IMG/VR virus record: IMGVR_UViG_3300028809_000030
Location: 1-42,165 of that record
Length of the DNA: 42,165 nt
Strand: one strand, 5' to 3'
Origin: a virus
Part shown: piece by piece, positions 1-42,165 of the stretch
Position numbering within the stretch: position 1 is the stretch's first letter
Layout: each line of letters starts with the position of its first letter
The notes under the pieces: generated by a model
Database searches by the model: none
Told to the model about the DNA's origin: nothing
The model's input: only the letters and a program-made list of their open reading frames with translations
Made by a program: the position numbers and the translations under genes

Positions 1-1313
1 CTGATACGCCGCAGCTGCTAGAGTTGTACGACGAGTTGCTGAACCGGTCGAGCCGGGAGCGTCGCATCGACACCGGTATCGGCCTCATGGCGTCGTCGTT
101 TGCGCAGCCCGCCAATCGCTCCTCAATCATGCAAGCGGCTACCGGCGACTACGAGAGTCCGTCCGACGTGTTCGGCATGATCACCGGCATTCAGGAAATG
201 CAGCAGGCTCAGCTGGACAAGGAAGCGGCGGCGCGCAAGCTCGAAGCCCAGCGGGCGGCGTTGCCCAGTATTGCCGAGCAGTACGGCCTTTCGGCGGAGG
301 CTGCCGATCTGCTGTTCAATAACGAGCAGCTTGATGACTACATCATGCAGGCCGATAAGTTCAAGGCCGAGGCGGCGAAGCCGGAGAACGAGATTACCGA
401 ACTGCAGGATGGCACCAAGGTCGTCGTCAACAAAGCAAACGGCACTACCGTTGCGCAGATCGGCCCCGCTGGAACTGGCGGCACCACTGATCAGCAAGAC
501 TACAACGCTTATGTTCAGAACGAGGCGTCGCGCGGCAACAACAACCCACTATCGATGAACGACTGGATGTTGCAGGCCAAGAAGGCCGGCGCAACTACCA
601 TCAACAATAACCCGATGGGCGGGGCCGACAAGACGTTGGTGGAGTCGTTGGACAAACAGCTGACAGACTCGTTTGCCGCCGCTCCGGCGATTGCGCAGAC
701 CATCGAGACCGTTCAGCAGGCACGTCGCACCCTCAACGATCCGGCCGGCGTGTACAACGGCAATCTTACCTCTCCGGCGCAGCTGGAATTGGGAAAGGTT
801 CTGGTCAGTACTTTCGGCGGCGACGCTTCCAAGATCAACAACACTGAGACGTTCCAGTCTCAGATGAAGGAACTGGTTCTGCCCCGCGTCAAGCAGCTGG
901 GTACCGGCAACTCCATCTCCAACGCGGACCGTGAGTTCGTCGAGAAGATGCTGGGTTCGGACATCACCCTCGATCCGGAGTCGGCCAACCGCATTCTAGA
1001 CATCGTCGAAAGGGGGCAGCGCCGGGAGCTTGACAAGCTCAACGCACAGATGAAGACCCGCATCGACAGCGCCGCTGATGGCAGCCCGCTCAAGGGCTAC
1101 AAGGCCAATTTCCGTACTGTTCCGTTCTCGCCCGAATACGTCGAGCGCACCACGGCGACGCTGGATGACGGCGACCGTGCGACGTTGGTCAAGGAGATCG
1201 ACAACCCGACGTTCCGCAAGGAATTCGACAAAGCGTACGGTCCGGGCAGTTCGCGAGACATGTACGAAGCGTTGACCGGCGTAGACCCCGGTCCGCTTAG
1301 CGGGAGCAACTAA
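1..1313 (+). CDS. Internal virion protein, C-terminal part (5' end beyond window start)
   Basis: The frame is open from base 3, with no stop before the left edge, so the gene begins outside the window as written. The TTG at 24 is only the first start-like codon. The visible ~437 residues are soluble, Ala/Gln/Asn-rich and helical with no membrane segment; I recognise no named domain. It ends TAATG, overlapping the next gene by one base, so the two are translationally coupled. Position after the hub and other tail-end genes suggests an internal (ejected) virion protein. If the molecule is circular, the N-terminus is the fragment starting at 42070; the frames match when one G is added to the G run at 42154-42158. 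Function is inferred from position only. Confidence 0.75.
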   Translation, partial: DTPQLLELYDELLNRSSRERRIDTGIGLMASSFAQPANRSSIMQAATGDYESPSDVFGMITGIQEMQQAQLDKEAAARKLEAQRAALPSIAEQYGLSAEAADLLFNNEQLDDYIMQADKFKAEAAKPENEITELQDGTKVVVNKANGTTVAQIGPAGTGGTTDQQDYNAYVQNEASRGNNNPLSMNDWMLQAKKAGATTINNNPMGGADKTLVESLDKQLTDSFAAAPAIAQTIETVQQARRTLNDPAGVYNGNLTSPAQLELGKVLVSTFGGDASKINNTETFQSQMKELVLPRVKQLGTGNSISNADREFVEKMLGSDITLDPESANRILDIVERGQRRELDKLNAQMKTRIDSAADGSPLKGYKANFRTVPFSPEYVERTTATLDDGDRATLVKEIDNPTFRKEFDKAYGPGSSRDMYEALTGVDPGPLSGSN

Positions 1314-3160
1314 TGGCCGAGTTTAACATCAAAGGCCCCAAGAAGCCCTCCCCAAAAGTTGTGGGCGCTGGCCCGATCAGCGCCGTCGCGGTCAAGGGTC
1401 CGAAGAAGGTAGAGAAGCAGGCTCCGCCGCCGTCCAACTTCGGCCCGTTGGAGTGGATCACCGATGCGATGCGTGGCTTCAACGACACGCTTACGTTCGG
1501 TCTGTACGACGACCTGCTGACGGCAACCGGTGTCGATCCCGAGGCGACGAAGAAGCTCGAGAATGCCGACCCCGTTGCCAGCACCATCGGCAAGATCGGC
1601 GGCTACGTGGTTCCGGGCGCTGGCGCGTCGAAGCTCGCGTCCAAAATTCCGGGGCTCGCCGCCAACACCATCCCGCGCATCTTTGCCCGCGAGTCCATCG
1701 CTAGCGGTGGCCTTTCGGCGGCCGACGATCTTATTCGCACAGGCGAAATCGACCCCTACGGTGTTGCATTAGACGCCGGTATGGGGGGCGTTTTGTCGGG
1801 TGCCATCGCCGCTGGCTCGCGTGCAATCAGCCCGACGGCCCGCGTGCGAGCCATGGGCAAGGAACTGTCTCCTGCGGACAAAGAAGCCGCCGAAGGGTTC
1901 GCCAAGTACGCCGACGATCAGGGCATTCCACTTACTGTTCCGGAGGCTGTTGGAGCCGTCGTCCCATCGAAAGTGCAGACGGTTAAGACCGGCATGGCTA
2001 AGGCGGCGCGTTCTCCGAGCGGCGCGGAAGCAGTATCGTCGTTCAACGAAGCCCGCAAGCCCGCGATGACGTCCGCTGGCAAGGCGATGATCGACGAAAT
2101 CCTCGGCGGCAAGCCATTGCCCACCAACGCGCAAATCAATGAAGCGGCGGGCGGGGCTATCGAGGACGTTGCGTCGGGGTTCCGCACCACCGCCGATCCG
2201 TATTACGCTCAGGCTGAGACGCGCAACGTTCCCCCGAGTTGGATTCCCAAGGGCGGCGCACTTTCGGAGGCCGTCAAGTACGTGTCCGACAGCCCAACGT
2301 TCCAGAAGGGGCTCAATCGAGCAGCCGGTCTGCCCAAGGGCGCTAAGGTTCCCAAGAACAGCGTGCTCGTGCTCGACGCCGTTAAGAAGCGCATGGATGA
2401 CATGGCGGCAACCGCTGCCAGCGCCGGTCGCGCCAACGAGAGTACGTTCATTACGCAGGAAATCGATGACCTGTTGAACGTCACGGACAAAGTTGCGCCG
2501 TCGTACCCGGTGGCTCGCGGCATCGCGGAGCAGGGGATCAAAACCACGGAAGGCTTGCGGGCCGGCCCATTGGGAACGTTGGCTGCGGGCGGCAACCCCA
2601 AGACGCTCACTGGTGCACTGTTCAGCGGCGTCGACGGTCCGACCTTGGACGCGTCGATCGACGCCATGTCCCATCTACCCAGCGATTTGCCGTCCGGTAT
2701 TCTGGCCCGACAGTTGGATGCCGCCGTCAACAAAAGCCCCGGCAACTTCGCCAACACCGCGCTGCCGAGCGCTTACGCCGAGGATGCTGCGGACGCTGCC
2801 CTTTCGATGGCGGGCAAAGACAGCGTCATTCCGAAGATCAAAGCAGCCAAAGCGGTCAACAACCGCAGCCCGGAGCCCTTTGTGCACGAGAACACCGGCC
2901 CTCAGGGAACGTTGTGGTCCGCTGTTCGCGACCTCGGGCAGGGCAAAGTCGCCGAAAAACTGCTGGACAGCAGTTACATCAGCAAGCTGAACCAGATGGG
3001 TCCGGTGCAGAGCGCGGTGACGAATGCCGGGCGCGGCGCGGTGATGACTGCGGGCGACGAGCGGCGCAGCAAAAAGAAAAAGAAGGAGCCGATCCGTATT
3101 CTCATCGAAGGCGGCAATGGCCTTCCCTGGGAAGACTGGATGGACGACCCTATTCCCTAA
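1313..3160 (+). CDS. Internal virion / DNA-ejection protein candidate, 615 aa
   Basis: Starts at the ATG inside the TAATG overlap with the preceding gene. The N-terminal ~40 residues are Lys/Pro-rich. Gly/Ala-rich weakly hydrophobic stretches follow (about residues 90-110 and 150-170), and then a long helical region. The C-terminus has a Lys cluster (about 585-592) and an acidic end. Such amphipathic Gly/Ala-rich proteins at the end of podovirus tail modules are often packaged and ejected with DNA. I do not recognise a specific family, and there is no lytic transglycosylase motif. It ends tail-to-tail with the minus-strand helicase, overlapping it by 11 bases with no hairpin between them. Confidence 0.7.
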   Translation: MAEFNIKGPKKPSPKVVGAGPISAVAVKGPKKVEKQAPPPSNFGPLEWITDAMRGFNDTLTFGLYDDLLTATGVDPEATKKLENADPVASTIGKIGGYVVPGAGASKLASKIPGLAANTIPRIFARESIASGGLSAADDLIRTGEIDPYGVALDAGMGGVLSGAIAAGSRAISPTARVRAMGKELSPADKEAAEGFAKYADDQGIPLTVPEAVGAVVPSKVQTVKTGMAKAARSPSGAEAVSSFNEARKPAMTSAGKAMIDEILGGKPLPTNAQINEAAGGAIEDVASGFRTTADPYYAQAETRNVPPSWIPKGGALSEAVKYVSDSPTFQKGLNRAAGLPKGAKVPKNSVLVLDAVKKRMDDMAATAASAGRANESTFITQEIDDLLNVTDKVAPSYPVARGIAEQGIKTTEGLRAGPLGTLAAGGNPKTLTGALFSGVDGPTLDASIDAMSHLPSDLPSGILARQLDAAVNKSPGNFANTALPSAYAEDAADAALSMAGKDSVIPKIKAAKAVNNRSPEPFVHENTGPQGTLWSAVRDLGQGKVAEKLLDSSYISKLNQMGPVQSAVTNAGRGAVMTAGDERRSKKKKKEPIRILIEGGNGLPWEDWMDDPIP

Positions 3161-4544
3161 ACGCGCGGATGTTTTGAAACACGGCCTGGAAAATGCCGTC
3201 CTTGCGCTCCTGCGCCTCGAGCATCCCCTTGTCTAGCTTCGTGCCGACGAGGTCAATGTTGTTAACCATGTCCGCAGTTTGTCCGTGTCGGTGATTTCGA
3301 TCCTCAATTTGTGATCGATCGTCTCCACTATACGTATTTTCAAAGAAAATGTTTGTGGAGCATCGGTTCTGAGGTTCAGGTCCACCCAGCAAAGTGTGTC
3401 CGTACTTAGCGGCGGTGTGTTGGAGTAGGATTGCACGGCAATTTGGGTCATTGTTAAAGCGCTCCTTTTCAGCGCGCACGTCCTCGGGGGACATTCCGCC
3501 ACCGATGTAGGCGGGCTGCAGGTCGGCTAGCTCCTGCCGCAGCATACCTAGAACATACTGATGGCGGTACGGTATTGTGACCTTACCCGGCGACGCATCG
3601 ATGACTTCGCGCAGCAGTTGCACGCGCGGGTTGTCCTTTGGTTCAACCAGAACCTCGATCTTACCGTCGTTGTCATAGATGAACCCGGCTTGGATTTGCG
3701 CCAGCTTGATGTACTTGGTGATCGCCGCGTCGACGGTCACCACATCGCCGCTGTCTAGGAACAGCACGAATTCGTCGAACATCTGGTTGAATTGATGGCG
3801 TTGACGCGCCGACATTTCGTAGTATCGGTTGCTGCGCACTTTCGGCGGCAGGTCGGTCCAATCCGCCTTGGTGGCGCGGAAAACGTGCGGCTCGATCAGC
3901 GTCGCGAGGTATTCCTCATTTTGCGCTCCGACGACCTGCTTCCCCTTAAATCCGCCCATCCGGCAAAACGCCGTCTTGAAGGCGAAGTAGTTTTTGTTCT
4001 CCAGTTGCTGGATGAACCGCATCTGACCCCATAGGTCCTGCGGGCCTTGCACGATGGGCTTGCCGGTTAAAAGGCGAGAATACCGCGCGTGCTTAGATAG
4101 TCCAATGCTGGCGATAGTCTGGGCTTTGTTGTGCCCCTTTAGCTGGATGCTTTCATCGCTGCTGATTAGCGACGGCCTTTGCGACATCCAACCAGATAAC
4201 AGTTCCTGCGTCGAGTCGGAGCGTACCGCCTCGTAGTTGACGACGACGAGCGGTGGTTTTTTGTACTGCTTGCGCAGGAACATGCCATTGGTGTTGCTGC
4301 CGCTTTCCCACAAGTGGACGTCGAACTCGAACCCCCATTTGTTTACTTCGTCCAACCAGCCACCCTTGAAGGAATTAGGGGCTTCCACGACGTGACGGGT
4401 GGCCTCCCCGCTTTCGACGAGGCGCTGGAACTCGAGCAGATCGGTATAAGTCTTGCCCAACCCCTGCTCCATGAACCAGCCAAAGCCCCGCTTGCCTTTG
4501 CTCGCCGAAAGGGCAGCCGTCTGAACGTCGTGAACCTTCGTCAA
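3150..4544 (-). CDS. SNF2-like superfamily 2 DNA helicase/ATPase
   Basis: A DNA-translocating ATPase of about 464 aa. Visible motifs: motif I EQGLGKT (about residues 26-32), motif II DES (130-132, a DExx-box variant), motif III LLTGKPI (about 158-164), and motif VI QIEDRNHRHGQ near the C-terminus, the QxxxRxxRxGQ signature of SNF2-type proteins. The frame is open upstream to 4658 inside datZ. I choose the TTG at 4544 because its TTGA overlaps the datZ stop and an AGAGGGG ribosome site sits about 9 nt upstream. It is the last gene of the Z-nucleotide/replication operon. A role in replication or recombination is likely; substrate unknown. Confidence 0.85.
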   Translation of the reverse strand: MTKVHDVQTAALSASKGKRGFGWFMEQGLGKTYTDLLEFQRLVESGEATRHVVEAPNSFKGGWLDEVNKWGFEFDVHLWESGSNTNGMFLRKQYKKPPLVVVNYEAVRSDSTQELLSGWMSQRPSLISSDESIQLKGHNKAQTIASIGLSKHARYSRLLTGKPIVQGPQDLWGQMRFIQQLENKNYFAFKTAFCRMGGFKGKQVVGAQNEEYLATLIEPHVFRATKADWTDLPPKVRSNRYYEMSARQRHQFNQMFDEFVLFLDSGDVVTVDAAITKYIKLAQIQAGFIYDNDGKIEVLVEPKDNPRVQLLREVIDASPGKVTIPYRHQYVLGMLRQELADLQPAYIGGGMSPEDVRAEKERFNNDPNCRAILLQHTAAKYGHTLLGGPEPQNRCSTNIFFENTYSGDDRSQIEDRNHRHGQTADMVNNIDLVGTKLDKGMLEAQERKDGIFQAVFQNIRAFRE

Positions 4545-5140
4545 AACCGGAACCCCTCTATCGACAACTGGCCGTTGCCGTTGAACATTGTGTCGACAAC
4601 CCTCGCATACGCAGTATAGGCGTTGCGAGCGTCCATCTGCCAGCGACTGTTGCCCCATTCCGTGTAAAAATCGTCACACTTGTCTCTGAACCGACGCTCC
4701 AAATCGCGCAGCACCGGCACCACCGTTTTGTTGCCCATGGAAATTTCGACGCGCAGAAAAATCGCTGCGTCGATGTAATCCGCCGCCTTTACGATAAAGG
4801 TGATGTCCGGTGGTATGTTGACATCGTCGTATATTGGCTCGCGCATCAACGCCGCGAACTGTTCGGACATAGCCGCCTCGTCAACGTAAGGCTTAGTGTA
4901 CGACGGCGGGTCGCCGATAACAGCCTCCAAATCGTCGTGGTCGCGAGCGATGCGCAGCAACGCCAGCAATTTCGGATCGTCGATGTCCCACCCGAAAACG
5001 TCCGTCGCCAGCCTTTCGGCGAGCTTGCAGACGTTGTGCTGGTGTTCCGCCACGGTCTGCGTGCGGATGGTCGGCATGACTTGCCAACGACGCACCACCG
5101 AAAGGCGGAAGTCGATTTCGGTCCAGATAGGGGGGTTCAT
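4541..5140 (-). CDS. datZ: DatZ-like HD-domain dATP triphosphohydrolase
   Basis: 199 aa HD phosphohydrolase of the YfbR/DatZ type. His33/His35 lie in VAEHQHNVC, the HD pair is at 68-69 in IARDHDD, and further Asp residues near 127-136 (VKAADYIDAA) complete the metal-binding helix bundle. In Z-phages such as S-2L and phiVC8, DatZ dephosphorylates dATP so that the polymerase inserts 2-aminoadenine instead of adenine. The assignment rests on the HD motifs plus its place in one operon with purZ, a mazZ-type gene and a family A polymerase. Start ATG overlaps the previous stop as ATGA. Without this context it could be called a generic 5'-deoxynucleotidase. Confidence 0.88.
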   Translation of the reverse strand: MNPPIWTEIDFRLSVVRRWQVMPTIRTQTVAEHQHNVCKLAERLATDVFGWDIDDPKLLALLRIARDHDDLEAVIGDPPSYTKPYVDEAAMSEQFAALMREPIYDDVNIPPDITFIVKAADYIDAAIFLRVEISMGNKTVVPVLRDLERRFRDKCDDFYTEWGNSRWQMDARNAYTAYARVVDTMFNGNGQLSIEGFRF

Positions 5141-5337
5141 GGCCTAGCCCTTGCGTACACGAAGACTTCGCGAGTGCATGTGGGGCACGGCAGTTTGTAG
5201 TAACCGCCGTCTCGCTGGTCCTCACCGAACGTTGCGTCCTTGGGCGTGAAGGTAAACTCACACCTGCAGTAGTTGCATCTACCCTCGCGCTCCACAGTTT
5301 CGGGCAGGACGCCGGGCTTTGTTATTTTGATTGTCAT
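5137..5337 (-). CDS. Small zinc-ribbon protein, 66 aa
   Basis: Two Cys pairs, CNYC in the middle and CPTC about 30 residues later, form a probable zinc ribbon; no other domain is visible. The start is the ATG at 5337, because it shares ATGA with the upstream stop; a longer in-frame start at 5385 would lie deep in the preceding gene. It overlaps datZ by ATGA. Function unknown. Its place between mazZ and datZ suggests a nucleic-acid or protein-binding accessory role, which is inference. Confidence 0.8.
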   Translation of the reverse strand: MTIKITKPGVLPETVEREGRCNYCRCEFTFTPKDATFGEDQRDGGYYKLPCPTCTREVFVYARARP

Positions 5338-5531
5338 TCGGTTAAGTCCTCGATTTCCTTTATCAGTGCGTTGCGGGTATCCCACACTGACTGATTGTAC
5401 GCACGATGGATGTGGTGTTCTTCACCATCCTGCATGCGGACGGTAATATAACTGTGGTCGTTGTTAACGCGCACCATCTGTATTAGGCGCGGGTCAACGT
5501 GGAGTTCAGAAGTAAGCCGCAGGAACTTCAT
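5334..5531 (-). CDS. Hypothetical protein, 65 aa
   Basis: Small charged protein with a beta-rich central part (YITVRMQDGEEHHI) and a C-terminal helix; no recognised family. Its ATG shares ATGA with the intended stop of the mazZ frame (5530-5528), and its own stop shares ATGA with the next gene, so it belongs to a tightly coupled translation chain. The premature stop in mazZ, 57 bases upstream, may reduce its translation if coupling matters. Confidence 0.75.
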   Translation of the reverse strand: MKFLRLTSELHVDPRLIQMVRVNNDHSYITVRMQDGEEHHIHRAYNQSVWDTRNALIKEIEDLTE

Positions 5532-5890
5532 TTCTTGTCCATCGCGATTGCAGAAGCGATCAGGGCGAAGTTGGCGACGTCCGCCGCTTACAACATGATC
5601 TCAACCATGTTACCACGATTGATGGCCTCCGTCAACTCATCCACCTCCTTCTGCAACAGACCCATGTTGATAGCCTGCCCGCGATCTTCCCATTTGCCCT
5701 TGTGAGCGTTGCGCCCCAATTTGTACACCATCGCGTCGACGAAGCGGAGAATGTCGGGGGCATACTGTTCCACTTCGGGTGGCACAATTACTTGCAAGCA
5801 CACGGGCGACTTAGGGTGCGGCGCTTCTGAGCACCCAAACACGTGGGGTTGTTCTCCCACTGCGCCGCACTCAATACAAACTGACGGCAT
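5528..5890 (-). pseudogene. mazZ: MazZ-type (d)NTP pyrophosphohydrolase, interrupted by in-frame TAA
   Basis: Read through codon 101, this frame gives 120 aa: an N-terminal Cys cluster (CIEC at 5-8, Cys20), the MazG-family block KLGRNAHKGKW (57-67), EVDE at 82-85 (the ExxE metal site), and after the stop AADVANFAL. In MazG enzymes the second metal site is ExxD; here the Glu codon is TAA (5590-5588) and Asp104 follows in register. The downstream frame ends in an ATGA overlap with the next gene, like the other junctions of the operon, so the full frame was clearly the gene. As written, the product stops at residue 100 without its ExxD half. MazZ enzymes hydrolyse dGTP to dGMP for PurZ. Nonsense mutation, sequencing error or readthrough are all possible. 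Confidence 0.85.
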
Positions 5891-5899
5891 TTCTGTCTC

Positions 5900-6955
5900 C
5901 TAGAACGGCAGGATATCGGAGTTGCGGGGGCCGAAGCCGTACAGGAAATCCGCGTCGACTTCGGCGGCGAACGCCTCGTTCTGCAGCCGCGACTTGAATT
6001 CCATCGCCGCCTTTTCGTCAAGGTAGTTCATGAAGTTGGCGAGAACGAAGTCCGGCTGGTTGGCGACGAGGGCTTCTCGGAACTGTTGGTCCGAGAAGGT
6101 GAAGACACGGCGCACGCGTTGCGTCACCGTGGTAAGCTCCGGCTCGACGCCGAGTTCCTGCCACGACGTTTCGCGCTGGTCGGGGTAGTGGTCGCCGCTG
6201 GAGTGACCATCGACATTGCCGACGCGGATCGGGAAAGTGCGCACGACCATGTAAGTCCGCTTTACGAACTTCGGCGCAATGCGGGCGTCGGCAATGCCCT
6301 GCATCACAGTACATTCTCGGCTCGTAACTTTGGGGTAAAACTGAGAATTGAGGCCGAGGCTGAACCCCTGCGACACCTCCATGAAATACGCCATGTACTC
6401 GGGACCGTTGCCCAGTAGTTCTTCTGAAAACCGGGTCTTGACGTTGGGCGGCATCATGAAATGCGTATGCCCGTTGACTCCCCAGACAGCGCTTCTTTCC
6501 CGCATTACTTTGCGAGCCAACGCCGACCCGGTGCCGGATCGGGTACCGGCGACTTCCGCGATAGAGCCGCCGCGTTCTGTCAGTTCGTCCTGTTCGGTGA
6601 TCACCGCCGCTCGGGGGTGCACAAAGATCGGCAGGTCCGGGAATTTTTCGGCCTCCGCCTTGAGGATCGACGGCTTGATGATTGCGCCAGCGGTTAGGAT
6701 TGCAGGGACGGTCTTGCCGAGGCGATACGACATCACAGCGAAAGAAGGCAGCTGCTTGAGGACGATCTTTTCCTCTTTGTGGTAGAACGTGTGGCCGGAG
6801 TTCGGACCGGCGTTGGACAGCACCCCGTTGAAGTCGAAGCCCTGATTGGCGGCGCGCTCTGCGAGGTAGGCAGCGAAAAGCCCCTTGCCGGTGGAGCCGA
6901 ACTGTCCGTCCACAAGGACGTGGACGCCGTTGGCGGAGAATAGGGACTTATTCAT
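5900..6955 (-). CDS. purZ: PurZ, succino-2-amino-deoxyadenylate synthetase
   Basis: 351 aa adenylosuccinate synthetase paralogue, shorter than cellular PurA (about 430 aa). The N-terminal loop reads VDGQFGSTGKG (15-25): Ser21 stands where PurA has the catalytic Asp of GDEGKG. This Asp-to-Ser change is characteristic of Z-phage PurZ, which couples aspartate to dGMP. NAGPNSGHTF (48-57) matches the PurA NAGHT block, and GTRSGTGSALARK (about 138-150) is a further substrate loop. The product needs host PurB to give dZMP. It overlaps the DUF6378 gene by ATGA and precedes mazZ by 9 bases. The call is firm from sequence plus context. Confidence 0.95.
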   Translation of the reverse strand: MNKSLFSANGVHVLVDGQFGSTGKGLFAAYLAERAANQGFDFNGVLSNAGPNSGHTFYHKEEKIVLKQLPSFAVMSYRLGKTVPAILTAGAIIKPSILKAEAEKFPDLPIFVHPRAAVITEQDELTERGGSIAEVAGTRSGTGSALARKVMRERSAVWGVNGHTHFMMPPNVKTRFSEELLGNGPEYMAYFMEVSQGFSLGLNSQFYPKVTSRECTVMQGIADARIAPKFVKRTYMVVRTFPIRVGNVDGHSSGDHYPDQRETSWQELGVEPELTTVTQRVRRVFTFSDQQFREALVANQPDFVLANFMNYLDEKAAMEFKSRLQNEAFAAEVDADFLYGFGPRNSDILPF

Positions 6956-7431
6956 GCGCGGTTCTTTCTTTTGTCGTTGAGGAAAGCCGGGATCGGGACA
7001 TCGGATGGTGTTCCGCCGCCAGTGTGGTCGGGCGACGGGTCGACCGTCACGGCAGCGGGGGCCTCCTGAACAGCCGTCGCTACGGCGTCTACCAGTGCGA
7101 CGCTGCCCGATGCCCCGGCGAGGCCACCCGCGAGCCCGGTGTAGCCGATGTCGTCGGCGTAATGCTCGCCAAGTGTCGCGTCACCGTACAACGCGCGCGC
7201 CTTCTTGAGCATCGACATCATCTGGGCCACGTCCCACGCCGAAAGGTGCACTTCCTGCGACAGCGGCATGCCCGTTCGGTGCGCAACTGCGTGGTTGATG
7301 TGTGTCGACCACAGTTCGCCGATCATGCGAAACGACGGTTCGGTGGCACCGTGTTGCGGGCCGCGCGATTTGCCGACCGCTTTCGCCGCATCGGTCATTA
7401 GGTTGATAGCTATTTCTCGATCTTTAGACAT
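6952..7431 (-). CDS. DUF6378-type phage protein, 159 aa
   Basis: Contains the pattern typical of this phage family: RGPQHGATEPSF (about 24-35), LWSTHINHA, then AWDVAQMMSMLKKARA (about 65-80) and HYADDIGYTGLAGG (about 89-102). The C-terminal ~55 residues are Ala/Pro-rich and probably disordered. The family has no assigned activity that I know of, but is common beside phage nucleotide and replication genes. It overlaps the nuclease gene by 22 bases and purZ by ATGA, so it is in the same operon. Confidence 0.8.
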   Translation of the reverse strand: MSKDREIAINLMTDAAKAVGKSRGPQHGATEPSFRMIGELWSTHINHAVAHRTGMPLSQEVHLSAWDVAQMMSMLKKARALYGDATLGEHYADDIGYTGLAGGLAGASGSVALVDAVATAVQEAPAAVTVDPSPDHTGGGTPSDVPIPAFLNDKRKNRA

Positions 7432-7829
7432 TCGTTCCAGAACCTCGTGAAGAATTGGGCGGCGGGCTCGCCGGGCAGTTGCGCGACGCAGTCACTTAGT
7501 TTAGCAGTATCCGCTGCTGTGTACAAGTACATCAGCCCTTCTTTGAAGCCGAGCAGCCACGACATGCGGAATTGAACGTAAGCGGCGTCCACCACTTCAT
7601 CGCTGTTATTTACGAACCTGTCCAGTTCGATCTTTTGGCGAAGCGTCGGGCCGAAGGATTGGTGCTCGACGCGTTTTGCTTCGATGGCGACGGTGGGGCC
7701 GAAAGGGATGCCGACCAACATGTCGAACAGGCCGACGCCGTATTGGTCTTCCAGACGACGGGCAAACCACCCGGCTTTCTGCAAGTCCTTGACCAGCGCG
7801 GTCTTGAGTTCGTTTTCTGACTTACTCAA
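7410..7829 (-). CDS. VRR-NUC-like PD-(D/E)xK nuclease
   Basis: 139 aa. Start TTG at 7829, overlapping the previous stop. The N-terminal half has the layout of VRR-NUC endonucleases: an early Glu (ENEL, 5-8), DQYGVGLFDMLVG with an Asp in the strand (28-40), then VAIEAKRVE (about 47-55), the ExK catalytic pair. Such small phage nucleases act as Holliday-junction or flap resolvases. The C-terminal half is unremarkable. Place between polymerase and purZ fits a role in replication intermediates. Confidence 0.75.
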   Translation of the reverse strand: MSKSENELKTALVKDLQKAGWFARRLEDQYGVGLFDMLVGIPFGPTVAIEAKRVEHQSFGPTLRQKIELDRFVNNSDEVVDAAYVQFRMSWLLGFKEGLMYLYTAADTAKLSDCVAQLPGEPAAQFFTRFWNECLKIEK

Positions 7830-7923
7830 AGTAGTACACCACGAGGCGCAGCACTACCATACAGGCAATGCCTGTGAACCACCCGCCCGTAAACGAGCCT
7901 ACGTCAATCGCGAGGTTGAACAA
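7822..7923 (-). CDS. Small single-span membrane peptide, 33 aa
   Basis: Begins with TTG at 7923 preceded by a strong AGGAGG site with 6 nt spacing, which lies inside the end of the upstream gene. The peptide is almost entirely one hydrophobic segment (GWFTGIACMVVLRLVVYYF). It overlaps the nuclease start by 8 bases. The good ribosome site and the packed overlaps argue it is real; function unknown. Confidence 0.6.
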   Translation of the reverse strand: MFNLAIDVGSFTGGWFTGIACMVVLRLVVYYFE

Positions 7924-8125
7924 TGAAGTCCTCCTTTTTCTTCCAGAACCAGTCCGATACAACGAACAGCTGCGTCCCAGCCCCGGTATCGTTGAAGTCA
8001 TATGTCTGCGAGCGCGGCACCCAATACCGAATGCCGGTCTGTACATCTTCGATCAGGCGGCTTTTCGCCGTAGTGTGTTCTACGATGCCCTCGAAGCTGT
8101 GGGTTTCTTCCAAGCGGCGGGCCAT
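7904..8125 (-). CDS. Hypothetical protein, 73 aa
   Basis: Starts at the ATG of TGATG, sharing one base with the polymerase stop. Beta-rich, charged, with an aromatic segment (VVSDWFWKKKEDF, about 55-67). No recognised domain. Genes directly coupled to phage polymerases can encode processivity or inhibitory partners, but nothing in the sequence shows this. Confidence 0.7.
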   Translation of the reverse strand: MARRLEETHSFEGIVEHTTAKSRLIEDVQTGIRYWVPRSQTYDFNDTGAGTQLFVVSDWFWKKKEDFIVQPRD

Positions 8126-9972
8126 CAGTACTCTCCGTAGCTTGCGTGGCCCCAGTGCTTGCCGTGGCCCTCGTCCACCGGGATCGGAACAATAAGGTTG
8201 AAATCCGGCTCCTGCGCCACCCCTTCGAGTAGACGCTTTATTGCTGCTGGGTGCTTGCCCTCTGGCTCCGCCTGGAAAATAGTGGAGTCGTGAATGGTGA
8301 GCAGAATGTCAATCCCGTCGTAGGACTCACTTTCGGCGTACTGGCAAGCTCGCAACAACGCTGTTTTCATGTGGTCGCCGCCGCTGTTCTGGATGATCCG
8401 GCTCACTGCCCGGTACGCAAATCGCGGGTGGTCGAGGTAAGCTCGTCGCCCGAGGATGGACCGCACGACGCCACGCGATTTGAACGTCGCTTTGGCGTCC
8501 TTTTGGAACTTGGCGATATCGGGGAACGCCTCGTACAAAAACTTGTTGATAGCGGACTGGGCTTGGTTTACACTCCACCGCATCTTCACTGCGAGGGACT
8601 CTGCTTGCAGACCAGTCAACACGCCGAGGCCAAGGCGCTTGGCGTAATCCCGGCCGATGTGGAAATAGCTGTCTGCGACGTCGTGAATGTCCATCGTGCC
8701 GGAGTTGTAGGCGTCGACAAGAGACTGCTGCTGCGAATAGTGGGTGAAGAACCGGGGTTCCTGCTGCTTGAAGTCATCCTCGTACATGTGGCCGAAGTCA
8801 GACTTGAGCAGAGGGCGAACTTTTCTGCCCACCACCTTATTGCGTTTGGGAAATGCCTGCAAGTTTGGGTCGGAGCAGCTGAACCGCGCCCCGGCGACGC
8901 CGTACTCGTCCGATTTCGATTGGTTCAGCGTCGGGTATACCCGCCCATTGTAATTGTTGACCAATGGGGTGATAAAGCTGTCGCGCGCCTTTTCGAGGCG
9001 GCGCACGGCGAGGATTGACTCCCCGATATCGTTAGTTTCGAGGAATGCCTCGGTGAACGATGGCTTGCCCTGAGCAGTGCGGGCAAACTGGTCATCGGTG
9101 TAGCCATTGGCCCGATACAACGCTTCCACTGCGGCGGGGCTGCGCGGGTTGAACCCCGGCTCGAACTTCCCCAATGCCCTTTTGATCTCGTTGGCGATCG
9201 ACAGCGGCTCATTCGGGTCCTCGCTCAGCACCCGCTCGGCGTACTCCATGTCGACCGCTATGCCCTTGGAATACATGCGGGCAACGTGGGGCAGGAGATC
9301 GCACTCCAGCTTCCACACCTTTCGCAGGTCCTTATCGGACCATGGGTCTTTTTCGTCGAGCAAGGGCTGCTGCTTTTCGTAGACTTCGAGTGTAGAAATA
9401 CCGTCGCCGGTAGCGTAGTCCACCGCGATAGGATCGTCGCCCGCCAGCTTCCAAAAGTGCTTCATCTGCTTCCGATCCGGCAGACCGCCGAAAAGGGAGG
9501 CTAGGTGGGCGTAAAGCTCGTCGCCTTTTTTGTGTGTAACCTTGTGGCGCTCCGCCAGATCGTCCAACCCGTAGCCGATGGTGCGATCGTCGATCAACGC
9601 CTCATTGATCATAGTATCTTCAAGTGGCGACCCAAGGCGGACGGCCATCTGTTTACCGCCGTACCCGACTTTAAGCGACATTCGTAGGTCAAAACCAAGG
9701 TTGTGGCCAACGGTGCGGTAACCTTGGCGCGAGCGGTCTTGGAATGCCGCGTCGAGCGCCTCTTCAAATTCGTCCACATTTGGAATGTTGCCTCCGCCGT
9801 CGTGGCGAACCGGCACGTAGAGGGAGTGGCCGTCGCCCGTGATAACGTACCCGACCACGTAGTCGGAATGCTCAAGCCCCGAAGTTTCGGTATCGTATGC
9901 GATGGTACCGGGGAAGTGCCGCACGATGCGCAGCGCGATTTCGGGCATAATGCCCTGTACCCAATTGGTCAT
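8125..9972 (-). CDS. dpoZ: Family A DNA polymerase with 3'-5' exonuclease (DpoZ-like)
   Basis: 615 aa from the ATG at 9972, chosen because it shares ATGA with the preceding gene. Exonuclease motifs are intact: DTE at 27-29, HNLGFD at 90-95, and YATGD at 186-190. Polymerase motifs: A with EDDFKQQEPR (Asp400), B as R441xxxK445 followed by LGLGVLTG, C as IHDS (561-563). Motif B lacks the usual aromatic residues of NFGxxYG, and motif C has Ser in place of the usual Glu of HDE. There is no 5'-3' exonuclease domain. In Z-phages this polymerase accompanies purZ and datZ and copies Z-containing DNA. Family A membership is certain; the Z preference is inferred from context. Confidence 0.93.
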   Translation of the reverse strand: MTNWVQGIMPEIALRIVRHFPGTIAYDTETSGLEHSDYVVGYVITGDGHSLYVPVRHDGGGNIPNVDEFEEALDAAFQDRSRQGYRTVGHNLGFDLRMSLKVGYGGKQMAVRLGSPLEDTMINEALIDDRTIGYGLDDLAERHKVTHKKGDELYAHLASLFGGLPDRKQMKHFWKLAGDDPIAVDYATGDGISTLEVYEKQQPLLDEKDPWSDKDLRKVWKLECDLLPHVARMYSKGIAVDMEYAERVLSEDPNEPLSIANEIKRALGKFEPGFNPRSPAAVEALYRANGYTDDQFARTAQGKPSFTEAFLETNDIGESILAVRRLEKARDSFITPLVNNYNGRVYPTLNQSKSDEYGVAGARFSCSDPNLQAFPKRNKVVGRKVRPLLKSDFGHMYEDDFKQQEPRFFTHYSQQQSLVDAYNSGTMDIHDVADSYFHIGRDYAKRLGLGVLTGLQAESLAVKMRWSVNQAQSAINKFLYEAFPDIAKFQKDAKATFKSRGVVRSILGRRAYLDHPRFAYRAVSRIIQNSGGDHMKTALLRACQYAESESYDGIDILLTIHDSTIFQAEPEGKHPAAIKRLLEGVAQEPDFNLIVPIPVDEGHGKHWGHASYGEY

Positions 9973-10178
9973 TGCGTGCCCCCCGAACGTTCCGCATGGC
10001 GGGCGCTTTCCTTCCAACCGGCGTCGCTGCGCTCTTTGCTTAGCGCGGCTTCTAGTTGACGAATGTAAAGCTGCACCGATGGTGGGGACTTGCCGATGTC
10101 CTCAGTGGGGCGATCGGTTGGCGGTCTAGCCCCGGCGCGTCGTATTGCCCGTGCCATCGGGCTTTCATATCCGCTCAT
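9969..10178 (-). CDS. Hypothetical basic protein, 69 aa
   Basis: Start ATG at 10178 with GAGGAA about 6 nt upstream; the frame is open further back but runs through a strong hairpin (10200-10227). Arg/Ala-rich N-terminus, then a helix (SVQLYIRQLEAALSKERS). It shares ATGA with the polymerase start, so it is its translational lead gene. Function unknown. Confidence 0.7.
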   Translation of the reverse strand: MSGYESPMARAIRRAGARPPTDRPTEDIGKSPPSVQLYIRQLEAALSKERSDAGWKESARHAERSGGTQ

Positions 10179-10199
10179 CGAGTTCCTCTGTGTTAGGGT

Positions 10200-10227
10200 G
10201 GCCCCGGCGACTCTACGCGCCGGGGCC
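10200..10227 (-). terminator. Stem-loop after the 10264 gene
   Basis: GGCCCCGGCG / CGCCGGGGCC, 10 bp, 8 nt loop, no T tract. Could attenuate or stabilise mRNA upstream of the polymerase genes. Confidence 0.5.
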
Positions 10228-10263
10228 TTGGTCGCCGCACCCCTCTCGGGGAACTCGCGACGA

Positions 10264-11220
10264 TTAGAACGCGTTGGCCTTGCCGCCGACGTCGCCGCCC
10301 ACTGCCGTTCCAGACGACGCGGTGTCGTCCTCTTCCTCGTTGGCACGCCAATCGGCCTCGCGGAACTGCTCGTACAGGGCCTTGCACTTGGCCCCGAGCT
10401 CTTCCTCAGCGTAGCCGTCAGCCTGATAGGCGTAGCCCTTGTAGGGGCCTTCGTCGCCGACGAGATCGACCGTCTTGATGAGGAACTTGCGGTAATAGTG
10501 GTCGACCGGGTTCTGCTCGATGTTGGACAGGAGCAGCTTGGCGGGCTTCACTGCCGACCGGGTATTGATGACAATCGCCGGACTGTGGTGCGGGAAATCC
10601 GGGAAGAACCACATGAAGTTGTAGGTGAGCGACGCCATCGGGGCCGACTGCGGGTCGCCGGGTACCGAAGTGCCGAAGTCAGCGAGCGACGGCCCATCGG
10701 GGTAGTCGACCAAGAACGAGCCCTTGACGTTAGGGCCGGTGTTGAGCTTGAACGCCTTGGGGACGCCCTTGGGCTTGACCTCGAACTCCATGTTCTCGTA
10801 GCCCTTGTCCCAGTTGACGCCGTCGCTCGACCGGGCCAGAACGCCACGGTCGTCGTTGCGGGGCGACCACAGGACGATCGACTTGCGGGTGATGATCGGA
10901 ATGCCCGTCAACACTTCGCCCAGCGGCTCGTTGGCGACGGTATGCCAGAATACGCCCGCTTTCGCGCCCGGCAGGTTGCTTTCGGCGATCTCGGGGGAGA
11001 TAGCCTGCAGCAGCTTGACGCGGGGAATGATAATATCGGTGCTGTCGATATTGCCGATCTTGGACGTCTTGCCCTTGCCCTGCAGATACGCGGGGAGTTG
11101 ACCTTCCTTCATTTCGGCGAGTGCCTGTTCAGATTTTGCCACTTTTTTCCTCGTTGGCTGCGGCGGGGGCGTAATCAGCCCGCCGTGGTGTTTCACGCTA
11201 CCGTCCGCTAGGATGATCAC
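10264..11220 (-). CDS. Possible phage ssDNA-binding protein, about 318 aa
   Basis: Start GTG at 11220, two bases after the upstream stop; another GTG 21 bases later is possible. The body is a mixed alpha/beta protein (PRVKLLQAISPE, GVFWHTVANEPLGEVLTGIPII, SIVLWSPRNDDRG). The C-terminus is acidic and flexible (ANEEEDDTASSG) and ends in Phe, as in several phage ssDNA-binding proteins such as T7 gp2.5. That tail and the place upstream of the polymerase are the only hints; no family is recognised with certainty. A stem-loop (10200-10227) follows its stop. Confidence 0.7.
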   Translation of the reverse strand: MIILADGSVKHHGGLITPPPQPTRKKVAKSEQALAEMKEGQLPAYLQGKGKTSKIGNIDSTDIIIPRVKLLQAISPEIAESNLPGAKAGVFWHTVANEPLGEVLTGIPIITRKSIVLWSPRNDDRGVLARSSDGVNWDKGYENMEFEVKPKGVPKAFKLNTGPNVKGSFLVDYPDGPSLADFGTSVPGDPQSAPMASLTYNFMWFFPDFPHHSPAIVINTRSAVKPAKLLLSNIEQNPVDHYYRKFLIKTVDLVGDEGPYKGYAYQADGYAEEELGAKCKALYEQFREADWRANEEEDDTASSGTAVGGDVGGKANAF

Positions 11221-11222
11221 GG

Positions 11223-11729
11223 TTACGCCTTGGTGATTGACGTGTAGGGAACGGTGCCGACCTTGAAGATTTCGACCGGCAGATCCTTGCCCTCGACTTC
11301 CTGCATATTCTTGGCGAACGCTGCGAGGGTCTGGGCGTTGACGGTCGGCTGGATCAAGTCGCCGTGGCCGTTTTTGCGCAGCCAATCCATGCCGATTTCC
11401 TTGTCGAGCATCGACGCCGAAAAGCGACGGCTGACGGTGACCCGACCGACACCCTCGATGTTGAACGGCGGCTTTTGGCCGGTGCGCTCGCGGATCAAGG
11501 TAAACAGATCGGGAATATCGACGCGGGAGAGGTTGTCCTCCATTTCGCCGAGCGCCTCGCGGGCGACCTTGACAGTCGCGTTGACGAGACGGAGGTCGTT
11601 GAAGTGCTTGATCACCACAACGTGATCCTGCGATGCGACGGCGGTTCGGCCTTCGTCTCGGATCGTACCGGCGATTTTGGTGAGGGTGTCGGCCACCGCT
11701 TGCAGGGCAGCCAGAGTTTCGGGGGTCAT
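11223..11729 (-). CDS. Hypothetical replication-region protein, 168 aa
   Basis: First gene after the promoter at 11775-11803. I start it at ATG 11729 with GGAG about 9 nt upstream; an in-frame ATG at 11765 lies too close to the -10. Helical N-terminal half, then VGRVTVSRRFSASML (about 107-121) and a Gly/Asp turn. No named domain. Stop is two bases from the next gene, so the pair is co-translated. Confidence 0.75.
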   Translation of the reverse strand: MTPETLAALQAVADTLTKIAGTIRDEGRTAVASQDHVVVIKHFNDLRLVNATVKVAREALGEMEDNLSRVDIPDLFTLIRERTGQKPPFNIEGVGRVTVSRRFSASMLDKEIGMDWLRKNGHGDLIQPTVNAQTLAAFAKNMQEVEGKDLPVEIFKVGTVPYTSITKA

Positions 11730-11774
11730 AAGCAGTGCTCCATGTACCGGTGCTGTGATTGGCACCGTAGGTCG

Positions 11775-11803
11775 ATCCTACCATGCCCACCGGGGGCCGT
11801 CAA
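11775..11803 (-). promoter_or_regulatory. Promoter for 11729 operon
   Basis: TTGACG, 17 nt, extended TGG, TAGGAT. A short palindrome GTAGG/CCTAC (11767-11781) covers the -10 and start site. Likely drives the replication/Z operon. Confidence 0.8.
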
Positions 11804-11819
11804 GTACCCCTCAGATACG

Positions 11820-11854
11820 CCGAAGCCCCAGAGCGGTTACCTCCGGGGCTTCGG
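11820..11854. terminator. Stem-loop with GAAGCCCC core
   Basis: CCGAAGCCCC / GGGGCTTCGG, 10 bp; part of the gene-free, hairpin-rich stretch 11766-12104. No T tract on either strand beyond TTT. Confidence 0.45.
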
Positions 11855-11951
11855 TTTGCTGTGGTGCCAGCACCTTTGCTCTGCAGGCTGCGTCTCCAGC
11901 CCCGAGGGTAATCAGCCCTCTACAACGGGTTATGAGCCCGTCGATTTCGTT

Positions 11952-11982
11952 GAAGCCCCGCTGGGGTTAGGAGCGGGGCTTC
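11952..11982. terminator. Stem-loop with GAAGCCCCGCT core
   Basis: 11 bp perfect stem, 9 nt loop. Same core as 11820-11854 and 24810-24841. Confidence 0.45.
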
Positions 11983-12061
11983 TGTTTCCGGACCGGCTTC
12001 GGTCTATGGGGCTACCGCACTCGGTGCGGGACTTGTGCCCGATCCCTTAGCGACCGGAACG

Positions 12062-12100
12062 CGGCTAGGACAGCTTACCCGCTCAGGGGAAGCCTAGCCG
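12062..12100 (-). terminator. Stem-loop after the 12620 gene
   Basis: CGGCTAGG / CCTAGCCG with further inner pairing, 4 bases past the stop of the 12620 gene. No T tract. Confidence 0.5.
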
Positions 12101-12104
12101 TGGT

Positions 12105-12620
12105 TCAGTAACCGCCCTCGTCAGCCGTCTGCTCGGCAGTTTCGGGGGCCGGATCGGCGGTAGGGGCCTCGGCGTTGGCCTGAGCCGCGGCGGCGGCGCC
12201 GGAAACAGCCGGCTTGGCGACGGTGACCGCGTCCTCGGTGCCGTCGAGCTTGATCAGCTTGCCGTTCTTGCGAGCGAGGGTAGCAAGCATGTTGCGCAGG
12301 GTCATGCGAGCACGGCCCTTGGCGCCGTGGGCATTCTGCGAAACCTGATCCTGGTACTTGTTCACCTGCTCGTCGGCGATGCCGTTCTTGCGGCACAGCG
12401 CGAAGAAACTGTCGAACGAGAACTTGTCGCCTTCACCAGCTTCCTGCTTGATGAACCGGGCGAGGTCGTCGGAGCCGCCGTTCTTGTACTTGCCGGCGTA
12501 CTTGCTGGGAACGATGGACTTCTTCTCGGTGCCTTCCGTCTGGTTGACGGTTTCGGTGGCAGCGACAGTCTCGGTCGCGGTGGTTTCCGTGGCTTCAGCC
12601 TCGGCGTTCTTTTTGGCCAT
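12105..12620 (-). CDS. Paralogue A of a shared unnamed phage domain, 171 aa
   Basis: AAGGAG lies 7 nt before the ATG, and the promoter at 12664-12692 serves it. Residues 1-35 are a Thr/Glu/Ala-rich disordered segment. Residues about 36-127 carry the domain also found at 17515 and 22513: SIVPSKY near 35-41, ALCRKNGI (74-81) and GRARMTLRNMLAT (102-114). The tail is Ala-rich. Family function is unknown to me. The basic GR(A/L)RMT core makes nucleic-acid binding plausible, which is inference. Its own promoter and the hairpins after its stop suggest separate, perhaps abundant, expression. Confidence 0.8.
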   Translation of the reverse strand: MAKKNAEAEATETTATETVAATETVNQTEGTEKKSIVPSKYAGKYKNGGSDDLARFIKQEAGEGDKFSFDSFFALCRKNGIADEQVNKYQDQVSQNAHGAKGRARMTLRNMLATLARKNGKLIKLDGTEDAVTVAKPAVSGAAAAAQANAEAPTADPAPETAEQTADEGGY

Positions 12621-12663
12621 TTCAAACTCCTTGGGATGGCTCGTCGTGTCTAATCAACGCGCA

Positions 12664-12692
12664 ACTTTAACACGTCGCGCATCGCCTGTCAA
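12664..12692 (-). promoter_or_regulatory. Promoter for 12620 gene
   Basis: TTGACA, 17 nt, TGT, TAAAGT; sits between the primase stop and the 12620 start. Confidence 0.8.
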
Positions 12693-12704
12693 CCTACCTT
12701 CTGT

Positions 12705-15239
12705 TCAGAAGGCACCACCACCCTGAACAACGCCGGGACGAGCACCGCGCCACGAACGGCGCTTTACGCTGAGGTCATTATCGCCGTAATCCTCGGGCTG
12801 GAAGTCCCAGCTAACGTCGAGCGGTGAGCCGATGGCCTCGCCGAACTTGTCGACCAGAGTGGCGTGCCTGTACTTGAACCACATGCCGTTGCGTCCGCGT
12901 TCGATCAGGTCCGCCTCCGTCCACTCGGCCAGCACTAGGTCGGTGCGGACAGGCCGAATGTGCAGCGCAGACGATATCGCTTCAATGCGAGCGCCAAGGT
13001 TGGTCAGGTTGAAGAAGTACTCGATGGCCAAATCTTCGTGGACGCGACCTTCCTCGATGATCATCTTGGCGATGCGACGGCTCGGACGCATGTTGGCTGC
13101 AACGAGTTCTTGATCCAGCGACGCCGAGTGCTTTATGCTTTCGATGGTGTGCTTGTCGCACGGGTAGTTTAGATAGTAGTGGAACAGGTGGTCTTGCACG
13201 TCGCGGCGCTTGAGCAGCGCGTCGAACTCTTCGAACCACGGCTTAAGCGTATCAGCCCACCGCCGAAAGGCCATGTCCGTCATGTTGAGGAACTTGTGGT
13301 CATACGCCTTGGTGTAAAACAGCGCGCGGTCGATCACCGACGACTGGCCGATGTTCATATCGTAGCGGTTGGACGCGAAATATAAGCGCGAGTAGATGTT
13401 GTAAGTACGGCCTTCACCGAATTTCTCCATGCCGGGCACTTGCACCGACCGGATCAGCTTCTTGACTTCGTCCGTCCCACTTTCGTTGTGGAATTTCGCC
13501 TCGTCGACGAACACTAGCATCTTATCGATGAATGGGCCGACGTTGAACTTGTTGTCAATGATGGACGGCGACGCGGTGCCCCACAACGACCCGAAGATCG
13601 ACCGCAGGTAGGTGTTGCCCATAAAGCTCTTGCCGGTGCCCTGCCCGCCGATGCAAACCCACGCGATCTGTTGTTTGATGCCGGGGTGCTGGATCGTCCA
13701 CGCAATCCACTGCTTTATCCACTCGACTTGGGCTTCGTCGTCGCAGGTAAGGTATCGGAATAGCTGATCCGATCTTCGTACCAACTCGTCAAGTAAGGGT
13801 TGGTCGATGGTTTCTGGTGAGGAGTGGGACCAACCACGCCATGTGTTGAAGATAATCGATCCTTCATCTGCACTGTCGTCTGGCAGGAGTTCAGAGCGTT
13901 TGTCAACGCGAAAAACACTGCCGGGCTGCAAGTCAGGGAAAAGGTCCCTTCCGGCAACACGAATCCGCATCTTAGAAGTCTCGAACATTCGGAAGGCGGG
14001 TCGGGGCTTTCCATTGATCATCACCGTTTCGTCGATGTGGCGGCGCTCTAAGATGGACGGGTCGTGTGTGAAGTTGCCGAGGTTATTGGAATGACGGACG
14101 CGGTCGATGTAATTACCGTCCGTGTCGTCATAAAGGTACTTCTCCGCCATCTGGGTAAGGATGGAGACATCACTGCCCGGAGTAAAGACAGTTCGGAGAG
14201 CGTTAACCCCCTGCGGACCCAGTAAAGCCTCCATCGCAGGCCAGCCGGGAATTTTTGCATCGGGATTTCGTTCGAGTTTTTCCCTTGCATCGTTGAAGCT
14301 CCGGATGCGCATGTGCTTTTCGTCGTCGCCGAAAAAGTCAGCAGCGAAAGCGAGGAGGGACTCGGCGATTTCTTCGGTGTCGACGGGGCAGAACACGTCC
14401 TGCGACAACACCTCGTGGTTGTTCATCGCCTCGCCGTCTGCTACCACACGCGCCAGCCATCCAGCCACCTTGTTAACCGTCGTCTGCCGCTGGCCCTCGA
14501 CCCAGTGCTCACGCATGGTGTAGACGAACGTTCCAAAAGCGATGGCGCGCAGAACCTGTCTAAATGACGTGCGCCGAGGAGTAGTGGACGCAAGCTCCTG
14601 CACGTTCGATGCCACGCCACCTCTCTTGTACCACACCGAGAGATCATACTTCCCATCTTCCGTTTTGTGGATGTAGATAGAGCCCGGCATCACGGTCTGT
14701 TTCGCCGCGCGGTACAGGTTCTTTTTATCGGAAAGGTTGGTGGGGTACGACCTTAGCTGGGTATGATAGCGTCGACTATCGATCCGAAATTCTCGGGGCT
14801 CGAAGCGTGACAGATCGTCAAAGTTTGCGGCCTCGTCCTCGCCGAGTTGAACAAGAACATGAGTTGGGTGACCAACAGATCGCCGCCCAAACCGGAAACG
14901 AGTGTCAACGCCGTTGTAGTCCAAAGCAGCGATGATGGCTTCATTGTATTCAGGGTCCTCTGCGTCGATGTCGATGTCCATCCAGCCAAGCTGCAGGTTG
15001 AACCCCACGTTGGCCAGCGCTTTATCCGTGTCGTCGATCCACTCCGAAAGGTCGAGGTCCCGGAAGGATTTTTCCGCCCAGTCGTCGGCGACTGGATTCT
15101 TGCCGCTGGTCTTTAGGTAGACTGCGCCTACTTGAATGAAGTTTTTGTTGACACCCATTGTGATCGCGCGCTGCTGGTTGACGATGCGCTGATCTTCTGC
15201 GGGGAGTGTGAACCCGCCCGGTACGGTTGAATAAACCAA
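12705..15239 (-). CDS. Primase-polymerase / D5-like superfamily 3 helicase fusion
   Basis: 844 aa. The N-terminal part has the archaeo-eukaryotic primase (PrimPol) pattern: MDIDID with Asp88 and Asp90, then SVGHPTHVL (121-129). A P-loop GGQGTGKS lies near residue 535, followed by LVFVDEAKF as Walker B about 40 residues later and AsnArgTyrAsp-type sensor sequence (FASNRYDMN), as in virus D5/SF3 helicases. It probably primes and unwinds at the replication fork; S-2L also carries a PrimPol. Start TTG at 15239 has AAAGGGG 7 nt upstream; the ATG at 15158 has no ribosome site. The 230-base leader contains several GC-rich stems. Confidence 0.9.
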   Translation of the reverse strand: MVYSTVPGGFTLPAEDQRIVNQQRAITMGVNKNFIQVGAVYLKTSGKNPVADDWAEKSFRDLDLSEWIDDTDKALANVGFNLQLGWMDIDIDAEDPEYNEAIIAALDYNGVDTRFRFGRRSVGHPTHVLVQLGEDEAANFDDLSRFEPREFRIDSRRYHTQLRSYPTNLSDKKNLYRAAKQTVMPGSIYIHKTEDGKYDLSVWYKRGGVASNVQELASTTPRRTSFRQVLRAIAFGTFVYTMREHWVEGQRQTTVNKVAGWLARVVADGEAMNNHEVLSQDVFCPVDTEEIAESLLAFAADFFGDDEKHMRIRSFNDAREKLERNPDAKIPGWPAMEALLGPQGVNALRTVFTPGSDVSILTQMAEKYLYDDTDGNYIDRVRHSNNLGNFTHDPSILERRHIDETVMINGKPRPAFRMFETSKMRIRVAGRDLFPDLQPGSVFRVDKRSELLPDDSADEGSIIFNTWRGWSHSSPETIDQPLLDELVRRSDQLFRYLTCDDEAQVEWIKQWIAWTIQHPGIKQQIAWVCIGGQGTGKSFMGNTYLRSIFGSLWGTASPSIIDNKFNVGPFIDKMLVFVDEAKFHNESGTDEVKKLIRSVQVPGMEKFGEGRTYNIYSRLYFASNRYDMNIGQSSVIDRALFYTKAYDHKFLNMTDMAFRRWADTLKPWFEEFDALLKRRDVQDHLFHYYLNYPCDKHTIESIKHSASLDQELVAANMRPSRRIAKMIIEEGRVHEDLAIEYFFNLTNLGARIEAISSALHIRPVRTDLVLAEWTEADLIERGRNGMWFKYRHATLVDKFGEAIGSPLDVSWDFQPEDYGDNDLSVKRRSWRGARPGVVQGGGAF

Positions 15240-15272
15240 TTGGTTCCCCTTTGACGACCCCTAGAAATGGGC

Positions 15273-15315
15273 GGGGTGCGGCAAGGGAGCTACCCTTAGG
15301 AGACTGCCGCACCCC
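15273..15315. terminator. GC-rich stem-loop upstream of the primase gene
   Basis: GGGGTGCGGCA / TGCCGCACCCC, 11 bp; several further GC stems follow to about 15440 in the same leader. Confidence 0.45.
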
Positions 15316-15469
15316 AACCCACAGGGGGACCACCGACCCTACCACGCGCCGGGGCCGGGCGCTAGGGGTAGGGAGCGCCCCAGCGGTCATTAGCCGCCGC
15401 CACGGGGACCATACGGGGACGCCCGGCACGGGGCCGGGCGCTGGGTACATAGCTCAGGGAGCGGGCGGG

Positions 15470-15772
15470 CTACGGCGTACGGTGCGGACGCGTCGGGAGA
15501 CGGGCACCGGGCAGCGTGTCGTAGTAATCGTCGATGCCCATCAGCTTCCGAGCATAGGCGTATTGCTTCGCCGCCAGCAGTTCGGTCGACGGGTAGTACC
15601 GCACCGGGAACGATACGCGGCCTCGAAGCAGCGTATTGCTGTTCAACGCAGCGGCATTCTGCCACGCCTTCGCGTCGCTCACATCCCAGTCGTGCAGTAT
15701 TTCGTGCAGAGATTTTGTGGTTTCGGTGTCCGGCTTTCGCTGCACGACCGGCTGTTCGGTGAAGAGTCTCAT
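15470..15772 (-). CDS. Hypothetical protein, 100 aa
   Basis: ATGA overlap with the preceding gene fixes the start. Contains EILHDWDVSDAKAWQNAAAL and a Tyr-rich segment (RYYPSTELLAAKQYAYARKLMG as two adjoining helices), with a basic Pro/Arg end. No family recognised. Last of three coupled genes (16421, 16038, 15772). Confidence 0.7.
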   Translation of the reverse strand: MRLFTEQPVVQRKPDTETTKSLHEILHDWDVSDAKAWQNAAALNSNTLLRGRVSFPVRYYPSTELLAAKQYAYARKLMGIDDYYDTLPGARLPTRPHRTP

Positions 15773-16038
15773 CGTTTTTCCTCCTCAAAGAAACGCGTCA
15801 GGCGAGCGCTAAGGTCCTTGCTCCACCCTTCTGCACCTTCGTGGCAGTTAAGTTCGCCGATAATGCTGATCGCCTCTTGCAAGCGCTCAGCCATGGCGCG
15901 CATCATGTTGTTGGCAAAGGTCTGCCCCGCTGGCCACAGTTCGCCATTGCGGTACGTCGCGACCTTACCGTCCTCAGTCTGGACGAACCGGTACTTATCC
16001 GCCACGACGTCGATCACGATTTTCGGGGCGTCACTCAA
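15769..16038 (-). CDS. Hypothetical protein, 89 aa
   Basis: Begins with a short beta-rich part (IVIDVVADKYRFV) and continues as an amphipathic helix rich in Met/Ala/Glu. ATGA overlaps with both neighbours show it is translated as part of a three-gene unit. No recognised domain. Confidence 0.7.
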   Translation of the reverse strand: MSDAPKIVIDVVADKYRFVQTEDGKVATYRNGELWPAGQTFANNMMRAMAERLQEAISIIGELNCHEGAEGWSKDLSARLTRFFEEEKR

Positions 16039-16421
16039 TTCATCTTCTCCTTCTTGATGCCGGGCGGTATAATCGGGCCGGCAGGGAAGTCCTTGTCGAT
16101 GTTGTTGCCGATTTCCTGCGCGATGTGGTTGATGACTTCCTGCGCGGCTTTCACCACCTCGTCGCGCTTGGTGTACCGGCGCTTGAAGTAGTAGGCGAGG
16201 CTGATCAGGTAGATGTTAGCCAGAGTGTCCTCGACCTGCTCGGCGGCGACAGACTGAGCGTGGGCGAACATAATGCCACGAAACGCCGGGGTTAGCCCGT
16301 TGGAGGCGAGCGTCAAAGCCAGTTCTCCGAACCCAGCGGTGCGCATCGCTTCGACGATGGCGTTGACTTCGTTGTTGATCGCTTCCAGCTGGTCGGCGAT
16401 GTATTCTGCAGTGCCCGTCAT
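16035..16421 (-). CDS. Hypothetical helical protein, 128 aa
   Basis: Almost all helical; the segment ALTLASNGLTPAFRGIMFAH is mildly hydrophobic but too polar for a sure membrane span. CGGAG lies 7 nt before the ATG, directly beyond the hairpin at 16441-16460. Ends in a basic KKEKMN tail with ATGA coupling to the next gene. Function unknown. Confidence 0.7.
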   Translation of the reverse strand: MTGTAEYIADQLEAINNEVNAIVEAMRTAGFGELALTLASNGLTPAFRGIMFAHAQSVAAEQVEDTLANIYLISLAYYFKRRYTKRDEVVKAAQEVINHIAQEIGNNIDKDFPAGPIIPPGIKKEKMN

Positions 16422-16440
16422 TGTGTACTCCGAAAGTGAG

Positions 16441-16460
16441 GCCCCGCCTTTCGGCGGGGC
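16441..16460 (-). terminator. Stem-loop after the 17515 gene
   Basis: GCCCCGCC / GGCGGGGC with a 4 nt loop, 8 bases past the stop; no T tract. Confidence 0.55.
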
Positions 16461-16468
16461 GGCTGGGG

Positions 16469-17515
16469 TTAGCGGTTCTTTTTGGACTTGCGATGGCGAG
16501 CCAGCTGCTCGGACGTGTCGGGCACCACCACGTTGGGCGCGGACAGGTCGGGGTCGTCCTTAAGGTCCACTACGACGGGGGCGTCCGGAATAGAGGTAAT
16601 CGGCACCACGTTGTTCGCGTCCACCGGGGGTGCCTTGCCTTTCGGTGCCCGAGCGGTCATCCACTCAACATCGGCGTGAAGTTCAGTCTCGCCGCCAGCA
16701 AGCGCCGAAAGGGTGGGGGTAAGCTTGAGAACGCCGCCCGCCTTGTAGATCGCGGTGGCGAGCAAGTTGCGACCCGTCATGCGCAGTCGACCCTGCCACC
16801 CGTTGCCTTCGCGCCGATACTTGGCGAGGCTGACGCCGTTGGCGTTGCACAGCGCTTCGAAGTTGTCGAGATCGGTGTGCGTCTTGCCGAGGATCAGGTT
16901 GTTCAGCGTGTCGGCCAGCCAGTCGCCGCAGTGGTTCGGGTGGCCCGCCTCGGCGTAACGCATGCGGTACACCGGCTTGACGACCGATCCGCTCGGTTCG
17001 GCGTCGGCCTCTTCCTGCGCGGCATCGGCGGCGGCGTCGAACGCCTCGTCCCACTCCTCAGCCATGCCCGACTCTTCTTCCTCGTCGCTTGGTTCGCCGT
17101 CCTCGAGGCGGAACGGATTGTCGCCCGCCGTCCACCCTTCCTTGTAGGCTTGCGCCCCGTCGATCGGCACCGTCGTGGTGAACCACGGCTTGTCGCCGTG
17201 CGCCTCAAGAATGGCGAGCATGTCGATCGGCAGCCCGCCCTCGCGGTCGAGGGTCAGCGTCAGGTCGTGGTTGTAGACCTTGATCTGCCACGGATCGGTG
17301 ACCGAGTTCTTGACCCGGAACTCCGCGCCGAGCTTTTCATAGATCGCCTTGATGGCGTCCATCTGATCCATGGCCTTCTTGCCGAACCCGCCTACGCCGA
17401 AGGCATGGACGTTCTTTTCGACCCAGTGCGCGTCGAACGTGTCGGTTTCCTTGTCCTCGCTGATCGAGACGCCCATCTTTTCGGCGCGGCGGAGAACTGC
17501 GTGGTGAATAGTCAT
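16469..17515 (-). CDS. Paralogue B of a shared unnamed phage domain, 348 aa
   Basis: Residues 1-130 form a separate domain (VKNSVTDPWQIKVYNHDLTL, IDMLAILEAHGDKPWF). An acidic linker follows (about 137-172). Residues 177-266 carry the domain shared with the genes at 12620 and 22513: SVVKPVYRMRY (177-187), GDWLADTL (197-204), NANGV (224-228), and GWQGRLRMTGRNLLAT (239-254). The C-terminus is Pro/Val-rich and ends in a Lys/Arg cluster. Its promoter is at 17576-17604, and the leader holds a GC stem (about 17544-17564). A hairpin 9 bases past the stop probably ends the transcript. Function unknown. Confidence 0.8.
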   Translation of the reverse strand: MTIHHAVLRRAEKMGVSISEDKETDTFDAHWVEKNVHAFGVGGFGKKAMDQMDAIKAIYEKLGAEFRVKNSVTDPWQIKVYNHDLTLTLDREGGLPIDMLAILEAHGDKPWFTTTVPIDGAQAYKEGWTAGDNPFRLEDGEPSDEEEESGMAEEWDEAFDAAADAAQEEADAEPSGSVVKPVYRMRYAEAGHPNHCGDWLADTLNNLILGKTHTDLDNFEALCNANGVSLAKYRREGNGWQGRLRMTGRNLLATAIYKAGGVLKLTPTLSALAGGETELHADVEWMTARAPKGKAPPVDANNVVPITSIPDAPVVVDLKDDPDLSAPNVVVPDTSEQLARHRKSKKNR

Positions 17516-17575
17516 TGTAGTGTCCTTGGTCCTGTGGGTTGCCGGGGCGACGACGCGCCGCCCCGATCTGTACTC

Positions 17576-17604
17576 AGTGTAACACGCCGTTACGGCTACG
17601 TCAA
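17576..17604 (-). promoter_or_regulatory. Promoter for 17515 gene
   Basis: TTGACG, 17 nt, TGT, TACACT. The -35 overlaps the stop of the 18017 gene. The leader contains CGGGGCG/CGCCCCG (about 17544-17564). Confidence 0.8.
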
Positions 17605-18017
17605 GTGTTCTTCGTTATGACGTTGCCTATCGTACGCCACTGACGCTCGATGTTCTCTGGATGGTTCTGTATCAGAGCAGCGTCGGAAGCAAGGTGCTCA
17701 ATAGTAAGCAATGCTCCTTGGAAATGAGCCTCACCGATCTTCGGGTTAGCGTCGATCATGCGGGCGATGGCAATGCGGCCCATCGACTCCAAGTGCTTAG
17801 CGACGGCGAAAAGCCACAGCCCGCAGTCATGTTCGAGCGTCTGTTCCGCTATGCGCAACGCCGCTTCGTAGGCGTCTTGGCAGGTGCCGCAACCACACAC
17901 AATGATCGTTTCGTCGGGGTGGGGACCGACGTCGCCAAACTCTTTGCGATGGGCGGCGCGCATGTCCTTGAAGATAAGCTCCAGCTGCGCTTCGGGCAGG
18001 TTGGGCGGTATTGGCAT
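17601..18017 (-). CDS. Hypothetical protein with Cys cluster, 138 aa
   Basis: AAAGGAGG about 9 nt before the ATG and the promoter at 18046-18074 give a well-defined expression unit. Contains VCGCGTC (41-47), a compact Cys cluster, followed by long helices. Could bind zinc, but no named domain is seen. Its stop codon overlaps the -35 of the next promoter. Confidence 0.75.
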   Translation of the reverse strand: MPIPPNLPEAQLELIFKDMRAAHRKEFGDVGPHPDETIIVCGCGTCQDAYEAALRIAEQTLEHDCGLWLFAVAKHLESMGRIAIARMIDANPKIGEAHFQGALLTIEHLASDAALIQNHPENIERQWRTIGNVITKNT

Positions 18018-18045
18018 TTAGGGTGTCCTCCTTTAAGACCTGACC

Positions 18046-18074
18046 AGTGTACCACGACGCGTTGCGTCCGTCAA
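18046..18074 (-). promoter_or_regulatory. Promoter for 18017 gene
   Basis: TTGACG, 17 nt, TGG, TACACT, just downstream of the terminator-like stem 18094-18123. Confidence 0.8.
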
Positions 18075-18093
18075 GTACCCTTACCATACAGTT

Positions 18094-18123
18094 GTGCCCC
18101 AGCGAAAGGAGACGCTGGGGCAC
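18094..18123 (-). terminator. Stem-loop after the exported-protein gene
   Basis: GTGCCCCAGCG / CGCTGGGGCAC, 11 bp perfect, directly before the next promoter. Confidence 0.6.
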
Positions 18124-18149
18124 TTCCAAGCCGTGGGGTGAGGGCCGGC

Positions 18150-18533
18150 TTAGATGGGGACGGCCGGAATGCACACAGGCGGCGGGCCGTAGTCGGTCGG
18201 AATTTCGCCGCTGGGGCACGGGTTCTCGATCTGCTTGACGTTGCCGTCGCCGGTCGGCGTCTTGTGGTACGCCTTGATGACGTCGCAGAACCCACCGGGG
18301 CGCTGATAGCCGGAGCCGGCGAACTCGGCGCGGCAGAACTTCGAGATCGAGTTGTCGACGGCGACGAGCGTCACCGCATTGGAATTGGCGTCGAAGGGGT
18401 GGCCGACGAACGCGGCGTCCTGCTGGAGGGTGTTGACGGTGTCAATGTTGTCGAACGTCGCCGCCGACGCAATGGGCACGGCGAGTGCGAGGAAAGCGGC
18501 AGCCGCCGCAATGGCAAACGAAAGGCGCTTCAC
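18150..18533 (-). CDS. Exported protein with Sec signal peptide, 127 aa
   Basis: Starts with GTG preceded by AAGGAG at 6 nt. Residues 1-24 are a classical signal peptide: MKRLSF, an Ala/Leu core, and cleavage at ASA|ATF. The mature part (about 103 aa) has four Cys (about 67, 83, 105, 121), consistent with periplasmic disulphides, and a Pro-rich end. It has its own weak promoter (18579-18607) and a perfect 11 bp stem after the stop (18094-18123). A phage-coded periplasmic protein could act in superinfection exclusion or envelope modification; that is inference, and no family is recognised. Confidence 0.8.
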   Translation of the reverse strand: MKRLSFAIAAAAAFLALAVPIASAATFDNIDTVNTLQQDAAFVGHPFDANSNAVTLVAVDNSISKFCRAEFAGSGYQRPGGFCDVIKAYHKTPTGDGNVKQIENPCPSGEIPTDYGPPPVCIPAVPI

Positions 18534-18578
18534 GTGAGTCTCCTTGGGGTTGGGGCCGTCCTAGGCCCGGCGAGATAG

Positions 18579-18607
18579 ACCCTAGCACGGGTCAGGGTAG
18601 TCGTCTA
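18579..18607 (-). promoter_or_regulatory. Weak promoter for the exported protein
   Basis: TAGACG, 17 nt, TGC, TAGGGT. GACCC/GGGTC flanks the -10. Weaker -35 than its relatives. Confidence 0.5.
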
Positions 18608-18757
18608 GTGGGTGGTCACATTCCCGAGAGTGTATTGCAGCTTTAGCCAGAACAGCGCGGCGTCGTACGTGCTAACTACTTCGTGTTGCGGCTTGTCAAA
18701 CGCATCGTACCAAGCGACGCGCCATAGTCCGCCGAACTTGCTGATGCGGGGGATCAT
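18605..18757 (-). CDS. Small hypothetical protein, 50 aa
   Basis: ATG follows the TAA of the upstream gene directly (TAAATG). The product is aromatic and basic at the start (ISKFGGLWRVAWYDAF) and continues as a soluble helix. The absence of a gap and normal codon use support it. Last gene of the operon from 20344; its stop overlaps the next promoter's -35. Confidence 0.6.
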   Translation of the reverse strand: MIPRISKFGGLWRVAWYDAFDKPQHEVVSTYDAALFWLKLQYTLGNVTTH

Positions 18758-19183
18758 TTAGTACTTCGGCCCCTCGATGGCGTTCTCGCTCAGCTTTTGC
18801 GCCAGCACCGAAAGCGGGTTGACAAACTCGTCATCGATGCCGACCTTGCGGCCGAACTCCGTCGCCTTGGCGAGCAGCTGCAGGAACACGTTGCGTTCCA
18901 GTGACGATTTGTTGGGCAGCGCCGCCACGAAGTCGCGCGCCGCGATGAACGCCGAATAGTAGTCCCCGTCGGTAAGCTTGAATGACTTGCTCACGCAGTA
19001 TAGGTTGTACATGTTGGGTTCGTTGCGCACTTCGTCGTACGGGCGTTTCCATCCCGACACGTGGTAGTAGGGTGCGGCGTTGCTGGGAATGTTGAAGCCA
19101 GCGTCAGAGGTGTACAGCCCTTTTGCTGCTATCATCTGACGAAGCGTCGCGACATGGGTGGCGATTGCGAGTACTTCGCTCAT
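18758..19183 (-). CDS. Hypothetical protein, 141 aa
   Basis: ATGA overlap with the preceding gene. Mixed alpha/beta, with a Tyr-rich middle (YYHVSGWKRPYDEV, MYNLYCVSKSF) and a helical C-terminal half. No recognised family. Part of the early minus-strand operon from the 20373-20401 promoter. Confidence 0.75.
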   Translation of the reverse strand: MSEVLAIATHVATLRQMIAAKGLYTSDAGFNIPSNAAPYYHVSGWKRPYDEVRNEPNMYNLYCVSKSFKLTDGDYYSAFIAARDFVAALPNKSSLERNVFLQLLAKATEFGRKVGIDDEFVNPLSVLAQKLSENAIEGPKY

Positions 19184-19515
19184 AGTTCAAGGTCCTTTTT
19201 GAATTCGTTGAAGATGCGTTCCAGTTCTTCGTTGATGTCGAACTCCGTCGCATCCTTGGGGCCGGTAGACGGCAGCCACGTTTGCTGAATGCGGGGGAAC
19301 TCGATCATGTAGTTGCCACCGTGCTTTTCGACGGCGACGAAGCGCGAGTCCGAAAGGCGGGGGTGAAGGTTTGCGAGGCGCTTTCGCAGCGCCTCCGCGA
19401 CGATTGAGGCGTACGCGCGCGACTTCCACAAGCCGGTCATCGGGTCGTACGCGCCGGCATGACGATGCGCGATGTCAGCAAAGGTGGGGAGCGTAGACGA
19501 GGGGACGTTAGTCAT
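19180..19515 (-). CDS. Hypothetical protein, 111 aa
   Basis: Coupled to both neighbours by ATGA overlaps. The central segment (RLSDSRFVAVEKHGGNYMIEF) looks beta-stranded, and the C-terminus is an acidic helix. No domain recognised. Confidence 0.75.
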   Translation of the reverse strand: MTNVPSSTLPTFADIAHRHAGAYDPMTGLWKSRAYASIVAEALRKRLANLHPRLSDSRFVAVEKHGGNYMIEFPRIQQTWLPSTGPKDATEFDINEELERIFNEFKKDLEL

Positions 19516-19823
19516 TTCGCCGCCTCCAACCGGAGCGCCCGAGCCCCGTCGACCATCGACTTCGCGAGGTGGTAGGGCTTGCCTTGGCGACGCAACGCGC
19601 GCGCCTCGCGTAAGAATATGATGGCGCTTTCGTGGTACGACCGCCGAAAGTCGACTTGGTCCATCGGCCTGTAGAAATAGCCGGTTGAGTGGCCGTACTC
19701 ATCCATGTATTCTACCCACTGGACGGTATCGTTGCCTACGCCCAGTGGGCGGGTGTCGTGGTGGCTGCGAACGTGCACCTGCTGTTGGCGCAGGTGCCTG
19801 CGGTAGGGGTGATGAGAAGGCAT
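19512..19823 (-). CDS. Hypothetical protein, 103 aa
   Basis: The N-terminus is His/Arg-rich (several HH pairs in the first 25 residues), then VQWVEYMDEYGHSTGYFY and a C-terminal basic helix. Three bases follow the upstream stop. The start could lie further in, but the frame is tightly packed. Function unknown. Confidence 0.7.
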   Translation of the reverse strand: MPSHHPYRRHLRQQQVHVRSHHDTRPLGVGNDTVQWVEYMDEYGHSTGYFYRPMDQVDFRRSYHESAIIFLREARALRRQGKPYHLAKSMVDGARALRLEAAK

Positions 19824-19826
19824 GGC

Positions 19827-20045
19827 TCAGTCCTCCACGATATCTACAGCGTCGACGCCGCCGTGGTGGTATACGAGGAACTGATCGTTGCCCATGGCCT
19901 TGATCATGTGGCCGGGGTCGCCCTCGACCAGAGCGAGAATGAGGTCCATTACCGCCACCTTGGCGGTGTCCTTGGTGGCGTGTGAGGCGAGGCGGCCTTC
20001 GGGCGTCCTGCCCTGCTTGCCGTTCAGCAGAACTTTGTAAGTCAT
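19827..20045 (-). CDS. Hypothetical protein, 72 aa
   Basis: Start set at the ATG of the ATGA overlap (20045), not the ATG nine bases upstream. Beta strand, helix, strand pattern with acidic end (DAVDIVED). No family recognised. Confidence 0.7.
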   Translation of the reverse strand: MTYKVLLNGKQGRTPEGRLASHATKDTAKVAVMDLILALVEGDPGHMIKAMGNDQFLVYHHGGVDAVDIVED

Positions 20046-20344
20046 AGTCCACACTCCTTGTCGATGAATTCACGCAGGGCGGGCATCGCCGCCGACCCCT
20101 CCTGTTGCACCTTGCGTGCGCGACGGGCAATTCGGAACGCGTGGATTTCCATTTCCATCTGGTCGCCGTCGAACGAGTTGGATAGCTTCATCGCCGCGTC
20201 AGACAGGTGGCCCGCCGCAGCTTTGATTGACTCCTCTTTGCACATCCGCAACAGTGAGTCGTACGCAGCAAACACGGCGAGTCGCAGTTCCCACTGGTCG
20301 CGCCGGTAGTCGTGTTGTGAAAATCGCATTTCGTGTACCCGCAT
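20042..20344 (-). CDS. Hypothetical protein, 100 aa; first gene of early operon
   Basis: AAAGGAG sits about 8 nt before the ATG, and the best minus-strand promoter of the window (20373-20401) is directly upstream. Helical and charged, with a basic patch RIARRARK (about 71-78). No recognised domain. It leads a chain of six genes down to 18605. Confidence 0.75.
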   Translation of the reverse strand: MRVHEMRFSQHDYRRDQWELRLAVFAAYDSLLRMCKEESIKAAAGHLSDAAMKLSNSFDGDQMEMEIHAFRIARRARKVQQEGSAAMPALREFIDKECGL

Positions 20345-20372
20345 CGAGTGTCTCCTTTACCATCGATGACTC

Positions 20373-20401
20373 ATTGTACCACGACGCATTGCGGGTGTCA
20401 A
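20373..20401 (-). promoter_or_regulatory. Promoter for 20344 operon
   Basis: TTGACA, 17 nt, TGG, TACAAT: near-consensus. Confidence 0.85.
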
Positions 20402-20475
20402 TGGCCTTTCAGCAAGCAATAAAGCCACACGGCTGCTACGAAGCAACATAGTGCAACAACAGTGCCGACGGTCAT
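20398..20475 (-). CDS. Tiny single-span membrane peptide, 25 aa
   Basis: ATGA overlap with the preceding small frame. The peptide is one hydrophobic helix (VVALCCFVAAVWLYCLL) with a short basic end. Size and composition resemble small phage membrane effectors; function unknown. The next promoter begins within its last codons. Confidence 0.5.
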   Translation of the reverse strand: MTVGTVVALCCFVAAVWLYCLLKGH

Positions 20476-20621
20476 TTCGGCCTCACGATTGCGTAGGGGC
20501 GGAACCGCAGGGTCGCGAGGCGTATGTTCCTCGGCGTGGCTGGCCCGATGGGGTGCGCCACGCCGCTGCGGGGCACCAAAAACAGGCGACCGCCCGTGGC
20601 GCACAAAAATCTGTCGCTCAT
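20472..20621 (-). CDS. Small basic protein, 49 aa
   Basis: Shares ATGA with the stop of the 21313 gene and ATGA with the start of the next peptide. That double coupling is the main support, as the product (Arg/Pro-rich, RNIRLATLRFRPYAIV) matches nothing I know. Confidence 0.5.
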   Translation of the reverse strand: MSDRFLCATGGRLFLVPRSGVAHPIGPATPRNIRLATLRFRPYAIVRPK

Positions 20622-21313
20622 TCGATAACCTCCGCCATGGTATCGGCAAGAAAGTTCTCAAGGGCCTTCTTACTCGTCATCCAGCTGCCATTCGTGCCGT
20701 ACCAAAGCCCGTGTTCGGTATCGTCGGACTTGTGCAGCGGCTTCCAATCGGGAGACGTCGAAAGGATACGCGCATACCAACCCTCGGGGCGGGGAGTCTG
20801 TTCGATGAAATCGGGGCCGGGGTCGAGCACGTATGCGATTTCGACGTGCATCGTTCCGTCGATGTTGGAGAAAGTGGTGTAAGTGCGAGCGGCGTGGTCG
20901 GCGCGGCGATCAGCACCAAGGACTTTGGTGCGGCCCTCGGCGACTTCCTTGTCCAGCACTTTCTGGTTCATAGCAAGGCGCGGGTCGTGAATGAAAGCAA
21001 GCACGCGCTGTGCAACTTCGGGCGTGTAGTACTGTTGGATAAAACGGGGTTCACCAAGATCGCGAAGCTCGCGCTTCACATCCTTGTAGTGCTTACCGTT
21101 TGGTGCAAGCATGAACTCCAGCGTCGACACGTTGACGCCGAAAGCTAGCGCCACCATCTTTTTGAGCATGCCGCCCTTTACGGCGGCGACCGCCTGACAA
21201 CGCTCGACAAAAGAAAGCTTCGCGACCCACTTCGAGTTGCGGGACAACGCCTGCGGGTACTTGTCGAGCAGGGCGGCTACTTCTGGCGATACGCCGGGTT
21301 TGTGCGTAGTCAT
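20618..21313 (-). CDS. HTH-bearing protein beside origin-like region; replication initiator candidate
   Basis: 231 aa. The N-terminal region about 34-70 (SFVERCQAVAAVKGG, then MVALAFGVNVSTLEFML) has the spacing of a helix-turn-helix. The remainder is mixed alpha/beta with no known catalytic motif. The promoter at 21341-21369 lies at the edge of the non-coding repeat region 21.43-21.78 kb. Phage initiators are often encoded beside the origin they bind, so initiation is a reasonable guess; a transcription regulator is the alternative. It is followed by two tiny coupled frames. Confidence 0.7.
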   Translation of the reverse strand: MTTHKPGVSPEVAALLDKYPQALSRNSKWVAKLSFVERCQAVAAVKGGMLKKMVALAFGVNVSTLEFMLAPNGKHYKDVKRELRDLGEPRFIQQYYTPEVAQRVLAFIHDPRLAMNQKVLDKEVAEGRTKVLGADRRADHAARTYTTFSNIDGTMHVEIAYVLDPGPDFIEQTPRPEGWYARILSTSPDWKPLHKSDDTEHGLWYGTNGSWMTSKKALENFLADTMAEVIE

Positions 21314-21340
21314 TTCGTACTCCGTGGTTAGTGCCGGCCT

Positions 21341-21369
21341 ACTGTAGCAGGGGGCAGCGTACGGCGCAA
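21341..21369 (-). promoter_or_regulatory. Promoter for 21313 gene
   Basis: TTGCGC, 17 nt, TGC, TACAGT; at the edge of the origin-like region. Confidence 0.65.
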
Positions 21370-21434
21370 GTTGTGGAGATGTTCGACGACGCGCAGGTGT
21401 TCTCTATAGGGCAGTACGCCCCAGTTAAATACCA

Positions 21435-21781
21435 ATACAGAGTTCTCAGCCCCTAAGGGGAGGGGGGATGGGATATATAAAGGGCTAGTGAGGGTGGCGG
21501 GACTTTCGCTGCTAGGGGGGCCGCTACCCCCCCCCCACCGTGGGCGGCTGAGAACTCTGTATGGACATTTTATTACTACCTACGCCCCATTTGTTCATTA
21601 CTGTGCCGTACGTCGGTCGTCGCACGCCGCTTCTTCGCTGAGTAGAGTCGCTTCCGCGTCGAACCGCGCACACCGCTCTTTCGGTGCCGCATCAGCGAAG
21701 CGTTTCATGCGAGTAGAACGCGTTCCGCGCAGCAGAGTAGAGTCGCTTCCACGAAGCCGATATCAGTGAAACGCTTCATCG
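21435..21781. other. Origin-like non-coding repeat region
   Basis: Within the 488-base gene-free stretch 21314-21801. A perfect 17 bp inverted repeat (21435-21451 with 21546-21562) encloses purine- and C-rich tracts, AT-rich GATATATAAA, and a G6/C10 stem. To its right are direct repeats: GAGTAGAGTCGCTTCC at 21640 and 21735 (16 of 16), a related copy at 21711, and GAAGCGTTTC (21697) with its reverse GAAACGCTTC (21768). Such structure fits a replication origin; not proven. Confidence 0.5.
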
Positions 21782-21801
21782 CCGCGCCGCGACGGCGGGG
21801 C

Positions 21802-21987
21802 TCAGCGCCCCGCCCCCACGAACCAGAACGAAAGCCGAAGCGGCGACCGGGAACAGCCGCGAGGCCACGAGAACCAGCGCGACCCGAGCCCCGCCCAGCG
21901 AAGCGCGGGCGAAGCGACGAGGAACCAGAGCGGCGCGGGCAACACCGACCACGACGCAGTCAGAACCCAAAGACGAAGAGCTTCCAT
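21802..21987 (-). CDS. Small Trp-rich membrane-associated protein, 61 aa
   Basis: Start ATG with AAGGAG 8 nt upstream; promoter at 22012-22040 with TTTACT as -10. Residues about 5-32 are hydrophobic (LWVLTASWSVLPAPLWFLVA), and the rest is Arg/Trp/Ser-rich. A second frame in the same segment also lacks stops, but only this one has the ribosome site. Function unknown. Confidence 0.55.
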   Translation of the reverse strand: MEALRLWVLTASWSVLPAPLWFLVASPALRWAGLGSRWFSWPRGCSRSPLRLSFWFVGAGR

Positions 21988-22002
21988 GGTGTGTCTCCTT
22001 TT

Positions 22003-22033
22003 GACCCGCCCAGTAAACCACACCGGGCGGGTC
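22003..22033. promoter_or_regulatory. Inverted repeat over a -10: operator candidate
   Basis: GACCCGCCC / GGGCGGGTC, 9 bp arms and 13 bp spacer containing the -10 of the 22012-22040 promoter. Position suits repressor binding. Confidence 0.6.
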
Positions 22034-22040
22034 GTGTCAA
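22012..22040 (-). promoter_or_regulatory. Promoter for 21987 gene
   Basis: TTGACA, 17 nt, TGG, TTTACT, with a 9 bp inverted repeat around the -10 (separate entry). Confidence 0.75.
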
Positions 22041-22045
22041 GGGGG

Positions 22046-22339
22046 TCAGGCCCGGAGGCCGAGGGCGACTAAGACGGTGCGGTTGAGCTCTTCCGTTGCG
22101 ACGCCGTCTGGGTCGGTGCCGTTGTTCCGGTAGACCTGACGAAGGCTGGCGCACCAGATGGCGACGTCTTCCCACGCCGTGACGTCGTCGAGCTCGCCTT
22201 CTGCGACGATCTGGCGTGCGATCTGCTCGAGCAGGAGGACGTTCTCGGTCCCTGTCTCGACGCTGACGGCATCCGCGTCGCCGTTGGTGCGGATGGTGTT
22301 CGCGATCGCGGCCATCGCGATCAGTAGTGAGGTCTTCAT
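22046..22339 (-). CDS. Hypothetical early protein, 97 aa
   Basis: First gene leftward from the divergent promoter pair; AAAGGAG before the ATG and promoter at 22367-22395. Residues 1-16 are hydrophobic (TSLLIAMAAIANTI), possibly a weak signal or a buried helix. The remainder is acidic and helical. As an immediate-early gene it may target the host; nothing in the sequence shows how. Confidence 0.7.
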   Translation of the reverse strand: MKTSLLIAMAAIANTIRTNGDADAVSVETGTENVLLLEQIARQIVAEGELDDVTAWEDVAIWCASLRQVYRNNGTDPDGVATEELNRTVLVALGLRA

Positions 22340-22366
22340 GGACGTTCTCCTTTGTGCCTATACGCG

Positions 22367-22395
22367 ATCCTACCATGCTCGCCGCGTTGTGTCAA
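22367..22395 (-). promoter_or_regulatory. Leftward early promoter
   Basis: TTGACA, 17 nt, TGG, TAGGAT. Shares GATCCTACCATGC with the promoter at 11775. Confidence 0.85.
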
Positions 22396-22406
22396 GCCAT
22401 AGAGCC

Positions 22407-22443
22407 ATGCGTCGGACGCAGGGTCGCCATGCTCCGGACGCAT
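22407..22443. promoter_or_regulatory. Inverted repeat between divergent early promoters
   Basis: ATGCGTC / GACGCAT arms, 23 bp apart, lying just before both -35 elements; could be an operator for a divergent switch. Confidence 0.5.
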
Positions 22444-22471
22444 TGACACGAGGCGCTCGGCATGGTATAGT
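22443..22471 (+). promoter_or_regulatory. Rightward early promoter
   Basis: TTGACA, 17 nt, TGG, TATAGT; the strongest-looking promoter in the window, divergent from 22367-22395. Confidence 0.88.
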
Positions 22472-22512
22472 TGGGGTACGGTCGATGGTGACCGGCACAA
22501 CGGAGCAACGAG

Positions 22513-23013
22513 ATGACGAAGATCGAACGCAAAACCAAAGCCCGCCCCGTCCTCGTAACGGACATGGTGCAGGACGAACTGGAACACGACGAGGAGGGCG
22601 ACACCGGACTGGAGCCCGAGCAAGAGGAACACGAAGGCCTCGCCCACTCGGTGGTGAAGGGTGAGTACAAGGCCCGGTATCGGGAACGCGCCGACAACAT
22701 GGCACGTCGCCCGAAGGGCGTCCCACTCAAGGCGCTGCGCCGGATGGCGGGCGACTGGCTGGCCATCGAACTGGCGAAGCGGACGCTGGACGACAAGGCG
22801 AAGCTCGTCGTCCCGTCGTTGGAGGCGATCCTCGACGCGAACGGCGTCAAGCACGGGCACTGGAACCGGACCACCAAGGGCTGGGCAGGTCGGCTTCGCA
22901 TGACGGGCGGGCTGGCGCTGCGGACGGTCGTGGCGAGGGAGGGCGTGCTCACCCTGCCCGATGGCACGACGCTCGACGCGCCCCGCGCGTGGGTAGCAAA
23001 GTACGAACGCTGA
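22513..23013 (+). CDS. Paralogue C of a shared unnamed phage domain, 166 aa; first rightward early gene
   Basis: Acidic segment at 20-42, then the domain shared with the genes at 12620 and 17515: SVVKGEYKARY (46-56), GDWLAIEL (80-87), DANGV (108-112), GWAGRLRMTGG (123-133), and a Val/Leu strand (GVLTLPDG, 144-151). GGAG lies about 9 nt before the ATG. Promoter 22443-22471 has the best -10 in the window (TATAGT). A GC hairpin follows (23020-23035). Function unknown. Confidence 0.8.
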   Translation: MTKIERKTKARPVLVTDMVQDELEHDEEGDTGLEPEQEEHEGLAHSVVKGEYKARYRERADNMARRPKGVPLKALRRMAGDWLAIELAKRTLDDKAKLVVPSLEAILDANGVKHGHWNRTTKGWAGRLRMTGGLALRTVVAREGVLTLPDGTTLDAPRAWVAKYER

Positions 23014-23019
23014 GGGCGA

Positions 23020-23035
23020 GGGGCGTACGCGCCCC
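23020..23035 (+). terminator. Stem-loop after the 22513 gene
   Basis: GGGGCG-TACG-CGCCCC, a tight tetraloop stem 6 bases past the stop; no T tract. Confidence 0.5.
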
Positions 23036-23091
23036 AACGCCGCCACACCACAACGAAGCGCCTCAGTCCAACCCGGGCTGGGGCGTAGCCG

Positions 23092-23107
23092 TGTTTCACG
23101 TGGAACG
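23092..23107. other. parS-like site (ParB/CTP-binding consensus)
   Basis: TGTTTCACGTGGAACG matches the ParB target TGTTNCACGTGNAACA at all but the last base, counting N as free. It lies in the 510-base gene-free stretch 23014-23523, which otherwise holds a hairpin (23020-23035), two promoters and GAAGCGTTTC at 23115. No parA/parB gene is seen. Confidence 0.55.
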
Positions 23108-23233
23108 TGGGGTAGAAGCGTTTCACCAACCGGCGCACGTCGCGACCCCCTCCCCCGTTCGCCGCGCGACGGGTCCCATCCCCGGGGGACCCTGCGTCGC
23201 CGTAGCTTCACATTCCCCGAACGTTGTACCAAC

Positions 23234-23262
23234 TTGCCCCCGATCCCTGCCCGTGGTATACT
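23234..23262 (+). promoter_or_regulatory. Promoter without an obvious gene
   Basis: TTGCCC, 17 nt, TGG, TATACT. The expected start site falls at about 23269, on an ATG opening a 22-codon frame (leaderless), or on a small RNA. Confidence 0.7.
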
Positions 23263-23467
23263 ACACAAATGGAGAGACAGCACTCCGACGCCGCGTTGAT
23301 CCGACGAAGCCTGACCGCAAGGTCCGCCAACTCCTGATCCCGCCGTTTCCGAGAAGGCACGTTCCATCGTACCGTGGTCTCATCACCTTCGGCGCCCCTT
23401 TCCACCCCCGGACTGGGGCGTCGTCGTATCCCTCTACCACCCTTTCGCTGTCCTGTTGGGTCCCATC

Positions 23468-23496
23468 TTGACGGGTCCTCCGCGCCGTGCTACAAT
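23468..23496 (+). promoter_or_regulatory. Promoter for 23524 gene
   Basis: TTGACG, 17 nt, TGC, TACAAT. Confidence 0.85.
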
Positions 23497-23523
23497 GTCC
23501 CGCTAACCCACAGGAGACTACGA

Positions 23524-23784
23524 ATGAACGTTACTATGAAACAGCCTAACCCCGCGCACGAGCGCATGTGGGCGTCGCTGAAACAAGCCCTGATCACTGC
23601 AACTACGGACGACGGCCTTTCGGAGCGTGAGTCGTTGGCCGTTGTGGGCAAGTTCGTCGGGATGATGCTCGCCATCCAAGATCAGCGCAGAGGCCGCGAC
23701 GTCATCATGGCTGAGTTCATCGAAAATGTCGAGCTTGGCAACAAGGAATTCATCGACATGATTTTCAAGGACGCCAAGTCATGA
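23524..23784 (+). CDS. Hypothetical protein, 86 aa
   Basis: CAGGAG about 8 nt before ATG 23524; the frame is open upstream to 23374 but that would cross its promoter (23468-23496). Helical, with a Met-rich centre (GKFVGMMLAIQDQRRGRDVIM). ATGA overlap with the next gene. No recognised family. Confidence 0.75.
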   Translation: MNVTMKQPNPAHERMWASLKQALITATTDDGLSERESLAVVGKFVGMMLAIQDQRRGRDVIMAEFIENVELGNKEFIDMIFKDAKS

Positions 23785-24014
23785 ACGGCCCCACCATTTA
23801 CGGCGACACTTGCCCGTATCTCAACATCGCCAAGGAGCACAACGTCGACTACACCGCTGTTCTTGTCGTTGCACACCACGAAACGTACGACAAATGGCCG
23901 CCCGGCGACTACGACGAACACTTGGACATTACGCTGGCGCTGCCGAGTGGGTGTTACGCCGACATTCTGGCGCAGGTTTACCGCTTCTTCGAGTTGCGCA
24001 CGGCTTTAGCCTGA
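23781..24014 (+). CDS. Hypothetical protein, 77 aa
   Basis: Coupled by ATGA to the previous gene. Beta-rich centre (YTAVLVVAHHETY), then DYDEHLDITLALPSG and a helix. No domain recognised. Confidence 0.75.
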   Translation: MNGPTIYGDTCPYLNIAKEHNVDYTAVLVVAHHETYDKWPPGDYDEHLDITLALPSGCYADILAQVYRFFELRTALA

Positions 24015-24049
24015 ACACCGCCCACTACTACCCCACGTGTGCGCGCGCG

Positions 24050-24058
24050 TGGTACAAT
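24050..24058 (+). promoter_or_regulatory. Extended -10 promoter for small RNA candidate
   Basis: TGGTACAAT with only a poor -35 (ACCCCA at 24030-24035). Confidence 0.55.
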
Positions 24059-24064
24059 GCGCTT

Positions 24065-24173
24065 GGTAGTTGATCAGTAACCTACCGGAAAGTCGCCATC
24101 AGCTTCTTCCCTTGTAGTGGCGCTGTCTAGCTGCCCCGTTTACTTAGCCCCGGCGAAAGCTGGGGTCCTTTTT
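24065..24173 (+). ncRNA. Small RNA candidate, about 110 nt
   Basis: Bounded by an extended -10 promoter and a T-tailed terminator, with no credible frame between. Foldable parts: GGTAG...CTACC near the 5' end and CGCCA/TGGCG in the middle. Target unknown. Confidence 0.4.
24148..24173 (+). terminator. Intrinsic terminator
   Basis: CCCCGGC-GAAA-GCTGGGG stem followed by TCCTTTTT: the most classical terminator in the window. Confidence 0.85.
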
Positions 24174-24207
24174 ACCCTTGCAGTCTCGCTTTAGGAGTGT
24201 TCTTTCG

Positions 24208-24501
24208 GTGTCCCAAGGTATTCTCAGCGACTACGTTGGCAATCGCGAGGACCTCGCCCCGCGCAAGTCCCGCCCCAAGCGGAAGCGTGTCGCCTACAAA
24301 TGGGACCCCGGTGACGAGGGGCAACGCTCTGAGAATATCGAAGACCGTCGCCACGAAAACTATGTGAGTGACGAGTCGCAGCGCCCTCTTCTTACTAAGT
24401 TGGTGGAATTCGCCAACAAACCGAAGGGCGAAATGCCGACGCCTATCGCGTTCCCCGATTTGCCGCCCATGCCGAAGCCCCGCCCGAAAAGGAACAAATG
24501 A
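24208..24501 (+). CDS. Basic protein with capsid-like N-terminal motif, 97 aa
   Basis: Start GTG at 24208 with AGGAG about 10 nt upstream. The N-terminus SDYVGNREDL resembles the major capsid N-terminus YGVVGNREDL, and the DNA behind it matches at 19 of 20 bases. Then come a Lys/Arg block (RKSRPKRKR), an acidic/basic middle, and a Pro-rich end. No catalytic motif. Could be a small structural or capsid-interacting protein. The preceding terminator (24148-24173) separates it from upstream genes. Confidence 0.7.
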   Translation: MSQGILSDYVGNREDLAPRKSRPKRKRVAYKWDPGDEGQRSENIEDRRHENYVSDESQRPLLTKLVEFANKPKGEMPTPIAFPDLPPMPKPRPKRNK

Positions 24502-24728
24502 TGGCCGTTGGAGATATTCACGGACTCAAGATTACCGACATCCCCGCTCCGGCGAAGAAACGTCCCCGCGAACGCATCGCGATGTCGGGCGTCGACAACA
24601 AATTCCTCGAAGATCAGACCATCAAGGAACTGTCGAAACTGATGGCGGCGCAGGACCCGTCCGAGGAGGCCAAGCGGCTGAAACGTCTGGTGAACATCGA
24701 CATGCGCAAGGAGCAACTCGGTAGGTAG
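24498..24728 (+). CDS. Hypothetical helical protein, 76 aa
   Basis: ATGATG with ATGA overlap on the upstream stop; the second Met is equally possible. Basic N-terminal half (KKRPRERI), then a charged amphipathic helix. Function unknown. Confidence 0.7.
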   Translation: MMAVGDIHGLKITDIPAPAKKRPRERIAMSGVDNKFLEDQTIKELSKLMAAQDPSEEAKRLKRLVNIDMRKEQLGR

Positions 24729-24740
24729 TATTCCGGCACC

Positions 24741-24770
24741 TTGACGCGCCACCCCTCGGCGTGATATAAA
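24741..24770 (+). promoter_or_regulatory. Promoter upstream of a stem-loop
   Basis: TTGACG, 18 nt, TGA, TATAAA. Only about 35 nt separate the expected start site from the 12 bp stem at 24810-24841. Confidence 0.75.
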
Positions 24771-24809
24771 GCTCAGGCGTGGCTCCGACGTGCTAGTTCG
24801 GGCAACTTA

Positions 24810-24841
24810 GAAGCCCCGGTGTTGCAGCGCACCGGGGCTTC
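24810..24841 (+). terminator. Stem-loop between two promoters
   Basis: GAAGCCCCGGTG / CACCGGGGCTTC, 12 bp perfect, 8 nt loop. Ends or attenuates the transcript from 24741-24770. Confidence 0.6.
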
Positions 24842-24858
24842 CGCGTATTCAGCCATTC

Positions 24859-24887
24859 TGGACGGCTCCCTTTCGGCGTGCTATGCT
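24859..24887 (+). promoter_or_regulatory. Promoter for 24934 gene
   Basis: TGGACG, 17 nt, TGC, TATGCT; followed by a CTAGGG/CCCTAG stem (24895-24910) in the leader. Confidence 0.75.
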
Positions 24888-24933
24888 TCGAATGCTAGGG
24901 CGAACCCTAGTGAAGCCATCGAAAGGATTTCAA

Positions 24934-25296
24934 ATGGCATCGAAACTTCGCGTGGAGTGGGTCCGTCTCCAGTCTCTGGACTCCAACGGTATCCAGGCCC
25001 TCCAGGCTATTCCCAGCACAACTCCGGTCACCAAGGCGATCACCGGCACGGCTCTTACCGGCGCTGGGCGCATTACCGTTCCGGCTTCGGCCAGCGGCTA
25101 CGGGCGTTTCCACGCTCGTTTCTGCTCCGACGTCGAGTGCATCGTGTCGTTCGCCCCGGCTGGCGACGCCGGTACAACCTACGACGCGTCGGCAGCCGAA
25201 GATACCGGTATCTGGATTCCGGCGAATACCCCGGTTCTCGTTCCGGTGACTCCCGGCCAGCTGATTTCCGCTGCGACCGGCCTCGCGTTCGCGTAA
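24934..25296 (+). CDS. Probable small virion protein, 120 aa (decoration-like)
   Basis: AAAGGA 7 nt before the ATG, with a dedicated promoter (24859-24887) and a stem-loop just upstream. The protein is beta-rich with many Ala/Thr/Gly/Pro (TKAITGTALTGAGRITV, GIWIPANTPVLVPVTPG) and no Lys-rich tail. Such single-promoter, beta-rich proteins are often capsid or tail decorations. This is inferred from composition, not from a recognised family. Confidence 0.7.
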   Translation: MASKLRVEWVRLQSLDSNGIQALQAIPSTTPVTKAITGTALTGAGRITVPASASGYGRFHARFCSDVECIVSFAPAGDAGTTYDASAAEDTGIWIPANTPVLVPVTPGQLISAATGLAFA

Positions 25297-25307
25297 TCCA
25301 CGCCTCC

Positions 25308-25336
25308 TTGACACTCTGACACCCGCATGGTAACCT
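25308..25336 (+). promoter_or_regulatory. Promoter for the Acb2-like gene
   Basis: TTGACA, 17 nt, TGG, TAACCT; an 11 bp inverted repeat brackets the -10. Confidence 0.82.
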
Positions 25337-25348
25337 GTGCGGGTGTCA
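25317..25348. promoter_or_regulatory. Inverted repeat over the Acb2-like gene promoter
   Basis: TGACACCCGCA / TGCGGGTGTCA, perfect 11 bp arms with 10 bp spacer enclosing TAACCT. Confidence 0.65.
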
Positions 25349-25366
25349 ACTTATAGGAGAGGTAAC

Positions 25367-25903
25367 GTGAACATACATAAGGCGCTGATTGACTTCTGGG
25401 AGGACCAAACCCCAGACAACACAGAAATACACTTCTCACCAAAAGGGATTGAAGAAGCATCGGCGGACGATGTAGAGTCGTTTAACAAGTTACTGAGGCA
25501 CTTGAAAGACGTAGGCTTCGACAGCAAGGTGGGAACCAACGGTGTGCTCCGTGTTTGGTGGCCTCATCCAACCAATCCGCGCCCCAACAGCGCCGAGTAC
25601 CCAATTCAGTCGCATGTATTCCAGGGCACACCGGACGCCCGGCTAGCGACCAAGGGTATGGCTACGGCCACCGGTCCATTCCGCCGTCGCTACCGCGCTC
25701 TAAGCAACGACGAAGTGCAACATCACGATAACATCAAGGATGTCGCGACGGAGCTCTGGAACCTCATCGAAGGCATCCCCGGTGTTCGTGACGCGCATTT
25801 GGACGATGTGGACACGCAAAATGTGGTCCGTCGCGACATGGCTCTGGCCCGCACCGCCCTTGAAGACACCGTGATGCGGGCGGTAAGGGCGCTGACTGCG
25901 TAA
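25367..25903 (+). CDS. Acb2/Tad1-like cyclic-oligonucleotide sponge (anti-CBASS) with N-terminal extension
   Basis: Start GTG at 25367, with TAGGAGAGG just upstream. The C-terminal ~72 residues have the Acb2/Tad1 helical-hairpin pattern: RYRALSNDEV (108-117), a helix with DNIKDVATELWNLIE (121-135), and VRRDMALARTALEDTVMRAV (154-173), ending RAL. Acb2 proteins bind CBASS and Thoeris cyclic nucleotide signals and so block abortive defence. Residues 1-90 are an extra, unrecognised domain; Acb2 alone is usually about 90 aa. Its promoter (25308-25336) carries an 11 bp inverted repeat. TAATG overlap to the next gene. The ligand is not predictable here. Confidence 0.7.
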   Translation: MNIHKALIDFWEDQTPDNTEIHFSPKGIEEASADDVESFNKLLRHLKDVGFDSKVGTNGVLRVWWPHPTNPRPNSAEYPIQSHVFQGTPDARLATKGMATATGPFRRRYRALSNDEVQHHDNIKDVATELWNLIEGIPGVRDAHLDDVDTQNVVRRDMALARTALEDTVMRAVRALTA

Positions 25904-26409
25904 TGGAAGATCGGACGGACGCTAACGGAGGCGGTTTCAACCCCATCGCTACCGACATACAGCACGACTTCGAAGTGTTTTCCACGCTTCCGAGGGCGTA
26001 TCGGCATGCGATAATAGAAGCCCGCTACAACTACAACGCCGATGAAGCTACCCGTCTCCTCAACGATATTCGCGTCGCCCTTTCGGCGGGGTCATACTTT
26101 CCGCCTGACCCAAATGAAGTAGTTTCCGAAGCGATCCGGCAGATCGCACTCAACGACGCTATGGGCGTCAAACTATCCATGGAGCAAAAATGGAAAGAAG
26201 TAAACTCAGCCCCACCGATCAGGCCGTCGAGTACGCGGCGCAATACGCCCATGAGGCGAACCGTGCGTATTGCGCCCTCCTCGGCGACAATTCTCAATCG
26301 CCTTGGAATGACGCTTCCGAGCACATCCAAGAGTCAGCCCGAGCCGGAGTTCGAGCTATTTGGTCCGGAGAGGTCCAGACTCCTGAAGACTCCCACAATT
26401 CGTGGCTGA
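25903..26409 (+). CDS. Hypothetical protein, 168 aa, with long out-of-phase overlap
   Basis: Coupled to the Acb2-like gene by TAATG. Residues 1-95 look like a normal helical protein (PRAYRHAIIEARYNYNADEATRLL, read as two adjoining helices). From about residue 96 the frame overlaps the RyR-domain gene by 220 bases and becomes Ser/Arg/Pro-rich, like a shadow frame. The authentic domain probably ends near residue 95 and the rest is a tolerated tail, unless a frameshift exists. Function unknown. Confidence 0.6.
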   Translation: MEDRTDANGGGFNPIATDIQHDFEVFSTLPRAYRHAIIEARYNYNADEATRLLNDIRVALSAGSYFPPDPNEVVSEAIRQIALNDAMGVKLSMEQKWKEVNSAPPIRPSSTRRNTPMRRTVRIAPSSATILNRLGMTLPSTSKSQPEPEFELFGPERSRLLKTPTIRG

Positions 26410-26585
26410 GGTTCAAGGAGGCCGACGGCTGGCATTACGGCCCGGTCAAGGACGAAATTCGCAAGACCCATCCGTGTTTCTTGCCGTACAAGGACCTTCC
26501 CGACAGCATGAAGGTCAAGGACTTCATTTTCCACGCCGTGGTTAAGGCCACCCTCGTTGTGCTGGGCCGTTCGCCCGCTGCTTGA
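26190..26585 (+). CDS. RyR-domain protein, 131 aa
   Basis: Carries the RyR-domain signature almost throughout: AHEANRAYCALLGD (20-33), SPWNDA, a Gly/Val turn, TPEDSHNSWLRFK (64-76), GWHYGPVKDEIRKTHPC (80-96), then PYKDLP and KVKDFIFHAVV. GGAG is 5 nt before the ATG. In prokaryotes this domain has been proposed to sense nucleotide-derived ligands in conflict systems. Sitting one gene after an Acb2-like sponge, it may be a second decoy or sensor for defence signals; that is inference. Its stop overlaps the next promoter's -35. Confidence 0.8.
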   Translation: MERSKLSPTDQAVEYAAQYAHEANRAYCALLGDNSQSPWNDASEHIQESARAGVRAIWSGEVQTPEDSHNSWLRFKEADGWHYGPVKDEIRKTHPCFLPYKDLPDSMKVKDFIFHAVVKATLVVLGRSPAA

Positions 26586-26610
26586 CGTCGTCCCTGCCCC
26601 ATGCTAGGGT
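26582..26610 (+). promoter_or_regulatory. Promoter for 26649 gene and the morphogenesis region
   Basis: TTGACG, 17 nt, TGC, TAGGGT; its -35 overlaps the RyR gene stop. Confidence 0.8.
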
Positions 26611-26645
26611 TCTCCGTGCGTACTCATTCCAGCGCACGGAGAACC
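26608..26645. promoter_or_regulatory. Inverted repeat over the 26649 promoter and ribosome site
   Basis: GGTTCTCCGTGCG / CGCACGGAGAACC, perfect 13 bp arms with 12 bp spacer. The left arm starts inside the -10, and the right arm contains the CGGAGA ribosome site. DNA operator more likely than RNA hairpin, since the expected start site lies within the left arm. Confidence 0.65.
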
Positions 26646-26648
26646 AAA

Positions 26649-27419
26649 TTGACAGAAGCGAAGAAGCCGGATACCTCTCCGGCAGCGAAGCCGACGCCGA
26701 AGGATGCGGAGGCGTCGAAGCCCGATCCGAAGCCGGAGACCCAGGCTCAGGGCTCTCCCCAGCCGTTCAAAGCGGACGAGAACCCCGGCAAGGGCGGCGT
26801 GGAAGCGACCAAGGGCAACGAGAGCCCGAACACGGTGGCGAGCCAGACGACCGACAACTCCCCGGCGACCCCTCCGGGCGATCACGCCAACGTTGCTGGT
26901 GCGACACAGGACCCGAAGAACGCCGCCGTTGTCGGTTCGGAAGATGTTGGCGGCAAGAAGGGCGAGATCGAGTCCAAGCCGTCCGGCGACTACCTTGGCA
27001 ACGATCCGAAGCCGGGTGACGGCGTCGCGCAGAAGCAGGAAGCCGCCAGTCAGGCTGAACGCGCTGCTGAGTTGAAGGGCGTCGACGCCCAGACTGCTGA
27101 CGCTGGCATTCGGTCTGCGTCGTCCATCGCGGACGCCGAATTCGAACGCGCTCGCAACGAGCCGGAGAGCCCGCTGCCCTCCGATGAGGCGCTCGACGCA
27201 CTGGATGGCCTTTCGGCGGGCGTCGCTCAGTCCGGTGAAATGCTGCAGGACCAGCAGGAAGCCGACCGGGTGATGAAGAAGCTCACCAACCTCGCTTTGG
27301 ACCTTCTTCCCACTTCGTCGCCCGACTCGTACACTCTGTTCGGGTACGGCGGCGTTCACGTCACTGTCGGCGACCTGCGTGTTCTGGGCCGCATCCTGCG
27401 CAAGCACCAGAAGGACTAA
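26649..27419 (+). CDS. Hypothetical protein with disordered N-terminus, 256 aa; leads morphogenesis region
   Basis: Start TTG at 26649 with CGGAGA about 8 nt upstream. Residues 1-150 are Lys/Pro/Asp/Gly-rich and low in complexity. The C-terminal ~60 residues are ordered (MKKLTNLALDLLP, then YTLFGYGGVHVTVGDLRVLGRIL). Promoter 26582-26610 with a 13 bp inverted repeat over its -10 lies directly upstream. It precedes the terminase genes, so a packaging or head role is possible but not shown. Confidence 0.7.
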   Translation: MTEAKKPDTSPAAKPTPKDAEASKPDPKPETQAQGSPQPFKADENPGKGGVEATKGNESPNTVASQTTDNSPATPPGDHANVAGATQDPKNAAVVGSEDVGGKKGEIESKPSGDYLGNDPKPGDGVAQKQEAASQAERAAELKGVDAQTADAGIRSASSIADAEFERARNEPESPLPSDEALDALDGLSAGVAQSGEMLQDQQEADRVMKKLTNLALDLLPTSSPDSYTLFGYGGVHVTVGDLRVLGRILRKHQKD

Positions 27420-27422
27420 CCT

Positions 27423-27902
27423 ATGGACGGTCTGCCGGGCGATCTTATCCCACTCCCAACTCGCCCGTGGGATATTCGCCCGGCAGAAATTCCGCTCGAC
27501 ACCGAAGAGTGTCGCACAGCGCTCTGGATGACGCGCGGCAACGTAACTGAGGCCGCTGCTATCTTGAAAATTACGTCGATGCGCCTTCGGCAGTTCATCG
27601 ACAAGTCGGAATACCTCAAGCGCGAGCAGTCAGAGGCTAAAGAACAGCTTCTGGACAAGGCCGAGTTCAACGTATATGAAGCGCTCAACGACATCGCTGA
27701 TCCGGGGCGCAAAGACAGCATGACGAGGTTTGTTTTGACCAATCTCGGTACGTCGCGCGGATACGGAAACGGCAAGGCCGGTGTCAACGTCAACCCAACT
27801 GGCAAGGGCCGCATGGTCATTATGTGGGACGACGGCACAGGCATTTCCGGCGACCCGGAGTCCGAGGGTGAGGTTATCGAAGGGCACGTTGTGAATGAGT
27901 GA
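27423..27902 (+). CDS. terS: Terminase small subunit
   Basis: 159 aa. HTH-like segment MTRGNVTEAAAILKITSMRLRQF split over about residues 36-58 fits the TerS DNA-binding domain. A helical oligomerisation region follows (LLDKAEFNVYEALNDI), then a Gly-rich, acidic C-terminus. It directly precedes and overlaps the large subunit by 8 bases. Recognises viral DNA for packaging. Confidence 0.85.
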   Translation: MDGLPGDLIPLPTRPWDIRPAEIPLDTEECRTALWMTRGNVTEAAAILKITSMRLRQFIDKSEYLKREQSEAKEQLLDKAEFNVYEALNDIADPGRKDSMTRFVLTNLGTSRGYGNGKAGVNVNPTGKGRMVIMWDDGTGISGDPESEGEVIEGHVVNE

Positions 27903-29217
27903 TGGACTCGGCAGTGCTGCCATTACGCAGACGAACCGCATCGTCATTCCGTATGCTCAGCGTAACCACTTCAAGCCCGTCCATGCGTCGAAGAAGCGTT
28001 TTCGTTTTGTCGTCGCCCATCGACGCGCCGGGAAGTCGGTTTCTGAGATCAACGAAATCATCAAGGCGGCGGTGCAGAACCAGCGCGTTTACCCGCCGCC
28101 GCGTTACGCTTACATCGGCCCCACCTTTGCCCAGACCAAAGACCTTATCTGGGGCTACTTGAAACACTATACCAGCGTCATCCCCGGTATGAAGTATTCC
28201 GAGGGCGACCTGCAGGCCACGTTCCCCAACGGAGCGATGATCAACCTTTACGGTGGTGGCCAAGCCTACCAGCGAATGAGAGGGCTGTACTTCGATGGTG
28301 CGGTCGCTGACGAGTATCCTCTTTTGGACCCTGATATGCTGGATAGCGTTGTTCGGCCTTGTTTGGCTGATTATCGAGGGTTTCTTATTGCTTCGGGCAC
28401 TTCTAACGGCGATGACCATTTCCACGAGTTAAAGAAGATTGCTGAGCGCAATCCCGACGAGTGGGACATCTTCATCATCCCCGTCACCGACACCGACGCT
28501 TTGCACCCCGATGAAGTCGAGGAAATGCGTCGGCAGATGGACCCCGACAAGTTTGCGCGCGAAATGCTTTGTTCATTCGCTGCACCGGTCGAGGGTGCGT
28601 ATTACGCCGATATCATGAATGAGTTGGAAGCCAAGGGCCAAATCGGGAAGGTACCTTTCGACCCCGCTGCGCCGCTCAACACTATCTGGGATATCGGCAT
28701 CCACGATCAGACATTCATCATCGGCGCTCAGAAGGCCGGGCAGCAGGTCAAAATCCCCAAAGTGTGGGTTTTCACCGGCAAGGGGTTTCCACAGATTATC
28801 GAAATCCTCAAGGAGGACGTTCGAAAGAACGGGGTCACTTTCGGTGTCAACATATTTCCTCCAGACATCATGGCTCGGGAACTTGGAACTGGGCGTTCGC
28901 GGTATGAGATTGTCGACGAGCTACTGGGCGATATCCGCGTGTGTCCGTCCCACCGCGTCGAAGATGGAATTACCGCCGTCCGGTCCCTTCTCCCAACCGC
29001 GTGGATCGACAAAGAAAACGCTGCGCCGCTCATCATGGCCCTGCGAAACTACCACCGAGGCCTGAATGGCAAGCCGGTGCACAACTGGGCGTCGCACGGC
29101 GCGGATAGCAACCGTTACTTGTCGGTGGCGTGGAACCATTTCATCGGGTCGACGTGGGGCTCGAAGGTTGTAAACATATCGGGGCGGCTTCGCCGCAGGC
29201 TAAAAGGGCTGGCTTAA
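27895..29217 (+). CDS. terL: Terminase large subunit
   Basis: 440 aa packaging motor. Walker A variant AHRRAGKS (41-48), Walker B LYFDGAVADE (131-140), and the nuclease domain begins at NTIWDIGIHDQTF (about 260-272) with its first catalytic Asp. The C-terminal end is basic (RRRLKG). ATPase and nuclease act together on concatemeric DNA at the portal. The next gene starts immediately after the stop. Confidence 0.93.
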   Translation: MSDGLGSAAITQTNRIVIPYAQRNHFKPVHASKKRFRFVVAHRRAGKSVSEINEIIKAAVQNQRVYPPPRYAYIGPTFAQTKDLIWGYLKHYTSVIPGMKYSEGDLQATFPNGAMINLYGGGQAYQRMRGLYFDGAVADEYPLLDPDMLDSVVRPCLADYRGFLIASGTSNGDDHFHELKKIAERNPDEWDIFIIPVTDTDALHPDEVEEMRRQMDPDKFAREMLCSFAAPVEGAYYADIMNELEAKGQIGKVPFDPAAPLNTIWDIGIHDQTFIIGAQKAGQQVKIPKVWVFTGKGFPQIIEILKEDVRKNGVTFGVNIFPPDIMARELGTGRSRYEIVDELLGDIRVCPSHRVEDGITAVRSLLPTAWIDKENAAPLIMALRNYHRGLNGKPVHNWASHGADSNRYLSVAWNHFIGSTWGSKVVNISGRLRRRLKGLA

Positions 29218-31362
29218 ATGGCAAACGATCTGGAACGTGTCTTTACCAATGCCCTCGGCGGTCCGATGGGCAACCCGTCCAATCAGGGTGTGTTTGACGG
29301 CATTCCATACTACCCCGAAGATTTGGAGACGTATGCTGCGGACGTCGCAGCATTGATCGACGACGCCGCCGACTTCGAGGAAAGTTCGCTGCAGTACGAC
29401 CGCGAAGAAAACATGCGGTATTATTACGGCCTTGAGCCGAACATGTCGGGGTATGGCAACTCGGACGGCACTTACGAGTCGTCCAACACCAACCCGGAGG
29501 ACGACGACGCTCCCAGCCGGTCGACGGTGGTATCCACGGATGTTCAGGATACCATTATGGCGGTGATGCCGGAGCTTATGCGGATTTTTACCGCCACTGA
29601 GCATTCCGTCGACTTTCAGGCCCGTTCGCAGCAGCAAGACGCTATGGCGAAGCAGGCCACCGACTATATCCGTTACAAGTTCTGGGATGAGAACGACGGC
29701 TTTTCGGTGCTGCACAGCGCTCTGCTAGACTGTCTGCAGACCAAGATCGGTATCATCACGTGGTGGACGGAACAGCGCGCCGACGTCATGGTGCAGTCGT
29801 TCTCCAATATTTCCGAGGAGCAGGTGCAGATGCTCCTCGAGGAAAATCCGTCCTCCGAGATCGTTGACGAACAGTTCAACAACGAAACCGGGCTGTACGA
29901 CAGCGTCGCGGTTCGTTACCAGAAAGTCGGCCCGCAGCTTCGTGTCGAGTCGGTGCCCCCGGAGGAATTCCGGGTGTCGCGCAACGCCAAGTCGGTGAAA
30001 ACGGCGGACCTGATCGGTCGCGAGGAATATGTTCGGGCCGGCGATCTGATCGCCGAAGGGTTCGATCCGGAACTGTGTCTCATGTTCGCCGGGGAGGATC
30101 GTCCGTACTCCGTCGACGTACAGTTGCGCAACCCATACTCGGAAATCGGCAAGGACGTTCCGAACGACCTAGTGCGCGTCGGGCGGTACTTCATCCGCAT
30201 CGACCGCGACGGCGACTTTATTCCGGAACTCCGCCACATCACGGTTTTCGGCCAGAACTACTTCATTGTCGACGACGTGCCGGTGGCGAGCCGTCAGTAC
30301 TCGGTGTTCAGCCCGAGCCCGAGGCAGCATACCCTCATTGGCAACGCTTTGGCAGACCTTGCCAAAGACATTCAGCGCATCAACACCAACCTTGTTCGGG
30401 GTGGTTTGGACAGCCTTGCCCAGTCCATCAACCCCCGCACGGCAGTCAACGAGACGCTGACGAACATCGAAGATGCCATGAACGAGGACCTTGGGGCGAT
30501 CATCCGCACCAAGGGCGACCCCAATAACGCTGTCTTCCCCATTATCATCCCCTTTGTGGGGAAGGACGCTTTCGCTGTCAAGTCCGAAGTTGACTTGATC
30601 CGCCAGCGTCGTACCGGCATTTCTGAGATGTCGTCGGGTATCGATCCGAAGGCTCTGCAGTCGACGGCGGTGATGGGCATCGACCTTATCGCGACGGCGG
30701 CACAGGCTCGCATTGAACTGATTGCCCGCGTCATCGCAGAGACTGGCCTCGCCCCCATGTACAAGGGGTTGCTGGAAGAGGTGATCAACAACCAGAACCA
30801 GCCGGAAACGTTCTTGGTTCGCGGTGAATGGGTCGAGGTTAACCCGTCCACCTTCGACCCCGGCATGCGGGTCAAAGTCAACCCGGCGCTGGGTAAGGGC
30901 AACGACATGACCCGGCTGATGGCTCTCCGCGATATCCGCGATACCCAGTACGCCATTGTGCAGAAGTTCGGCCTCAACAACGGCTTCGTCGGCGTCGAGA
31001 ATATCCGCAATACTATCGTCGACATGTTGTCCATCGCCAACATCCGGAACGTGACCCGTTATTTCGGCGAAATTACACCGGAACTCAAGCAGGCCATCGA
31101 AAGTGCTCCCCGCGAGCCGTCGCCGGAGGAATTGCTCGCGCAGGCGGAACTCGAAAAGAGCAAGGCCAAAGTGGTCGAGGCTACGGCGAAAGTCAACGAG
31201 GATGCCCGTCAAGCCAACATGCGCGACGATCTGGACCGCGACAAAATGCAGACCAAAGCGTTTACCGACGTTCTCGGCATTCTTGCAGAGTTCGCCACCG
31301 CCGAAATGGACCTCGAGGCGGCGACTACCAAGGCAGAGTCCTACAACACACCGAGTGAGTGA
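29218..31362 (+). CDS. Portal protein
   Basis: 714 aa, size and composition typical of podovirus (P22-type) portals. Conserved-looking blocks include the early STVVSTDVQDTIMAVMPEL (about 101-119), which is usual in this portal family, and the central FSPSPRQHTLIGNALADL (about 362-379). The C-terminus is a long charged helix rich in Glu/Lys/Ala, as for barrel regions. It follows TerL directly and shares TGATG with the next gene. Confidence 0.9.
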   Translation: MANDLERVFTNALGGPMGNPSNQGVFDGIPYYPEDLETYAADVAALIDDAADFEESSLQYDREENMRYYYGLEPNMSGYGNSDGTYESSNTNPEDDDAPSRSTVVSTDVQDTIMAVMPELMRIFTATEHSVDFQARSQQQDAMAKQATDYIRYKFWDENDGFSVLHSALLDCLQTKIGIITWWTEQRADVMVQSFSNISEEQVQMLLEENPSSEIVDEQFNNETGLYDSVAVRYQKVGPQLRVESVPPEEFRVSRNAKSVKTADLIGREEYVRAGDLIAEGFDPELCLMFAGEDRPYSVDVQLRNPYSEIGKDVPNDLVRVGRYFIRIDRDGDFIPELRHITVFGQNYFIVDDVPVASRQYSVFSPSPRQHTLIGNALADLAKDIQRINTNLVRGGLDSLAQSINPRTAVNETLTNIEDAMNEDLGAIIRTKGDPNNAVFPIIIPFVGKDAFAVKSEVDLIRQRRTGISEMSSGIDPKALQSTAVMGIDLIATAAQARIELIARVIAETGLAPMYKGLLEEVINNQNQPETFLVRGEWVEVNPSTFDPGMRVKVNPALGKGNDMTRLMALRDIRDTQYAIVQKFGLNNGFVGVENIRNTIVDMLSIANIRNVTRYFGEITPELKQAIESAPREPSPEELLAQAELEKSKAKVVEATAKVNEDARQANMRDDLDRDKMQTKAFTDVLGILAEFATAEMDLEAATTKAESYNTPSE

Positions 31363-31622
31363 TGAAAAACATATTGGACGGCCTCGATCCGGCGACTCGC
31401 GATGAAATCGTTGCGAGCGCTGTCGATTTCATGAACAATCCGCTGTGGAAACGCGTCACGGATCGTGTCCGCAATTTCCACGTGGAACGCCTCAGTCAGG
31501 AACCCGTGTACAGCTTGACTGCGGTGAATTCCCATGCTAGCCTGCAGGTTCTGGACCAAGTGGTTCAAGAAATCGGGTCAGTCGCCGCCCAAGTGCGGAT
31601 GGAAAACAGAAGGAAAGGTTAG
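31362..31622 (+). CDS. Hypothetical small protein between portal and scaffold, 86 aa
   Basis: ATG in the TGATG overlap with the portal stop. Helical throughout, ending in a Lys/Arg tail. It hosts an internal promoter (31515-31543) and a palindrome TTCCACGTGGAA in its coding sequence. Possible head-assembly accessory by position. Confidence 0.75.
   Translation: MKNILDGLDPATRDEIVASAVDFMNNPLWKRVTDRVRNFHVERLSQEPVYSLTAVNSHASLQVLDQVVQEIGSVAAQVRMENRRKG
31515..31543 (+). promoter_or_regulatory. Internal promoter for scaffold and capsid
   Basis: TTGACT, 17 nt, TGC, TAGCCT inside the 31362 gene, 86 bases before the scaffold start. Confidence 0.65.
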
Positions 31623-31628
31623 TCCTCA

Positions 31629-32822
31629 ATGTCCGGTATCGATACAGCCGCTCAGGCATTCGATCAGGCAATCGGAAACGCTCCGGCCAATGGCCCTGCG
31701 CGCGAGACTGCTACTGTCGACGATTTCTTTGGCAACTCCTTGAAGGGTGTCGAGGTGGACGACGAGTCCCCACCCCAAGGCGGCGGCGACGACACCGACC
31801 CGGAGGGTTATGTTCCCCCGCAGGAGGGGGAACGCCCCCAGCGTCGCGCCCGCAAGCAGGAGACTGAGTCCGAGGCAGACGAAGAGGACGATCTCGACAA
31901 AATTCTATACGGCGAAGAGGGTCCCGACGAAGACGACGAGGGTGAAGAGGACCCCGACGAGGACGACGAGGACGACGAGGACGAAGAGGACGACGCCGAT
32001 GAAGGCGAACCGCTCCGTCTGAACGACAAAGCGCTGGAGCGCAAGGTCATCGTCACCGTCGACGGCGAAGAACGCGAAGTGACGATGCGGGAAGCCCTCA
32101 GCGGTTACATTCGCACCGATACGTTCCATCAGCGCCTCAACAGTCTCAACGAGGCGTCGCAGCTGGTGCAAAACGAGGCGCGCAACGTCGTTGCGACCCG
32201 TCAGCGCGCCAACGAGCTTGTTTCGGACCTCGAAAGTGCGCTCGAGTCCATTCTGCCCAAGGACCTCGACTGGGACAAGCTGTTTGCCGAGAACCCCGCC
32301 AAGGCTCGGAGCATGCAGAAGTCTTTCGACGAACTGCAGGGCAGAGTCAAAGAATTTCGTGAACGTCGTGATACGCTCAACAAAGAGCAAGCGGCCAAGG
32401 ATCAGGAAGAGCTCGGTCGGTTTGTTCAGACCGAACAGCAGAAATTCGACACGATGAACCCTCATTGGCGCGGGCCGAAAGGCGCCGAAGCCAAGCAGAA
32501 GGACCTCGCGTCGATGGCTCGGACGATGAAAACGGCCGGGTTTAGCGATCAGGAAATCGTTCAGGTATATGACTCCCGTATCCTGAGCGTCCTGCTGAAA
32601 GCCTCCAAGTACGACCGCATTACGGCGGCTCGTCCGAAGGCCAACAAGGGGAGAACACCACCGAAGCCTGGACCGGGAAGGGTTGCCACCGGTCAGAGAG
32701 GCACTCGGCGGAGCCAGCCGGATCGCGTCGGCGGTCCGATGGGGGGAGGTTCCTCCATCGAACAAGCCGCGTCGGTCTTCACCAACATCATCAGTTCGGC
32801 CCCGCGAGGCCGTAGGAGATAA
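31629..32822 (+). CDS. Scaffolding protein
   Basis: 397 aa. Highly acidic region about residues 78-135 with long Asp/Glu runs, then a coiled-coil-rich middle (RQRANELVSDLESALESI, then LQGRVKEFRERRDTL), and a basic, Pro/Arg-rich end. Such an acidic/coiled/basic layout just upstream of the capsid gene is typical of scaffolding proteins. AAGGAAAGG precedes the ATG, and the internal promoter 31515-31543 can raise its expression together with the capsid. Confidence 0.85.
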   Translation: MSGIDTAAQAFDQAIGNAPANGPARETATVDDFFGNSLKGVEVDDESPPQGGGDDTDPEGYVPPQEGERPQRRARKQETESEADEEDDLDKILYGEEGPDEDDEGEEDPDEDDEDDEDEEDDADEGEPLRLNDKALERKVIVTVDGEEREVTMREALSGYIRTDTFHQRLNSLNEASQLVQNEARNVVATRQRANELVSDLESALESILPKDLDWDKLFAENPAKARSMQKSFDELQGRVKEFRERRDTLNKEQAAKDQEELGRFVQTEQQKFDTMNPHWRGPKGAEAKQKDLASMARTMKTAGFSDQEIVQVYDSRILSVLLKASKYDRITAARPKANKGRTPPKPGPGRVATGQRGTRRSQPDRVGGPMGGGSSIEQAASVFTNIISSAPRGRRR

Positions 32823-32825
32823 CCC

Positions 32826-33818
32826 GTGGCGAAAGTCACCAATGCTCTGACCACTTATGGTGTCGTTGGCAACCGCGAGGACCTGTCCAACGCCATCTAC
32901 AACATCGACCCGTTCGACACTCCGATCATGTCGATGTCCCGTCGCCGCAACGCCAAGGCGCGGCAGTTCGACTGGCAGACCGAAAACCTGCCCGTCGTTG
33001 ACTCCGACAATGCCCAGATCGAAGGTTTCGAGCTTGCTCGCACCGCTGGCCAGCCCACGATCCGTCTGACGAACGTCACGCAGATTTCGAAGCGCGACGC
33101 CACCGTCTCCGGTTCGCAGGAAGCCTCCGATGCGGCGGGCAAGGGCAGCGAAATGGGCCACCAGATGGCCCTCAAGTCCAAGGTGCTCAAGTCGGACATG
33201 GAAACCATCGCGTCGGGCCGTCAGGCTCGCAACGATGGTGACGATGCCACCGCCCGCCGCACCGAGGCTATCGCGCACTTCATCGCTCGCGGCAAGGACC
33301 GCAACAACGTCGCCGGCAATGCAGTTATCGGCTACACCACGGGTCTCCCGCTGGTTTCCACCGATGCCTTCGCTGCTGTCGCCGCCGGCAATCAGGTCGC
33401 CATGTCCGAGTCGCTTCTGGGCGACGCCATGGAACGTGCGTACAACAACGGCGCTCAGCCGAATGTGCTCATCGTTCCCCCGGCCATCAAGCGCACTGTC
33501 TCGACCTTCAAGGGCCGCGACACCACGCAGGTCCTCGTCGGCAAAACCGAGGTCATTGCCACCGTCGACATCATCGCGACCGATTTCGGCCGCATCCGGG
33601 TGATGCCGTCGCGTTGGATCGCCACCGACACGGCTCTGCTGCTCGACCCCGACTATCTGGCGTTTGCGTTCTTCCGCAATTTCCGCCAGTACCCGCTTGC
33701 CCGTATCGGCGACGCCGAGACGCGCATGATCCTCACCGAGTGGGGCATTGAAATGCGCCAGCCGATGGCGCACGTGCTCTTCAACGGCGTGAAGCAGGGC
33801 GCCGTTATCGGCTACTGA
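32826..33818 (+). CDS. Major capsid protein (SU10-like, DUF5309 type)
   Basis: 330 aa, start GTG with TAGGAG about 7 nt before. The N-terminus (TYGVVGNREDLSNAIYNID, FDTPIMSM) and the later ISKRDATVSGSQEA match the DUF5309/SU10 capsid family of HK97-fold proteins. The C-terminal part includes DPDYLAFAFFRNF and ARIGDAETRMILTEWG. A strong intrinsic terminator (33836-33864) follows at once, as expected for a heavily transcribed gene. Confidence 0.93.
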   Translation: MAKVTNALTTYGVVGNREDLSNAIYNIDPFDTPIMSMSRRRNAKARQFDWQTENLPVVDSDNAQIEGFELARTAGQPTIRLTNVTQISKRDATVSGSQEASDAAGKGSEMGHQMALKSKVLKSDMETIASGRQARNDGDDATARRTEAIAHFIARGKDRNNVAGNAVIGYTTGLPLVSTDAFAAVAAGNQVAMSESLLGDAMERAYNNGAQPNVLIVPPAIKRTVSTFKGRDTTQVLVGKTEVIATVDIIATDFGRIRVMPSRWIATDTALLLDPDYLAFAFFRNFRQYPLARIGDAETRMILTEWGIEMRQPMAHVLFNGVKQGAVIGY

Positions 33819-33835
33819 GTCCTTCGGGGGACATC

Positions 33836-33864
33836 GCCCCGGCGCAGTGTTGCGCCGGGGCTTT
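33836..33864 (+). terminator. Intrinsic terminator after the capsid gene
   Basis: GCCCCGGCGC / GCGCCGGGGC, 10 bp, 6 nt loop, followed by TTT. Confidence 0.8.
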
Positions 33865-33884
33865 ACCATATCTTGGAGCGCAGC

Positions 33885-34631
33885 ATGTCAACCGGTGGTT
33901 TCGGTCGTTGTAACGTAGTAACCCGCCAGTGGGAAGGCGGTTACGCCAACCACCCCTCCGATCCCGGTGGCAAGACTATGAACGGCATCACCGAGGCTGT
34001 GTTCCACAAATGGCTGCGCGACAACGGTCTGCCGCTGCGCCAAGTCCGCACGATCACGGACACCGAAACCGACAAAATCTACAAGGAAAACTACTGGGAC
34101 CCCGCAAACTGCGAGCGTTTGTTCCCGGGCGTCGACCTTTCGGTGTACGACGCTTCGGTCAACTCCGGGGTGTCGCGGGGCAAAAAATGGCTCCAACAGT
34201 CCATCGGTTCCGACGACCACACCGTTACTGTGAAGCGCATCTGTGCTAAGCGCTCCAGTTTCGTCCACGGCCTGTCGACCTTCAAGGTGTTCGGCAAGGG
34301 GTGGGTTCGCCGCATCACTGCAATCGAGGCTACGGGCGTTAAGTGGGCGTTGGAGTCCATGAAGAAGCCGATCCCCGTGGTTCAGGAAACCATCCGGCAG
34401 GAAAAAGAAGCAGCGAAAAAGACAGCTAACGCACAAGCGGGCACTGCGGGCGGCACGGTTGTACCGGCTGGCGGTGCTGTTGTGGTGCCAACAGCAGTGC
34501 CCAACGCAATGTCGTTTTTTGAGCAAGCGCTTATCATCGGTATCGGTGCTGCCGCGCTTGTCGGTGTCGCCTATCTCGGCTACCGTGCTTGGGTCAACTA
34601 CAACAGGGCTGCGGCCTACGGGAGAGTGTGA
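33885..34631 (+). CDS. GH108-family endolysin with C-terminal membrane anchor
   Basis: 248 aa. Start ATG 33885 with GGAG 5-6 nt upstream. The N-terminal catalytic motif is EGGYANHPSDPGGKTMNGIT (about 17-36), with Glu17 as catalytic acid; a peptidoglycan-binding half follows (NSGVSRGKKWLQQSIG). A Lys/Ala linker and Ala/Gly/Val stretch lead to a hydrophobic helix near the C-terminus (about 217-235: LIIGIGAAALVGVAYLGY). A C-terminal membrane span is unusual in endolysins and may hold the enzyme until the holin acts. Cleaves peptidoglycan for lysis. Confidence 0.88.
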   Translation: MSTGGFGRCNVVTRQWEGGYANHPSDPGGKTMNGITEAVFHKWLRDNGLPLRQVRTITDTETDKIYKENYWDPANCERLFPGVDLSVYDASVNSGVSRGKKWLQQSIGSDDHTVTVKRICAKRSSFVHGLSTFKVFGKGWVRRITAIEATGVKWALESMKKPIPVVQETIRQEKEAAKKTANAQAGTAGGTVVPAGGAVVVPTAVPNAMSFFEQALIIGIGAAALVGVAYLGYRAWVNYNRAAAYGRV

Positions 34632-34988
34632 ATGGATTTTGTGAAGCAGCTTCGAAACAACACCACGCTGGCGGTTACGCTGCGTTACGGCGTCGCCATC
34701 CTCGGCGCGGTGTTGACCACGGCCGGCGTTGTTAGCGCCACCGATCTGGAACAGATTGTAAAGGCCGCGAACGACATCATGAATGGCACGTTTCTGGTGG
34801 TCACGGCGATTTCGACCGTCGCGCCGGTGGTCTACGCGATGTGGAAGGCGTGGTTCCGGCCGGCCCTTCCCGTCAAGGACATGGCTCCGTCGGTAAAGGA
34901 GTCCGCTGTTACGTCGGTGAAGGCTAGCAAAGAGGCCAAGAAGTCATTGGGCACGCTGCTCGACATTTTCCGCAATCTGGGCCGTTAA
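34632..34988 (+). CDS. Holin candidate, two membrane spans, 118 aa
   Basis: Membrane helices at about 16-36 (LRYGVAILGAVLTTAGVV) and about 52-72 (TFLVVTAISTVAPVVYAMW), with a basic cytoplasmic C-terminal tail. Size and place directly after the endolysin fit a class II holin. Assignment by topology and context only. Confidence 0.75.
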   Translation: MDFVKQLRNNTTLAVTLRYGVAILGAVLTTAGVVSATDLEQIVKAANDIMNGTFLVVTAISTVAPVVYAMWKAWFRPALPVKDMAPSVKESAVTSVKASKEAKKSLGTLLDIFRNLGR

Positions 34989-35011
34989 TCACAATATTGA
35001 GCGGGGGCTCG

Positions 35012-35437
35012 ATGTCGGACGAAGTATTTGATAGAATGGAGGATGACGTCGATATGGAGTCGGAAAAGACCCAAAAGACGTTGTCGACTACCGTCAGACT
35101 TTCGCTGCTGGAAAGGGATGCCAGAAATGCCGCCCGTCAAATTTCAGCTGTCATCGAGACTCTGCGTGCTCAAGGCAGGAGCCTTCGCGATATCGAGGAG
35201 TGGCAAGTAAAAACCATGCTCGATCACGTCAGGGCTGAGGAGCAGCAAAAGGCGTTGATGTTGCGCCTTGACACGATGAACGAGGGCTTCAAGAAAGGCG
35301 TCGATAGCGTACGTGAAGATATCGACGGGCTGAGAAGCACTTGGACGCGCATTATGTGGACCGCCGCGACCCCCGTGGTTGCGGCGATAGTCATCGCAGT
35401 GTTTACTCTAACGTTTGGGAAGGGCATGGGTTCTTGA
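35012..35437 (+). CDS. XhlA-like coiled-coil protein with C-terminal membrane span, 141 aa
   Basis: ATG 35012 chosen with GGGGG before it, rather than TTG 34997. Residues about 20-110 are a long charged coiled coil. Residues about 115-135 are hydrophobic (MWTAATPVVAAIVIAVFTL). This layout resembles hemolysin XhlA-type proteins of lysis cassettes; a spanin would usually have its anchor at the N-terminus. Confidence 0.7.
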   Translation: MSDEVFDRMEDDVDMESEKTQKTLSTTVRLSLLERDARNAARQISAVIETLRAQGRSLRDIEEWQVKTMLDHVRAEEQQKALMLRLDTMNEGFKKGVDSVREDIDGLRSTWTRIMWTAATPVVAAIVIAVFTLTFGKGMGS

Positions 35438-35462
35438 CGTGAACCCCGGCACGTGGTAGCAT
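35434..35462 (+). promoter_or_regulatory. Promoter for 35509 and tail genes
   Basis: TTGACG, 17 nt, TGG, TAGCAT; its -10 overlaps an in-frame ATG (35461), which argues for the later start at 35509. Confidence 0.75.
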
Positions 35463-35508
35463 GGAACATCGTCTAGTATACCGTGATAGTTTCGGAGTCC
35501 GTCGCACG

Positions 35509-35757
35509 ATGACCTCCGATGACGCGGAGCCCGGAGTAATCCGGGTTAATACGGAGCTCAACCTAGACGAAATTCTCGCTGGTGTTCAGCGCGACCGAGA
35601 GCTTCACCCGGTAAAGTCCAACAACAAGTTGGTCGCTCGGGTTCCCATGACAGTGTACGAGCAATCGATACACGAAAACTGGGACGAAGAGCGCTGGAAG
35701 CGGTGGCTCAACGACCCTCAAAACGACCCTTTTAGGGTTTGGCGGGGCCAAGTATGA
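35509..35757 (+). CDS. Hypothetical protein, 82 aa
   Basis: An earlier in-frame ATG at 35461 overlaps the -10 of the promoter 35434-35462 and has no ribosome site. ATG 35509, with GGAG about 11 nt upstream, fits a transcript from that promoter. Acidic, with Trp-rich C-terminus (WDEERWKRWLND). ATGA overlap to the adaptor gene. Function unknown; perhaps a head-tail joining accessory. Confidence 0.65.
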   Translation: MTSDDAEPGVIRVNTELNLDEILAGVQRDRELHPVKSNNKLVARVPMTVYEQSIHENWDEERWKRWLNDPQNDPFRVWRGQV

Positions 35758-36356
35758 CGCTGGACGAGTTCATCGCGGTTATCCGGGGCTACACCGGATT
35801 TTTGGACCCCGAGGTCCAGACCGACACTTATCTGACCGCGTTCATCCGGCAGGGTGAGCGCAAGACGTCCAACGAACTACGCATCGCGGACATGATCCAA
35901 ATCGACACTGCGACGCTGTTTCAACGGCGCGTGACGCTTCCCAGCGACTGGCTGGCGACGGATTTCGTGCGGGGGCCGGACGGCAAACCACTTCGCTTCA
36001 AGGCGCGTCAGGAGTTTTACGAGCTCAACGACGGTCGCAAATACTTCACGCAGACGGGTCGGTGGATCGAGATCGGCGGCGACCCGGATGCTGTCGACGG
36101 CAAGTCGATCGAACTGTCATACTTCGGCGACGTTCCGGCGCTCACCAACGACGCGATGAACCCCAGCTGGCTCGCCAACAAGTACCTCGAAGTGCTGGTT
36201 TCCGGTACGATGTTCTTCGCGATGGACGCGATGGTGGACCCGTCTGTTCCTTGGGGCGACAGATTTACGTCGGCCGTTGCCAAGCTGAACAGCAACTACA
36301 TCGAAAGTCTGACCAAAGGCGGCACCATTGCCCGCCGCACAGGGAGTTTTGGCTGA
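35754..36356 (+). CDS. gp6-like head-tail adaptor protein
   Basis: 200 aa from ATG 35754 in the ATGA overlap. The pattern TLDEFIAVIRGYTGF, LTAFIRQGERKTSNELR and VTLPSDWLATDFV is typical of phage gp6-like connector adaptors, with the C-terminal helix carrying DPSVPWGDRFTSAVAKLN. Would sit below the portal. Good match by eye. Confidence 0.75.
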   Translation: MTLDEFIAVIRGYTGFLDPEVQTDTYLTAFIRQGERKTSNELRIADMIQIDTATLFQRRVTLPSDWLATDFVRGPDGKPLRFKARQEFYELNDGRKYFTQTGRWIEIGGDPDAVDGKSIELSYFGDVPALTNDAMNPSWLANKYLEVLVSGTMFFAMDAMVDPSVPWGDRFTSAVAKLNSNYIESLTKGGTIARRTGSFG

Positions 36357-36727
36357 TGGGCCTTTCCACTTCTGGCGAAGCCGACGTCCTCAACGCCCTG
36401 CTTACTGGGCGGTACATTTCGCTGCACACGGGCGACCCCGGCAACACCGGGGCGTCGGAAGTGGCGGGCGGCGCTTATGTGCGGCAGGCTTACGGCGCTT
36501 ACACCATTTCGGGCGGCAATCCGTCGGAGGCGTCCAACGACGCCACGATTGAATACCCCGTCTGCACCGTCGACTGGGGTATCGTCACGCACTTCGGTAT
36601 CTGGACCGCGTCGACGGCGGGCACTTTCAAAGGCGGCAAGGTGCTGAACGCCAGCAAGACGGTAACCGTGGACGACGTGTTCCGCTTCCTTGCGGGTACG
36701 CTCGTTGTGACAACGGACGACGTGTAA
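36356..36727 (+). CDS. Phage structural (tail-associated) protein, 123 aa
   Basis: TGATG overlap fixes the start. Contains the widespread phage pattern LLTGRYISLHTGDPGNTGASEV split across about 13-34, followed by GGAYVRQAYG and a beta-rich end (ATIEYPVCTVDWGIVTHFG). Proteins of this type are found in many tail modules, sometimes labelled tail fibre; exact role unknown. Confidence 0.7.
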   Translation: MGLSTSGEADVLNALLTGRYISLHTGDPGNTGASEVAGGAYVRQAYGAYTISGGNPSEASNDATIEYPVCTVDWGIVTHFGIWTASTAGTFKGGKVLNASKTVTVDDVFRFLAGTLVVTTDDV

Positions 36728-37194
36728 TGACCGTCAAGTACGGCACCAAAAAATACGGCAGCAACGTTTACAGCGGTGTCGACTATCGCTTAGGCGCTGC
36801 TGACCTTGGTGTCGGCGTCGAGTTTCTTGCAGCTGCGCAGCTTTCTATTTTTGCTGAGGGTTCCCTTTCGGTGCCCATCGCGTTTGACGCCGACGCTTCC
36901 GTGATCCATCCGATCAACGCCGCAGCGACACTGGGTGTTCCGGTGCTGCTGGAGGGCGCGGCATCCGTGCTAGTGGTCGGCGCGGCGGAGCTTGGAATAC
37001 ACGTGGAGTTGCGCGGGCGCGGGTCATTTGCGCTGAGCGCGGAAGCTTCCTTCAACGTACCCGTCACACTTTCGGCGGACGGTTGGTCCGGTCGTCTTTG
37101 GGACGACAATGTTATCGATGGCGCAGATTGGAGCCAGATCGCCGAAAGCGGTGACCTGTGGGTTCCTGTAACTCCGGTGGGCTGGAATGGCTGA
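36727..37194 (+). CDS. Beta-repeat structural protein, 155 aa
   Basis: TAATG overlap. After a Lys/Tyr/Gly-rich start, it is made of alternating Ala/Val/Leu beta stretches (about 10-12 residues each, e.g. [45 protein letters not shown]). These look like imperfect internal repeats of about 20-22 residues. Probably tail or fibre-associated; no family recognised. Confidence 0.65.
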
Positions 37195-38389
37195 CACTAC
37201 AACTACCAACTATTCGTTCATCAAGCCGGAAATCGGTGCGTCCGACAATACTTGGGGCACCAAACTCAACGCGGACCTCGATAGTGTCGACACCATTCTG
37301 TTCGGCAAGCTAGACAAGTCGGGCGGCACGATGACGGGCGCTTTGGTGCTCGCCGCCGACCCCGCTGCGGCGTTGCAGCCCGCCACCAAGCAGTACGTCG
37401 ACAACCTTGCCGTGAACGTCGGTAAGCGCGGCACTGCTCGCGTCGCGACTACGGCCAACATTACCATCGCCACGGCGCTTAACAACGGCGACGCTATTGA
37501 CGGCGTTACCCTCGCTACCGGTGACCTTGTTCTCGTCAAGTCGCAGACCGCCCCGGCCGAGAATGGCGTTTATGTGGTCGGTGTTACTCCGGCGCGTTCG
37601 TCGGAATTCGACACCTACAACGAACACCCCGGTTCGTTGATCGTCGTCCAAGAGGGTACGACGCTCGCTGACACGCTTTGGATTTGTACCTCCAATGCGG
37701 GCGGCACGCTCGGAACTACCGCAATCGTTTATACTCAGTTGCAGCTGACGCTCGCTGATGACTCGGTGACCAACGCCAAGCTCGCCAACATGGCGACGGC
37801 GACGTTCAAGGGCCGCACGACGGCTGGCACGGGCGACCCGGAGGACTTGACGGCGACGCAGGCGACTGCGCTACTCAACACTTTCACCACGTCGCTCAAG
37901 GGTCTTGTGCCGTCGTCGGGCGGCGCTAACGGTAACTTCCTGAAAGACGACGGTTCATGGGCAGCAGCCGGCAGGGTGCTCATTGGAACCATGACTATGT
38001 CTGGCTCCAATCAGACGTTGGCCATTCCTGCTGGTTATACGCGACTAGAGTGTGAAGTACTCAACGTCAGCAACACGTCTGGTACGGCGGACTTTCGTCT
38101 TGAATTAAGCTCTACTGCTGGGGCGGCATACGGCACTGCTATAGTTGTGGAAGCGGCCCTTGGCGCTGCCAGTTTGTACACGGGGCTGATCACCATATAC
38201 AACGTCAACATCGCTGCCACCGGGTCTAAGTGGTTTGCGAAGCAATTTTTTAACGAGGGCGCTTCTAGCACAACGAACGTCGGTATAGTCATACAAACTA
38301 ACACCGCTGCTGTTGTAAACATGATCAGGTTTAGCCTGTCTACAAACACCTTTGACAACGGCACCATCAAGGTTTACGGCGTAGCATGA
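37187..38389 (+). CDS. Tail fibre / receptor-binding protein candidate, 400 aa
   Basis: The N-terminal ~60 residues ([38 protein letters not shown]) are the usual phage tail-fibre start with its GGTMTG repeat. A Gly/Ala/Thr-rich shaft follows with [13 protein letters not shown] and the [18 protein letters not shown] motif of fibre repeats. The C-terminus from about 265 is a distinct beta domain that likely contacts the host. Overlaps its upstream neighbour by 8 bases. Confidence 0.8.
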
Positions 38390-39909
38390 TCGAACCGGAC
38401 GAACTCACTGTTTCAGACGGGGTGGCTTACGAAGCTTCGAAGGCGAAGAACTCGCTGTCGTGGCGCGAAGCTAACCTCGTCCGGTGGGACAATGGTAAAA
38501 TGTCCCCAATCGGCGGGTGGGAGCGGTTCGACTACACGGCCCCGCCGACATGGGTTCGCGCCATCCACCAATGGTTCGACAACTCCAAGAACCTGTGGAC
38601 GGCGTATCTTTGTGACGGGTTCCTGTACGTTGAGCACGACGGTGATCTGTTTGATATTTCCCCGACGCCCGCCATCCAACAATATGCGAGCGGCGGTTCG
38701 ACAGGTGGTTACGGCGACGACACCTACAACGAGGACACATATGGAACGCCGCGCGACACCGTACCCAACCGCAAAGAAGCTGGCCCGGTGTTCAAGCTCG
38801 ACAACTGGGGTGAAGATTTGCTCGCCATGTCGTCGGCAGATGGTCGGCTACTTCGGTGGGTGCCGACGCTGACCCCCGACCCGTCCGAGGTTGTGCCGAA
38901 CGCGCCGGAGAATAACACGACGTTCGTCGTTACCCCGGAACGGTTCGTCATCCTTTTCGGTGCTGGCGGTGTTTTCAACAAGCAGCAGTGGTGCGATCAG
39001 GAAGACATCGAGGACTGGACCCCCGGCCTTACGTCGAAAGCGGGGTCGTACCCGGTGGAACCCGCTGCGCCGATCGTTGCCGCACTGAACATCGGCGAGC
39101 AGGGAAACTTGTTCTTCACCACCAAACTCGCGTACGTTACGCGTTACATCGGCCTGCCTTACATCTTTGAAAAGGGCGACGAGATTGGCGAGGGTGTCAC
39201 CCCCATTTCGGCGCAGACTTTGGTCCGCGCTCTGTCGGGCAGCATCTGGGCGGCGCAGTCCGGTTTCTACTACTTCAATGGCACCAGCATCGAACCGATC
39301 CAGTGCGACATTTGGGATTGGATCGACGGGCTGATCAACTGGACCACTGCCCGCTTTACTGCTGCTGCCGTCAACATGACGGAAAATGGGGAGTACTGGT
39401 TCTTTTTCCCGTCCGGCGAAAGCGACCACAACGACATGGTGGCCATTTTCAGCTACAAGCCCACTTCACGTTGGTGGTCGATGGGCAAAGTTAGCCGGTC
39501 GGCAGGCTTCTCTGCGAACTTCACTACGTTCCCCGTGATGGCGGATCGCATGACGGTGTATCAGCACGAGTCCGGACAGCAATACCCCGACGCTCCGGAA
39601 AACCCGTGGGTCGAAAGCTACGTCGTCAACTTGAAAAGCGGCGGGGTGATGACGCAGGTCAACCAAATTTTCCCGGAGGTTGAGGGGGAGTATTCCGCCC
39701 TGCGTTTCAGCCTCGCGTATCGAATTCGACGCACGCCGGATGATGAGGTTTACTCCCCGAAGCGTCGTTTGCAGGCCAATGGTGCTGTCGACTTTGGCGT
39801 CGTCGGCAGGGACTTCCGGCTGAGGATTGACTATGAAGGGGGTTCCGTGCTACCGTGGGGCGTCGGTCCTATTCAAGTATCAGCAGCGCCGCGAGGGGTT
39901 AAACCGTGA
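38386..39909 (+). CDS. Tail hub / DNA-stabilisation protein (P22 gp10-like)
   Basis: 507 aa, ATGA overlap with the fibre gene. Repeated beta-propeller-like blades ([55 protein letters not shown]) are typical of P22 gp10-type tail hubs in podoviruses. Forms the tail channel below the adaptor. Confident on fold class, less on exact role. Confidence 0.78.
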
Positions 39910-40118
39910 GGACACCCCCCGCCCCGCAATTCAAGGACCCTCCCGAAACGCGAAAGATGCAGGATGTCATCGACTTCATGGGTCGGCAGTTCGACAAGCG
40001 CACCCCAGACAATGAGGTACGACGAGAATTGTTTCTCCGTGACCCAGATGGAGGCATCTGGTCGGTTGGCGTCGACAATACTGGGGCGTTCACGTCCACA
40101 AAGGTATCTGATGGCTGA
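39906..40118 (+). CDS. Hypothetical protein, 70 aa
   Basis: GTG start in a GTGA overlap. Short charged helix (MQDVIDFMGRQF), then a beta-rich end (GGIWSVGVDNTGAFTSTKV), a fold often seen in small tail proteins. Its end overlaps the next gene by 8 bases. Confidence 0.65.
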   Translation: MRTPPAPQFKDPPETRKMQDVIDFMGRQFDKRTPDNEVRRELFLRDPDGGIWSVGVDNTGAFTSTKVSDG

Positions 40119-40464
40119 GTTGACGGACCTCCGCGAACGCATCGACGACATGCTGGCCGCTTTCGGCGGTCTGTATACTCTGGACGATATCCTGCAGGCG
40201 ATCGATGACGGCGAAATGCAGTCCTTCACCGATGGTAGCACGTGGATTGTTACACAGATCGCCAACTACCCACGCAAGCGTGTGTTGGAAGTGTTGATCG
40301 CGGTGGGTGACATGGCGAGTGTCCTCAAATTGCAGCCCGTCGTGGTTGACTTCGCGAAGTCGAACCAGTGCGACATGATTTCTACCATCGCGCGCCTTGG
40401 CTGGGAGGGACAGATGACCCCCGGCTGGAAACGCAGCGCATCAGTCTACGTAAGGACCTTGTAA
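40111..40464 (+). CDS. Hypothetical tail-region protein, 117 aa
   Basis: ATG 40111. Helical, with LDDILQAIDDGEMQSF (about 25-40) and VLEVLIAVGDMASVL (about 60-74), resembling small phage proteins carried next to internal virion genes; I cannot name the family. TAATG overlap to the next gene. Confidence 0.7.
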   Translation: MAELTDLRERIDDMLAAFGGLYTLDDILQAIDDGEMQSFTDGSTWIVTQIANYPRKRVLEVLIAVGDMASVLKLQPVVVDFAKSNQCDMISTIARLGWEGQMTPGWKRSASVYVRTL

Positions 40465-41294
40465 TGGGCGGCGGCGGGAAGACTACTACGACGAATGTCA
40501 ACAAAACCGAGTTGCCGGCGTGGGTGAACAACGCGGGCAAGTCAAACTACGACGAGTCAGTACGTATTGGCGGGCTGCCTCAGTACTCTGGCACGCGCGT
40601 CGCCGACTTTACGCCCACGATGACGCAGGCGCTGTCGTACATCAAGGACAACGCCGGGGCGGGGTCTGTTGCAACGTCGCAGGCAGGGTCGATTTTCTCC
40701 GACATGAACGACCCGTCCAAGGTCCAGTCCCGCGTGTCGTCGTACATGAACCCGTGGCTCGACGAGGTGGAGTCCAAATCCCTCGGCGCCCTGGAAGATC
40801 AGCGCTTGCAAGCTATCTCCACCAACGCCGACGCCGCGACCAAGGCGCGTGCTTTCGGCGGTGATCGAGCGTCAGTAGTTGACGCAATCACCAATTCTGA
40901 GGCGACCAAAAACGCCGGGCTGTTGTCCAGCGCCCTCCGAAAGGAAGGGTACGACACCGCCATGACGAACCAGCGGGCCGACTCCATGTCTGCTGGGCAG
41001 GGCCTACTTTCGACGGGCGACCAGCAGACGTCCAATTACCTCAAGACCATTCAGGCGCTCATGTCGGGGGCCAACGTCGACCAGTCGATGGCGCAGTCCA
41101 AGCTGGACGACACTGTTCAGCAGTTCGAGAGCCCGCGCAATCAGGCCATCGACGACCTGAACCTTCGTATGCAGGCTCTCGGCATGGCTCCCTACAACAC
41201 GTCAACTTCCGGCACATCGACCACCAAAACTCCGTCCACCTTCGACCCGGCGCAGTTGATCATGGGCATGCTTTCATTCGGATTGGGGTTGTAA
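40464..41294 (+). CDS. Internal virion protein candidate, 276 aa
   Basis: ATG in TAATG. Starts with a Gly/Lys/Thr-rich segment, followed by Ser/Ala/Gln-rich helices (GALEDQRLQAISTNADAATKAR as two adjoining helices) and a Thr/Ser stretch; it ends with a hydrophobic MGMLSFGLGL. Composition fits ejected proteins. No domain recognised. Confidence 0.7.
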   Translation: MGGGGKTTTTNVNKTELPAWVNNAGKSNYDESVRIGGLPQYSGTRVADFTPTMTQALSYIKDNAGAGSVATSQAGSIFSDMNDPSKVQSRVSSYMNPWLDEVESKSLGALEDQRLQAISTNADAATKARAFGGDRASVVDAITNSEATKNAGLLSSALRKEGYDTAMTNQRADSMSAGQGLLSTGDQQTSNYLKTIQALMSGANVDQSMAQSKLDDTVQQFESPRNQAIDDLNLRMQALGMAPYNTSTSGTSTTKTPSTFDPAQLIMGMLSFGLGL

Positions 41295-41295
41295 T

Positions 41296-42060
41296 ATGGG
41301 TATGCTCGAGGACGTATACAGCTTTTTGCAGGCCCCGGCAGCGGCGCGCAAGGCCAATGAAGCGTTCAAAGCGGATACGATGTCCGCCGCGCCGACTATG
41401 TCGCAGGTGGAGTCGTTCCGACGCCCCGAGGAGCGCCTCGCGCCGGGTAATCCGTACCCGTTGGCGCTGAACCCCGGCGCGGCGACGAGTTCAATCGGCG
41501 CGCGGATGGGTACCCAGATGATCGGCCCCCCGATTGGCGGCAACATTCCGTCATCGATGGACCTAGCTGCCATTGCGGCGCAGGACGGTGCCAAAAAGGG
41601 CGGCTATGCCCCTTGGGGCGCAACTTCCCGGTCGTTATTCTTCAATGGGATGAACCCCGATCCCAAGAAGGACGACCTTGGGTTTGCAATCCCCAACGAC
41701 CCCAATGCTGACCCGTGGGCTGGAATGCGTCGCCCCGGCGAAAAGGCGCGTCCACCCATTCCGGGACTCACGATGGGGAACGTTGTACGCGGCGTCGCGC
41801 CGAGGGTAAGTGTCGCCGGGTCGTCCACTGGCACCCAATACAACGTTGGCACCACGCTAAAAGGCACCAACGGGTACACCTACGCGCTTGACCCGTCGGG
41901 TCGGTTCGTCAATGTGAACCCGACTGGCGGCGCTGAACTGTACGCGGCTCGCACTGGCGGTGCCGGTTCGGTGGCGGAAATGGAGCGGCAGCACAGCGGT
42001 CGCCCCGAAGGTTCATATTCTGACGGTCGCGAGCCGAGCGGCACCGGTTCTTTGTGGTAA
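41296..42060 (+). CDS. Internal virion protein candidate, 254 aa
   Basis: ATG 41296, one base after the previous stop. Pro/Gly/Ala/Asn-rich and mostly disordered in appearance, with few long helices. No family recognised. It is followed by AAGAGG and the start of the junction-crossing gene. Confidence 0.65.
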   Translation: MGMLEDVYSFLQAPAAARKANEAFKADTMSAAPTMSQVESFRRPEERLAPGNPYPLALNPGAATSSIGARMGTQMIGPPIGGNIPSSMDLAAIAAQDGAKKGGYAPWGATSRSLFFNGMNPDPKKDDLGFAIPNDPNADPWAGMRRPGEKARPPIPGLTMGNVVRGVAPRVSVAGSSTGTQYNVGTTLKGTNGYTYALDPSGRFVNVNPTGGAELYAARTGGAGSVAEMERQHSGRPEGSYSDGREPSGTGSLW

Positions 42061-42069
42061 GAGGTTAAC

Positions 42070-42165
42070 ATGGCTGGCGGTTTCGGTAGCGCAATTTTGA
42101 ATATCCTGGGGCAGTCGGACCCGCGCCGCCAGCTGATGGAGGCTAGCCTAGGCGGGGGTCCGACT
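42070..42165 (+). CDS. N-terminal fragment of the junction-crossing virion protein
   Basis: ATG 42070 with AAGAGG about 7 nt upstream; open to the window end (32 codons: Gly-rich start, then NILGQSDPRRQL). Read directly into base 1 it stops after six codons. With one extra G in the G5 run (42154-42158) it continues into the frame ending at 1313, giving about 469 aa. Hence probably the 5' end of the same gene. Confidence 0.6.
   Translation, partial: MAGGFGSAILNILGQSDPRRQLMEASLGGGPT

Follow-up and report, generated by a model that had tools for sequence, protein, structure and literature searches.

The closest named phage to the sequence analysed here is the Ochrobactrum phage vB_OspP_OH (Wolominvirus OH, NC_070933), known from sewage and the one cultured member of its group, the OH-type clade, in the phage collection searched. 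The authors who described it labelled its purZ an adenylosuccinate synthase and left diaminopurine unmentioned (PMC7139368), and Czernecki et al. (2021) counted it as a Z-cluster phage with MazZ-2 (PMC8342488). In that work, mazZ was always conserved with the other two genes, datZ and purZ, in ten phages, and the Z content in E. coli dropped without mazZ or datZ, yet the pathway still ran (PMC8342488). Three other systems are comparable. Vibrio phage phiVC8 and its relatives, which are Z-DNA phages, combine PurZ, MazZ-2 and DatZ with a family A polymerase that has an exonuclease. Cyanophage S-2L has the order purZ-mazZ-datZ, with VRR-NUC and helicase genes nearby. The Arthrobacter phages Wayne and Nancia have a protein of the PurZ superfamily with the characteristic Ser, next to a family A polymerase.

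The window, that is, the whole stretch of DNA analysed, is one IMG/VR virus record of 42,165 bases. Its operon lies at 3150-9972 on the minus strand, and its genes are listed below in order from the polymerase to the helicase. From mazZ to the helicase, neighbouring genes are coupled by 4-base overlaps (ATGA; TTGA before the helicase).

8125-9972, minus strand: family A DNA polymerase with 3'-5' exonuclease, DpoZ-related, 615 aa (Pfam DNA_pol_A 3e-42, NCBIfam DpoZ_1 7e-75)
7904-8125, minus strand: 73-aa protein conserved in the clade (present in 127 loci; weak match to PHROG 8389)
7410-7829, minus strand: VRR-NUC-like nuclease, 139 aa, TTG start (PHROG endonuclease 3e-6; kept in 130 loci)
6952-7431, minus strand: DUF6378 protein, 159 aa, predicted all-helical (Pfam 1e-14; model and fold search)
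5900-6955, minus strand: PurZ, 351 aa, 2-aminoadenylosuccinate synthetase homologue (NCBIfam PurZ 3e-64, trees, active-site residues)
5588-5890, minus strand: MazG-like mazZ of the MazZ-2 type, truncated, 100 aa (its match to the MazZ-2 profile ends at position 70 of 88)
5588-5590, minus strand: in-frame TAA interrupting mazZ in the column of the conserved ExxD Glu (65 of 65 alignable relatives have Glu)
5529-5587, minus strand: remainder of the mazZ frame to the natural TGA, sequence still conserved
5334-5531, minus strand: small frame, 65 aa, ATGA-coupled (PHROG 19649, 5e-6)
5137-5337, minus strand: small ATGA-coupled frame, 66 aa counted from its ATG, with CxxC pairs
4541-5140, minus strand: DatZ-like HD phosphohydrolase, 199 aa (PHROG dATP triphosphohydrolase 2.8e-20; metal and phosphate residues kept)
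3150-4544, minus strand: SNF2-type helicase, 464 aa, TTG overlapping the datZ stop (Pfam SNF2 2e-16, PHROG helicase 4e-81)

The preliminary description had proposed a minus-strand operon with purZ, an HD gene, a MazG-type gene and a family A polymerase, and this is confirmed with homology far beyond chance. The SNF2-like helicase, the DUF6378 protein and the two tiny coupled frames that it had listed are likewise in place. The VRR-NUC-like nuclease has the PHROG endonuclease match and a VRR-like sequence, but Pfam gave no match. Two of its statements have to be changed. The cassette had been called complete-looking, which does not hold for the sequence in its present form, where mazZ breaks off at the catalytic Glu; datZ, mazZ and purZ are thus not all intact as assembled. 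The arrangement had also been considered unlike the described examples, but genes 28-36 of vB_OspP_OH run from polymerase to helicase in the identical order. The layout was therefore already in GenBank and in print, since that order had been deposited and the phage counted by Czernecki et al. (2021). The core gene order is in fact common to about 100 IMG/VR loci.

Compared with vB_OspP_OH, the window shares the MazZ-2 type and the polymerase branch, with PurZ proteins 56% identical. The phage differs in its intact mazZ, in carrying Ser instead of Thr at the polymerase position equivalent to E. coli Tyr766, and in the space between mazZ and datZ, which holds a single small gene of another kind where the window has two. 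Relatives of these two small frames (5137-5531) were found in none of the related loci scanned, and they may be recent additions. The PurZ of phiVC8 is only 35% identical to that of the window, and its polymerase carries insertions 2 and 3 as well as Phe459 and Gly548, none of which occurs in the window polymerase. S-2L differs in its MazZ-1 instead of MazZ-2 and its PrimPol instead of a family A polymerase, whereas in Wayne and Nancia the PurZ0 forms a separate clade and a dUTPase-like gene takes the place of DatZ and MazZ (PMC12884076).

The DUF6378 protein, kept in 120 loci, was considered as a possible MazG-like enzyme. Its AlphaFold model (pLDDT 74) is all-helical and found no counterpart among solved structures (best E 4.7). 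Compared by profile with the DUF5664 segment of SH-Ab 15497, the protein reached a probability of 0.05%, so this assignment is not supported. Elsewhere in the window, on the plus strand, an Acb2/Tad1 hairpin-domain protein is encoded at 25337-25900 (Pfam 2.3e-12), from a phage sponge family directed against CBASS or Thoeris signals, and a RyR-domain protein at 26190-26582 (Pfam 8.6e-10).

Regarding PurZ, the protein matched the NCBIfam PurZ model with E=3e-64 and scored 217 bits against a curated cut-off of 300; the model covers this divergent branch poorly. Its best PDB matches are the phiVC8 (6fm1) and S-2L (7odx) enzymes. Ser21 aligns with Ser23 of S-2L and Ser14 of phiVC8, in agreement with the earlier observation of a Ser in place of the catalytic Asp of PurA. 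A phylogeny of PurZ against PurA and known PurZ, proposed as a check in the preliminary description, placed the window protein inside phage PurZ, apart from PurA and PurZ0, with a clade support of 99/97 in a tree with PurZ0 and E. coli PurA (archaeal PurA left out). The phosphate-binding residues and the aspartate loop are retained, as are T132, Q190, V241 and R280 of S-2L PurZ. In the lining of the dGMP pocket, five residues (S53, A136, G137, K209 and V210) are unlike those of S-2L and phiVC8, and these differences are common to the window, OH and a further relative (L004). The predicted substrate of the window PurZ is dGMP.

The host lookup in bacterial genomes gave one match only, an 11.8-kb contig (L156, JAHFKN010000011.1) that encodes an OH-type PurZ with 46% identity and was binned with a Candidatus Gottesmanbacteria MAG. 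This contig is probably a mis-binned phage.

The contig encodes a single family A polymerase, at 8125-9972. Its match to NCBIfam DpoZ_1 reaches 252 of 500 bits, half of the cut-off, and its best PDB match is phiVC8 DpoZ (7pbk). The exonuclease residues and R161 and M165 of phiVC8 DpoZ are kept; Ser524 occupies the position of Gly548, and insertions 2 and 3 are absent. In a tree with E. coli PolA as outgroup, the OH-type polymerase clade was sister to phiVC8-like DpoZ with a support of 94/93. By its sequence, the window polymerase is therefore to be regarded as a relative of DpoZ and not as a typical DpoZ. Next to the polymerase gene, at 10267-11765 on the minus strand, lie the genes of two proteins that resemble phage Pam3 gp34 and gp33 (Pfam 4e-28 and 4e-20), and this pair adjoins the polymerase in relatives too.

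Tyr766 of Pol I reportedly takes part in nucleotide selection, to go by the title of a 2013 study by Bermek et al. that is cited in PMC5872031. This position is Phe in both described DpoZ groups and Tyr in other family A polymerases (PMC8599892). The window has Thr453 there instead of the Phe that marks DpoZ. Thr was found in 115 and Ser in 5 of the 120 clade loci (some contigs counted twice), or in 77 and 2, respectively, of the 79 distinct proteins. The phiVC8/SH-Ab-type polymerases have Phe at this position, and E. coli and seven other phage polymerases, sampled from the phage collection irrespective of purZ, have Tyr. One small alignment was gapped at this point; assignments made with the genuine E. 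coli polA and with an ungapped pattern coincided in 120 of 120 loci. A polymerase scan independent of purZ covered 80 loci. purZ is present in 114 of the 120 loci with an OH-type polymerase and the other six run off the contig; as the clade arose only once, these co-occurrences do not count as independent.

The DatZ-like protein keeps H34, H66, D67, E70, D75, D119, R19, W20, K81 and K116 of S-2L DatZ. All aligned metal ligands are conserved; I22 is replaced by Val, a conservative change, and P79 by Tyr, a non-conservative one. The HD dATPase of the preliminary description thus stands as far as the PHROG match and the ligands go, and the dATPase role itself is a prediction from them.

The 74 distinct OH-type PurZ sequences, which form one clade with a support of 100, served as the basis for counting how the three genes occur together. 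MazZ and DatZ are both present in 27 lineages, MazZ without DatZ in 36 and DatZ without MazZ in four; the window makes up one more and the remaining six run off the contig. None of the 74 lacks both. In the four distinct lineages without MazZ (L096, L107, L112 and L117), PurZ is followed directly by DatZ, and no MazZ-2 was found within 5.7-35 kb in five contigs (these four and L113). Conversely, no YfbR-like or HD domain was found in ten near-complete DatZ-less contigs of 42-45 kb that hold PurZ and MazZ (L024, L036, L076, L105, L053, L054, L140, L043, L021 and L039). Detection failure as a source of this DatZ absence was rejected, as PF12917 matched five of five control contigs and none of 12 DatZ-less ones, and PF01966 matched none of the ten near-complete contigs.

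The MazZ-2 profile places mazZ directly after purZ. Profile matches reach the end of the domain in every locus of the first scan except the window, where the TAA at 5588-5590 intervenes; beyond it, the frame continues AADVANFALIASAIAMDKK to the natural TGA at 5529-5531, which still overlaps the next start codon (ATGA). Among 66 distinct relatives, 65 have a letter in the stop column and it is Glu in all 65, followed by an Asp three residues later. In S-2L this Glu corresponds to E50, one of the four acidic residues reported as strictly conserved in MazZ-2 (PMC8342488). Of these (S-2L E35, E38, E50 and one at 53), the window has the first two, the TAA replaces the third and the fourth is removed. 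In contrast, 16 of 17 conserved MazZ columns are intact, also past the stop, and the exception is the stop itself. No other interior stop within genes was found across 25,948 homology-covered bases, and no clear frameshift in these 26 kb. A sole interior stop in an otherwise conserved mazZ frame means that the change is recent, or an error. A recoded stop was also considered: the codon is TAA, so reading TAG as Glu leaves the frame closed, and a recoded genome was rejected as there is no further interior stop. No second copy of the strain turned up in a scan for the exact sequence pattern in which one stop-codon base was allowed to vary. No substitute pyrophosphohydrolase for MazZ was found among the 30 window proteins scanned, nor any DUF5664 in the contig.

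There is about an even chance that the pathway is the same as in relatives and the stop an assembly or sequencing error, in which case the Z cassette of the virus would be complete and ordinary for the OH type. This explanation fits an event confined to one codon of a metagenome contig, with the MazZ columns conserved on both sides, and there is a precedent, as an error in the first S-2L genome concealed mazZ (PMC8342488), which is a caution against over-reading the stop in the window. However, apart from this codon the 26 kb of homology-covered sequence are free of interior stops and clear frameshifts, so the contig is not generally poor, and MazZ loss is tolerated, since MazZ is also missing from another sub-clade. 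It is quite possible, if short of probable, that the stop is real and recent, so that DatZ, PurZ and the polymerase would suffice in a natural mazZ-null, with dGMP from the host or other sources. The four lineages in which DatZ follows PurZ, with no MazZ-2 in the contig, agree with this, and PurZ with DatZ still yields some Z in E. coli without MazZ (PMC8342488); against it, every other locus with MazZ has it in intact form, and a second strain confirming the stop was not found.

Two further explanations question the pathway itself. We judge it improbable that OH-type phages lack full Z-DNA, either because PurZ has drifted to another substrate or because Z replaces A only in part. The dGMP-pocket changes shared by the window, OH and L004, the unusual polymerase active site and the absence of DatZ from half of the PurZ lineages would fit this, but the Ser, the phosphate-binding residues and T132, Q190, V241 and R280 of S-2L are retained, and the genes for the polymerase and for MazZ or DatZ still accompany purZ. 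Finally, purZ could be an ordinary PurA for the AMP supply of the phage, given that both belong to the same superfamily. This is hardly credible, as the PurZ model scores 217 bits versus 123 for the best PurA model, Ser replaces the catalytic Asp, and the tree position inside PurZ contradicts it.

The locus is a genuine Z cassette of the OH type, whose arrangement had been described before and whose mazZ is interrupted as assembled. Quite probably it represents the nucleotide-metabolism and replication genes of a Wolominvirus-like (OH-type) phage with 2-aminoadenine (Z) in its DNA. A 2-aminoadenine pathway is the best explanation for PurZ, a DatZ-like protein and a DpoZ-related polymerase standing together. 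In its favour are the PurZ profile, structure matches and trees, the conservation of Ser21 and most pocket residues, the polymerase as sister to phiVC8-like DpoZ, and the core order in about 100 loci; against it are the five pocket differences in PurZ, the missing signatures of described DpoZ and the broken mazZ. We found no report in the literature of a Z-DNA measurement in any OH-type phage. In the proposed pathway, PurZ would join aspartate to dGMP, host enzymes would convert its product into dZTP, the DatZ-like protein would destroy dATP, and the family A polymerase would copy with dZTP. MazZ would normally yield dGMP from dGTP; with mazZ cut at its catalytic Glu as assembled, dGMP would come from other sources and the Z content could be lower, which is the putative effect of the stop.

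A broader proposal, which we consider unlikely, is that the OH-type enzyme is a third kind of Z polymerase, in which Thr or Ser instead of Phe would make room in the minor groove for the 2-amino group, with interchangeable pool enzymes, MazZ and DatZ being singly dispensable, and the window as a natural mazZ-null. That Thr or Ser could help the acceptance of the 2-amino group is our own idea. If true, a Z polymerase whose active site solves the task in another way would also be useful for Z-DNA work. No description of the clade-wide pattern of polymerase and gene content was found in the literature searched, the Science 2021 pathway papers being outside its scope. Contrary to Czernecki et al. 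(2021), this clade suggests that PurZ and the polymerase stay constant while the pool enzymes around them are gained and lost, and it makes testable which of polymerase choice, dATP removal or dGMP supply is needed to exclude A.

Follow-up and report, generated by a model that had tools for sequence, protein, structure and literature searches.

Phage sponges, proteins that sequester the nucleotide signals of bacterial immune systems, have mostly been studied singly, and Panoptes-like systems sense such sponges. Two protein families that meet at the locus described here are tied by experiments to the evasion of nucleotide immune signals (PMC12043709, PMC12657218, PMC13232231). The first is the helical-hairpin family of Acb2 and Tad1. 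In T4 Acb2, the Y8A substitution is cited as disrupting cyclic dinucleotide binding (PMC12657218), and Tad1 carries an N-terminal antiparallel beta sheet (PMC12043709). The second is RyDEP, the phage RyR-domain Defense Evasion Protein, described in a preprint of May 2026 (PMC13232231). According to its text, the RyDEP gp78 of mycobacteriophage DyoEdafos is a glycosidase of 2'cADPR and 3'cADPR, Q54 of this protein is among the residues that were mutated, and a RyDEP gene lies within an NAD-synthesis operon. Among eight other homologues, six bound 2'/3'cADPR and none cleaved it, and two homologues of the sponge type lifted Thoeris defence. The same text reports the purification of "R12-like domains" of RyDEP homologues; its authors may have noticed extra domains. 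A further sponge, the anti-CBASS protein Acb4, has been assigned to PF13876, and phages are described as having anti-defence islands in which small counter-defence genes are clustered at one place (PMC11722364).

Here we analyze a phage locus in which a hairpin protein and a RyR-domain protein are encoded together. An earlier reading made from the letters of this DNA (the sequence-only reading) had proposed that the two proteins form a compact anti-defence module. We consider it probable that the three genes of this locus, A, B and C, make up a single counter-defence transcription unit that lies, within a variable island, shortly before the small terminase gene, with a dual action on CBASS and Thoeris signals predicted.

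Three genes between two promoters

The window, that is the whole stretch of DNA that was analyzed, is the complete IMG/VR virus record IMGVR_UViG_3300028809_000030 (42,165 bases). It belongs to a tailed phage whose portal gene is SU10-like (Pfam scan of the window) and whose large terminase gene has 65% DNA identity over 726 bases to that of Ochrobactrum phage vB_OspP_OH. The segment from 25308 to 26585 starts at a TTGACA box and ends with the stop codon of the RyR gene (gene C). Between the promoters at 25307 and 26581 lie three genes on the + strand, and PADLOC returned no match for A, B or C. The features are as follows.

24934..25296, + strand: left flanking gene, 120 aa, 72% identical in the related locus L094; left edge of the variable island
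25307..25336, + strand: sigma-70-like promoter for A-B-C, CTTGACA-N15-TGGTAACCT (extended -10; TGG-TAACCT), from a pattern scan
25317..25348: perfect inverted repeat with 11-bp arms and a 10-bp spacer, overlapping the promoter; putative operator
25367..25903, + strand: gene A, 178 aa, GTG start at 25367; N-terminal domain, flexible linker and Acb2/Tad1 hairpin (Pfam, AlphaFold2)
25367..25558, + strand: N-terminal domain of A, about aa 1-64, predicted a-b-a-b-b at low to medium confidence, without a family match
25691..25897, + strand: Acb2/Tad1 helical hairpin of A, aa 109-177 (PF24729, model, alignments)
25903..26409, + strand: gene B, 168 aa, small helical protein with homologues in the island (alignment, leave-one-out HMM)
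26190..26585, + strand: gene C, 131 aa, RyR-domain protein of the RyDEP family (PF02026, PHROG 18865, residue alignment)
26581..26610, + strand: next promoter, same pattern, for gene D and TerS (pattern scan); right boundary of the A-B-C unit
26601..27419, + strand: gene D, C-terminal segment kept in relatives, start codon uncertain; right edge of the variable island
27423..27902, + strand: TerS-like gene, kept in the terminase relatives (comparison with relatives)

A looser form of the promoter pattern (CTTGAC, 16-19 bases, TA-N3-T/A) gave 11 matches across the window, of which six are on the + strand; TG precedes the -10 box in most of these matches. A generic promoter scan passed over the promoter at 25307 owing to its weak -10 hexamer. 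The window has nine perfect dyads whose arms are at least 10 bp long, whereas five first-order Markov controls average 1.4, and the dyad at 25317-25348 is real. If transcription starts about 7 nt past the -10 box, only the right arm of the dyad would be placed in the transcript, which favours a site in the DNA. A 13-bp dyad at 26608-26645 overlaps the next promoter and is unlike the first in sequence, which argues against one shared repressor for the two promoters. Since the two dyads differ, and since several relatives also have perfect dyads immediately before their island genes, the role of the dyad as a candidate operator is unproven. Of the single promoter with an inverted-repeat operator that had been proposed, the promoter and the dyad therefore stand and the operator does not yet.

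Gene A ends in a hairpin of the Acb2/Tad1 family

The C-terminal hairpin that the sequence-only reading had seen in gene A was recovered by profile search. PF24729 matched residues 109-177 at E 2e-12; the score was 47.5 bits, where the cut-off is 27, and 49 bits when the whole record was scanned. With a profile built from 13 hairpins, the window's included, PaP2 Acb2 (E 6.7e-8), "Acb2 homolog 43" (6.7e-7), T4 Acb2 (1.1e-6) and Tad1 (1.3e-4) were found in the PDB. In the alignments, Y109 and K124 of A correspond to Y11 and K26 of PaP2 Acb2 and to Y8 and K23 of the T4-type protein; Y11 and K26, together with R67, are positions of PaP2 Acb2 that we take to be functionally important. Searches with A alone gave no relative among 50,697 phage records by tblastn, no meaningful match in the PDB by phmmer, and 12 matching stretches in an IMG/VR pattern scan, none of which was confirmed as a relative.

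The AlphaFold2 model of A (mean pLDDT 67.5) has a confident hairpin at residues 112-178, with pLDDT 81-97 per ten residues, behind a linker of very low confidence (75-102), and the turn between the helices is longer than in most aligned hairpins. The first five Foldseek matches of this model are chains of Acb2 and T4 Vs.4, with probabilities of 0.97-1.00 but E values of 0.06-0.3, and in VIA-align unrelated helical hairpins dominate the rows and score like Acb2 (Z 8.3 against 8.0 and 7.4). Since the alignment cannot tell Acb2 from such hairpins, the fold by itself decides nothing. Tad1 is not among the structural matches listed by Foldseek and VIA-align, which we do not count against kinship with Tad1.

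Gene A shares with Acb2 (PaP2 p26 and T4 Vs.4) the hairpin family, the residues equivalent to Y11 and K26 and the top Foldseek matches. It is not Acb2 in the strict sense, because Acb2 proper consists of one domain in a chain of about 90 aa (89-93 aa in the PDB chains of p26 and Vs.4), whereas A has 178 aa with an N-terminal domain and a linker. The two-domain plan, an N-terminal domain followed by C-terminal helices, is closer to that of Tad1, which is matched by the same hairpin profile. The N-terminal part of A, as far as it can be modelled, appears unlike that of Tad1, being an a-b-a-b-b arrangement of low confidence (pLDDT 46-77 per ten residues) rather than an antiparallel beta sheet (PMC12043709).

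Gene C is a RyR protein of the RyDEP family

The RyR-domain protein expected one gene further downstream is gene C. It matched PF02026 at E 8.6e-10 and 39.2 bits against a cut-off of 27.4, so both proposed families pass their Pfam thresholds, and it found PHROG 18865 at 8.7e-40 and the RyDEP crystal entry 35tm (PDB 35TM) at 2.8e-12. Relatives of C are present in 286 of 50,697 phage records; a pattern scan with the C sequence alone found none, and an alignment of RyR sequences (A1) served instead. The ligand-binding and catalytic residues of RyDEP, H75, W78, H100 and D117, correspond to H69, W72, H94 and D111 of C, and they are conserved in 183, 182, 181 and 183 of 183 aligned sequences, respectively. 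At Q54, where the alignment is loose, C has an alanine, as do 135 of the 183 sequences. The overall identity to DyoEdafos gp78 is 35 of 130 aligned residues. From this residue pattern, C probably groups with the common members, which are themselves probably of the sponge type, and not with gp78.

Like RyDEP, C is a small stand-alone RyR protein of PF02026 that has kept all four of these residues. It differs in lacking Q54 and in its partner, which is a hairpin protein and not the NARP1 enzymes of NAD synthesis. The proposal, cited in the sequence-only reading, that prokaryotic RyR domains bind nucleotide-derived ligands agrees with the preprint text, in which phage RyR proteins degrade or sequester the 2'/3'cADPR of Thoeris (PMC13232231). 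Elsewhere, RyR genes stand beside ribonucleotide reductase genes in one locus (L004) and amid structural genes in another (L007), the latter placement fitting counter-defence less well.

RyR domains recur beside and within sponge proteins

We counted three sponge domains, the Acb2/Tad1 hairpin (PF24729), Acb4 (PF13876) and Tad2 (PF11195), wherever they were fused to a RyR domain or within 200 nt of it, in the best 80 of 579 viral RyR loci and in the best 80 of 165 RyR loci from prokaryote genomes. Such a partner was found at 12 of the 80 viral loci (0.50 expected, P 1.9e-15) and at 7 of the 80 genome loci (0.42 expected, P 9.8e-8; 6 of 80 without L176, a weak hairpin match of 19.8 bits), by a placement test that assumes uniform placement inside each locus and with a few near-duplicate loci counted unmerged. 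Across all our sets, the loci that look like repeats of one element, and that entered the counts unmerged, are L055 and L152; L030 and L150; L105 and L106; L109 and L111; and L113, L114, L115 and L124. The remaining 68 viral and 73 genome loci have RyR without such a sponge partner. Because some of the sequences used to train the local hairpin HMM came from the viral hits, the genome loci provide the more independent of the two tests.

First, the hairpin. PF24729 passed its cut-off in 10 of the 80 viral RyR records (4/50 and 6/30). Of the hairpins in the fetched loci, three of six viral ones (P 2.3e-4) and four of seven from genomes (P 4.1e-6) are no more than 100 nt away from RyR and on the same strand. 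Hairpins over the Pfam cut-off adjoin RyR in L082, L147, L158 (Bacillus canaveralius) and L184 (Nonomuraea), and the two domains are joined in a single chain in opposite orders, RyR-hairpin in L043 and hairpin-RyR in L074, with both Pfam cut-offs passed. Among nine hand-picked RyR phages, no hairpin was found anywhere. Second, Acb4. PF13876 passed its cut-off in 11 of the 80 viral RyR records (6/50 and 5/30), and nine proteins combine RyR and PF13876 in one ORF, each domain passing its Pfam threshold: L009 (Vibrio phage 1.151.O), L010 (Enterococcus phage Efm 3-10), L030, L039, L053, L078, L083, L093 and L150. The order is reversed in L053, and in L078 the RyR domain apparently lies inside the Acb4 domain (judged by eye; the Pfam match covers Acb4 positions 24-82). 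The PF13876 domain of L094 found the Acb4 structure 9e4w at E 0.008. Third, Tad2, which follows RyR in a single chain in L179 (PF11195, 64.7 bits) and lies 136 nt from it in L072.

A divergent hairpin of the phrog_1761 type (L029, L099, L117, L183) is at most a candidate member of PF24729, with an hhalign probability of 35% and no PF24729 match in Pfam.

The recurrence of these domains, adjacent and fused in unrelated phages, together with the ties of both families to immune-signal evasion (PMC12043709, PMC12657218, PMC13232231), speaks for a module of two different nucleotide-signal binders, as had been proposed. It also bears on the alternative that RyR and hairpin bind ordinary nucleotides (ATP, NAD+, ADP-ribose) in nucleotide or NAD metabolism or in a virion role, with only a secondary link to immunity. 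The RyDEP gene in an NAD-synthesis operon (PMC13232231) and the RyR genes of L004 and L007 would suit such a role, as would the "YIGRR" domain (phrog_11782), a domain without a known function that often accompanies RyR on its C-terminal side. However, the recurrent partners that were tested are sponge families, namely the hairpin, Acb4 and Tad2, and RyDEP-type proteins rescued phage growth against Thoeris in the text of the same preprint (PMC13232231). We regard the ordinary-nucleotide role as unlikely and keep the signal-binding one.

Exchangeable sponge genes in the same island of terminase relatives

Through the large terminase we found 35 related loci. Most of them retain TerS and the C-terminal segment of gene D upstream of the large terminase gene, and the region that precedes these two is variable. 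Of the 35 relatives, 11 have RyR in this island; a hairpin lies 14-53 nt upstream of RyR in three of the 11 (L095, L105, L106), an Acb4 domain lies 562-604 nt downstream of it in seven (L108, L109, L111, L113, L114, L115, L124), and in one, L118, neither hairpin nor Acb4 was found. Tad2 is in the same island of L094 and L103. Across whole records (the 35 relatives and the window), 10 of 36 have a PF13876 match that passes the cut-off and 2 of 36 such a match to PF11195; PF24729 was over cut-off in four of the 20 relatives' records covered by its scan, the other 15 being covered by the local hairpin HMM on the fetched stretch. The order of the parts also changes: A-B-C in the window, B-A-C in L105, C-B-Acb4 in L111 and L115, and Tad2-B-Acb4 in L103. 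The island upstream of the small terminase gene holds exchangeable sponge genes in these relatives. Acb4 and Tad2, which relatives carry in this island and which elsewhere occur next to RyR or in one chain with it, are both absent from the window phage in record-wide profile scans. With the anti-defence islands of other phages (PMC11722364) A-B-C has in common that it is a cluster of small genes at one place; it differs in that the cargo recognized here consists of signal binders and that the same domains also fuse in one chain.

Gene B, read earlier as one unknown gene between the two binders, has no family over cut-off in Pfam, and its structure model (pLDDT 56) is too poor for a structure search. 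It is nevertheless part of the set, because its homologues recur in the same island: homologues from eight relatives could be aligned, and a leave-one-out HMM recovered nine of nine members, the window's at E 2.7e-5 among 24,331 ORFs. The last 220 nt of gene B overlap gene C, and the tails of its homologues overlap the next gene in at least five relatives (L103, L105, L111, L115, L117).

The N-terminal domain of A was called new, and it does lack a match to any known family; no relative at the level of sequence passed a test. L105 combines an N-terminal domain with a hairpin, and L101, L103, L108, L111 and L115 combine a related domain with Acb4; a model built without L105 found the L105 domain at E 3.7e-8 among 24,331 ORFs. 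Kinship of the N-terminal domain of A with the domain in L094, L101, L103, L105, L108, L111, L115 and L117 is putative: the leave-one-out HMM recovered seven of nine members and missed those of the window and L094. The window's N-terminal stretch alone aligns with the relatives' domain by hhalign with a probability of 15% (P 0.0017, collinear), a similarity that is suggestive of kinship and that we do not claim.

These swaps are relevant to a further alternative, in which the hairpin of A is a mere oligomerization module that has lost ligand binding, and the N-terminal domain does something unrelated. The extra domain and the longer turn of A are compatible with this, and so are the relatives that keep the N-terminal domain and replace the C-terminal module, a hairpin in L105 and Acb4 in the five others named above. 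Yet what is replaced in these relatives is one sponge domain by another, and A has retained Y109 and K124 at the positions of Y11 and K26 in Acb2 and of Y8 and K23 in the T4-type protein, where Y8A is reported to be disruptive for binding (PMC12657218). We find loss of binding distinctly unlikely and continue with A as a ligand-binding sponge. Finally, that A and C are chance neighbours in a generic accessory region, without functional pairing, is highly improbable: the island is variable, the hairpin is over cut-off in just 10 of the best 80 of 579 viral RyR records and gene B separates A and C in the window, but both placement tests, those for the hairpin alone within 100 nt, and the fusions of RyR to three sponge families, of which two occur in either order, stand against it.

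A proposed dual-signal sponge operon and its implications

In the mechanism that we propose, A and C would be made together during infection. The C-terminal hairpin of A, probably as an oligomer, would sequester the cyclic di- or trinucleotides of CBASS (or the gcADPR of Thoeris, as Tad1 does); Acb2/Tad1 sponges work as hexamers. C would bind the 2'/3'cADPR made by Thoeris TIR enzymes, with sponge action more likely than glycosidase activity. Together they would allow the phage to evade two signal chemistries, with neither effector triggered. Gene B, together with A's N-terminal domain, may belong to one modular kit as accessory parts.

Beyond the window, we lean slightly towards a broader view in which phages build multi-headed sponges from interchangeable domains. 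Here RyR would be a plug-in head for the cADPR of Thoeris that is combined with heads for the cyclic oligonucleotides of CBASS (Acb2-type hairpin, Acb4) or with a second head for gcADPR (Tad2), either adjacent or fused, and the window would represent the operon form. Because of their association with RyR, phrog_1761/phrog_5120, the "YIGRR" C-terminal domain, a "CHKxVxAAKI" N-terminal domain and gene B would be candidates for new sponge or auxiliary families. The families themselves are known, and the combination is new as far as the literature that we searched extends, in which we came upon no hairpin-RyR pairing, no RyR-sponge fusions (seen here in both orders) and no exchangeable island. The main text of the RyDEP preprint (PMC13232231) has no mention of Acb2, Tad1, Acb4, "hairpin" or "fused", and the preprint text on Acb4 (PMC11722364) has none of RyR or ryanodine.

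These results suggest mix-and-match, multi-target immune evasion by phages. If this is routine, one protein could disarm CBASS and Thoeris together, and co-localization with RyR would offer a route to new signal sponges among phage families without a function. The idea is directly testable, since two named phages, Vibrio phage 1.151.O and Enterococcus phage Efm 3-10, already carry RyR/Acb4 fusions. If true, it would also bear on how Panoptes-like systems respond to proteins of dual specificity.

Domains fused to RyR and the Trp pocket position

In 182 of the 183 aligned sequences, Trp occupies the position of W78 of RyDEP, the Trp that stacks on adenine, and the RyR protein of Pectobacterium phage phiA41 (locus L002) has Arg at this position. 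The same protein is one of five in which an N-terminal domain precedes RyR within a single ORF (L002, L003, L017, L027 and L191), and its N-terminal part alone (within query aa 1-73) resembles Vibrio and Aeromonas phage proteins (matches H105 and H108-H110). On the other side of RyR, we often observed a C-terminal domain with a 'YIGRR'-like motif, again in the same ORF: in L007, L016, L036, L059, L063, L068, L071, L086, L151, L154 and L156. This domain of L016 corresponds to phrog_11782, and in L007 the RyR gene carrying it sits amid structural genes. At L078:9824-10528, the Acb4 domain (PF13876) is apparently interrupted by the RyR domain instead of being extended at its end; that is, RyR appears to be inserted inside Acb4.

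Promoter pattern

The window was scanned for CTTGAC followed by 16-19 bases and TA-N3-T/A. The sites found were:
23467, 24740, 25307, 26581, 31514, 35433, + strand, promoter pattern
37540, 22396, 18075, 17605, 11804, - strand, promoter pattern
This CTTGAC-type pattern is phage-wide, on both strands, and at most sites TG precedes the -10 box.

Hairpin-like domains

The C-terminal stretch after RyR at L056:9466-10098 looks by eye like an Acb2-type hairpin, resembling L147, and has no Pfam match to that hairpin. L097:143-569 carries a hairpin gene and, after it, another short ORF that our local hairpin HMM detects as well; this short contig contains no RyR.

A divergent hairpin-like family (phrog_1761/phrog_5120) was found at four places:
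L029:9695-10390, divergent hairpin-like family
L183:6270-6482, divergent hairpin-like family
L099:4926-5378, divergent hairpin-like family
L117:5082-5504, divergent hairpin-like family
One ORF of L029 combines RyR with the divergent domain, and 75 nt separate RyR from the divergent hairpin-like gene in L183. The phrog_1761/phrog_5120 family may represent an additional, candidate sponge family.
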